This document shows positions 1 through 35,295 of a stretch of DNA of 35,295 nt, piece by piece. Below the pieces are notes generated by a model. The model did not search any database, had not been told where the DNA came from, and saw only the letters and a program-made list of their open reading frames with translations. The number at the start of each line of letters is the position of its first letter. The stretch's first letter is position 1. Both the position numbers and the translations under genes were made by a program. The DNA is from Ferruginibacter sp. (GTDB taxonomy: Bacteria > Bacteroidota > Bacteroidia > Chitinophagales > Chitinophagaceae), in the NCBI GenBank assembly GCA_025350645.1, contig JANXXM010000165.1, forward strand, positions 1-35,295. The letters run 5' to 3'.

Positions 1-1
1 A

Positions 2-259
2 TATCCTACAGGCTGTGGCCAGCAATACAATCTTACTCAAGTGGCACAAATGCATACAAAGCGCATACTGTCTGTTTTTAAAAAAGATGAAAATGGGGAG
101 CGTAATGTGTTTGGAGAATATAATTCTTTTTACAAAAATGAAGGTAATGATCTGCTACTGTTTCATGAATATTTTCATGGAGATCATTTAAAAGGATTAG
201 GTGCATCCCATCAAACGGGGTGGACGGCATTGCTTTTAAACTTACTGGACGGTGAATAA
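2..259 (+). CDS. C-terminal end of a GH63/MGH1-like glycoside hydrolase (partial)
   Basis: The open frame enters from the left edge, so only the last ~85 residues are visible; the GTG at 41 is probably internal. The readable tail contains FHEYFHGD followed by GLGASHQTGWTALLLNLL. This closely resembles the end of the (alpha/alpha)6-barrel of GH63-like glucosidases (often annotated MGH1-like glycoside hydrolase), where an EYFHGD...G.GASHQTGWT segment closes the barrel. The family hydrolyses terminal glucosyl linkages in oligosaccharides; the substrate cannot be inferred from this piece. The gene is convergent with the Dps gene, with a shared hairpin between them. The family call is fairly secure, the exact activity is not. 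Confidence 0.75.
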   Translation, partial: YPTGCGQQYNLTQVAQMHTKRILSVFKKDENGERNVFGEYNSFYKNEGNDLLLFHEYFHGDHLKGLGASHQTGWTALLLNLLDGE

Positions 260-298
260 AAAAGCAAAACCCCCCTAATAAAACGGAGCTTTTGCTTT
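258..298. terminator. Hairpin between convergent genes, probable terminator
   Basis: AAAGCAAAA at 261-269 pairs perfectly with TTTTGCTTT at 290-298 around a 20-base loop. On the minus strand the stem runs into a T tract (A tract 258-263 on the plus strand), as expected for a Rho-independent terminator of the Dps transcript. It may also serve the plus-strand glycosidase gene, whose stop codon abuts it. Confidence 0.6.
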
Positions 299-309
299 AT
301 AAAATTATT

Positions 310-783
310 TTACTTTAAATACCGTCTAAGCTGCCATGCAAGTGTTTCATGGTCTTCCATTATATTGGTTAAAAAATCTGATGTGCCAGCATCTCCAAGT
401 TTATCAGCACATTCATCTACCGCTTTCCTTAAAGAAATAATAATAGATTCATGATCTGCAAGCAACTCTTTAACCATATCCAATGAAGATGGTATCACCC
501 CAGGATTTTCTTTTATTTGCGACAAAGAAGAAAATTCTTTTGCTGTGCCAATGGGCATACCGCCCAGCTTGCTTATTCTTTCTGCTACTTCATCTATCTC
601 TTCTTCTATTTCGGTATACTGTGCTTCAAAGAGTTTATGATATTCCATAAAACTTTCGCCAGATACATTCCAGTGAAATTTTCTTGTTTTAATGTAAACC
701 ATCATACCATCTGCCAAAACAGAGGAAATAATAGTTGTAATTTTTTTTAAATGATCTGCAGTGATACCAATATTTGGTTTCAT
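310..783 (-). CDS. dps: Dps-family DNA-binding/ferroxidase mini-ferritin
   Basis: This 157-residue protein has the usual length and helical pattern of Dps. Dps forms dodecamers that oxidise Fe(II) with hydrogen peroxide and store the iron, protecting DNA during starvation and oxidative stress. The inter-subunit ferroxidase ligands are all present with E. coli spacing: H37 (in KFHWNV), H49, E53, D64 and E68 (in IDEVAERI). There is no long lysine-rich N-terminal tail, so direct DNA binding of the E. coli type is not evident. The ATG at 783 gives a standard Dps start. No OxyR-type site was recognised upstream, and the upstream neighbour on the same strand is a remote DUF4846 gene, so it is probably monocistronic. 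Confidence 0.93.
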   Translation of the reverse strand: MKPNIGITADHLKKITTIISSVLADGMMVYIKTRKFHWNVSGESFMEYHKLFEAQYTEIEEEIDEVAERISKLGGMPIGTAKEFSSLSQIKENPGVIPSSLDMVKELLADHESIIISLRKAVDECADKLGDAGTSDFLTNIMEDHETLAWQLRRYLK

Positions 784-970
784 ATTTTTAATTTTAGGTT
801 TAAAATAACGTAAATCAGTATAGAAAAAATGCTGCCAGTAATTTTCCTTGTATTTTTTGCTATTTTTAAACTGCTAAAACATTTTTTTAACTCTTATAAT
901 GGATTTTGAGCAATAATTTCTACAGATAAGATAAATAATAAAATAATGATAGTCTTATCTTTATTTTATA

Positions 971-1750
971 TTAGAAAAGCCTAAGTTTTATACTATTGTT
1001 TTAGGTTTAGTGTTATGTTGTGTCCTCCTGGCAATTTCACCTCACTTATTCTCACAATCTAAAATTGATACTGATCGGCCGGATCAAACAGAGAGTGCTT
1101 TTACTATCCCGCAAAAATTTATACAAATAGAAATGGGTTTTATTACCCAAAAGAAAGTAGTTATTTTTCTACTTATATTATACCCACAGCTCTTTTAAAA
1201 TATGGTGTTACCAAAAATACTGAGCTAAGGGTTATGGCGGAATTGGATTTTAGCAACAACAAATTATATTCAGAAAACGATACAAAAAAAATACAGCATT
1301 ACAGTTAGGCTTTTAAACTGCTTTAATGGAAGAGAAGAGATTATTCCGTAAAACTGCATTTATTGTCCATACCACTTTGCAGAATGTTACAACTGATAAT
1401 GAGGTTTCAAAAAAATACATAGGTTTAAATTATCGTTTTAACTGCCAGCATACCCTTACAAAAAATATAGCGCTTGGTTATAATATTGGGAGCGTTTAAA
1501 TGCGTCACCCGCTTATTTTTACACCATAAGTACAGGTTTTAATATTGGGCAAAGCTGGTATGCATATATTGAAAGCTTTGGTACAATATATACAAATGAT
1601 ACTCCGGAAAATAGCGCAGATGCTGGGTTTGCGTATTATATCAGCAATAATTTTAAGCTGGATATTTCCGGAGGAATTGGCCTAAATTACGCAGCACCAA
1701 AAAACTATGGGGCAGTAGGTTTCTCTTACCGATTTAATACAGCCAAATAA
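971..1750 (+). pseudogene. Decayed outer-membrane transporter-like protein (phenol MetA-pathway type)
   Basis: Pieces of one protein can be read by switching frames. A leader LVLCCVLLAISPHLFSQ is followed by DTDRPDQTESAFTIP and FIQIEMGF, the typical opening of Bacteroidota proteins annotated as transporter / putative MetA-pathway of phenol degradation (a porin-like beta-barrel). A one-base loss near 1140 moves the frame to YYPKESSYFSTYIIPTA. A stop in what was a GFKTALMEE segment (near 1315) and a further shift near 1495 follow. The last frame reads through LDISGGIGLNY and YGAVGFSYRFN to TAA at 1748-1750. No ATG remains at the N-terminus. With at least three lesions the gene cannot be functional; the family call rests on the DRPDQTES motif and the barrel-like C-terminus. 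Confidence 0.78.
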
Positions 1751-1852
1751 TTTTATATGTTGATAAAAAAGGGAGCATCCTATCTTTTGAACAAGCATAT
1801 TATTCCTACATTTTTATTTCTTACGCTAAAATTTTTATAACTACAATGCGGA

Positions 1853-2635
1853 TTATTTCCATCTTTTCAATTCAGTTTTCTTAAAAATATATTCTGGTGT
1901 AATTATTTCTTCTGCATCACTTAAGGTATACCATGCAAAAGGTTCGTCATGCAAAGGGTTTCGCAAAACGTGAATATCCTGTGCAGGCATATAGCTTTGT
2001 GCAATCATAAATACTTTTTCCCCTTCATTATTTTCTGCTACATCCATTACTATTACTGCATGACCGGGAAAGCCACCACGAATAAAAACATCACCGGCTT
2101 GTATATCGTTTATATTTACCGGTACCAGTTCTTTTGCAAGAGATGCAGAGCCGCACATACCAAAAACAGTATTTAAATACTGCATAAAATGCGGCCGTTT
2201 ATACGGTTGGGTAAAGCGGTATTGCCTGCCTTCATTGTCTGTAAAATGTATAAGGTTATATAACCCAAGGCTGTATAAATATTCTGCCCGCAACCGCATT
2301 ACTGCATCCGCACATTGCTGCAGGTTTTGGTTGCCTGTTGTAATATCCAGCACGGCATACTGTGCTGTTTGGTTGTGTTTTAAAGATCCATCATATAGGT
2401 AAACGGTATTATCTTTTTTTAGCGGAACATCTTGCAGCCAGTAAGCAAATGATTGTGGGGGATAAACTGTTCTTTCAAATGTTTTAGGAAGCAAAACATC
2501 CCGGATTGTAGCAGGTACTTTACTCTTGTTATTTTCAATAATGCTGGTTTCGGATGGTACCCTTGGCTGCGGGGTTACAGCATTGCAAGAGCAAATAGAG
2601 GTTAATAAAAAAACAGAAAAAATATTAATGTGCAT
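1853..2635 (-). CDS. DUF4846 domain-containing lipoprotein
   Basis: This 260-residue protein starts with a hydrophobic leader ending in SICSCN, most likely a lipoprotein signal with the second Cys as acceptor, so it should sit in the outer or inner membrane facing the periplasm. The body matches what I know of DUF4846: the SFAYWLQDVPLK segment, the YDG...HNQTAQYAVLDI segment, the QCADAVMRLRAEYLYS helix, the GMCGSASL segment, and GDVFIRGGFPGHAVIVMD. The last, with a Cys and His in conserved segments, gives a faint NlpC/P60- or CHAP-like flavour, but that enzymatic reading is my inference. The function of the family is not established. It stands alone, divergent from the response regulator. Confidence 0.8.
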   Translation of the reverse strand: MHINIFSVFLLTSICSCNAVTPQPRVPSETSIIENNKSKVPATIRDVLLPKTFERTVYPPQSFAYWLQDVPLKKDNTVYLYDGSLKHNQTAQYAVLDITTGNQNLQQCADAVMRLRAEYLYSLGLYNLIHFTDNEGRQYRFTQPYKRPHFMQYLNTVFGMCGSASLAKELVPVNINDIQAGDVFIRGGFPGHAVIVMDVAENNEGEKVFMIAQSYMPAQDIHVLRNPLHDEPFAWYTLSDAEEIITPEYIFKKTELKRWK

Positions 2636-2741
2636 AAATCATTATTTTTGTTTTAATGTAGGGTAAAGCCTGCGGAGATATTTAAACCTTATAATTTCTT
2701 TTAGATACTTAAAAAGTTTTTTTCCATAAATAAAAACCAAT

Positions 2742-3893
2742 ATGGCAGATATTCTCATAATTGATGACGAAAAAGCAATTCGTAAAACACTATCCGAAAT
2801 TTTAGGTTTTGAAGGCTATAAAATAGATGAGGCAAGCGATGGCGAAGAAGGACTTAAAAAATTTGGGCAAAAAAACTACGATGTGGTACTCTGCGATATT
2901 AAAATGCCCAAGGTAGATGGTATGGAATTTTTAGAGAAGGCAAGGGAAATAAATGCAGATGTGCCAGTGATTATGATTAGTGGTCATGGAAATATAGATA
3001 CTGCCGTAGAAGCCGTTAAGAAAGGCGCATTCGATTATATAAGCAAGCCACCAGATCTTAATCGCCTGCTCATAACACTTCGTAATGCTACCGACAGAAA
3101 AAAGCTATCTGTAGAAACCAAAGTACTAAAACGCAAAGCCAACAAAGCCATAGAAATGGTTGGAGAAAGCCGGGCAATACAAAAAATAAAAGATACCATA
3201 GATAAAGTAGCGCCTACCGAAGCAAGGATAATGATAACAGGCGAAAATGGGGTGGGTAAAGAGCTTGTGGCCAGGTGGATTCATGAAAAAAGCAGCAGAA
3301 ATGCTGGCCCTATGGTGGAAGTGAATTGCGCAGCCATACCAGGAGAACTGATAGAAAGCGAATTGTTTGGTCATGAAAAAGGTTCTTTTACTTCTGCCAT
3401 AAAACAACGCATTGGTAAATTTGAACAGGCCAGCGGCGGCACATTATTTCTGGATGAAATAGGAGATATGAGCCTGGAAGCTCAGGCAAAAGTATTGCGT
3501 GCATTACAGGAAGCAAAAATAACAAGAGTAGGAGCAGAGAAAGATATAAATGTAGACGTAAGAATAATTGTGGCTACAAATAAAGATCTGCTAAAGGAAG
3601 TGGAAGCGAAAAAATTTCGGCTGGATCTTTACCACAGACTGGGTGTTATAATTATTCATGTGCCATCGCTAAACGAAAGAAGAGAAGATGTTCCTATGCT
3701 GGTAGAGCATTTTACAAAACTTATCGCCTCAGATTATGGTCAGCCACAAAAAGAGCTGGATAAGGCAGCAATGGATCTTTTGCAAAATTATGACTGGACG
3801 GGTAACATAAGAGAGCTTAGAAATGTAGTGGAGCGGCTTATAATATTGGGTGGCAAAACAATTACTGCTGATGATGTAAAGAGTTTTGTATAA
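2742..3893 (+). CDS. Sigma-54-dependent response regulator (NtrC/AtoC type) lacking an HTH
   Basis: The N-terminal receiver domain (residues ~1-115) has the acidic pair D8/D9, the phospho-acceptor D52 in VVLCDIKMP, and K102. A linker leads to an AAA+ sigma-54 activator domain (~138-370): Walker A GENGVGKE at 167-174, the sigma-54-contacting loop as GSFTSA at 214-219 instead of GAFTGA, Walker B LFLDEIG at 235-241, arginine-finger region FRLDLYHRL at 292-300 and sensor II GNIRELRN at 354-361. The protein ends at residue 383, right after the AAA+ lid, so the Fis-type DNA-binding domain is absent. It would remodel RNA polymerase-sigma-54 when phosphorylated by a histidine kinase that is not encoded here. 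Target genes cannot be inferred. Confidence 0.9.
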   Translation: MADILIIDDEKAIRKTLSEILGFEGYKIDEASDGEEGLKKFGQKNYDVVLCDIKMPKVDGMEFLEKAREINADVPVIMISGHGNIDTAVEAVKKGAFDYISKPPDLNRLLITLRNATDRKKLSVETKVLKRKANKAIEMVGESRAIQKIKDTIDKVAPTEARIMITGENGVGKELVARWIHEKSSRNAGPMVEVNCAAIPGELIESELFGHEKGSFTSAIKQRIGKFEQASGGTLFLDEIGDMSLEAQAKVLRALQEAKITRVGAEKDINVDVRIIVATNKDLLKEVEAKKFRLDLYHRLGVIIIHVPSLNERREDVPMLVEHFTKLIASDYGQPQKELDKAAMDLLQNYDWTGNIRELRNVVERLIILGGKTITADDVKSFV

Positions 3894-3939
3894 CGTTTAT
3901 TTGCTTTGTTAATTTATACCGATATATCTTTCAATTTAT

Positions 3940-3947
3940 TACTTTTG
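3940..3947 (+). promoter_or_regulatory. Candidate Bacteroidota -7 element upstream of lepB
   Basis: TACTTTTG fits the TAnnTTTG -7 consensus of the Bacteroidota primary sigma factor and lies 20 bases before the lepB start codon. No TTTG -33 box sits at the expected ~20-base spacing, so the call is tentative. Confidence 0.35.
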
Positions 3948-3966
3948 GCAATATAAAATTATACTT

Positions 3967-5487
3967 ATGAGTATTTGCTGGATTATTTTTATTGTATGTG
4001 CTGCAGGATGGCATATAGGGATGTATGGTATGTTTAAAAAAGCGGGCATAACGCCGTGGAAAGCATTAATACCATTTTACAATACCTGGTGCATGGTTGA
4101 AAAAATGGAATTGAAAAAAGGCTGGTTTTTTCTGCAGTTTATACCGGTTGCAGGTGCATTTATTACTATCTGGATTACCATAAAATTTGTAGAACATTTT
4201 GGAAGGTTTGGTGTTGGGCACCATGCGGCAACTGTTTTTTTACCGTTTATATATTTTCCTTATCTCGGCTTTAGCAGCAGTGAGCGCTTTGCAGGAAAAA
4301 AAGTAGTGGATAATTATAAAAAATCTGCAGCAAGGGAGTGGATAGATGCTGCAGCATTCGCCATTGTGGCCGCCACACTTATACGCACTTTTGTATTTGA
4401 AGCATACACCATACCAACACCCAGTATGGAAAAAACTTTGTTGGTAAATGATTTCCTTTTTGTGAGCAAATTCGCTTATGGGCCACGAATACCCAACACA
4501 CCTATTGCTATGCCTTTTGTACATAATACCATGCCTTTTGTACCCGTGAAATCTTATTCCGAAGCCATTAAAATACCCTATACACGCTGGTTTGCAAGCC
4601 CGGTAAAAAGAAATGATGTGGTTGTATTTAATTTCCCGGTAAATGATACACTTATAAATGATGAAGCTAACTATGGTAGTTTAGTTACCTATTACGAAGC
4701 CATAAGGCGTATGGGTAGCAGAGAAGAAGTGCAAAAACAATATGCAAATATTATTATTACAAGGCCGGTTGATAAAAGAGAAAATTTTATTAAACGTTGT
4801 GTAGCTATAGGCGGAGATGAATTAAAAGTAGTAAACGGGCAGGTTTTTATAAACGGGCAACCACAACCGCTGTTTCCACAATCGCAACGTTTTTATGTGT
4901 TAACGTACCCACAAAATGATTATGTAGATGTAGATAAATTAAAAAGTTTTGGTATTAATGCAAGGGAAAGCCAGAATGATGTACAACCTATGACGGCAGG
5001 GCATTTGCTGGTAAATGTAACGAATCAGGAAAAAGCTAATCTGAAATTGCCGGCCGGCTATGTGCTAAACGATTTTATTGTTGACTATAAACATCCGGGT
5101 TACAGAACAGAAGAATTATATCCTTATTATGATACCATTCACCACTGGTCGGTAGATAATTACGGACCGATTATTATTCCAAAAAAAGGAATTACCATCC
5201 AGCTTACTCCTGATAATATTTTACGCTATCAGCGATGTATTGAAGTGTATGAAAACAATAAGTTTGAAAATAAAGGTGGGCAAATATTTCTGAATGGCGT
5301 GCTATCTGCTCAATATACTTTTAAAATGAATTATTACTGGATGATGGGAGATAACCGCCACATGAGCCTGGACAGCAGGTATTGGGGCTTTGTGCCAGAA
5401 GATCATGTGGTAGGAAAAGCCTCGCTAATATGGTTTAGCTGGGAAGGCGGACCAAGATGGAAAAGATTATTTAATCTCATAAAATAA
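3967..5487 (+). CDS. lepB: Signal peptidase I with an extra N-terminal membrane module
   Basis: This is an S26-family serine protease that removes signal peptides from exported proteins at the outer face of the inner membrane. The catalytic serine is S153 in TIPTPSMEKTL and the general-base lysine is K276 in FIKRCVAIGGDEL. The C-terminal box is MMGDNRHMSLDSRYWGFVP. A membrane anchor precedes the serine (about 127-147). Residues 1-105 add roughly three more hydrophobic segments with a WKALIPFYNTW motif typical of DUF5684-like membrane domains. At 506 residues it is longer than the E. coli enzyme (324), but long LepB proteins with a large insertion between the Ser and Lys boxes are usual in Bacteroidota. 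It follows the response regulator by ~70 bases, with its own possible -7 element and a terminator behind it. Confidence 0.93.
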   Translation: MSICWIIFIVCAAGWHIGMYGMFKKAGITPWKALIPFYNTWCMVEKMELKKGWFFLQFIPVAGAFITIWITIKFVEHFGRFGVGHHAATVFLPFIYFPYLGFSSSERFAGKKVVDNYKKSAAREWIDAAAFAIVAATLIRTFVFEAYTIPTPSMEKTLLVNDFLFVSKFAYGPRIPNTPIAMPFVHNTMPFVPVKSYSEAIKIPYTRWFASPVKRNDVVVFNFPVNDTLINDEANYGSLVTYYEAIRRMGSREEVQKQYANIIITRPVDKRENFIKRCVAIGGDELKVVNGQVFINGQPQPLFPQSQRFYVLTYPQNDYVDVDKLKSFGINARESQNDVQPMTAGHLLVNVTNQEKANLKLPAGYVLNDFIVDYKHPGYRTEELYPYYDTIHHWSVDNYGPIIIPKKGITIQLTPDNILRYQRCIEVYENNKFENKGGQIFLNGVLSAQYTFKMNYYWMMGDNRHMSLDSRYWGFVPEDHVVGKASLIWFSWEGGPRWKRLFNLIK

Positions 5488-5532
5488 AAATTATATTTTA
5501 CTATAAATGCTTTAATTTCAGTTATACAAAAT

Positions 5533-5565
5533 ATCCTCTCTGCATTGCGCCGGGAGGATTTTTTA
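5533..5565 (+). terminator. Rho-independent terminator after lepB
   Basis: ATCCTCTC at 5533-5540 pairs with GGGAGGAT at 5552-5559 (eight pairs including one G-T), followed directly by a T tract to 5564. It lies 46 bases after the lepB stop codon. Confidence 0.8.
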
Positions 5566-5655
5566 TCTGCATAATAAATAAAGAATCGTAAAATGAATAT
5601 TTAAATTTTTAAAAAAGATACACGCATTTATTAATATACAGTGAGTGTAAAATAT

Positions 5656-6144
5656 ATGAAACAAGATTATAATTTTGGGTTTGATGTGTATGATGATATT
5701 ACAGATCTTACAAAAGTAGATGCAGCTTTACTTACCGAAGCCAGGCTTATAACGCAGAAGGCGTATGCACCCTATAGTAATTTTATGGTAGGTGCCGCAG
5801 CTATTTTTAATAATGGCGAAAAAGTTTTTGGTACAAATCAGGAAAATGCATCTTACCCGGTAGGTATATGTGCAGAGCGTGTGCTGCTGGCAAGTGCGGG
5901 CATACTGCAAACAGATGAGCCTATAAAAACGATGGCAATAAGTTACAATAATCTATCTGGTGCAGGGCAAAGTAACCAACCAATAACACCCTGTGGTATG
6001 TGCCGCCAAAGCCTTGCAGAGTATGAAAATCGGGTTAGTCAGCCCATGAGGCTTATATTATCCGGTATGGAAGGAAAAGTAATAATTATACAAAGTGCAG
6101 CACAGTTATTGCCCTTAAGTTTTGGTAGCGATAGCATGAAATAA
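5656..6144 (+). CDS. cdd: Cytidine deaminase
   Basis: A zinc enzyme of pyrimidine salvage that converts cytidine and deoxycytidine to uridine and deoxyuridine. From the ATG at 5656 the protein has 162 residues; a GTG at 5641 would add five residues, but the ATG start places MKQDYNFGF at the usual N-terminus. AYAPYSNFMVGAA and NQENASYPVGICAERV are the substrate and first zinc motifs (C72 and catalytic E74), and PCGMCRQ supplies the other two zinc cysteines (C113, C116). The C-terminus carries LLPLSFGSDSM, also typical. It is first in a same-strand run with the EVE protein and the sirtuin, 34 bases upstream of the former; co-transcription is inferred from spacing only. Confidence 0.93.
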   Translation: MKQDYNFGFDVYDDITDLTKVDAALLTEARLITQKAYAPYSNFMVGAAAIFNNGEKVFGTNQENASYPVGICAERVLLASAGILQTDEPIKTMAISYNNLSGAGQSNQPITPCGMCRQSLAEYENRVSQPMRLILSGMEGKVIIIQSAAQLLPLSFGSDSMK

Positions 6145-6178
6145 ATTAATAATTATTTTAGATTTTAAAAAATAGTGT

Positions 6179-6586
6179 ATGCAATATTGGCTGGTAAAGT
6201 CAGAACCATTTAAATATAGCTGGGATCAGTTGGTTGCAGATAAAAAAACTTTTTGGGATGGTGTAAGAAATTATGCTGCCAGAAATAATTTGCGTGGCAT
6301 GAAAAAAGCTGATAAAGTTTTATTTTATCATAGCAACGAAGGAATGGAAATAGTAGGTACAGCAAAAATTGTAAAAGAAGCTTACCAGGATCCTACAACG
6401 CCGATAGAGGCATGGTGTGTGGTAGATATAAGCCCTGTAAAAAAATTAAAAAAGCCCGTATCGCTCATACAAGTAAAAGCAGATGAAAGGCTGCAGCAAA
6501 TGGAGCTCATAAAATACATGCGCCTCTCTGTACAAAAAGTAAGTAAAGCAGAATGGGATATAGTGATGGAGCTGGCAGGAGAGTAG
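6179..6586 (+). CDS. EVE (PUA-like) domain protein
   Basis: This 135-residue protein is a single EVE domain. Recognisable signatures are the start QYWLVKSEPFKYSWDQL, WDGVRNYAARNNLRGMKKAD, VLFYHSNEG, IVGTAKI, and the C-terminal LIKYMRLSVQKVSKAEWD. EVE domains are PUA-like folds related to ASCH and YTH modules and are thought to bind modified bases in DNA or RNA; in several bacteria they are linked to modification-dependent restriction. Here no nuclease domain is fused or adjacent, so it more likely acts alone, like the thymocyte nuclear protein 1 type found in many proteobacteria. It lies between cdd and a sirtuin gene, with 34- and 45-base gaps. Confidence 0.9.
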   Translation: MQYWLVKSEPFKYSWDQLVADKKTFWDGVRNYAARNNLRGMKKADKVLFYHSNEGMEIVGTAKIVKEAYQDPTTPIEAWCVVDISPVKKLKKPVSLIQVKADERLQQMELIKYMRLSVQKVSKAEWDIVMELAGE

Positions 6587-6631
6587 TAGGATGAACTTTT
6601 TGAATTATAAATGTAAGATAACAGATAATTT

Positions 6632-7321
6632 ATGCCAGATAAAAAACACATAGTAGTACTTACGGGTGCAGGTATAAGTGCGGAAAGTGGTATAAAAACT
6701 TTTAGAGATACCGATGGCCTTTGGATGGGATATAATGTGGAAGATGTGGCCACACCAAGGGGATTTGCAAAAGACCCTGCAATGGTATTACATTTTTATA
6801 ATGAGCGGCGCAGAGATGTGGCAGCGGCCCTCCCAAATGCAGCACACAAGGCACTTGCAGCTTTGGAAAATGAATACAATATAACCATCATTACACAAAA
6901 TATAGATGACCTGCACGAAAGAGCCGGCTCTTCAACTATTCTTCATTTACACGGCGAAATATTTAAAATGCACAGCTTAGGAAATCCTGATAACGTTAAG
7001 GATATACGGGGTGATATTAATGTAGGCGATAAGGGAGAAGATGGCACACAATTACGACCGCATATTGTTTGGTTTGAAGAAGAAGTGCCTATGATAGCAC
7101 AAGCAGTAAGTATTATGCAAACTGCAGATATTTTTGTGTTGGTGGGTACATCGCTACAAGTTTATCCCGCTGCTGGTTTGCTGGATGTGCTTGCAGATGA
7201 TGTTCCAAAATATATTATTGATAAAAACATTCCTGCAGTGAGCCAATATAAAAATATTATAAAAATAGAAATGAATGCCACAGATGGGATGGTGGAATTA
7301 GCAGATACTTTGCTTAGCTAA
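6632..7321 (+). CDS. cobB: NAD-dependent protein deacylase (sirtuin, CobB/SIRT5-like)
   Basis: Sir2-family enzymes remove acyl groups from lysines using NAD+. The Rossmann motif GAGISAESGIKTFRD (12-26), TQNIDDLHERAG (88-99) and the catalytic H107 in LHLHGEIF are present. Y56 and R59 in FYNERRR correspond to the Tyr/Arg pair that gives E. coli CobB and SIRT5 activity on succinyl- and malonyl-lysine. The protein contains no cysteine at all, so the four-Cys zinc site of classical sirtuins is missing; the loop is instead SLGNPDNVKDIRGDINVGD. I recall this as a recurrent feature of Bacteroidota sirtuins. VWFEEEVP replaces the common VWFGE. It is the last gene of the cdd-EVE-sirtuin run and convergent with rocD. 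Confidence 0.9.
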   Translation: MPDKKHIVVLTGAGISAESGIKTFRDTDGLWMGYNVEDVATPRGFAKDPAMVLHFYNERRRDVAAALPNAAHKALAALENEYNITIITQNIDDLHERAGSSTILHLHGEIFKMHSLGNPDNVKDIRGDINVGDKGEDGTQLRPHIVWFEEEVPMIAQAVSIMQTADIFVLVGTSLQVYPAAGLLDVLADDVPKYIIDKNIPAVSQYKNIIKIEMNATDGMVELADTLLS

Positions 7322-7333
7322 TTACAGTGTCTT

Positions 7334-8569
7334 TTACTCCAGTAATTTCAAACTTTTTTTAATAATCTTCACTGCATCTAAAATTTGCGCAGCTGTAATA
7401 TTTAATGCCGGCGCAAAACGGATTTTATCGCCATGCGTAGGTTTTGCGAGCAAGCCGTTATTCATCATTTCTACACAAAGATCCCATGCTGCATCTTTAT
7501 TGCTATGTTCTATTACAATGGCATTAAGCAAACCACGGCCACGAATTATTTTTATAACCGGCGATTGTAGTTTTTGTAGTTCATCTCTAAAAAGCTGTCC
7601 CATAATTGCTGCATTCTCCGCCATCTTTTCATCTTTTAAAACTTGTAGTGCAGCAATAGCAACCTTGCATGCAAGCGGGTTTCCGCCATACGTACTTCCA
7701 TGTTCTCCGGGTTTTATGGTCATCATAATGGCATTATCACATAACACTGCACTTATGGGTAATGTACCACCACTCAGTGCTTTTCCCAATACTAAAATAT
7801 CCGGACGAATTTCTTCTGCATCGCATGCTAGCAACTTACCTGTGCGGCAAAGCCCCGTTTGTATTTCATCTGCTATCATAAGCACATTGTATTCGTTGCA
7901 TAATTTTCTTATGCCGGTTATGTAACCTTCATCCGGCACTACCACACCCGCTTCTCCCTGTATAGGCTCAAACATAAATGCTGCTACGTTTTTATCCTGA
8001 AAAACTTTTTCTAGTGCAACCAAATCATTATAAGGTACATTTTCAAAACCGGGTACAAAAGGACCGAAATTGGTGTAACTGCTTGGGTCGGTGGAAGAGG
8101 AAATGGCTGCTAGTGTTCTGCCCCAAAAATTTCCTTCTGCAAAAATTATTTTTGCTTTATTTGCTTCAATACCTTTTACGGTATACCCCCAGCGCCTGGC
8201 CAGCTTTACCGCAGTTTCGCCAGCTTCTACGCCGGTATTCATAGGCAATACCTTATCATATCCAAAATAAGCTGTAATGTATTTTTCGTACTCGCCCAGC
8301 AAATTATTATGAAACGCACGGGAGGTGAGTGTGAGTAACTGCGCCTGTTCTATAAGGGCTGCCACTATTTTTGGGTGACAATGTCCCTGGTTTACTGCCG
8401 AATAGCCACTAAGGAAATCGTAATATTTTTTTCCATCAACATCCCATAAAAAAACACCTAGTCCTTTTTTTAAAACCACGGGTAGTGGATGATAATTGTG
8501 GGCGCCATAGCGCTCCTCTATATCAATATAATGTTGCGTGGCTGCTGTTGCATGAGTTGTTACCGTCAT
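7334..8569 (-). CDS. rocD: Ornithine--oxo-acid aminotransferase
   Basis: A class-III PLP aminotransferase that interconverts ornithine plus 2-oxoglutarate with glutamate semialdehyde plus glutamate, linking arginine and proline metabolism. The 411-residue length is normal. Features include the N-terminal [13 protein letters not shown] and [20 protein letters not shown] stretches characteristic of OAT. The PLP-binding aspartate is D234 in [14 protein letters not shown], the Schiff-base lysine is K263 in LGKALSGG, and [12 protein letters not shown] lies near the C-terminal domain. It is separated from ispE upstream by a terminator, so it should have its own promoter. OAT is favoured over acetylornithine aminotransferase because of the N-terminal signature and the lack of arg genes nearby. 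Confidence 0.92.
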
Positions 8570-8611
8570 GATAATAAATTTAAAAGTGATTGTGTATTGG
8601 TAAAGGGAGAT

Positions 8612-8642
8612 AAAAAAGCAACCCTCTGAAAAATCAGAAGGT
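8612..8642 (-). terminator. Rho-independent terminator after ispE
   Basis: On the minus strand, bases 8642 to 8634 pair with 8629 to 8621 (nine positions, one mismatch, AAAA loop on the plus strand). They are followed by six T residues (A tract 8612-8617). It lies between the ispE stop and the rocD start, separating the two transcripts. Confidence 0.75.
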
Positions 8643-8737
8643 GGAAGGAAGTTATGCTCGATGATTGAGCAGATCTAAATTACTGCAAAGAAAATGTGGT
8701 ATGGTTGAAATGAAACTGATGATGCGAAGGTATGGTT

Positions 8738-9562
8738 TTAAATGAATTGGCAAAAGTAATGGGAAGGTAATTTAATATTTATGATATCATCTTTTTTAAA
8801 AATACCATACACACTGCTGCCACTGCCGCTCATTGCGCTGTAAGCAGCACCTATATCGTAAAACATTTTTTTGATATTTTCAATTTCCGGATGCTGGGTA
8901 AATACAGGTGTTTCAAAATCGTTTTTAATATATTTTTTCCATTCGAAGATATCTTTTTGTATATCATTTAAAAGTTGTGATACTTTAGAAAACTTTTCTG
9001 GATTTAAATGTGCAAATGCCGCTTTTGTATTAATGTGAATGCGAGGGTTTACGAGTACAATTTTATATGCAGAAAGATTTAATTTTATAGGCTGCAATAC
9101 TTCCCCACGGCCAGTAGCAAAAGAAGGTTTATTTACAATAAAAAAAGGACAATCGCTGCCCAGTTGTAGGGCATAATGCAATAATTTTTCTTTTGAAATA
9201 TTTAGAGAGAATTTTTTATTTAATAAAATAAGTATTGCAGAAGCATCTGCAGAACCGCCGCCCAGACCGGCTCCCATAGGAATGTGTTTATGTAAATGTA
9301 TTTTTACCGGGGGCAATTTCGGAAAATCCTGGCGAAGTAAACGATATGCTTTTATGCAAAGGTTGTCCTGTTCATTCCCTGCTATCTCCTTTCCGGTAAT
9401 AGAGAAAACAATATCTTTTTCAGCATCTTTATGCTCTATAATTTCTACTGCATCTTTTATTGCAAGAGGATAGAATATAGTTTCCATGTTATGATAACCA
9501 TCATCCCGCTTGCCGGTTATAGTAAGACCAATATTTATTTTGCAATTGGGAAAAAGAACCAC
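8738..9562 (-). CDS. ispE: 4-diphosphocytidyl-2-C-methyl-D-erythritol kinase
   Basis: A GHMP kinase of the non-mevalonate isoprenoid pathway; it phosphorylates CDP-methylerythritol at the 2-hydroxyl. The protein has 274 residues, standard for the family. CKINIGLTITGKRDDGYHNMETIFYP at the start is the diagnostic IspE N-terminus (only part is quoted by residue: K8, H24). The ATP-binding loop is PMGAGLGGGSADASA at 95-109 with the catalytic aspartate D106, and SAMSGSGSSVYGIF near the C-terminus is GHMP motif 3. No other MEP gene is in the window. It supplies isoprenoid precursors that the UbiA gene at 32.7-33.6 kb would ultimately consume, but there is no genomic linkage. Confidence 0.92.
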   Translation of the reverse strand: MVLFPNCKINIGLTITGKRDDGYHNMETIFYPLAIKDAVEIIEHKDAEKDIVFSITGKEIAGNEQDNLCIKAYRLLRQDFPKLPPVKIHLHKHIPMGAGLGGGSADASAILILLNKKFSLNISKEKLLHYALQLGSDCPFFIVNKPSFATGRGEVLQPIKLNLSAYKIVLVNPRIHINTKAAFAHLNPEKFSKVSQLLNDIQKDIFEWKKYIKNDFETPVFTQHPEIENIKKMFYDIGAAYSAMSGSGSSVYGIFKKDDIINIKLPSHYFCQFI

Positions 9563-9567
9563 TGATT

Positions 9568-9594
9568 AATAATTTATAATGAATAATTTATAAT
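9568..9594. repeat. Short direct repeat upstream of ispE
   Basis: The 13-base unit AATAATTTATAAT occurs at 9568-9580 and again at 9582-9594. It is A/T-only and lies just before the ispE start codon. Its role, if any, is unknown. Confidence 0.5.
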
Positions 9595-9700
9595 ATTTTT
9601 AGATCAGAAGGCTTTTAAATAAATGCCGCATTTTATCTCTAACACAAATAAAAAAGTAAAATAATAGACATATCTTTTAAAATAATAAAATTAATAATTA

Positions 9701-10294
9701 TTAATTTTTATTCCTGCTTTTTATTTCATCTCTTATTCTGATAGCTTTTATGTAATCCTCATTTTCTAGCACTTCTGTGAGGAGGGTATTTAATTCATCC
9801 AGCGTCATTCTGTTAAGATCTTCATTGCTGCTGCTAGTGGTAGATGCCACTGCTTCTTTTATATCTGTTACAGGCTTCATATCATCATCCATCATTACAC
9901 CTGCCTGGTCTAAAATATTATCAAAAGTATAAATGGGGCAGCCAAACCTTACGGCAAGTGCCAGTGCATCGGAGGTACGGGAATCTATTTCTACCGTATC
10001 GTTTTCGGAACTGCAAACCAGTTTAGAATAAAAAATGCCTTCCTGTAAATTATTAATAATTATTTCGTGCAGCTCTACATTAAATGACATCATAAAATTT
10101 TTCATAAGGTCGTGTGTGAGCGGGCGGCTTGGGCTCATGCGCTCTAATGCCACGGCTATGGCCTGTGCTTCAAACCCACCAATTACTATGGGTAATCTTC
10201 TTAGCCCGTTTACTTCGCCCAATACAACCGCATAAGATTGGGTTTGCGTAATGCTGTGTGATAATGCTACTATTTCCAGTTCTATTTTCTTCAT
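9701..10294 (-). CDS. Bifunctional nuclease family protein (DUF151) with C-terminal UVR motif
   Basis: Residues ~1-135 form a DUF151/bifunctional nuclease domain: MKKIELEIVALSHS, SYAVVLGEVNGLRRLPIVIG, EAQAIAVALE, RPLTHDLMKNF, IDSRTSDALALAVRFGCPIY. Members have been reported to have DNase and RNase activity, though the in vivo role is unclear. After a Ser/Thr-rich linker (~150-155) residues 160-195 form a UVR motif (LNTLLTEVLENEDYIKAIRIRDEI), the helical hairpin found in UvrB/UvrC and ClpA-type proteins, where it mediates protein contacts. The 197-residue architecture is one I associate with Bacteroidota. It is 79 bases downstream of etfA on the same strand but separated from it by a strong terminator. 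Confidence 0.87.
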   Translation of the reverse strand: MKKIELEIVALSHSITQTQSYAVVLGEVNGLRRLPIVIGGFEAQAIAVALERMSPSRPLTHDLMKNFMMSFNVELHEIIINNLQEGIFYSKLVCSSENDTVEIDSRTSDALALAVRFGCPIYTFDNILDQAGVMMDDDMKPVTDIKEAVASTTSSSNEDLNRMTLDELNTLLTEVLENEDYIKAIRIRDEIKSRNKN

Positions 10295-10320
10295 GATTTA
10301 TACGAATGGGCAAATATAAA

Positions 10321-10354
10321 AAATAAAGCCTTTCAAACAGGTTGAAAGGCTTTT
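10321..10354 (-). terminator. Strong Rho-independent terminator after etfA
   Basis: AGCCTTTCAA at 10327-10336 pairs perfectly over ten bases with TTGAAAGGCT at 10342-10351, with a five-base loop. On the minus strand the stem is followed by a TTTATTTTTT-like tract. It is 23 bases past the etfA stop. The plus-strand side also ends in TTTT, so it may work both ways. Confidence 0.85.
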
Positions 10355-10373
10355 AAATTATCTACAAAAAGTT

Positions 10374-11327
10374 TTATGCACTTTTCATTTTCTTTACCGC
10401 TTCTATAATTTTTGGCATTACTTCAAAAGCATCTCCAACAATACCATAGTCTGCTGCTTTAAAAAATGGCGCTTCGGGGTCTTTGTTTATTACAACAATA
10501 GTTTTGCTGCGGTTTACGCCGGCAAGGTGTTGTATTGCGCCGGATATTCCTACTGCTATGTACAAATTTGGTGCAATGGCAAGCCCTGTTTGCCCCACAT
10601 GCTCGTGGTGCGGGCGCCAGTTAATATCTGCGACAGGGCGGCTGCAGGCTGTTGCAGCACCAAGCAAGTGTGCAAGATCTGTTATCATGCCCCAGTTTTC
10701 TGGCCCTTTTAAACCACGGCCACCACTTACTACAATATCAGCTTCTCCCAGTGGTACTTCTCCTTTAACCAAATCTGTACTTATTACCTCTACCTTAGCC
10801 ACTCCTATAGTAGCCTCAAATGGTATAACTTCTGCCTGAGCAACTGTTGTAACAACCGTGAACGAATTTGGATTTAATGCAATTATTTTTTTGGCAGTAT
10901 TCACCGTAATGTTTGCGAATGCTTTTCCGCTAAACACTGTTTTCTTCACCGTAAAGCCGTTGCTCAAATCCGGCAATGCACATGCTCCAGCAACTAATCC
11001 AGCTTTTAAACTTACACTGAGTCTTGGTGCGATAGCTTTTGCTGTAGTATTATTTGAGAAAACTATTACATCAGCATTTACAGCGGCTTGCGCTATCACT
11101 TTTGTAAAAATTTGTGCATCAAATTTATCCAACGTAGTGTTGGTAACCTTATGCACTTTTGTGATCCCATAATTTCCTAAACTTGCTACATTATCATTTA
11201 CATTGCCTATTAAAATGGCCTCTGCAGTTGTACCAGTAAGTTTTGCAACTTCGGCAGCATAGCTTGCAGCTTCTAAAGAACTTTTTTTAATATGACCTTC
11301 TTGTTGATCAATAAATACGAGTACCAT
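10374..11327 (-). CDS. etfA: Electron transfer flavoprotein subunit alpha
   Basis: This 317-residue subunit carries the FAD of the soluble ETF heterodimer, which passes electrons from acyl-CoA and other dehydrogenases to the respiratory chain. The C-terminal FAD domain is clear: VVSGGRGLKGPENW, AATACSRPVADINW, HVGQTGLAIAPNLYIAVGISGAIQHLAG, VVINKDPEAPFFKAADYGIVGD. The N-terminal AANH-like domain starts MVLVFIDQQEGHIKKSS. Its partner etfB lies ~465 bases upstream on the same strand, separated by a decayed four-helix-bundle gene; normally the pair is nearly contiguous. Expression from the etfB promoter is plausible but would have to cross that debris. A strong terminator follows. Confidence 0.95.
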   Translation of the reverse strand: MVLVFIDQQEGHIKKSSLEAASYAAEVAKLTGTTAEAILIGNVNDNVASLGNYGITKVHKVTNTTLDKFDAQIFTKVIAQAAVNADVIVFSNNTTAKAIAPRLSVSLKAGLVAGACALPDLSNGFTVKKTVFSGKAFANITVNTAKKIIALNPNSFTVVTTVAQAEVIPFEATIGVAKVEVISTDLVKGEVPLGEADIVVSGGRGLKGPENWGMITDLAHLLGAATACSRPVADINWRPHHEHVGQTGLAIAPNLYIAVGISGAIQHLAGVNRSKTIVVINKDPEAPFFKAADYGIVGDAFEVMPKIIEAVKKMKSA

Positions 11328-11340
11328 AATTAATAATTGG

Positions 11341-11358
11341 TTAATGGTTAATGGATAT
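11341..11358. repeat. Left flank repeat of the four-helix-bundle cassette
   Basis: TTAATGG occurs twice in tandem (11341-11347, 11348-11354). TTAATGGATAT at 11348-11358 is an inverted copy of the sequence at 11785-11796. It is 14 bases upstream of the etfA start codon. Confidence 0.6.
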
Positions 11359-11359
11359 T

Positions 11360-11717
11360 TTATTTAACTCGAAGCCTACTGGTTTTTATGCTTGCTGTTA
11401 ATAATTTTAATAGCGCTACACAATCTTTTTTAAGTGAGTCATACATTCTAATATTTATAAAATCTGTAGCAAACAATAAATCTAGCCAATATTCTTTTTC
11501 ATTTATTTATTTAAATCCTATGCTAAGTTTATGGATAAAATCTTTTATGCTTTCGGCATATTCAGTTTCTCTAACTAATGCTCCTATTGATGTTCCGCTT
11601 TTTTATAATTTGCTGCGATAAAACAAATTTTTTATGTTCTGATTTTAAAAATTTATAAAGATTTATTATTCGTATTGCAAATTTGAAACTTTTATCTTTT
11701 TATATATTTTTTTTCAT
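11360..11717 (-). pseudogene. Decayed four-helix-bundle protein (S23/IVP family)
   Basis: Minus-strand pieces reassemble into one short protein. From the ATG at 11717-11715 the first frame reads MKKNI, a stop, then KDKSFKFAIRIINLYKFL and KFVLSQQIIKK. A frame change gives SGTSIGALVRETEYAES and KDFIHKLSIGFK, and a second change gives NEKEYWLDLLFATDFIN to the TAA at 11362-11360. KSF.FA.RI..LY, SGTSIGALVRE.E.A.S..DFIHKLSI and E..YWL.LL are hallmarks of the four-helix-bundle family related to proteins encoded in 23S rRNA intervening sequences. With a stop and two frame breaks it is inactive. It sits between etfB and etfA, flanked by short inverted repeats. The overlapping plus-strand open frame is a shadow. 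Confidence 0.85.
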
Positions 11718-11769
11718 GTTAATGGAATTTTAGAGTAGATTAATGTACAATGAAATTAAAATGTTATAC

Positions 11770-11796
11770 ATTATCCATTTACGAATTATCCATTAA
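11770..11796. repeat. Right flank repeat of the four-helix-bundle cassette
   Basis: ATTATCCAT occurs at 11770-11778 and 11785-11793. ATTATCCATTAA at 11785-11796 is the reverse complement of TTAATGGATAAT, matching the left flank at 11348-11358 in ten consecutive bases. The etfB stop codon (11793-11795) lies inside this repeat. Confidence 0.6.
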
Positions 11797-12536
11797 AATA
11801 CCTTCGCTTCTTCGTGCAGTAATCTCACCAGCTCTTCCGGGTTTTCTGCACTTATTAATTTGACACCGGCTTTTGCCGGGGGTAAATCAAAAGAAGCGAT
11901 ACTGGTATAACTTTCTGCAGCTACTGGCTCTAAAACTTTTAATGGTTTTGTTCTTGCTCCCATAATACCTTTCATATTGGGTATACGTTGTTCTGCCATT
12001 CCTTTTTGGCAACTTACTACCACAGGTAATGCAACTTTATCAGTTTCTTCACCACCCTCTATTTCTCTTACTACCATTGCGTTTCCGCCATCTAAATCAA
12101 ATTTTATTGCATGAGAAATATAAGGAAGGTTTAATAATTCTGCTACCATTCCACCAATAGAAGAACCGTTATAATCAATGGTTTCTTTACCGGTAAAAAT
12201 AAGATCGTAAGAAGTTTCTTTTGCAATATTTGCAATTTGCGATGCAATGTAAAAGCTATCACTACTATCTGTATTAACTCTAAAAGCTTCATCACCGCCC
12301 AGTGCAAGTGCCTTGCGAATAATAGGATCAGTATCTGCTAAACCCACATTTATTAAATGCAAAACCGTAGCAGGATCTTTTTCTTTTAACTCAATGGCTC
12401 TTACCAATGCATACCACTCATCGTAAGGATTAATAATCCACTGCACTCCATCAGCAGCAAATTTCGTATTGTTATCAGTGAAGGCTATTTTTGCCGTTGT
12501 ATCTGGCGTTTTACTTATGCAAACAAGGATTTTCAT
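11793..12536 (-). CDS. etfB: Electron transfer flavoprotein subunit beta
   Basis: The 247-residue beta subunit of ETF, which binds AMP and completes the FAD site with EtfA. The start MKILVCISKTPDTTAKIAF, WIINPYDEWYALVRAIELKE, LALGGDEAFRV, DLIFTGKETIDYNGSSIGGMVAELL and LPVVVSCQKGMAEQRIPNMKGIMGARTKPL are standard EtfB signatures (the last is longer than quoted). It is the first gene of the interrupted etfB-etfA pair, preceded by a good promoter candidate. The stop codon lies within a repeat shared with the other side of the four-helix-bundle remnant, so the extreme C-terminus may have been altered by that insertion; EEAKVF looks close to a normal ending. Confidence 0.95.
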   Translation of the reverse strand: MKILVCISKTPDTTAKIAFTDNNTKFAADGVQWIINPYDEWYALVRAIELKEKDPATVLHLINVGLADTDPIIRKALALGGDEAFRVNTDSSDSFYIASQIANIAKETSYDLIFTGKETIDYNGSSIGGMVAELLNLPYISHAIKFDLDGGNAMVVREIEGGEETDKVALPVVVSCQKGMAEQRIPNMKGIMGARTKPLKVLEPVAAESYTSIASFDLPPAKAGVKLISAENPEELVRLLHEEAKVF

Positions 12537-12572
12537 TATGTAAATATTAAAGGTTGTTTATGCAACTATATG

Positions 12573-12605
12573 CAAATATAAGCCATGTATTTGTAAAACA
12601 TCAAA
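12573..12605 (-). promoter_or_regulatory. Candidate promoter of etfB (TTTG-N21-TAnnTTTG)
   Basis: On the minus strand TTTG (12605-12602) is followed after 21 bases by TATATTTG (12580-12573), matching the -33 and -7 boxes of Bacteroidota sigma factor promoters. The -7 box ends 37 bases before the etfB ATG. Confidence 0.5.
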
Positions 12606-12624
12606 GCCCTAAAAAAATAATTAT

Positions 12625-12936
12625 ATGGAGCGTATAGATAAATTAAAATCATTTTTAGCCACCTCTCCTGCAGATAGTTTTTTGCAGCATGCACTGGCAT
12701 TAGAATATATAAAAGTGGGGAATGATAATGAGGCCCGTACAATGTTTGAAGCTATATTACAAAAGGAGCCTGGTTATGTAGGTTCTTATTATCACCTCGG
12801 TAAATTACTGGAAAGAGCAGGCGATTATGAAAATGCTGTTAACATTTATACAAAAGGAATGGAGCAGGCAAAAGTCGTAAAAGATAACCATAGTTTAAAT
12901 GAATTGCAAGGAGCTTTAGACGAAATAACGGAATAA
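12625..12936 (+). CDS. Small tetratricopeptide-repeat protein
   Basis: A 103-residue protein with no signal peptide, so cytoplasmic. It has two clear TPR units: SFLQHALALEYIKVGNDNEARTMFEAILQKEP and YVGSYYHLGKLLERAGDYENAVNIYTKGMEQA (approximate residues 18-49 and 51-84; positions A, G, Y, A, F and P fit the TPR pattern), followed by a capping helix. TPR arrays bind partner proteins; no catalytic domain is present and the partner is unknown. It is divergent from etfB and convergent with the MutS-like gene, 15 bases apart. Confidence 0.85.
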   Translation: MERIDKLKSFLATSPADSFLQHALALEYIKVGNDNEARTMFEAILQKEPGYVGSYYHLGKLLERAGDYENAVNIYTKGMEQAKVVKDNHSLNELQGALDEITE

Positions 12937-12951
12937 TTTTTTTAAATAAAC

Positions 12952-14781
12952 TCACAATTCCAGTCCTATATTTTTCATGAGAATAGAAGCATTCATGCTT
13001 GTACAAACACCTTCTTTTAATTTGTAATCAAAATATAATTCCTCGCCATTTACTTGTACGTCAAAATGTTTGGTGATAATATGCAAGGGATAAATATTTT
13101 TAAGATCGGCCAATGCTAAATCATGCGTTGCAATAATTGCGGCAGCGTTTTGTTTTATGAGCTGCTGAATAAGCGCTTCGCTGCCAGTGTGCCTATCCAG
13201 CGAATTTGTACCCCGTAAAATTTCATCCAGTAAAACGAATACTTTTTCTTTGGCATTTATTTTCTCAATAACCGTTTTAAGCTTTTTTAATTCTGCGTAA
13301 AAGGTAGAAGTGCTTTCTTCCAAATTATCTGCAATACGCATACTGCTAAGCAATTGCACAGGCGATATTTCAAAAGCTGTAGCACAAGCAGGAGCCCCCG
13401 CCATGGCCAGTATCACGTTTATACCAAGGCTGCGCAAATATGTACTTTTGCCTGCCATATTACTGCCGGTAACTACCATTATTTTGCCTGCTTCATTTAT
13501 ACTAATATAATTATTTATTCTTTTTATAACAGGTATTAAAGGATGCCCTAATTCTTTTGCATTAATAAAAAAATGATCATTGTGCAACACCGGTATGCAC
13601 CAATCCTTATTATTAAATTGTAGTGTTGTTAAACTATTAAGCGCTTCAATATTTGCAAGTGTATCAAACCATGTATCTATACGGCTTGTATTTTTATTTT
13701 TCCAATTTTCCAGATCCAGCACCTGTTGAAGATTCCAGAAAAGTAGTAAATTTAATGGTGCAGAAATTACAATATTATACCGAATATCCAGCCTGTCCAG
13801 TATTTTTTGCAATTGGTTTATTGTAGCAGAAGCCTTCTCTTTATCATTTTGTAAATTATTTTTAAGCTTCTGTAAAAGGGTTGTTTGAAACGACTGAGAC
13901 TCAATTGCAGCAATACTTTCAGACAATGCTTCCAGCTCATCTACTATTTTGGATAGCTGCTCGTGTAGTGGTGAAATGATTTTGTTTATTTGAAAACCAA
14001 TGATACCACTGATAAGCATGGTGCCATAAAAATAATTTAGAGAGATATACCCAAAAATTACCATTGCAGTTATGCCAAGTATAATAAGTGGCAGCAAGTA
14101 ACGCAGCCACTGCCAGGGTTTAAATTGTAAAAAAAGCGATGGTTGCTGCAGCCAGTTGGCTATTTTGCCTAATGTACTTTTTTTGATAATTGTTTTTTTA
14201 CCAATGGCCGTTATGTTTTGTCGCCAATTGCTTAGCGGCATTAATGTTGCCAAAGCTGCTTGTCTTTGTAATATGGTTTCTTTATCTGCCGGATGTAGTA
14301 ACCAGTCTGCCAGTTTTTGTGCGCCCATTTCTGATGTTGTGCGGTTAATAAACTGGTACAAGGAAGCATGCCCGAACACATCCATATCATTAGCATAAAA
14401 ATGTTCATGCGGAGTAAATATTTTTCCATCATCAAACTGAAAATATTTTCCTGCTACAGCATTTATTTCATCTTCATTTATACCGATCAATCTTTTTAAA
14501 TGTGCAGCCGCAGCGCTATTGGCAAGATCTTTATGCACCAGCCTTATAAAAATAATAAGCATTATAAAAGCAGCAGATACGGCATATATTTTACCTGTAT
14601 TCCACAAAAAATAAAAAATTAAAAATACTGCAACTATACTTCCCAGTCTTAATGCGGCAAAAACAGATTTGTATTGTTTTGTTTTTAATAATTGAGCAGT
14701 TAAATCTTTTTTTCGTTCTGTGTAATATGCTAAAGCCTCCATTTGGTAAAAATAGCGTGTAATTTTTATTTGCTTCGCCAA
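12952..14781 (-). CDS. Membrane-anchored MutS-family ATPase
   Basis: The C-terminal half is a MutS ATPase domain: Walker A GSNMAGKST at 439-447, SMRIADNLEESTSTFYAEL (residues ~480-498), Walker B VFVLLDEILRGTNSLDR near 514-530 and the switch histidine in IIATHDLAL. The preceding region has the core/clamp helices (about 270-400) but there is no N-terminal mismatch-binding domain with the Phe-X-Glu motif. There are two pairs of hydrophobic segments, about 41-60 and 65-82, then 226-245 and 248-265, which make it an inner-membrane protein. It is about 600 residues rather than 850, so it is not the mismatch-repair MutS; its real function is not known. It is convergent with the TPR gene. Confidence 0.87.
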   Translation of the reverse strand: MAKQIKITRYFYQMEALAYYTERKKDLTAQLLKTKQYKSVFAALRLGSIVAVFLIFYFLWNTGKIYAVSAAFIMLIIFIRLVHKDLANSAAAAHLKRLIGINEDEINAVAGKYFQFDDGKIFTPHEHFYANDMDVFGHASLYQFINRTTSEMGAQKLADWLLHPADKETILQRQAALATLMPLSNWRQNITAIGKKTIIKKSTLGKIANWLQQPSLFLQFKPWQWLRYLLPLIILGITAMVIFGYISLNYFYGTMLISGIIGFQINKIISPLHEQLSKIVDELEALSESIAAIESQSFQTTLLQKLKNNLQNDKEKASATINQLQKILDRLDIRYNIVISAPLNLLLFWNLQQVLDLENWKNKNTSRIDTWFDTLANIEALNSLTTLQFNNKDWCIPVLHNDHFFINAKELGHPLIPVIKRINNYISINEAGKIMVVTGSNMAGKSTYLRSLGINVILAMAGAPACATAFEISPVQLLSSMRIADNLEESTSTFYAELKKLKTVIEKINAKEKVFVLLDEILRGTNSLDRHTGSEALIQQLIKQNAAAIIATHDLALADLKNIYPLHIITKHFDVQVNGEELYFDYKLKEGVCTSMNASILMKNIGLEL

Positions 14782-14883
14782 TTTATTAAAACGAATAATA
14801 AGGTTTTTGATAAAGTGGTACTAATTTTTTTTTATTATTGCCTGCCATTTGCCATCATTGTATAATAGCTGTAATTTTACAGT

Positions 14884-15759
14884 ATGAAATGGTATCTTTT
14901 TTTAGTAAGTCTTTTTCTTGTTGCATCCTGCGAAAAAAATATTGATTTTGATCTTAAAGAATCTCCACCTGTATTGGTGGTAGATGCAGAAATTGAAAAT
15001 GCAAAACCGCCAACAGTAGTATTGTCCAGAAGCTTGTCTTTTTTCAGTAAAATATCTCCCGAAATTTTATCGGCTAGTTTTATTCATAATGCAGATGTAT
15101 ATGTTTCCAATGGGACGTTAACGCATAAATTAAAAGAGTATCCTATTCCATTAGCGCCGGGTTTTACAGCTTATGTATACAGCAACGACCCGGCAAGCCC
15201 TGCCACTGCGTTTTTAGGAGAAATAAATAAATCCTATTCTTTAAGAATTTTATCTGAAGGAAAAGAATATACCGCATCCACTTCTATTCCTTTAAATAAT
15301 ATTAAACTGGATTCTATGTGGGTAATACCTGCACCACAAAACCCGGATACGGCTAAAAGAATATTGTTTATAAAAGCTACAGATCCGCCAGGGCTGGGAA
15401 GTTTTGCCCGTTATTTCACAAAGAAAAACAGCAATCCTTTTTTTGCAGGAGAAAACTCTGTATCGGATGATCAGGTAGTCGATGGCACTACATTCTCTGT
15501 ACAACTGCCCCCAGGTATAGATAGAAATGATCGGCCAAAAGCAGATAGTAATTTCTTTAAAAGAGGGGATACCATTACACTAAGATTTACCAATATTACC
15601 AAGCCAACATATACTTTTTGGAGCACTTGGGAGTTTGCATACCAGGGAATTGGGAATCCTTTTTCGCAGCCCAATAAAGTAATTGGCAATATAAGTAATG
15701 GTGCTTTGGGGGTATTTGCAGGATATGCGGCACAATATAAAACCATCATTGCCCAATAA
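14884..15759 (+). CDS. DUF4249 domain-containing lipoprotein
   Basis: A 291-residue protein beginning MKWYLFLVSLFLVASC, a textbook lipoprotein signal with C16 as the acylated cysteine, followed by EKNIDFDL. The phrases PPVLVVDAEIENAKPPTVVLSRSLSFF and ADVYVSNGT fit the DUF4249 N-terminal beta domain, and TYTFWSTWEFAYQGIGNPFSQP the C-terminal part, where NPFS.P...V.GNI.NG.LGVF is well conserved. DUF4249 genes usually sit beside a TonB-dependent receptor and are probably outer-membrane accessory lipoproteins; here no receptor is adjacent. The gene starts 100 bases from the divergent MutS-like gene and 42 bases upstream of trxB. Confidence 0.87.
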   Translation: MKWYLFLVSLFLVASCEKNIDFDLKESPPVLVVDAEIENAKPPTVVLSRSLSFFSKISPEILSASFIHNADVYVSNGTLTHKLKEYPIPLAPGFTAYVYSNDPASPATAFLGEINKSYSLRILSEGKEYTASTSIPLNNIKLDSMWVIPAPQNPDTAKRILFIKATDPPGLGSFARYFTKKNSNPFFAGENSVSDDQVVDGTTFSVQLPPGIDRNDRPKADSNFFKRGDTITLRFTNITKPTYTFWSTWEFAYQGIGNPFSQPNKVIGNISNGALGVFAGYAAQYKTIIAQ

Positions 15760-15801
15760 AAATTAAAGTATATTTTCACTTAAAAAATAAGAACAGGAAT
15801 A

Positions 15802-16749
15802 ATGGATATTACCACAGATGAAAAAGTAAGTTGCCTAATAATAGGAAGTGGCCCTGCCGGATATACGGCGGCTATTTATGCAGCAAGGGCAAATATGAAA
15901 CCTGTATTATACCAGGGCATACAACCAGGCGGCCAGCTCACCATTACAACGGAAGTTGAAAATTACCCTGGCTACCCTGATGGAATACAAGGCCCGGAAA
16001 TGATGGTACATTTTGAAAAGCAGGCAGCAAGAATGGGTACTGACATACGTTACGGGCTGGCCACAAAAGTAGATTTTAGTACAAGACCATTAAGGGTAGA
16101 AATAGACGAAGAAAAATGGATAGCAACAGATGCTATAATTATAAGCACTGGAGCTGCTGCCAAATGGCTGGGTATAGAAAGTGAACAGAGACTAAATGGT
16201 TATGGTGTAAGTGCCTGTGCCGTTTGTGATGGTTTTTTCTTTAAAGGAAAAGAAGCTGCAATAGTAGGGGCAGGAGATACAGCGGCAGAAGAAGCACTAT
16301 ACCTATCTAAAATTTGCAGTACGGTGCACATGATTGTAAGAAAAGGAGAAATGCGGGCAAGTAAAATAATGCAGCAAAGAGTAATAGATGCACCCAATAT
16401 AAAAATATACTGGAACAGCGAAACAGATGAAATTCTTGGTGATAAAAAAGTAGAAGGAGTGCGTATTTTAAATAATATTACCAAAGAAAAAATAACAATA
16501 CCGGTGAGCGCATTTTTTGTAGCTATAGGTCACAAACCCAACAGCGATATATTTAAAGGCTGGTTAGATATGGATGATGCAGGTTATTTAATAACCACAC
16601 CCGGTACATCTAAAACAAATGTAGAAGGGGTTTTCGCATCGGGCGATGTACAGGATAAAATATACAGGCAGGCTGTAACTGCTGCCGGCAGTGGTTGTAT
16701 GGCTTCTCTGGATGCAGAGCGTTATTTAAGCGAAAAAGGATTACACTAA
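15802..16749 (+). CDS. trxB: Thioredoxin-disulfide reductase
   Basis: A 315-residue flavoprotein that reduces thioredoxin with NADPH. It has the FAD-binding GSGPAG (15-20), GGQLTITTEVENYPG, the redox-active pair C139/C142 in ACAVCDG, the NADPH-binding GAGDTAAEEA (156-165), and the C-terminal FASGDVQDKIYRQAVTAAGSGCMA segment that completes the FAD site. All catalytic features are intact and the length is typical. The stop codon TAA (16747-16749) shares a base with the folB start ATG, so the two genes are translationally coupled. Confidence 0.95.
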   Translation: MDITTDEKVSCLIIGSGPAGYTAAIYAARANMKPVLYQGIQPGGQLTITTEVENYPGYPDGIQGPEMMVHFEKQAARMGTDIRYGLATKVDFSTRPLRVEIDEEKWIATDAIIISTGAAAKWLGIESEQRLNGYGVSACAVCDGFFFKGKEAAIVGAGDTAAEEALYLSKICSTVHMIVRKGEMRASKIMQQRVIDAPNIKIYWNSETDEILGDKKVEGVRILNNITKEKITIPVSAFFVAIGHKPNSDIFKGWLDMDDAGYLITTPGTSKTNVEGVFASGDVQDKIYRQAVTAAGSGCMASLDAERYLSEKGLH

Positions 16750-17096
16750 TGATGACCATTCATTTAAATGAAATGATATTTTTTGCTCATCATGGATTAT
16801 ATGATGAAGAAAAAATAACAGGAGCCCGTTTTAAAGTAAATGTTGATGTAAGTTTTAAAACAGGTAAAATAGAAACAATAATAGATACTATTAACTACGT
16901 GCTGTTGTATGAATTAATAAAAAAAAGATTTGCGAACCCTGCGCTTTTGCTCGAAATGCTGGCTCAGGATATTGCAGAAGAAATGTATAAAGTTGATGGC
17001 AGAATAGCCATAATTAACATTAATATTCAAAAATTAAATCCGCCGATCTATAACTTTACAGGATACGTAGGTATTACGTACTCAAAATCGTTTTAG
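16749..17096 (+). CDS. folB: Dihydroneopterin aldolase
   Basis: A 115-residue enzyme of folate synthesis that cleaves dihydroneopterin to 6-hydroxymethyl-dihydropterin and glycolaldehyde. I set the start at the ATG overlapping the trxB stop (ATG at 16749, a second ATG at 16752); a longer reading from 16695 lies inside trxB and is not needed. Motifs: FFAHHGLYDEEK with E21, the TINYV segment with Y50, LLLEMLAQDIAEEM, and the catalytic lysine K95 in INIQKLNPPI. These are the family's active-site positions. It is the middle gene of a trxB-folB-TPR run; the next gene starts three bases after its stop. Confidence 0.92.
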   Translation: MMTIHLNEMIFFAHHGLYDEEKITGARFKVNVDVSFKTGKIETIIDTINYVLLYELIKKRFANPALLLEMLAQDIAEEMYKVDGRIAIININIQKLNPPIYNFTGYVGITYSKSF

Positions 17097-17099
17097 TAA

Positions 17100-17852
17100 A
17101 TGAAATTTTTTTTTCTATCTATTGTATGCTTTTTAATGATGCATCATTCTTATGCACAGGATATTACCGTTATTGTAAAAGAAGCCGATAGGCTTGAAGC
17201 CATACCCAATGAGAAAGCTGCTTTTTTAAAATTTAAAGAAGTTTTAAAAATACAGCCTTCAAATTTATATGCCCTTACCAAGTGCAGCGAACTATGTAGC
17301 AGGATAGGAGCACGGGAAACTACTGCGAAAATGAAGGAAGATTACATTGCCACAGGAATTATTTATGCAAAAACATCGCTGCGTTTATACCCGGAAAGTG
17401 ATGACGCAAATGTGGCCATGGCTATATGCATAGGCAGAACTATACTTACTAAAAGCGGACGGGAAAAGATAAGTGCCGTTAAAGAAATAAAAAGCTATGC
17501 AGATAAAGCAATTGCTATAAATCCTAAAAATTTTAAGGCCTGGCATATATTGGGTAAGTGGAATTATGAAGTAAGTAATTTAAGCGGGCTAGAGCGTACT
17601 GCAGCAAAAATTATATACGGAGGCTTGCCTGCTGCAAGTTTAAAAAACTCCATTAATTGTTATGAGAAAGCAAAAGCTATAAGTCCATCTTTTATTTTAA
17701 ACTACCTCGAGCTTGCAAGGGCCTATAAGAAAAATGGCGAAAGTATAAAAGCCTTACCAATTCTTAACTACATGCTCACTTTAAAAAATCAAACAGAAGA
17801 TGACCCTAGGATAAAAGTAGATGCACAGAATATGCTGGCCAGCATAAAATAA
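17100..17852 (+). CDS. Secreted TPR-containing protein
   Basis: 250 residues starting with a signal peptide MKFFFLSIVCFLMMHHSYA, probably cleaved before QD, so periplasmic. The mature part is helical with TPR-like units: residues ~35-68 (NEKAAFLKFKEVLKIQPSNLYALTKCSELC is the core), ~80-105 (YAKTSLRLYPESDDANVAMA), ~140-165 (ADKAIAINPKNFKAWHILGKW) and ~190-225. The arrangement, including SGREKISAVKEIKSYADKAI, resembles proteins annotated as RMD/PTPIP51-like TPR. No enzyme motif is seen. It follows folB by three bases and is likely translated from the trxB operon. Its function is unknown. Confidence 0.82.
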   Translation: MKFFFLSIVCFLMMHHSYAQDITVIVKEADRLEAIPNEKAAFLKFKEVLKIQPSNLYALTKCSELCSRIGARETTAKMKEDYIATGIIYAKTSLRLYPESDDANVAMAICIGRTILTKSGREKISAVKEIKSYADKAIAINPKNFKAWHILGKWNYEVSNLSGLERTAAKIIYGGLPAASLKNSINCYEKAKAISPSFILNYLELARAYKKNGESIKALPILNYMLTLKNQTEDDPRIKVDAQNMLASIK

Positions 17853-18091
17853 TATTTATTTTTATAGATGCAAAACTTATTAGAATACTATTACCAGTCA
17901 AAATAATTTTTATACAAAATTGAAATAAAAATATTTTTCATTCATTATTATTGTAATCTTTTCATTTACTTATACCAGCTTTAGTCCCGGGTTTTTAAAT
18001 TATTTTCAGAAATGTTTGGCAGCATACAGGATTATCTTATCTTTTCTACCAGAGAAAATAACAACACAAATTTTATCATTCTTTTTTACCA

Positions 18092-19078
18092 ATGAATAAT
18101 ACCAAAAATATACGCTGGGCTATACTTGGTGCAGGTAATATTGCAAAATCATTTGTAAAAGATTTTGCATTAATGCAGCATGCATCATTAGTTGCTGTTG
18201 CTTCTGGCAATGAAGAAAGAGCAAAACAGTTTGCGGGTTTGCATCATATTCCGCAGGTATTAACGTATGAAGAATTGTATAGCAGTACTGCAATTGATGC
18301 TGTTTATATTTCTACCACACATAATTTTCATTTTGAGCATGCGCTTAAATGTATTCAAAACGGGAAAGCCGTTTTATGCGAAAAACCAATTACAGTAAAT
18401 GATAAAGAATTTAAAATATTAGCAGCAGTTTCAAAAGCAAATAATATTTTTTTAATGGAAGCTATGTGGACCTATTTTATGCCGGCGGTACAAAAAGCAA
18501 AACAATGGGTGGATGAAGGTCGCATAGGAAAAATAAAAGTTATACAGGCAGATTTTGCTATGGCAGCACCAAAAAATCTTACAGGAAGGCTCTATAATCC
18601 TGCACTGGCGGGCGGTTCATTGCTGGATATTGGCATTTATCCTATTGCGTTTGCATATTATTTTGCAAACAGTGCACCTCAAAAAATAGTTGCATCTGCA
18701 CGAATGGCAGCAACCGGTGTAGATGAAAGTGTGGGTATGTTATTTGAATATGCTGATATAACAGCCAGCTTATTTTGCTCCGTTACCACAAAAATGAAAA
18801 ATACAGGATACCTGTTTGGCGAAGAAGGATACATTGAGTTACCTCATTTTCATAAAGCCCGGGAAGTTCATTTATATGATAAAAACTTTGAGTTAACAGA
18901 AACATATAATGATGGCAGATCTTCACACGGATTTATTTATGAAATGCAACATGCAAATGACAGCATAAGCGCAGGTTATTTTGAAAGCCCTGTTATCCCT
19001 CACTCCCGAAGCAATGATATGCAGGAAACAATGACGGATATAAGAAAGCAGATAGGATTAAAATATCCATTTGAGTAA
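18092..19078 (+). CDS. Gfo/Idh/MocA-family oxidoreductase
   Basis: A 328-residue NAD(P)-dependent sugar or cyclitol dehydrogenase-like protein. The Rossmann motif is ILGAGNIAKSF at 11-21, and the EKP signature is at 97-99 in AVLCEKPITVND, with the catalytic lysine K98. The second domain includes LLDIGIYPIAFAYYF, where D and Y fit the family's substrate pocket. There is no signal peptide, so it is cytoplasmic. The substrate cannot be predicted from sequence. The next item downstream is a galactose mutarotase pseudogene, so the gene may be the survivor of a lost sugar-utilisation locus; that is inference. Confidence 0.9.
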   Translation: MNNTKNIRWAILGAGNIAKSFVKDFALMQHASLVAVASGNEERAKQFAGLHHIPQVLTYEELYSSTAIDAVYISTTHNFHFEHALKCIQNGKAVLCEKPITVNDKEFKILAAVSKANNIFLMEAMWTYFMPAVQKAKQWVDEGRIGKIKVIQADFAMAAPKNLTGRLYNPALAGGSLLDIGIYPIAFAYYFANSAPQKIVASARMAATGVDESVGMLFEYADITASLFCSVTTKMKNTGYLFGEEGYIELPHFHKAREVHLYDKNFELTETYNDGRSSHGFIYEMQHANDSISAGYFESPVIPHSRSNDMQETMTDIRKQIGLKYPFE

Positions 19079-19472
19079 TGGATGTACTTATTTAATTATA
19101 CCATAATGCTAAAACTTTTCTGCTGATTGCTGAGCCGGCAGATATTTATTAAAAGCAACATAATAAGTGGATACCAATTTTTATAAAATTATTAAGTTAC
19201 GATGCAGTAACAGACCAGATTGTAGCCGCCGGGCAAAATAAAGAAGGAAACTCTTTTACAGGCAAAAGATATTTGATCATAATAACAACTGATTCATGCA
19301 GGATGTAAATTATAATGAGCAACAAACATTGGCTGTACATTTTATTTTTTTGAGCAGCACAGCGGTTTACCTGTAAGGCAACACGCCTGGTCATAAAAAC
19401 GATTGGAAAGTGAAATACATAAAAGTGAATAGTAAGTAAAAGCTATTTTTTAAAAAAATAATATCTGGTGTT
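19079..19472. other. No intact gene; possible coding debris
   Basis: Between the oxidoreductase and the mutarotase pseudogene no convincing gene is present. Short plus-strand stretches such as DAVTDQIVAAGQNKEGNSF (19202 on) and HKNDWKVKYIKVNSK (19395-19439) look protein-like but are broken by stops and change frame. They may be remnants of a secreted enzyme; I could not assign a family. The minus-strand open frame here looks like a shadow. Confidence 0.4.
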
Positions 19473-20137
19473 ATGTCAGTTAGTAATTCAGAAATTATAA
19501 AAACTAATACAGGCAAAGTAGAGGGTAAAGCGGGTTATTTTTTACACTTATAAACGCTACGGGTAATAATGTAATTATTTCAAATTATGGTGGTGCCATC
19601 ATCTCATGGATTAATACCGATAAAAACGGAAATGAAATTGATCGTATAGTGGGCTTTAATGATCTGGCGTCCTGCCTTAAACCGCATCCTTATTTTGGAA
19701 CAATAATTGGACGCTATGCCAACCGTATTGCAAAAAGAAAATTTGAATTAAACAGGCAAACATTTTCACTTGCAAAAAATGACAGCATATACGATTTTAC
19801 TGTGCCACATACGATTCCTGAAGCAGATTTTGATCATAGCTATATATTTAAAAATACAAAAAAAGAACTCTTACACGCTGCCTCTGTGGTAGAAAATAAA
19901 ACAGGTACCCGATTAAAACTTTTTACTACGGAGCCTGCTGTACAATTTTATACTGGCAATTCTTTAGACGGTACTTGTATAAATAAAAATGGCATTCCTA
20001 TAAATAAGCATACTGCATTTTGCCTGGAAACCTAGCACTATCCTGATTCTCCTAATCATCCAGCTTTTCCGGATACTATTTTACAGCCACAAAAACAATA
20101 CCGCTCCACTACCATTTACCAGTTATTATTGGAGTAA
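19473..20137 (+). pseudogene. Galactose mutarotase (aldose 1-epimerase) remnant
   Basis: Three frames together give a shortened GalM. The ATG at 19473 begins MSVSNSEIIKTNTGKVEG; near 19545 the frame shifts into FFTLINATGNNVIISNYGGA, DRIVGFNDLASCL and PYFGTIIGRYANRIAKRKFEL. Just after SLAKND the text jumps in frame to SIYDFTVPHTIPEADFDHSYI, meaning that roughly 130 residues are missing, including the two catalytic histidines (in NHLHGG- and NLTNH-type motifs). The C-terminal FCLET keeps the catalytic Glu but is followed by TAG (20033-20035) in place of the usual Gln, then [16 protein letters not shown] and [10 protein letters not shown] to TAA. One shift, one deletion and one nonsense codon rule out activity. 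Confidence 0.88.
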
Positions 20138-20157
20138 TAAATAAAGCCATATTTTTG
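20128..20157 (+). promoter_or_regulatory. Candidate promoter of the small membrane protein
   Basis: ATTG (20128-20131) and TATTTTTG (20150-20157) are separated by 18 bases, close to the TTTG/TAnnTTTG arrangement of Bacteroidota promoters. The -33 box matches three of four bases and lies in the end of the mutarotase pseudogene. The start codon is 72 bases beyond the -7 box. Confidence 0.4.
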
Positions 20158-20229
20158 TATTTATCTGTATTTTTTTTTGTTGTAAAAACTTTGATACAAT
20201 AAAAATACTTTCTTACAAATTACGCTAAT

Positions 20230-20634
20230 ATGCTAAAAAATAATTTCTTTCATTACCTCACTTTATTATCCTGTATTGCAATAGTAGGAGTGTGTTTTAT
20301 GCCATGGGTGCATTATAATAATATAAACGAAACCTTTACCGGTTTTTATGTAAAGCGTTTTGTAACCGGCAATTATTATGGCAGGGCAGGGGTTATTGTA
20401 AGCATACTTGCAGGTATAATATTTTTGCTTGCTTTATTGCCCTATACTTTTGGCAAGCGGGTAAATCTTTTTCTTGCTGCGGTGCTGGTGGCTTATTGTA
20501 TAAGTAAATATATTATATTCACGAGTGCATTGTTCCCCAACGAAATTATTATTTATACAGGAATAAGGCTCTTAGTGGGTTTATCTTTTGTACTGCTTAT
20601 CGCTGTAGCATTTCCGAAAAGAAATAAAGTTTAA
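20230..20634 (+). CDS. Small four-helix membrane protein of unknown function
   Basis: 134 residues with about four transmembrane segments: ~8-26 (YLTLLSCIAIVGVCFMPWV), ~53-72 (GVIVSILAGIIFLLALLPY), ~79-95 (LFLAAVLVAYCISKYII) and ~106-127. The loop after the first helix (HYNNINETFTGFYVKRFVTGNYYGRAG is the region at 28-54) is polar and probably periplasmic. The C-terminus is basic (PKRNKV), which would place it in the cytoplasm. I do not recognise a named family. It has an ATG start, a plausible upstream promoter and ends 34 bases before the convergent glnS gene. Confidence 0.72.
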   Translation: MLKNNFFHYLTLLSCIAIVGVCFMPWVHYNNINETFTGFYVKRFVTGNYYGRAGVIVSILAGIIFLLALLPYTFGKRVNLFLAAVLVAYCISKYIIFTSALFPNEIIIYTGIRLLVGLSFVLLIAVAFPKRNKV

Positions 20635-20667
20635 ACGTTCGCTTCGTTGTTTCGCTGTGTGAAATAG

Positions 20668-22332
20668 TTACTCATTCGTATTTTTTTTACCTGCCATCCA
20701 CGCATCTTTCAGCGTAACTGTTCTATTAAAAATAATATGCTCCGGTGTACTTTCCTTATCTAAACAAAAATAGCCTTTGCGTAAAAACTGAAACCGATCG
20801 GTGGGCGTGGCTTTCAGCAAAGAGGGTTCAATGTATGCCTGCACAACGTGCAACGAATCTGGGTTTATATAATCTTTAAAATCGCCATCTTCGCTGCTTG
20901 GATTTTCTACTTTAAAAAGTCTGTCGTACATGTTTACTTGAGCCGTGGCCGCATGCGCTGCACTTACCCAATGTATGGTTCCTTTTACGGCAATGCCGCT
21001 GGTATCGCTACCACTTTTACTTTCAGGAAAATAGGTACAATGTATGGCAGTAACCTTACCATTTTCATCTTTATCAAAAGTGTCACAACGCAGTATGTAC
21101 GCACTTTTGAGGCGTACGCTTGCACCCGGTGCAAACCTAAACCATTTCTTTGCGGGCACTTCCATAAAGTCTTCCCGCTCTATCCAAAGCTCCTTGCTAA
21201 AAGGAATGGTACGGGTTCCATATGCTTCATCAGGCCCATTCTCACTTTGCAGTTCTTCAGTCTTGCCATTTTCGTAATTGCTGATGATTAATTTTAGCGG
21301 ATCCAGCACTGCCATGGCACGAAGAGCGGTGTTGTTCAGGTCTTCCCGCAGGCAAAATTCCAGCAGACTAAAATCAATTATATTTTCTCTTTTTGCAATG
21401 CCCACTTTATCGCAAAACGTGCGAATGCTCTGCGGTGTAAAGCCACGGCGCCGCATTCCGCTGATTGTCGGCATACGTGGATCATCCCAACCTGCTACAT
21501 GTTTTTCTTCTACCAATTGCTTTAATTTTCGTTTGCTCATTACCGTATAACTCAAATTGCGGCGGGCAAATTCGTATTGATGTGACGGATAAATTTCCAA
21601 TTTATCAATAAACCAATTGTACAATTCTCGGTGCGGAATAAACTCCAGTGTACAAATTGAATGTGTAATGTTTTCGATAGAATCACTTTGCCCATGTGCA
21701 AAATCGTACATCGGGTAAATGCACCATTTGTTGCCGGTGCGATGGTGATGTGCATGTTTTATGCGGTAAATTAATGGGTCACGCATCAACATATTGGTAT
21801 GCGCCATATCTATTTTTGCCCGCAAGGTTTTTGTACCATCTGCAAACTCACCATTTTTCATTCGGGTAAAAAGATCAAGGTTTTCTGCCACCAATCTGCT
21901 GCGTGCAGCGCTATTTTTTCCGGGTTCCGTTGGTGTGCCTTTAAGTTTGGCTATTTCCTCCGCAGTAGCATCTTCTACGTACGCAAGGCCTTTGTTTATA
22001 AGTGTTACAGCGTATTCGTACATCGTATCAAAATAGTCAGATGCATATAATTCATGCTTCCACTCAAAGCCTAGCCACTTAATATCTTCCTTTATACTCT
22101 CTACAAATTCGGTATCTTCTGTTACAGGGTTGGTATCATCAAACCGCAGGTTTGTATAGCCCGGGTATTTTTTTGTAAGCCCAAAATTTAAGCAAATACT
22201 TGTAGCATGGCCCATGTGCAGGTAGCCATTTGGCTCGGGTGGAAACCTCGTAACGATCGAATCATATTTTCTCCCCGCCAGGTCTGTCTCTATAATTTCT
22301 TCTAAAAAATTTAGGCTTTTCTCTTCGCTCAT
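20668..22332 (-). CDS. glnS: Glutamine--tRNA ligase
   Basis: A class I aminoacyl-tRNA synthetase of 554 residues, the typical GlnRS length. The HIGH motif appears as PPEPNGYLHMGHA (31-43) and the KMSKS loop as VMSKRKLKQLV (around residue 270). GlnRS signatures include RFDDTNPVTEDTEFVESI, LMRDPLIYRIKHAHHHRTG, CIYPMYDFAHGQSDSIENITHS, FARRNLSYTVMSKRK and RRRGFTPQSIRTFC (some longer than quoted). The C-terminal beta-barrel anticodon-binding domain is present (PFSKELWIEREDFME, RLKSAYILRCDTF). Because GlnRS is intact, this organism charges tRNA-Gln directly. It is a single-gene unit; a structured repeat lies upstream of it. Confidence 0.96.
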   Translation of the reverse strand: MSEEKSLNFLEEIIETDLAGRKYDSIVTRFPPEPNGYLHMGHATSICLNFGLTKKYPGYTNLRFDDTNPVTEDTEFVESIKEDIKWLGFEWKHELYASDYFDTMYEYAVTLINKGLAYVEDATAEEIAKLKGTPTEPGKNSAARSRLVAENLDLFTRMKNGEFADGTKTLRAKIDMAHTNMLMRDPLIYRIKHAHHHRTGNKWCIYPMYDFAHGQSDSIENITHSICTLEFIPHRELYNWFIDKLEIYPSHQYEFARRNLSYTVMSKRKLKQLVEEKHVAGWDDPRMPTISGMRRRGFTPQSIRTFCDKVGIAKRENIIDFSLLEFCLREDLNNTALRAMAVLDPLKLIISNYENGKTEELQSENGPDEAYGTRTIPFSKELWIEREDFMEVPAKKWFRFAPGASVRLKSAYILRCDTFDKDENGKVTAIHCTYFPESKSGSDTSGIAVKGTIHWVSAAHAATAQVNMYDRLFKVENPSSEDGDFKDYINPDSLHVVQAYIEPSLLKATPTDRFQFLRKGYFCLDKESTPEHIIFNRTVTLKDAWMAGKKNTNE

Positions 22333-22403
22333 ACAGTTATTTTAAAGCGCAAATTTAAGGGATGTTGGGGCGGTGAGCAAAAAGCATTGTTCAACTATTG
22401 TAA

Positions 22404-22470
22404 CGGGCTGTCCGTAGTACTCCTCGTTCCGCTTCGCTGCACTGTGGGGTACTACTTCCCATCCCTGCGC
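22404..22470 (-). repeat. Structured intergenic element (hairpin repeat)
   Basis: GTAGTAC at 22414-22420 pairs with GTACTAC at 22449-22455, and flanking CC/GG and GGGxxG / CCC blocks extend a long imperfect hairpin with a G/C-rich top that reads GCAGCGAAGCGGAACGAGG on the minus strand. Its G+C content is much higher than its surroundings. I recall very similar text (GGGATGGGA..GTAGTACCCC..GCAGCGAAGCGGAACGAGGAGTACTACGGACAGCCCG, here written in separated pieces) recurring between genes in other Bacteroidota genomes. No transposase is near. A second G/C-rich palindrome (CTCCGGCGGAG) lies at about 22554-22564. Confidence 0.6.
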
Positions 22471-22677
22471 CTTTGTGCAGTAGTTTTTTCTTGGGCAATA
22501 ATTTGAACTGTATATTTTTTATAAAGATGTAAAAACTGTGAGGTTTTATTCCGCTCCGGCGGAGGGGTGGTCACACAGCGGGGTGCTGTAATCTCCCATT
22601 TATTCTCCTATCCTTTGAGCGCTTTGCTTACCTCTATGGATAGTTGCAGAAATTTTCACTTTTATTAACGCCTTAAT

Positions 22678-22731
22678 ATACCCATTGGTGGGTATTTCCA
22701 AAATGTTATCAATGTATACTTTTGAAGTATA
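22678..22731 (+). promoter_or_regulatory. Two palindromes around a TAnnTTTG -7 box
   Basis: ATACCCA (22678-22684) and TGGGTAT (22689-22695) form a perfect 7-base inverted repeat with a 4-base spacer. Twenty bases on, TATACTT (22715-22721) and AAGTATA (22725-22731) form a second one that contains TACTTTTG (22717-22724), a good -7 box. The layout suggests an operator-controlled promoter driving the broken leader-peptide frame that starts at 22741. The regulator is unknown. Confidence 0.45.
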
Positions 22732-22740
22732 ATAAATACA

Positions 22741-22879
22741 ATGAAACATTATTAATTGCAATCACCATTTTATTCTTATTAAATATATTTTGTGTGGCCC
22801 AAACCGATGCCCAGCATCAACAAATGCAGAATATAAAAGGTTTAGCGAAGCTATACAGTGAGCATTTGCACCGCCTTGT
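22741..22879 (+). pseudogene. Truncated secreted-protein remnant
   Basis: ATG at 22741 is followed almost at once by a one-base frame loss. Restoring it gives MKTLLIAITILFLLNIFCVAQ, a convincing signal peptide, then TDAQHQQMQNIKGLAKLYSEHLHRLV and a stop at 22877-22879 (quoted by parts, ~46 residues). IKGLAKLY faintly resembles the start of S41-type peptidases, which begin with a similar KLYG segment, but this is too short to assign. The promoter palindromes just upstream support a former gene. Confidence 0.45.
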
Positions 22880-22935
22880 ATAGAATAAAATAATGCAAAG
22901 CTGCATTAACAAAAAGATCTAAATAAGCAAAAATT

Positions 22936-25815
22936 ATGAAAAAAATATTCATCTTCCTCCTGCCATTGACAACTTTAGTAGCAACTGCACAAAACCCACT
23001 CATTGTAAAATCTGTGGGTACTACTGTACTTCAGCCGAATATTACATCAAATTCAGACTTTTGGAAATATAATGAATGGAATGGAATACGGTTTTACCAA
23101 GGTACGGGTACGCCATCCAAACTTTGCAGTACAGATGGTTCATCGGCAGGCACGAAATATATTACAGGCATTGGAGAAGGAAGCATTTCTGCCACCATAC
23201 CTGCACAAGATTTTATGTACCTTATTACGGCTAAAACAATAACCACGCCTTCTTTCCTTTAAGAATATCAACTTTGGAAAAGTGACGGTACACCAGCAGG
23301 TACTAGCTTAATATACACTTTTGAGCAATGTAGTGCCACTACTGCGCCATCGTTTGGGAGTACCGCTACTTATTTGCAAAACTATTCTGTTACAGGAAAC
23401 AGCTTTTATTTTACAGTTAATACAGCAGCAGCTGGCAGAGAACTTTGGAAAAGTGATGGAACTACCGCAGGCACTGCTATGGTAAAAGATATACGCACTG
23501 GTAGTGCTAGCAGCAACCCTGCTTGGTTTTGTAAAATTGGTAATGAGGTTTTCTTTTCTGCAATGGAAACTTACCCCAATGCTAAACTTTGGAAAACAGA
23601 TGGCACAGCAGCAGGCACTATACAAGTACCCGTAGCAGAGCCTTTCTATACTGGCTATAGCGAAGTTGCAATCATAAATAATAAGATGATTTTTTATGCA
23701 ACGGATGGTTATAGTCCATTAAATTATGAACCTTATGTAACGGATGGTACAGCAGCAGGTACATTTAAGTTAGCAGATATAAATCCTGCAGGAAGTTCTT
23801 ACCCAAGCTATCAGCCTGAGGTACAGTTTAGGCAAAATAGTAAGTATGCATTCTTTGTTTCTACTAACGGCATTAACACATCTCTTTGGCGTACAGATGG
23901 TACAATTGCCGGCACCATACAACTTTCTGCTAATGCAGATAATGTGCAAAGTGGTGGCAGTTCTGGCTCATTATCCGATATAGATGAGGATGGTTTATGG
24001 ATGCTTAATTTCAACAGTGGTGGAAGCAGATTATTTAGAAGTGATGGCACAGAAGCAGGTACCTATCAAGTAGCTTCCAATCTTTCAGTAGGCGGGCATT
24101 TAAAACTATATAATAAAGCTTTGTGGTTTTCTGCAAGTGGCACAGGTAGTGCAGCAGATATAGAACCGTGGCGCAGCGGTGGCAATGCAGCTACTACCTA
24201 TAAGGCATTAGATATTGCACCTGGTAATTATTTTAGCACTTATTTTAGTAGTAGTCCTTTTGGATACTTTGTAAAAAATAATAAGCTATATTTTTTTGCA
24301 AAAAATAGCAATCTATTTACAGGTACGCCCATGGCGTTATATCAATACACCGGCGATTTTACTTTTAATGGTTCACAGTCCGGTGGTCGCTGGAGCGATA
24401 GCACCAATTGGAACAGTATGATGCCACCTGGCATTACTGATACAGTGAATATAAATAGTGGCACGCCTAATGCCCTTAATGTAAATGGAGCAAATGCTTA
24501 TGCAGGTGTATTGAACTTACAAAATAATACTACCATAAATTTTACAAATAGTACAGATAGTTTGTTTATAAATACAAGGTTAGCTACGGGTACAAATAAT
24601 AATTTTACCGGCAATGGTGCTTTGGTTTTAAGAAATATTAAAAGCGATACAATACCCATCAGCAATGGCTTTGCGGCAAATAATATGTTAGTACAGAGCA
24701 AGGCAAACTTGCTTAGTGGCAATATAAATATTAGCAATAATATAAATTTAAACAAAGGGGGTAAATTATTATTAAACAACAATGATGTTGTATTAACGGG
24801 CAACTCATCTACCGCCACAGGCAATGACACAAGTTACATTGTAACCAATGGCACTGGCAGAATGAACATTCAAAATATTGGTACAGGAACAAGAACTACT
24901 GCACAAAATTATCCCATAGGTACGGCTACCAATTTTAATCCAATGCAATTTACCAATGCTGGCACAGCAGATAATTTTGGAGCTAGAGTGCAACCTACTA
25001 TTAGCAATAATTATACTGGTGAAATACCTACAGGGGTCATTTACAACACTAACGCTGTAAATGCTGCCTGGTTTATTACAGAAGCTGTTGCAGGTGGTAG
25101 CAATGCAACAATAAATTTACAATGGAATGCAGGACAGGAACTTGCAGGTTTTAATAGAAGCATCGGGCAATTTGGGCATTACAATATGGGTAGTTGGCAG
25201 TTGCAAAATCAAAATGCAGCAGGAGGCACAAACCCTTATAACTTAACAGGGAATGGTATTACAGGCTTTTCGCCTTTTGGTATATTTAATACAGGGGCAT
25301 TATTACCAATTAATAATATACAATTAAGCGGTGCCAAAGGTTTGTATAACACTAACGTACTAAGTTGGAATATTACGGCGAGCAATGGATATAGAATTGA
25401 ATTACAAAAATCAATAGACGCATTATCGTTTGACGTAATAAAAAATAATGCTTACGAAGCTTTTGGAAAATATACTGATGACATTAATGTTGATACAAAA
25501 ATATTTTACCGCTTAAAATTAATCGATATAGAAGGTAAAATATATTATAGTAACCTAGTAATAATGTTCGGTAACAAAAATGAAAATATTAAGGTATATC
25601 CTACCATTACCAGCACAAATTTTACCATACAAAACAACGATGCAGATGATTTGATAGTACAAGTTTTATCAGCCTCTGGAAAAATTATTTTTAGTAAAAC
25701 TTTGAGTAAGGGTACAAATATTATTTTACTAGATAATGAAATTGCAGGTACTTATTTTTATTTGATAAGAAGTAAAGAAATGATATTGAAGAGTGGAAAA
25801 ATTGTAAAATATTAA
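22936..25815 (+). pseudogene. DGT-repeat protein with T9SS sorting domain, interrupted by an in-frame stop
   Basis: A signal peptide MKKIFIFLLPLTTLVATAQ starts the frame. The TAA at 23260-23262 interrupts it; the same frame continues with EYQLWKSDGTPAGT to 25815 (about 960 codons in all). At least seven copies of a [LPW]W[KR][ST]DGT.AGT motif (beta-propeller-like repeats annotated as ELWxxDGT repeats) span roughly residues 65-420, one of them immediately after the stop. A Ser/Thr/Asn-rich beta region follows (~450-800), then a fibronectin-like segment (LSWNITASNGYRIELQKS), and the final ~80 residues (VYPTITSTNFTIQ...GTYFYLIRS...GKIVKY) form a type A sorting domain for type IX secretion. Without readthrough or reinitiation at a TTG (23374), the exported protein cannot be made, because the second part lacks a signal peptide. 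Confidence 0.8.
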
Positions 25816-26067
25816 TTGATGAAAAATATATAGGAATTGTAAAAAATACGGGATGGTTTTATACCAGGTAATTTTAAAGAAATGTAATAGCGGGATTTTA
25901 ACAATAGTAAACGATATGATATAAAAAGATCAATAAAACCATCTATGAATGAAATATGAATGTAAACTAAAACTTCGGGGTAATAAACTGTGTGGGATTC
26001 TTAACAGGCCATTGCATACTCTATAATATAAAATTGCTAAACCTGTGTACAAAGAAATTTTTGAAAA

Positions 26068-27129
26068 CTATTCCTTTATGATTCTTTTATTTTTTTTAAG
26101 ATTAATAGATATAGTATGTATAAAAATAATTTTTTCTTCTGCAATAGCATCATCAGAATGTATGAATTTCTGATTAAAGAATTTTGATTCGTTGCAATTA
26201 AGGCATTCTAATATTACTTCCGCTTTTTCAAAATCTATTTTTCCGGTGCTATCTGCAAACACTAATCCCCTTTTATTTGAATTACCGCCATAAAAATTAA
26301 AAGGTGCCTCGTTTAAGCGGCGAAGAGAATACAATGTCATACCAGTATGTACACCATTTTTTAAACGCCATATATTTTCATCAACCTTTTCAGAATAGCT
26401 TAAGGCACTTTCTGTATTTAGTTGACCGCCTATATATATCCTGGAAAGTACAGTATTATCTTCTGGATTATCCCATAAAAATACAGCCTGGCGGCTACTA
26501 TTGGGAAAGAGTACAGAGCATTTTACTATTTCATTTTCCGATAAATAATAGATGTCATTCTTCACATTTTTATCACCAAAATAAAAACGCAAATTTTCGT
26601 AGGAGTTAAATGCCAGCAGGTCTTCGGCAAAGTTTATCTCTTTGGGTTTTGGTAAAATATGTTTTTGAAGTTTAATGCTGTATTCAACTATAGTACCTGC
26701 CTGTTTAAAAAAAGTGATTATAGTAATATCATTTTTTTGATAAAATAAAAATGGAGAATTTAAAGAATCAGTTTCAGCTTTGTATTTAAAATTTTCTGTT
26801 ATTAGAGCTGCTTTAATATTAAGATATTCATTTTTAGAAGTAGTGCAATAAATAAAATACAAATCCTGTACTGTACGGCAAGTAGATATTGTTATTTTTT
26901 CTGCATTTTCTAATTTATTTTTTATTTTTTCTGTATACTCATAATTACCTAAAATATCTTCACCCTGATAAGTATTATTTTTAAAAACAAATCCTCTTTT
27001 AGAAAGATAAGCTTCCTGTTTCTGTTTTTGCATTCCCGCAATATCCACCATGTCAGGTACAGAAAATACCTGGGCATGAGAAGTTAAAAAAGCTGAACAC
27101 AACAGATATAATAGTACATTTTTAATCAA
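26068..27129 (-). CDS. Secreted protein of unknown function
   Basis: 353 residues with a signal peptide MIKNVLLYLLCSAFLTSHA, probably cleaved before QV, so periplasmic or surface. The mature protein is mixed alpha/beta with a heptad-like N-terminal part. Notable stretches are MQKQKQEAYLSKRGFVFKNN, the repeated aromatic pattern FKYKAETDSLNSPFLFYQK, IYIGGQLNTESALSYSEKVDENIWRLKNGVHTGMTLYSLRRLNEAPFNFYGG (residues ~238-285, quoted as separate pieces), and a paired cysteine motif ECLNCNES. The G.HTGMTL..L..LN...F.FYGG part looks like a folded substrate- or ligand-binding segment, but I recognise no family. It stands alone with long spacers on both sides. The coding call rests on the signal peptide, length and codon texture. 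Confidence 0.75.
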   Translation of the reverse strand: MIKNVLLYLLCSAFLTSHAQVFSVPDMVDIAGMQKQKQEAYLSKRGFVFKNNTYQGEDILGNYEYTEKIKNKLENAEKITISTCRTVQDLYFIYCTTSKNEYLNIKAALITENFKYKAETDSLNSPFLFYQKNDITIITFFKQAGTIVEYSIKLQKHILPKPKEINFAEDLLAFNSYENLRFYFGDKNVKNDIYYLSENEIVKCSVLFPNSSRQAVFLWDNPEDNTVLSRIYIGGQLNTESALSYSEKVDENIWRLKNGVHTGMTLYSLRRLNEAPFNFYGGNSNKRGLVFADSTGKIDFEKAEVILECLNCNESKFFNQKFIHSDDAIAEEKIIFIHTISINLKKNKRIIKE

Positions 27130-27844
27130 AATATATACCTTTTTTTTATTTAAAAAAGAGCAGAAAATAGTGCAGAAATTGGCTAAAAAAGGGCTTACTC
27201 GTAGGTTTGGTATAAAGTATAACTTTTAATCTGGTAGTAAAATTAAGTGTTTTTGGTAAAACACTATCAGCTTTTACTATTGATTTAATTTTTTTTAGAA
27301 GTGTTACAGCGCTGTTTTTACAAACGTAAACTCAGTGGTAGAAGCTATTCATCAATTCGATGTATAAAATAATTACAAAGTATTGGAAACTAAATCTCCT
27401 ATATTATACACCGCCTGAACAGAATAATATAAATCTTTTCACTTTATTTTTTGCATCTGGTTATAGTGATTTATTGATATGGAGTGTAGCATGGCAAACA
27501 TAAAAAAGTTGCTGATCAGTAATATCATTTTTGTATAGGTTGATATTAAAAACAGTATCAATTAAAAATAAAATATTTGAGTTAGTAATTGTTTTTTAAA
27601 TTCAAAAAAGTGAATTTGTACACTATCTTTTTGTACCATCAAATATCCATTATGGTCAGCAGTGCCAACTGTTGCAAAGCCAAGCTGGCGCAAGTAAAAT
27701 CTTTTGTAATACTTTTATTGCGCATAGGCAGTTTAGGATTTACTTGTGTGAGCATGTTTTATTTTTTAAAAGTTGAAGTTGATTACGGTAGTACTAATAT
27801 TATACGGATAAGAATTTATACTCAACAAAAATTCTTGATCCTTT
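27130..27844. other. Gene-poor spacer with an isolated hairpin
   Basis: About 700 bases without a convincing gene. AGTGTTTT (27246-27253) and AAAACACT (27258-27265) form a perfect 8-base hairpin with a TGGT loop but no following T run. A plus-strand frame from 27589 or the ATG at 27652 contains QVKSFVILLLRIGSLGF, which faintly recalls the first helix of chromate transporters, but it degenerates and runs antisense into the Fe-S protein gene. I regard it as debris or chance. Confidence 0.4.
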
Positions 27845-28621
27845 TTACATACACGCTGCCACTAATTCCGCAATATCCATCACAGCAATATCGTCTTCTT
27901 TTTCCTTGTTTTTTACTCCATCTGTGAGCATGGTATTGCAAAATGGGCAGGCTGCTGCAATAATGGTAGCACCGGTAGCAATGGCTTCATTACTGCGTTC
28001 TATGTTTATGCGTATATCGCCGGGTTCATCTTCTTTAAACATTTGTGCTCCACCGGCTCCACAGCAAAGACCATTACTTTTGCAGCGTTTCATTTCTATC
28101 AATTCTGCATCTAATGCTTCTAAAACTTTTCGGGGGGCTTCGTAAATATTGTTGGCTCTGCCCAGGTAACAACTGTCGTGGTAAGTTATTTTTTTTCCTT
28201 TAAAACTGCCACCACCCGTCATGTTTATTTTGCCCTCATCTATAAGCTGCTGCAAAAAAGTAGCATGGTGTATTACTTCATAGTTGCCACCAAGCGATGG
28301 ATATTCATTCTTAAAAATATTAAAACAATGCGGGCATGCTGTTACTATTTTTTTTATGCCATAGCCATCTAGCACCTGTATATTTTGGTAAGCCATCATC
28401 TGAAACATAAATTCATTACCCGCACGGCGTGCAGGGTCGCCGGTACACATTTCTTCTTTGCCGAGAATGGCATATTTTGTACCCGTATTATCTAATATTG
28501 TGGCAAATGCTTTGGTTATTTTTTGTGCCCGCTGGTCAAAACTGCCGGCACAACCTACCCAAAATAATACATCCGGCGTTTCGCCGGCTGCCATTAAATC
28601 TGCCATTTTAGGAACATGCAT
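27845..28621 (-). CDS. Two-CCG-domain Fe-S protein (HdrB/LutA-like)
   Basis: A 258-residue cytoplasmic protein with two cysteine-rich CCG domains, the module shared by heterodisulfide reductase HdrB, glycolate oxidase GlcF, GlpC and LutA. Domain 1 has C24 (WVGCAGSFD), C59 and ACPHCF (C96, C99). Domain 2 has HDSCYLGR (C151), LCCGAGG (C186, C187) and ACPFCN (C225, C228). Such domains bind a noncubane [4Fe-4S] cluster and shuttle electrons. In Bacteroidota, similar proteins usually follow a 4Fe-4S dicluster partner, but here the upstream neighbour is the divergent ATP-grasp gene, so the partner is missing from this window. The redox partner is therefore unknown; ETF, encoded at 10.4-12.5 kb, is one speculative candidate. 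Confidence 0.88.
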   Translation of the reverse strand: MHVPKMADLMAAGETPDVLFWVGCAGSFDQRAQKITKAFATILDNTGTKYAILGKEEMCTGDPARRAGNEFMFQMMAYQNIQVLDGYGIKKIVTACPHCFNIFKNEYPSLGGNYEVIHHATFLQQLIDEGKINMTGGGSFKGKKITYHDSCYLGRANNIYEAPRKVLEALDAELIEMKRCKSNGLCCGAGGAQMFKEDEPGDIRINIERSNEAIATGATIIAAACPFCNTMLTDGVKNKEKEDDIAVMDIAELVAACM

Positions 28622-28711
28622 AGTGTGTAAATTTTTCGTAACAACAAAGTAAATAACATTTTACCATTAAGTTTGATTTGCGGGGGTTATTTTTGCTGCT
28701 TAACTTTTTAT

Positions 28712-29761
28712 TTGAAAAATATTTTTAAAAAAATTACCAACTGGGAAGCCTGGCCATTTGCATTGTTATATGCGCCCATGGCACCAGTATGGGGCTGGTA
28801 CATGTTGCGAAGCGGGGCGGTTTGGTTTTTTACACCCAGTAATCCTAAACTTACTTTTGGTGGTATGGAGGGCGAACCTAAAAAAGAGATGTATGACCTG
28901 CTGCCAAAAAATCTTTATCCACCTACTTTTAATGTGCTGCCCACGCTTAGGTTTGAAGATGTACTGGCGCAATTAAGTTACAGTAAAATACCGTACCCGC
29001 TTATTGTAAAACCAGAGATAGGAGGGCAGGGGATATTGTTTAGAAAAATAGATAATGAAAATGCATTTAAAAAATACCACGAAAAAGTGCCGGTGCTATA
29101 TATAGTGCAGCAAATGGTAAGTTACCCGGTTGAAGTAAGTGTGTTTCACATTAAACATCCTGCACAAAAAAAAGGAATGGTAACAGGTTTTTTACACAAA
29201 ATTCCATTGCACATTATGGGTGATGGTGTGCATACGCTTGCGCAACTGGTGGCGCAAAACGAAAAAGCAGCAAAACGCCTGAAAGACCTGAACAGCAGGC
29301 ATACAGACAACTGGCATACCATAATACCTGCAGGCGAAAAATATATTTTGAGCTATGCTGCCAATCATAATAAAGGAGCACATTTTATAGATTTAAAGGA
29401 ATACATAAATGATGATTTGGTACAAATTTTTGATAAAATAAGTGTAGAAATAAATGATTTTTTTTATGGCAGGTATGATATTATGTGCACGAGCGTGCAG
29501 GATTTGCTGAAGGGGAAAAATTTTACTATTTTAGAATACAATGGCTGCGGTGCAGAGCCAAACCATTTTTATGATACAGGCTACAGCCTTGGCGGCGCAT
29601 ACAAAGAAATTTTAAAACACTGGGCATGGCTGTATAAAATAAGCCGCTACAATGCTGCAAAAACGGTGAAGCCATGGGAGTTTTTTAAAGGACAAAAATT
29701 TTTGCGGGAAACAAAACAAATGTACCGTATGATGAAAGAGGCAGATGAAAAAATGGACTAA
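28712..29761 (+). CDS. ATP-grasp domain protein (D-Ala-D-Ala ligase-like)
   Basis: Starting from a TTG at 28712 gives 349 residues beginning LKNIFKKITNWEAWPFALLYAPMAP (initial residues only); a TTG at 28673 would add 13 residues and no ATG is available. The middle and C-terminus form an ATP-grasp fold: the ATP lysine K100 in IVKPEIGGQG, then IVQQMVSYPVEVSVFHI, the IMGDGVHTL loop (168-176), GRYDI (253-257) and the metal ligands E275 and N277 in ILEYNGCGAEPNHFYD. The family joins a carboxylate to an amine or thiol via an acyl phosphate. The substrate is unknown; no peptidoglycan or peptide-biosynthesis gene is adjacent. The N-terminal ~40 residues are hydrophobic (WPFALLYAPMAPVWGWYML), suggesting a membrane association. 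Confidence 0.8.
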   Translation: MKNIFKKITNWEAWPFALLYAPMAPVWGWYMLRSGAVWFFTPSNPKLTFGGMEGEPKKEMYDLLPKNLYPPTFNVLPTLRFEDVLAQLSYSKIPYPLIVKPEIGGQGILFRKIDNENAFKKYHEKVPVLYIVQQMVSYPVEVSVFHIKHPAQKKGMVTGFLHKIPLHIMGDGVHTLAQLVAQNEKAAKRLKDLNSRHTDNWHTIIPAGEKYILSYAANHNKGAHFIDLKEYINDDLVQIFDKISVEINDFFYGRYDIMCTSVQDLLKGKNFTILEYNGCGAEPNHFYDTGYSLGGAYKEILKHWAWLYKISRYNAAKTVKPWEFFKGQKFLRETKQMYRMMKEADEKMD

Positions 29762-29764
29762 ATT

Positions 29765-30907
29765 TTAAAAAGGATTACCATGGGTAAGCCGTATGATTTT
29801 TTTTGTAAAAGCGGGCCACACTTTCATTACAATTAAAAATATATTGGTAAAACTTTCTTTACCAAAAAAACGTTGTATAAATCTTCCCATCTTTATTCTT
29901 TTGCCGAAATTCTTTTTCCAGTCTTTACTATAATTATTTTCTAATACTGCCCGGCTTATATTTTGCTGCAAATATGATGAAATATGCCCTGCTGCCAGTT
30001 TTGCGGTATGCAATGCAATGCTCATTCCATTACCGCAAAGTGGGGTTATCATACCTGCTGCATCGCCCAGCATTAATACATGATCCTGTACCCGCGTTTT
30101 ATTACTAAAAGAAACCTGCGAAATAACGAGGGGCTTTTCGTATAACTTTTCTGCTGTTAAAAATATATTTTTTAAAGCTAGATTTTTATATAAAACGGTT
30201 TCTTCCATTTGCTCAATAGAATTATTGTTATTTTTTAAATTAGATGCCTTGGTGAGATAGCAAAGACAATATTTTTCATCTTCTATTTTAGATAAACCAC
30301 AGTAGCCATCTTTAAAATTGTGCAATGCTACTTCATCTGCGGTAAATGGGCCCGTAACATGGTATTTTACACCGATGTAATTGTTTAACCTTGTATTATT
30401 TTCTGTTAAAAAAGAGCGCTTCCATTTTGCATCCAGGTTGCTTCGCTTGCCATAAGAGCCACAGCAGGTATTGCTTTCAAATATTCCTTTTTCAGTTTTG
30501 ATGCTGAAAATATTATTCAAAAAATCTACATTTTCAACCTTGCAATTATTAAAAACCATTACGCCATTTTTTTCAGCTATTTTTTTCAGATCATAGTCTA
30601 ACGTGAACCTGCTTATACCAAAACCACCCAAGGGTAAATGCGCTTTTACATTTTTACTTTTTGCAGAGGTAACCAATATCCTATTAATAAAGGGAAGATG
30701 CATAGTTGCCAGCGAAACACCCAGTTCTTCAGTTAAAAAATTCCAGCTTTCCATGCTAATGTATTCTCCACAAACTTTATGGGCGGGGTAAGTTCCTTTT
30801 TCAAAAAGCACAACTTTATATCCTTTTTTTGCAAGTAGTATGGCACAACTTAATCCGGCTAAGCCGCCACCAATAACTGCTGCATCATATATTGTTTTTT
30901 CGCTCAT
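29765..30907 (-). CDS. FAD-dependent oxidoreductase of the geranylgeranyl reductase-like family
   Basis: A 380-residue flavoprotein with the FAD Rossmann motif VIGGGLAGLSCAILLAKKG (11-29) followed by VVLFEKG and HKVCGEYIS, the latter a signature of geranylgeranyl-reductase-like and related hydroxylase families. MLGDAAGMITPLCGNGMSIAL near the C-terminus is the second FAD-binding motif (GDAAG). It is the last gene of a four-gene operon with UbiA, a type III PKS and a methyltransferase; its ATG overlaps the methyltransferase stop by four bases. In this setting it could hydroxylate the aromatic product (compare SrsC in Streptomyces phenolic-lipid synthesis) or saturate a prenyl chain. The sequence does not decide between these. 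It is convergent with the ATP-grasp gene, three bases apart. Confidence 0.88.
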   Translation of the reverse strand: MSEKTIYDAAVIGGGLAGLSCAILLAKKGYKVVLFEKGTYPAHKVCGEYISMESWNFLTEELGVSLATMHLPFINRILVTSAKSKNVKAHLPLGGFGISRFTLDYDLKKIAEKNGVMVFNNCKVENVDFLNNIFSIKTEKGIFESNTCCGSYGKRSNLDAKWKRSFLTENNTRLNNYIGVKYHVTGPFTADEVALHNFKDGYCGLSKIEDEKYCLCYLTKASNLKNNNNSIEQMEETVLYKNLALKNIFLTAEKLYEKPLVISQVSFSNKTRVQDHVLMLGDAAGMITPLCGNGMSIALHTAKLAAGHISSYLQQNISRAVLENNYSKDWKKNFGKRIKMGRFIQRFFGKESFTNIFLIVMKVWPAFTKKIIRLTHGNPF

Positions 30908-31593
30908 TTTTTACAAATTAAAAGATACCGAAATGCCCATTTCCATTGTATAGAATAATTTTTTATCCCAGCTTTTTCAAATAAAACCTGCCATTCTTTT
31001 TTTGTGAAACCACGTGCTACGGAAAGGCAGGCGTCGTTCTTTACAAGATAAGATCCTGAAAATATTTTCGTAAGCCATTTTATGAGGTAATAAGCTACAA
31101 TATTGCGTTGCAGGTCGTTTATAAAAAAACCTTTGCTGCACTTTTCCTTCATCCATTGCAGCATAAATACCAGTTGCTCATCAGTAAAATGATGGCAAAA
31201 AAGGGAGGAGAAAATAATATCCGGATTGCTGGTAAAGGTTGCTTTGCTATAATCGCTGGCTATCCATTTTGCCGGCAGTGCCGGGTATTGCTGTTGTGCA
31301 TACTGGGTACAAGTTTCTTTAAGATCTATACCAGTATAATATATTGAACTATTTTTTATTTTTGTTGAAATTGCTTTAAGATTATCTCCGCCACCGCAGC
31401 CTATTTCGCATATATGAAGTGTGGTTTTTTCATTACCTATAATAGTTTTTACTCCAGCTACAGTTATGGCATGCCCACCCAGCAAACTGTTGATGGTATT
31501 TAGTTCTTTCAAGGTTTGCTTAATATCTTCAAACGGAATATCGTCCGCATCCAATAGTTCTTTTTTATATGATCTGTTGCGGAGTTTAATCAT
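30904..31593 (-). CDS. SAM-dependent methyltransferase
   Basis: A 229-residue class I methyltransferase with motif I HICEIGCGGGDNL (60-72), followed by a YTGIDLKETCTQYA segment (the acidic end of beta 2), then DIIFSSLFCHHFTDEQLVFML, where the DIIFSSLFCHH stretch corresponds to motif IV/post-IV. The C-terminal NDLQRNIVAYYLIKWLTKIF resembles small methyltransferases of ubiquinone/menaquinone-like and polyketide-tailoring types. It overlaps the type III PKS gene by 8 bases and the FAD gene by 4, so it belongs to one operon and probably acts on the PKS product, at carbon or oxygen. In known phenolic-lipid clusters a methyltransferase of this size performs that step. Confidence 0.88.
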   Translation of the reverse strand: MIKLRNRSYKKELLDADDIPFEDIKQTLKELNTINSLLGGHAITVAGVKTIIGNEKTTLHICEIGCGGGDNLKAISTKIKNSSIYYTGIDLKETCTQYAQQQYPALPAKWIASDYSKATFTSNPDIIFSSLFCHHFTDEQLVFMLQWMKEKCSKGFFINDLQRNIVAYYLIKWLTKIFSGSYLVKNDACLSVARGFTKKEWQVLFEKAGIKNYSIQWKWAFRYLLICKK

Positions 31594-32683
31594 AGGTTGC
31601 AGTAAAAGTTTCCATGGTTAGACCTGGCCCAAATGCAGCGCCAAATAAGGTTTGCGGGGTTGTAAAATTATGCTCCTCCATTTCGTGCAGTATTTTTTGC
31701 AGCACAAATAAAATGGTAGGGGAGCTCATATTCCCCATATCCTTTAGTACATCATAGGAATATTGTAACTCTTTTTTTTGTAACTGCATACTTTCTGCAA
31801 TAGTATCCAGTATTTTTTTGCCGCCGGGGTGTATACACCAGTGTGTAATTTCTGCTGTGGTTTTGCCTGCTTTCGCCAATGCTTTTTGTACGAGTTCTTT
31901 AAAATTTTCCTTTATAAGTTCTGGTATATAACCGCTAAGCGTCATTAAAAAACCAGTGCTGGATAATGCCCATGCCATATCATTTTTTCCGTTAAAAGAT
32001 ACTTCGGCAAAAAAACTTTTTATACGCAGACCTTTTCCGGCATTATCATTTTGTATTAACATAGCTGCACATCCATCGCCAAATAAAAGGGATGAGGTAA
32101 TATTATCTATAGAAATTTCTTTTTGAAAATGAAGGGTACAAAGTTCTGTACAAACCACTACCACATTTGCATGTGGCGAGGTAGCACAAAATGCATCAGC
32201 AAGTTTTAAGCCATGTATAGCTGCATAACAACCCATAAAATTTACAGAAGTTCGAATAATATTTTTAGGAAGATCCATAGCTTCCATAAGCTGCAAATCC
32301 AGTCCTGGTGCGGTCATCCCCGTACAGCTTACGGTAATAAGATGAGTAATTTCAGCTTTGTCAATTTTATTTTTAATACAATCTTCAATTACTTTTTTAG
32401 AAAGGGCCGGGGCTTGTTCATTGTAAATTTCCATTCGTTTGCCTATAGAGGGAAAAGGCTCCAGCATCTCATCAGCAGAAAAGAGTTTTCTTTCGCTTGC
32501 AGCAGATGAAAAATCGGGTACTACGGAATAACGGTTTTCTATACCACTTTTTTTATATAAAAAACGGAGTTTGCGGGTATCGGTTTCGTCTTTACTGTAA
32601 ATATTGTCTGCAAAGGAAAAGAGGTCATTCTGCCTGTGTTTATATAATGGAACGCCAGAAGCTATAGAAGTTATTTTACTCAA
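31586..32683 (-). CDS. Type III polyketide synthase (chalcone/stilbene synthase-like)
   Basis: A 365-residue ketosynthase that condenses malonyl-CoA units on an acyl-CoA starter without a carrier protein. The catalytic triad is intact: C152 in NFMGCYAAIHGLK, H285 in WCIHPGGKKIL and N318 in GNMSSPTILFVL, aligned with Cys164, His303 and Asn336 of plant chalcone synthase. TVSCTGMTAPGLDL, TSSLLFGDGCAAMLI and the C-terminal FGAAFGPGLTMET also fit. The residue after the active Cys is Tyr rather than Phe, and the short substrate-lid regions hint at an alkylresorcinol- or alkylpyrone-type enzyme, but product class is inference. It is second in an operon after UbiA (4-base overlap) and before the methyltransferase. 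Confidence 0.92.
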   Translation of the reverse strand: MSKITSIASGVPLYKHRQNDLFSFADNIYSKDETDTRKLRFLYKKSGIENRYSVVPDFSSAASERKLFSADEMLEPFPSIGKRMEIYNEQAPALSKKVIEDCIKNKIDKAEITHLITVSCTGMTAPGLDLQLMEAMDLPKNIIRTSVNFMGCYAAIHGLKLADAFCATSPHANVVVVCTELCTLHFQKEISIDNITSSLLFGDGCAAMLIQNDNAGKGLRIKSFFAEVSFNGKNDMAWALSSTGFLMTLSGYIPELIKENFKELVQKALAKAGKTTAEITHWCIHPGGKKILDTIAESMQLQKKELQYSYDVLKDMGNMSSPTILFVLQKILHEMEEHNFTTPQTLFGAAFGPGLTMETFTATYD

Positions 32684-33552
32684 AATTGTTCAATAATTAA
32701 TAAGGTGATAAAAGCTGCATTTGTGCACAATGAAGTAACGATGTTCATGCGCAAAGAGTTTTTAAAATTAGCAGAACTTGTATTTTTTATTACAGCATGG
32801 TACCACCAAAAAAAATAAATCAATACTGGGGTCATAATAACTATTAATAATAAAAAACGAACCAATTCCAGGTTGGATGCAAAATAATAACCCAATATTA
32901 TAAGCGCAATAGAATAAGTAATTGCCGTAAATATAAATGTGCCTTTATAACCGAGTAAGCTACTTATGGTTTTTACACCGTCAGCTTCATCCTGCCTGTG
33001 CTGGTATATTTGTGTGAGTGGGTAAACGCTGCCTACAAGCAACGAACTGGCAATAACAGGTAATACAGGTATAGCTAGGGTTTTAGATATACTGCAACCA
33101 TGATAAACTAAAAAAAATACCAGGCCTCCCTGACAGGTGGCCGCTAGCAAAAAACTGGTAACAGGGTATTTTTTTAAACGAATGCCCCGGTAACTGTATG
33201 CTTTGGATGCAGCAATAAAAAAAACAATACCTGCTACAAAATAAATGCTGATGAATAAACTTGTGGCAATGGCCATTGCATCTAGCAATATAGAGATATG
33301 GTATAATTGTGTGGTAGGCGGTAAGGGATTTTTTACCCCACCAATACTTTCAGTATCCCTGTCCATAAAACTATTGTAAGCATTGCTGCCAGGGTATAAC
33401 ATTAAATGAAGTATAAAAAAAATAACTACAGATCGTACAACACTAATATGCGTTAATTGCGAAAGCGCAAACCAAAAAACAGGCATTAAAAAAAAAGAAA
33501 ATGGTATTCTCAATAATTGAATCGTAGAAAATTTTAATATACCTTTTTTCAT
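32680..33552 (-). CDS. UbiA-family prenyltransferase
   Basis: A 290-residue integral membrane protein with about eight or nine helices. The first Asp-rich motif is SNAYNSFMDRDTESIGG (around 56-72: N60, D64, D66), and the second is QIYQHRQDEADGVKTISSLLG (181-201: D188, D191); both coordinate the Mg-pyrophosphate of an isoprenyl diphosphate. UbiA enzymes attach polyprenyl groups to aromatic acceptors. The first gene of the operon, its stop overlaps the type III PKS start by four bases. The natural inference is that it prenylates the aromatic product of the PKS, although a role with another acceptor cannot be excluded. It is read divergently from the yceI gene, 88 bases away. Confidence 0.88.
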   Translation of the reverse strand: MKKGILKFSTIQLLRIPFSFFLMPVFWFALSQLTHISVVRSVVIFFILHLMLYPGSNAYNSFMDRDTESIGGVKNPLPPTTQLYHISILLDAMAIATSLFISIYFVAGIVFFIAASKAYSYRGIRLKKYPVTSFLLAATCQGGLVFFLVYHGCSISKTLAIPVLPVIASSLLVGSVYPLTQIYQHRQDEADGVKTISSLLGYKGTFIFTAITYSIALIILGYYFASNLELVRFLLLIVIMTPVLIYFFWWYHAVIKNTSSANFKNSLRMNIVTSLCTNAAFITLLIIEQF

Positions 33553-33640
33553 TTGTACTAAGTTATACTTTCTTTGTTAAAATAATAAAGTAGTTATGGT
33601 CATTATCTGTATTAGGCTTTAATTTGCCTAAAAATTCAAC

Positions 33641-34183
33641 ATGAAAAGTTTATTATTTTTTGTAATAACCTTGCTCACTTTTAAAGCCGGTAATGCTCAA
33701 AAAGTTTTCACACCAATAGATGATGGAAGCAAAGTTCATTTTGTTATAAAAAACCTGGGTATTAATACCGGTGGCGATCTTGCGGGTTTAAAAGGAGCTA
33801 TAAAATTTGATGCTAAAAAACCTGATGCATCTTCTTTTGATGTATTAGCGGCTGTATCTACCATTGATACAGATAATGACCGCCGGGATGGGCATTTAAA
33901 AAATGAGGATTATTTTGATGCAGAAAAATATCCCACCATACATATTGCAAGCACTAGCATTACACAGGGAAGCGATCTTAAAAACTTTAATTTTAAAGGA
34001 AATCTTACTATTAAAGACATTACAAAACCTATTGAATTTGCATTTACAGCAGAGGGTGTAGAGGGCGGAGCACTTTTTACCAGCAGCGAATTTGAAATAA
34101 ACAGGGTTGATTTTGGTGTAGGTAAAGAAAGCGCTACTATGAGTGATAAGGTAAAAATAAAATTAAAAGTATTTGCAAAATAA
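33641..34183 (+). CDS. YceI-family (polyisoprenoid-binding-like) periplasmic protein
   Basis: A 180-residue secreted protein with signal peptide MKSLLFFVITLLTFKAGNA, probably cleaved before QK. The mature part shows the YceI lipocalin-like barrel pattern: VHFVIKNLGINTGGDLAGLKGAIKFDAKKPD, DTDNDRRDGHLKNEDYFDAEKYPTIHIASTSI, LTIKDITKPIEFAFTAEG, and FEINRVDFGVG (each shown in part). The RD.HLK..DYFD and Y P.I.F-type segments are the family hallmark. YceI proteins bind isoprenoid or amphipathic lipids in the periplasm. Its gene is divergent from the UbiA-led operon, so a link to a prenylated product is tempting but unproven. A terminator follows. Confidence 0.92.
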   Translation: MKSLLFFVITLLTFKAGNAQKVFTPIDDGSKVHFVIKNLGINTGGDLAGLKGAIKFDAKKPDASSFDVLAAVSTIDTDNDRRDGHLKNEDYFDAEKYPTIHIASTSITQGSDLKNFNFKGNLTIKDITKPIEFAFTAEGVEGGALFTSSEFEINRVDFGVGKESATMSDKVKIKLKVFAK

Positions 34184-34297
34184 CAGGCAGTTTTCATTTT
34201 TTATTTGCAATAATATAATCATGATTTTGCTGATGATTAGTTGTAGCATAAAAAAGAAAATAAAAACCGCAAACAAAGGTTCGATGTTTGATGAATG

Positions 34298-34334
34298 AAA
34301 GCCACATAGTTTAATAAGCTGTGAGGCTTTTTTT
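34298..34334 (+). terminator. Rho-independent terminator after yceI
   Basis: AAAGCC at 34298-34303 pairs with GGCTTT at 34325-34330, with partial inner pairing of CACATAG with CTGTG, and a T run to 34334. It is ~115 bases past the yceI stop and precedes the LysE gene. Confidence 0.65.
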
Positions 34335-34378
34335 AAAATTAATAATAGTTCATAAAATATTACAGACATATTTGTAAA

Positions 34379-35044
34379 ATGGTAAAGATCCTGAAAATAT
34401 TTGGCTGGGGTTTAATGATTAGTTTTTTAGGATCGCTGCCGCTGGGTACGCTTAATGTAGCGGCAATGCAAATAGGTATTCAGGAAAATGTGCGGCAGGC
34501 ATTGTATTTTTCGCTGGGCAGTATGCTGGTAGAAATGATTTATGTACGCATTTCACTTATTGGTATAAGCTGGTTGCAAAAGCAGGAGCGCTTATTAAAA
34601 GTGATGGAGTGGGTAACATTTGCCATAGTAGCAGCGCTTGCAGTGGGTAGTTTTTTGGCTGCATCAAAAACGGGAGGCAATGCAAAAAATGCCATATTGG
34701 ACAATAATATGAATCGTTTTTTATTGGGTGCGTTGGGTTGTGCTATAAACCCTGTAGTGGTAGTATTTTGGTTTGGCTGGAGCACAGTACTTTTTACAAA
34801 AAAGATATTAGAACCTGTAAACAGCCAGTACAACAGTTACATAGCCGGCATTGGCATTGGGGCCTTAATAGGCAATTGTGTTTTTATATTTGGCGGTAAA
34901 TTTATTGTAGATAAAATAGCAAACAGCCAGCAATATCTTAACTGGGTTATCGGCGGTATATTTACCCTTACTGCACTTATACAGTTATGGAAAATATTTA
35001 GGAAGAAAAAAGCAGCGGTAACAAACACAGCGTTGCAGGAATAA
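34379..35044 (+). CDS. LysE-family amino-acid/solute exporter
   Basis: A 221-residue inner-membrane protein with about six helices and the LysE/RhtB pattern: FGWGLMISFLGSLPLGTLNVAAMQIG (start helix, with the family's G.LPLG.. feature), VRQALYFSLGSMLVEMIY, the GALGCAINPVVVVFWFGW helix with the conserved NP, and GIGIGALIGNCVFIFGGKF. The C-terminus is basic and cytoplasmic (KIFRKKKAAV). The family exports amino acids and related small solutes; the substrate here is unknown. It is unlikely to serve the adjacent polyketide operon directly, given its separate direction and terminator. Confidence 0.85.
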   Translation: MVKILKIFGWGLMISFLGSLPLGTLNVAAMQIGIQENVRQALYFSLGSMLVEMIYVRISLIGISWLQKQERLLKVMEWVTFAIVAALAVGSFLAASKTGGNAKNAILDNNMNRFLLGALGCAINPVVVVFWFGWSTVLFTKKILEPVNSQYNSYIAGIGIGALIGNCVFIFGGKFIVDKIANSQQYLNWVIGGIFTLTALIQLWKIFRKKKAAVTNTALQE

Positions 35045-35295
35045 TAGAAAAAATTCCTTTCTTCAAAATTTTGTACAACAGTAGAGATTTTTGTAGGTTG
35101 AGAAATAGTATTCCCTCTGCATAGCACCAAAGTTGATGATTGCAATATTGCTAATATTTTATTCAAATGTTAAATAACGTTTCGTCTGTTGTAATTGAAG
35201 CTAAATAGTAGGACAAGTGTTGGAGCTTAATACGTAAAGCCCAACTTACACAAAACTCAATGTTGGTGGCAGTTATTTGTTTTTGTCTAAATATC
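35045..35295. other. Spacer at the right edge, no gene seen
   Basis: No convincing coding frame continues to the window edge. A short inverted repeat CCAAC (35241-35245) / GTTGG (35262-35266) is present with a 16-base loop; its meaning is unclear. Confidence 0.35.

Follow-up and report, generated by a model that had tools for sequence, protein, structure and literature searches.

Comparison of a four-gene Bacteroidota operon, encoding a type III polyketide synthase, a methyltransferase, an FAD-dependent oxidoreductase and a UbiA-like protein, with known phenolic lipid operons

The operons of the picocyanobacterial hierridins (hidABC) and their planctomycete counterparts encode a type III polyketide synthase (PKS), a methyltransferase (MT) and an FAD oxidoreductase in one operon, and in those described in the available text the order is MT-FAD-PKS with no UbiA gene (PMC10896814). 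According to that text, the planctomycete PKSs formed pentadecyl- and heptadecylresorcinols (C15/C17) in a heterologous host, co-expression of the Gimesia MT and FAD enzyme added one methyl group, probably on carbon, the role of the FAD enzyme was left open, and in Actinoplanes the alkylresorcinols formed by AgqA undergo prenylation and hydroxylation (PMC10896814). The agq cluster of Actinoplanes is reported to combine a type III PKS with prenyltransferase, hydroxylase and methyltransferase activities. Its product in Actinoplanes missouriensis was reportedly identified by Awakawa and colleagues in 2011 as an alkyl-O-dihydrogeranyl-methoxyhydroquinone. SrsB and the other srs-type methyltransferases are ICMT-type enzymes. 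The srs-type operons of Actinobacteria encode a PKS, a methyltransferase and an oxidoreductase that make an alkylbenzoquinone electron carrier, and polyketide quinones of this origin are reported as alternate electron carriers in mycobacteria and Streptomyces; the words 'ubia' and 'prenyl' have no occurrences in the accessible part of the article (PMC9927152). At the loseolamycin locus of Micromonospora endolithica, a UbiA-family gene, a putative methyltransferase and an acyl-CoA dehydrogenase (a flavoenzyme class) lie by losA, whereas the scheme, in the portion available, requires losA and host fatty acids alone (PMC7587189).

The window, the whole 35,295-nucleotide stretch of Ferruginibacter sp. 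DNA analysed here (contig JANXXM010000165.1), was originally predicted to contain four overlapping minus-strand genes, for a UbiA prenyltransferase, a type III PKS, a methyltransferase and an FAD oxidoreductase, that form a single co-translated pathway. The open reading frames and the Pfam matches agreed with the four assignments. The genes and their two neighbours are:

32680..33552, minus strand: UbiA-like membrane prenyltransferase (290 aa; Pfam UbiA), the first gene of the operon
31586..32683, minus strand: type III PKS (365 aa), with a TTG start within the TTGA overlap
30904..31593, minus strand: Rossmann-type SAM methyltransferase (229 aa; Methyltransf_25)
29765..30907, minus strand: FAD-dependent oxidoreductase of 380 aa, a member of the geranylgeranyl-reductase/halogenase/FixC superfamily
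33641..34183, plus strand: YceI family lipid-binding protein gene, divergent and 88 bases from the operon, a possible partner
28673..29761, plus strand: 362-aa protein with no Pfam match, converging on the operon

The predicted overlaps of 4, 8 and 4 bases were read directly from the UbiA/PKS, PKS/MT and MT/FAD junctions, which are TTGA, ATGATTAA and ATGA, respectively. The operon is flanked by the divergent YceI gene on one side and by the convergent gene ending at 29761 on the other. The convergent gene product gave weak ATP-grasp-like NCBIfam matches (cyanophycin synthetase, 1.4e-7), and its relatives adjoin the operon in two other loci (L059 and L084).

The PKS, the only one of its sort in its genome, matched both the N-terminal (84.8 bits) and the C-terminal (94.3 bits) Chal_sti_synt domains and has the expected Cys152-His285-Asn318 triad, invariant in 133/133 aligned PKSs, and so has the domains and catalytic residues of a type III PKS. 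The MT matched Methyltransf_25 (38.8 bits) and has the predicted motif I (EIGCGGGD), while the FAD enzyme scored over the cut-offs for DAO, Lycopene_cycl and FAD_binding_3 and contains the FAD motifs GGGLAG...E and GDAAG, also as predicted.

The operon had been likened to srsABC. The parallel holds for the set of PKS, methyltransferase and oxidoreductase, but srsABC is not the nearest match: the window has a UbiA gene, its MT is Rossmann-type, whereas srsABC, pkqABC and bpsAB have an ICMT-type membrane methyltransferase beside the PKS, and within the phylum the PKSs accompanied by an ICMT form a separate clade. Membership of the srs type was rejected because there is no ICMT. Judged by gene content and predicted activities, the hidABC/planctomycete operons and the agq cluster are the better analogues. 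Homologous PKS, MT and FAD genes stand side by side in the window and in Paludisphaera (identities of 32%, 25% at 7e-18 and 23% at 2e-13, respectively), although the window has the order UbiA-PKS-MT-FAD. The agq cluster, from another phylum, is reported to have the same four activities, the likeness being one of predicted activities and published description; its products give the predicted product class a precedent in another phylum. The losA neighbourhood has no FAD oxidoreductase of the window type among the genes listed in the available text (PMC7587189).

A plasmid collection, used to look beyond the phylum, contained PKS relatives in 184 records. In the four examined among the 30 matches listed, from Psychrobacter, Roseomonas, Deinococcus and Paludisphaera, an MT and an FAD gene were invariably found beside the PKS (4/4). 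The window PKS and MT matched all four loci (32-38% and 24-27% identity) and the FAD enzyme three of them (BLASTP, E < 1e-10), the Deinococcus enzyme belonging to another FAD family. The window UbiA had no match in this collection at E 0.01. On these sequence comparisons, PKS-MT-FAD is a cross-phylum core, and the operon UbiA looks like a regional add-on of Chitinophagaceae and some other Bacteroidota.

Among 117 Chitinophagaceae genomes, 55, including the source genome, had a PKS match at E < 1e-70, and 53 wide neighbourhoods were examined. All four genes were present in 44/53, UbiA lay by the PKS in 51/53, and the remaining two had PKS-MT-FAD without UbiA. A phylum-wide set of 133 loci (120 hand-picked regions, 13 named loci and the window, minus one duplicate) was sorted as follows:

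Type A, UbiA by the PKS: 73/133 loci
Type B, FAD-MT-PKS with a ketosynthase (KS) and a dehydratase, Flavobacteriaceae-type: 25/133 loci
Type C, PKS-MT-FAD: 12/133 loci
Type D, PKS-ICMT: 10/133 loci
Type E, PKS-MT with another FAD family: 6/133 loci
Outside types A-E: 7/133 loci

Type A consisted of 51 collinear loci on one strand, 7 with all four genes and UbiA opposed, and 15 with fewer of the four, some of which sit at contig ends. In the collinear loci, UbiA-PKS, PKS-MT and MT-FAD overlaps were found in 41, 32 and 34 of 51, respectively, counts that are overstated because the ORF finder takes the first possible start. The neighbours outside the operon vary between most loci and the four genes stay together. 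Cultured carriers include Paraflavisolibacter caeni LB-8 and Pollutibacter soli JS81 (L064 and L065). Since the same order recurs in 51/133 loci, the grouping goes beyond chance. Synteny in related genomes had been chosen beforehand as the test on which the single-pathway reading could fail, and with this degree of collinearity the reading stood. One protein, P0037 (597 aa), is an apparent PKS-MT fusion, either a true fusion or the result of a sequencing frameshift. The collinear loci and the fusion bear out the single co-translated pathway originally predicted, and the four genes almost certainly act together in it.

In the PKS tree (FastTree), types B and D each formed one clade, with support of 100 and 98, and the presence of UbiA needed 6 changes. 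ICMT-like genes, sought with our own profile in the 133 loci, were found only in the 10 type D loci, one of them Pfam-confirmed. In all 25 type B loci a FabZ-like dehydratase and a KS resembling FabF lay by the PKS, families that were assigned on the proteins of L112 and L114, and 22 had a PPTase. In both type B loci that were read, an ORF identified by eye as ACP-like lies between the KS and PPTase genes, downstream of the PKS:

L112:4493-4753, minus strand: ACP-like ORF
L114:10066-10320, plus strand: ACP-like ORF

Judging by these genes, type B loci may bring their own acyl-chain supply. UbiA occurred together with a KS or dehydratase in 0/133 loci, which suggests that the two are alternative tails on one headgroup, although shared ancestry of the clades could explain the pattern too.

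This mutual exclusion raises the possibility that the ring made by the PKS is short-chain or malonyl-primed and has its sole lipid tail supplied by UbiA, as for the chorismate-derived rings in ubiquinone synthesis, the tail in Flavobacteriaceae-type loci coming from their own ACP-KS-dehydratase set. The PKS pocket bears on this point. The window residues T121, A125 and C182 are the same as T144, A148 and C205 of PKS18, one of the closest solved structures, while L21 and F186 are bulkier than the PKS18 residues A52 and A209, as a small ring would predict; C120, A125, C182 and H185 are common to the window and Paludisphaera enzymes. By sequence, the signals on starter length are mixed. At positions 125, 182 and 185 of the pocket, type B and type A PKSs have different residues, again in the direction of a small-ring headgroup. 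The types correspond to clades, however, B forming a single one, so that shared ancestry alone could yield both patterns, and type C PKSs have the type A letters at these positions, yet UbiA does not adjoin the PKS. Moreover, the related planctomycete enzymes take long chains, as stated in the available text (PMC10896814), and the small-ring headgroup seems rather unlikely.

PKS18 makes alkylpyrones, according to the part of the source at hand (PMC6274091), and an alkylpyrone decorated by the other enzymes could likewise be the product here in place of a resorcinol. In the corresponding planctomycete operons, however, the PKS products are alkylresorcinols according to the text available (PMC10896814), and an FAD hydroxylase and a UbiA enzyme would suit a phenol better, which makes a pyrone quite unlikely.

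The UbiA-like protein was retained in the UbiA superfamily because it matched the curated Pfam model (54.4 bits, cut-off 34.2). It had been credited with both Asp-rich motifs, a claim that was only partly correct: N60, D64 and D188 are kept, but position 68 is Glu and position 184 is Gln, so that the canonical NxxxDxxxD and DxxxD pair is reduced to N60xxxD64 and Q184xxxD188. With the register set against structure 4od4, motif 1 is N60-S61-x-x-D64-x-D66, and N60, S61, D64 and D66 are invariant in 36 aligned relatives; the usual last Asp, at position 68, is present in 1/36. In motif 2, Gln184 replaces the usual first Asp and D188 is kept, each in 35/36 with one masked. The claim of prenyl transfer was lowered on account of these departures from the canonical Asp motifs. 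The profile matched one solved structure only (4od4, E 3e-5), and the Y119-S120...R125-L-K127 motif was kept among the aligned relatives. The predicted structure had a mean pLDDT of 96.6, and its helices were taken to form nine transmembrane segments, the second ending in motif 1 and the sixth in motif 2. No NCBIfam match was found for the window protein; three relatives matched weakly, far below the cut-off.

The altered Asp motifs, these sub-cut-off NCBIfam matches and the lack of a PKS-adjacent UbiA gene in types B, C, D and E would all be consistent with a protein that does not prenylate the PKS product but uses another donor, or acts on a different substrate within this lipid pathway. The 51/53 same-family loci with UbiA by the PKS, the frames that overlap in 41/51 collinear loci, the conserved Y-S...R-L-K motif and the confident helical model argue against it, and we regard this alternative as unlikely. 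The source genome encodes four further UbiA proteins, all with higher scores, one adjoining cytochrome oxidase genes and one, picked by its motifs, that we take to be the menaquinone enzyme. The operon protein was accordingly rejected as the heme O or menaquinone enzyme of the cell.

In NCBIfam the FAD enzyme best matched TIGR02032, a geranylgeranyl reductase family (96.6 bits, under the cut-off of 158.8), and the agq product is said to carry a dihydrogeranyl group, observations that would fit a prenyl reductase saturating the group added by UbiA. Homologous FAD genes, however, accompany the PKS where no UbiA adjoins it, in 25 loci of type B and 12 of type C, and a prenyl reductase was set lower, as very unlikely, because they persist in UbiA-free loci. 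Both the MT and the FAD enzyme were placed on the ring, which the FAD enzyme would hydroxylate, since in types B and C both genes accompany a PKS that has no UbiA beside it.

In 11/133 loci a YceI gene (at least 90 bits with our own profile) lay no more than 2.5 kb from the operon, against about 0.8 expected at a mean of 5.96 such genes per genome (167 counted over 28 genomes). The expectation is rough, in that the loci share ancestry and that six of these 28 genomes, apart from the source genome, were chosen for having the adjacency. On the PKS tree, nine of the 11 cases require 6 changes. In five of the six other adjacency genomes (the exception being G092), the best match to the window YceI was the copy adjacent to the PKS. 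Genomes without the adjacency hold YceI copies elsewhere, one 51% identical to that of the window, and on this account the link between YceI and the operon appears loose. A lipid/isoprenoid-binding protein gene is described in the available text for the planctomycete-type operon of 'Saltatorellus ferox' (PMC10896814); a search of open-licence papers tying YceI to isoprenoid and polyketide found nothing relevant.

The preferred reading is that the chain PKS, FAD enzyme, MT and UbiA makes a membrane phenolic lipid, and for the whole chain we hold this somewhat better than an even chance. The PKS, of established class, would condense an acyl starter with malonyl-CoA and close a resorcinol-type ring; the FAD enzyme would hydroxylate or oxidise the ring to a hydroquinone or quinone headgroup; the MT would methylate the ring or a hydroxyl; and the UbiA-like enzyme, in the weakest step, might attach an isoprenoid group, with a polyprenyl diphosphate as donor. 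In some species a YceI protein may act as periplasmic carrier of the lipid. A methylated, oxidised, perhaps prenylated phenolic lipid is a plausible product class, with an alkylresorcinol or quinone as the best guess.

Several observations led us to this proposal, 1) the collinear loci, the constancy of UbiA by the PKS in the family, the UbiA-PKS overlaps and the P0037 fusion, 2) the grouping of PKS-MT-FAD homologues in other phyla, where planctomycete operons, as reported in the text available, gave alkylresorcinols, and 3) the retained Y-S...R-L-K motif, the confident UbiA model and the recurrence of YceI. It is weakened by the degenerate UbiA motifs, the single structure match and the mixed pocket signals, as well as by the FAD role left open in planctomycetes in the same partial text, the two family loci lacking UbiA and the differing Deinococcus FAD family. 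In the open-licence literature searched, no described product was found for the four-gene set in Bacteroidota.

The operon is real and widely conserved, and the kind of pathway is known from other bacteria; the UbiA-bearing version is new, as are the recurrence of YceI beside the operon and the dehydratase-ketosynthase set that replaces UbiA in Flavobacteriaceae-type loci. To our knowledge, Bacteroidota are usually regarded as menaquinone-only, and a redox-active quinone product would be a second quinone in the phylum. It is conceivable, though improbable, that Bacteroidota make a polyketide-derived isoprenoid quinone, with a PKS-MT-FAD headgroup and either an isoprenoid tail from UbiA or an acyl tail from ACP, KS and dehydratase, carried by YceI and acting alongside menaquinone as a conditional electron carrier or antioxidant, in parallel to the mycobacterial polyketide quinones. 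Bacteroidota type III PKS loci are now sorted into architectures, and the one with UbiA is tied to a testable prenylated-lipid hypothesis with YceI as a possible carrier. Type III PKSs account for 9% and 10.74% of Flavobacteriaceae clusters in two surveys, whose accessible text names no product (PMC7440613, PMC10734526), and the ACP-KS-PPTase set would be a dedicated acyl supply in this very common cluster type.

Two variations in gene content were also seen. A protein of 480-500 aa with no Pfam or NCBIfam match (cluster c9; L061:10933-12393 and five other loci) directly follows the FAD gene in several loci, and a MarR regulator is often encoded nearby. In three loci of uncultured Bacteroidetes (L069, L070 and L071), UbiA and PKS are followed by genes for a secreted esterase-like (BD-FAE) protein and for an HI0933-like flavoprotein, which replace the MT and FAD genes.
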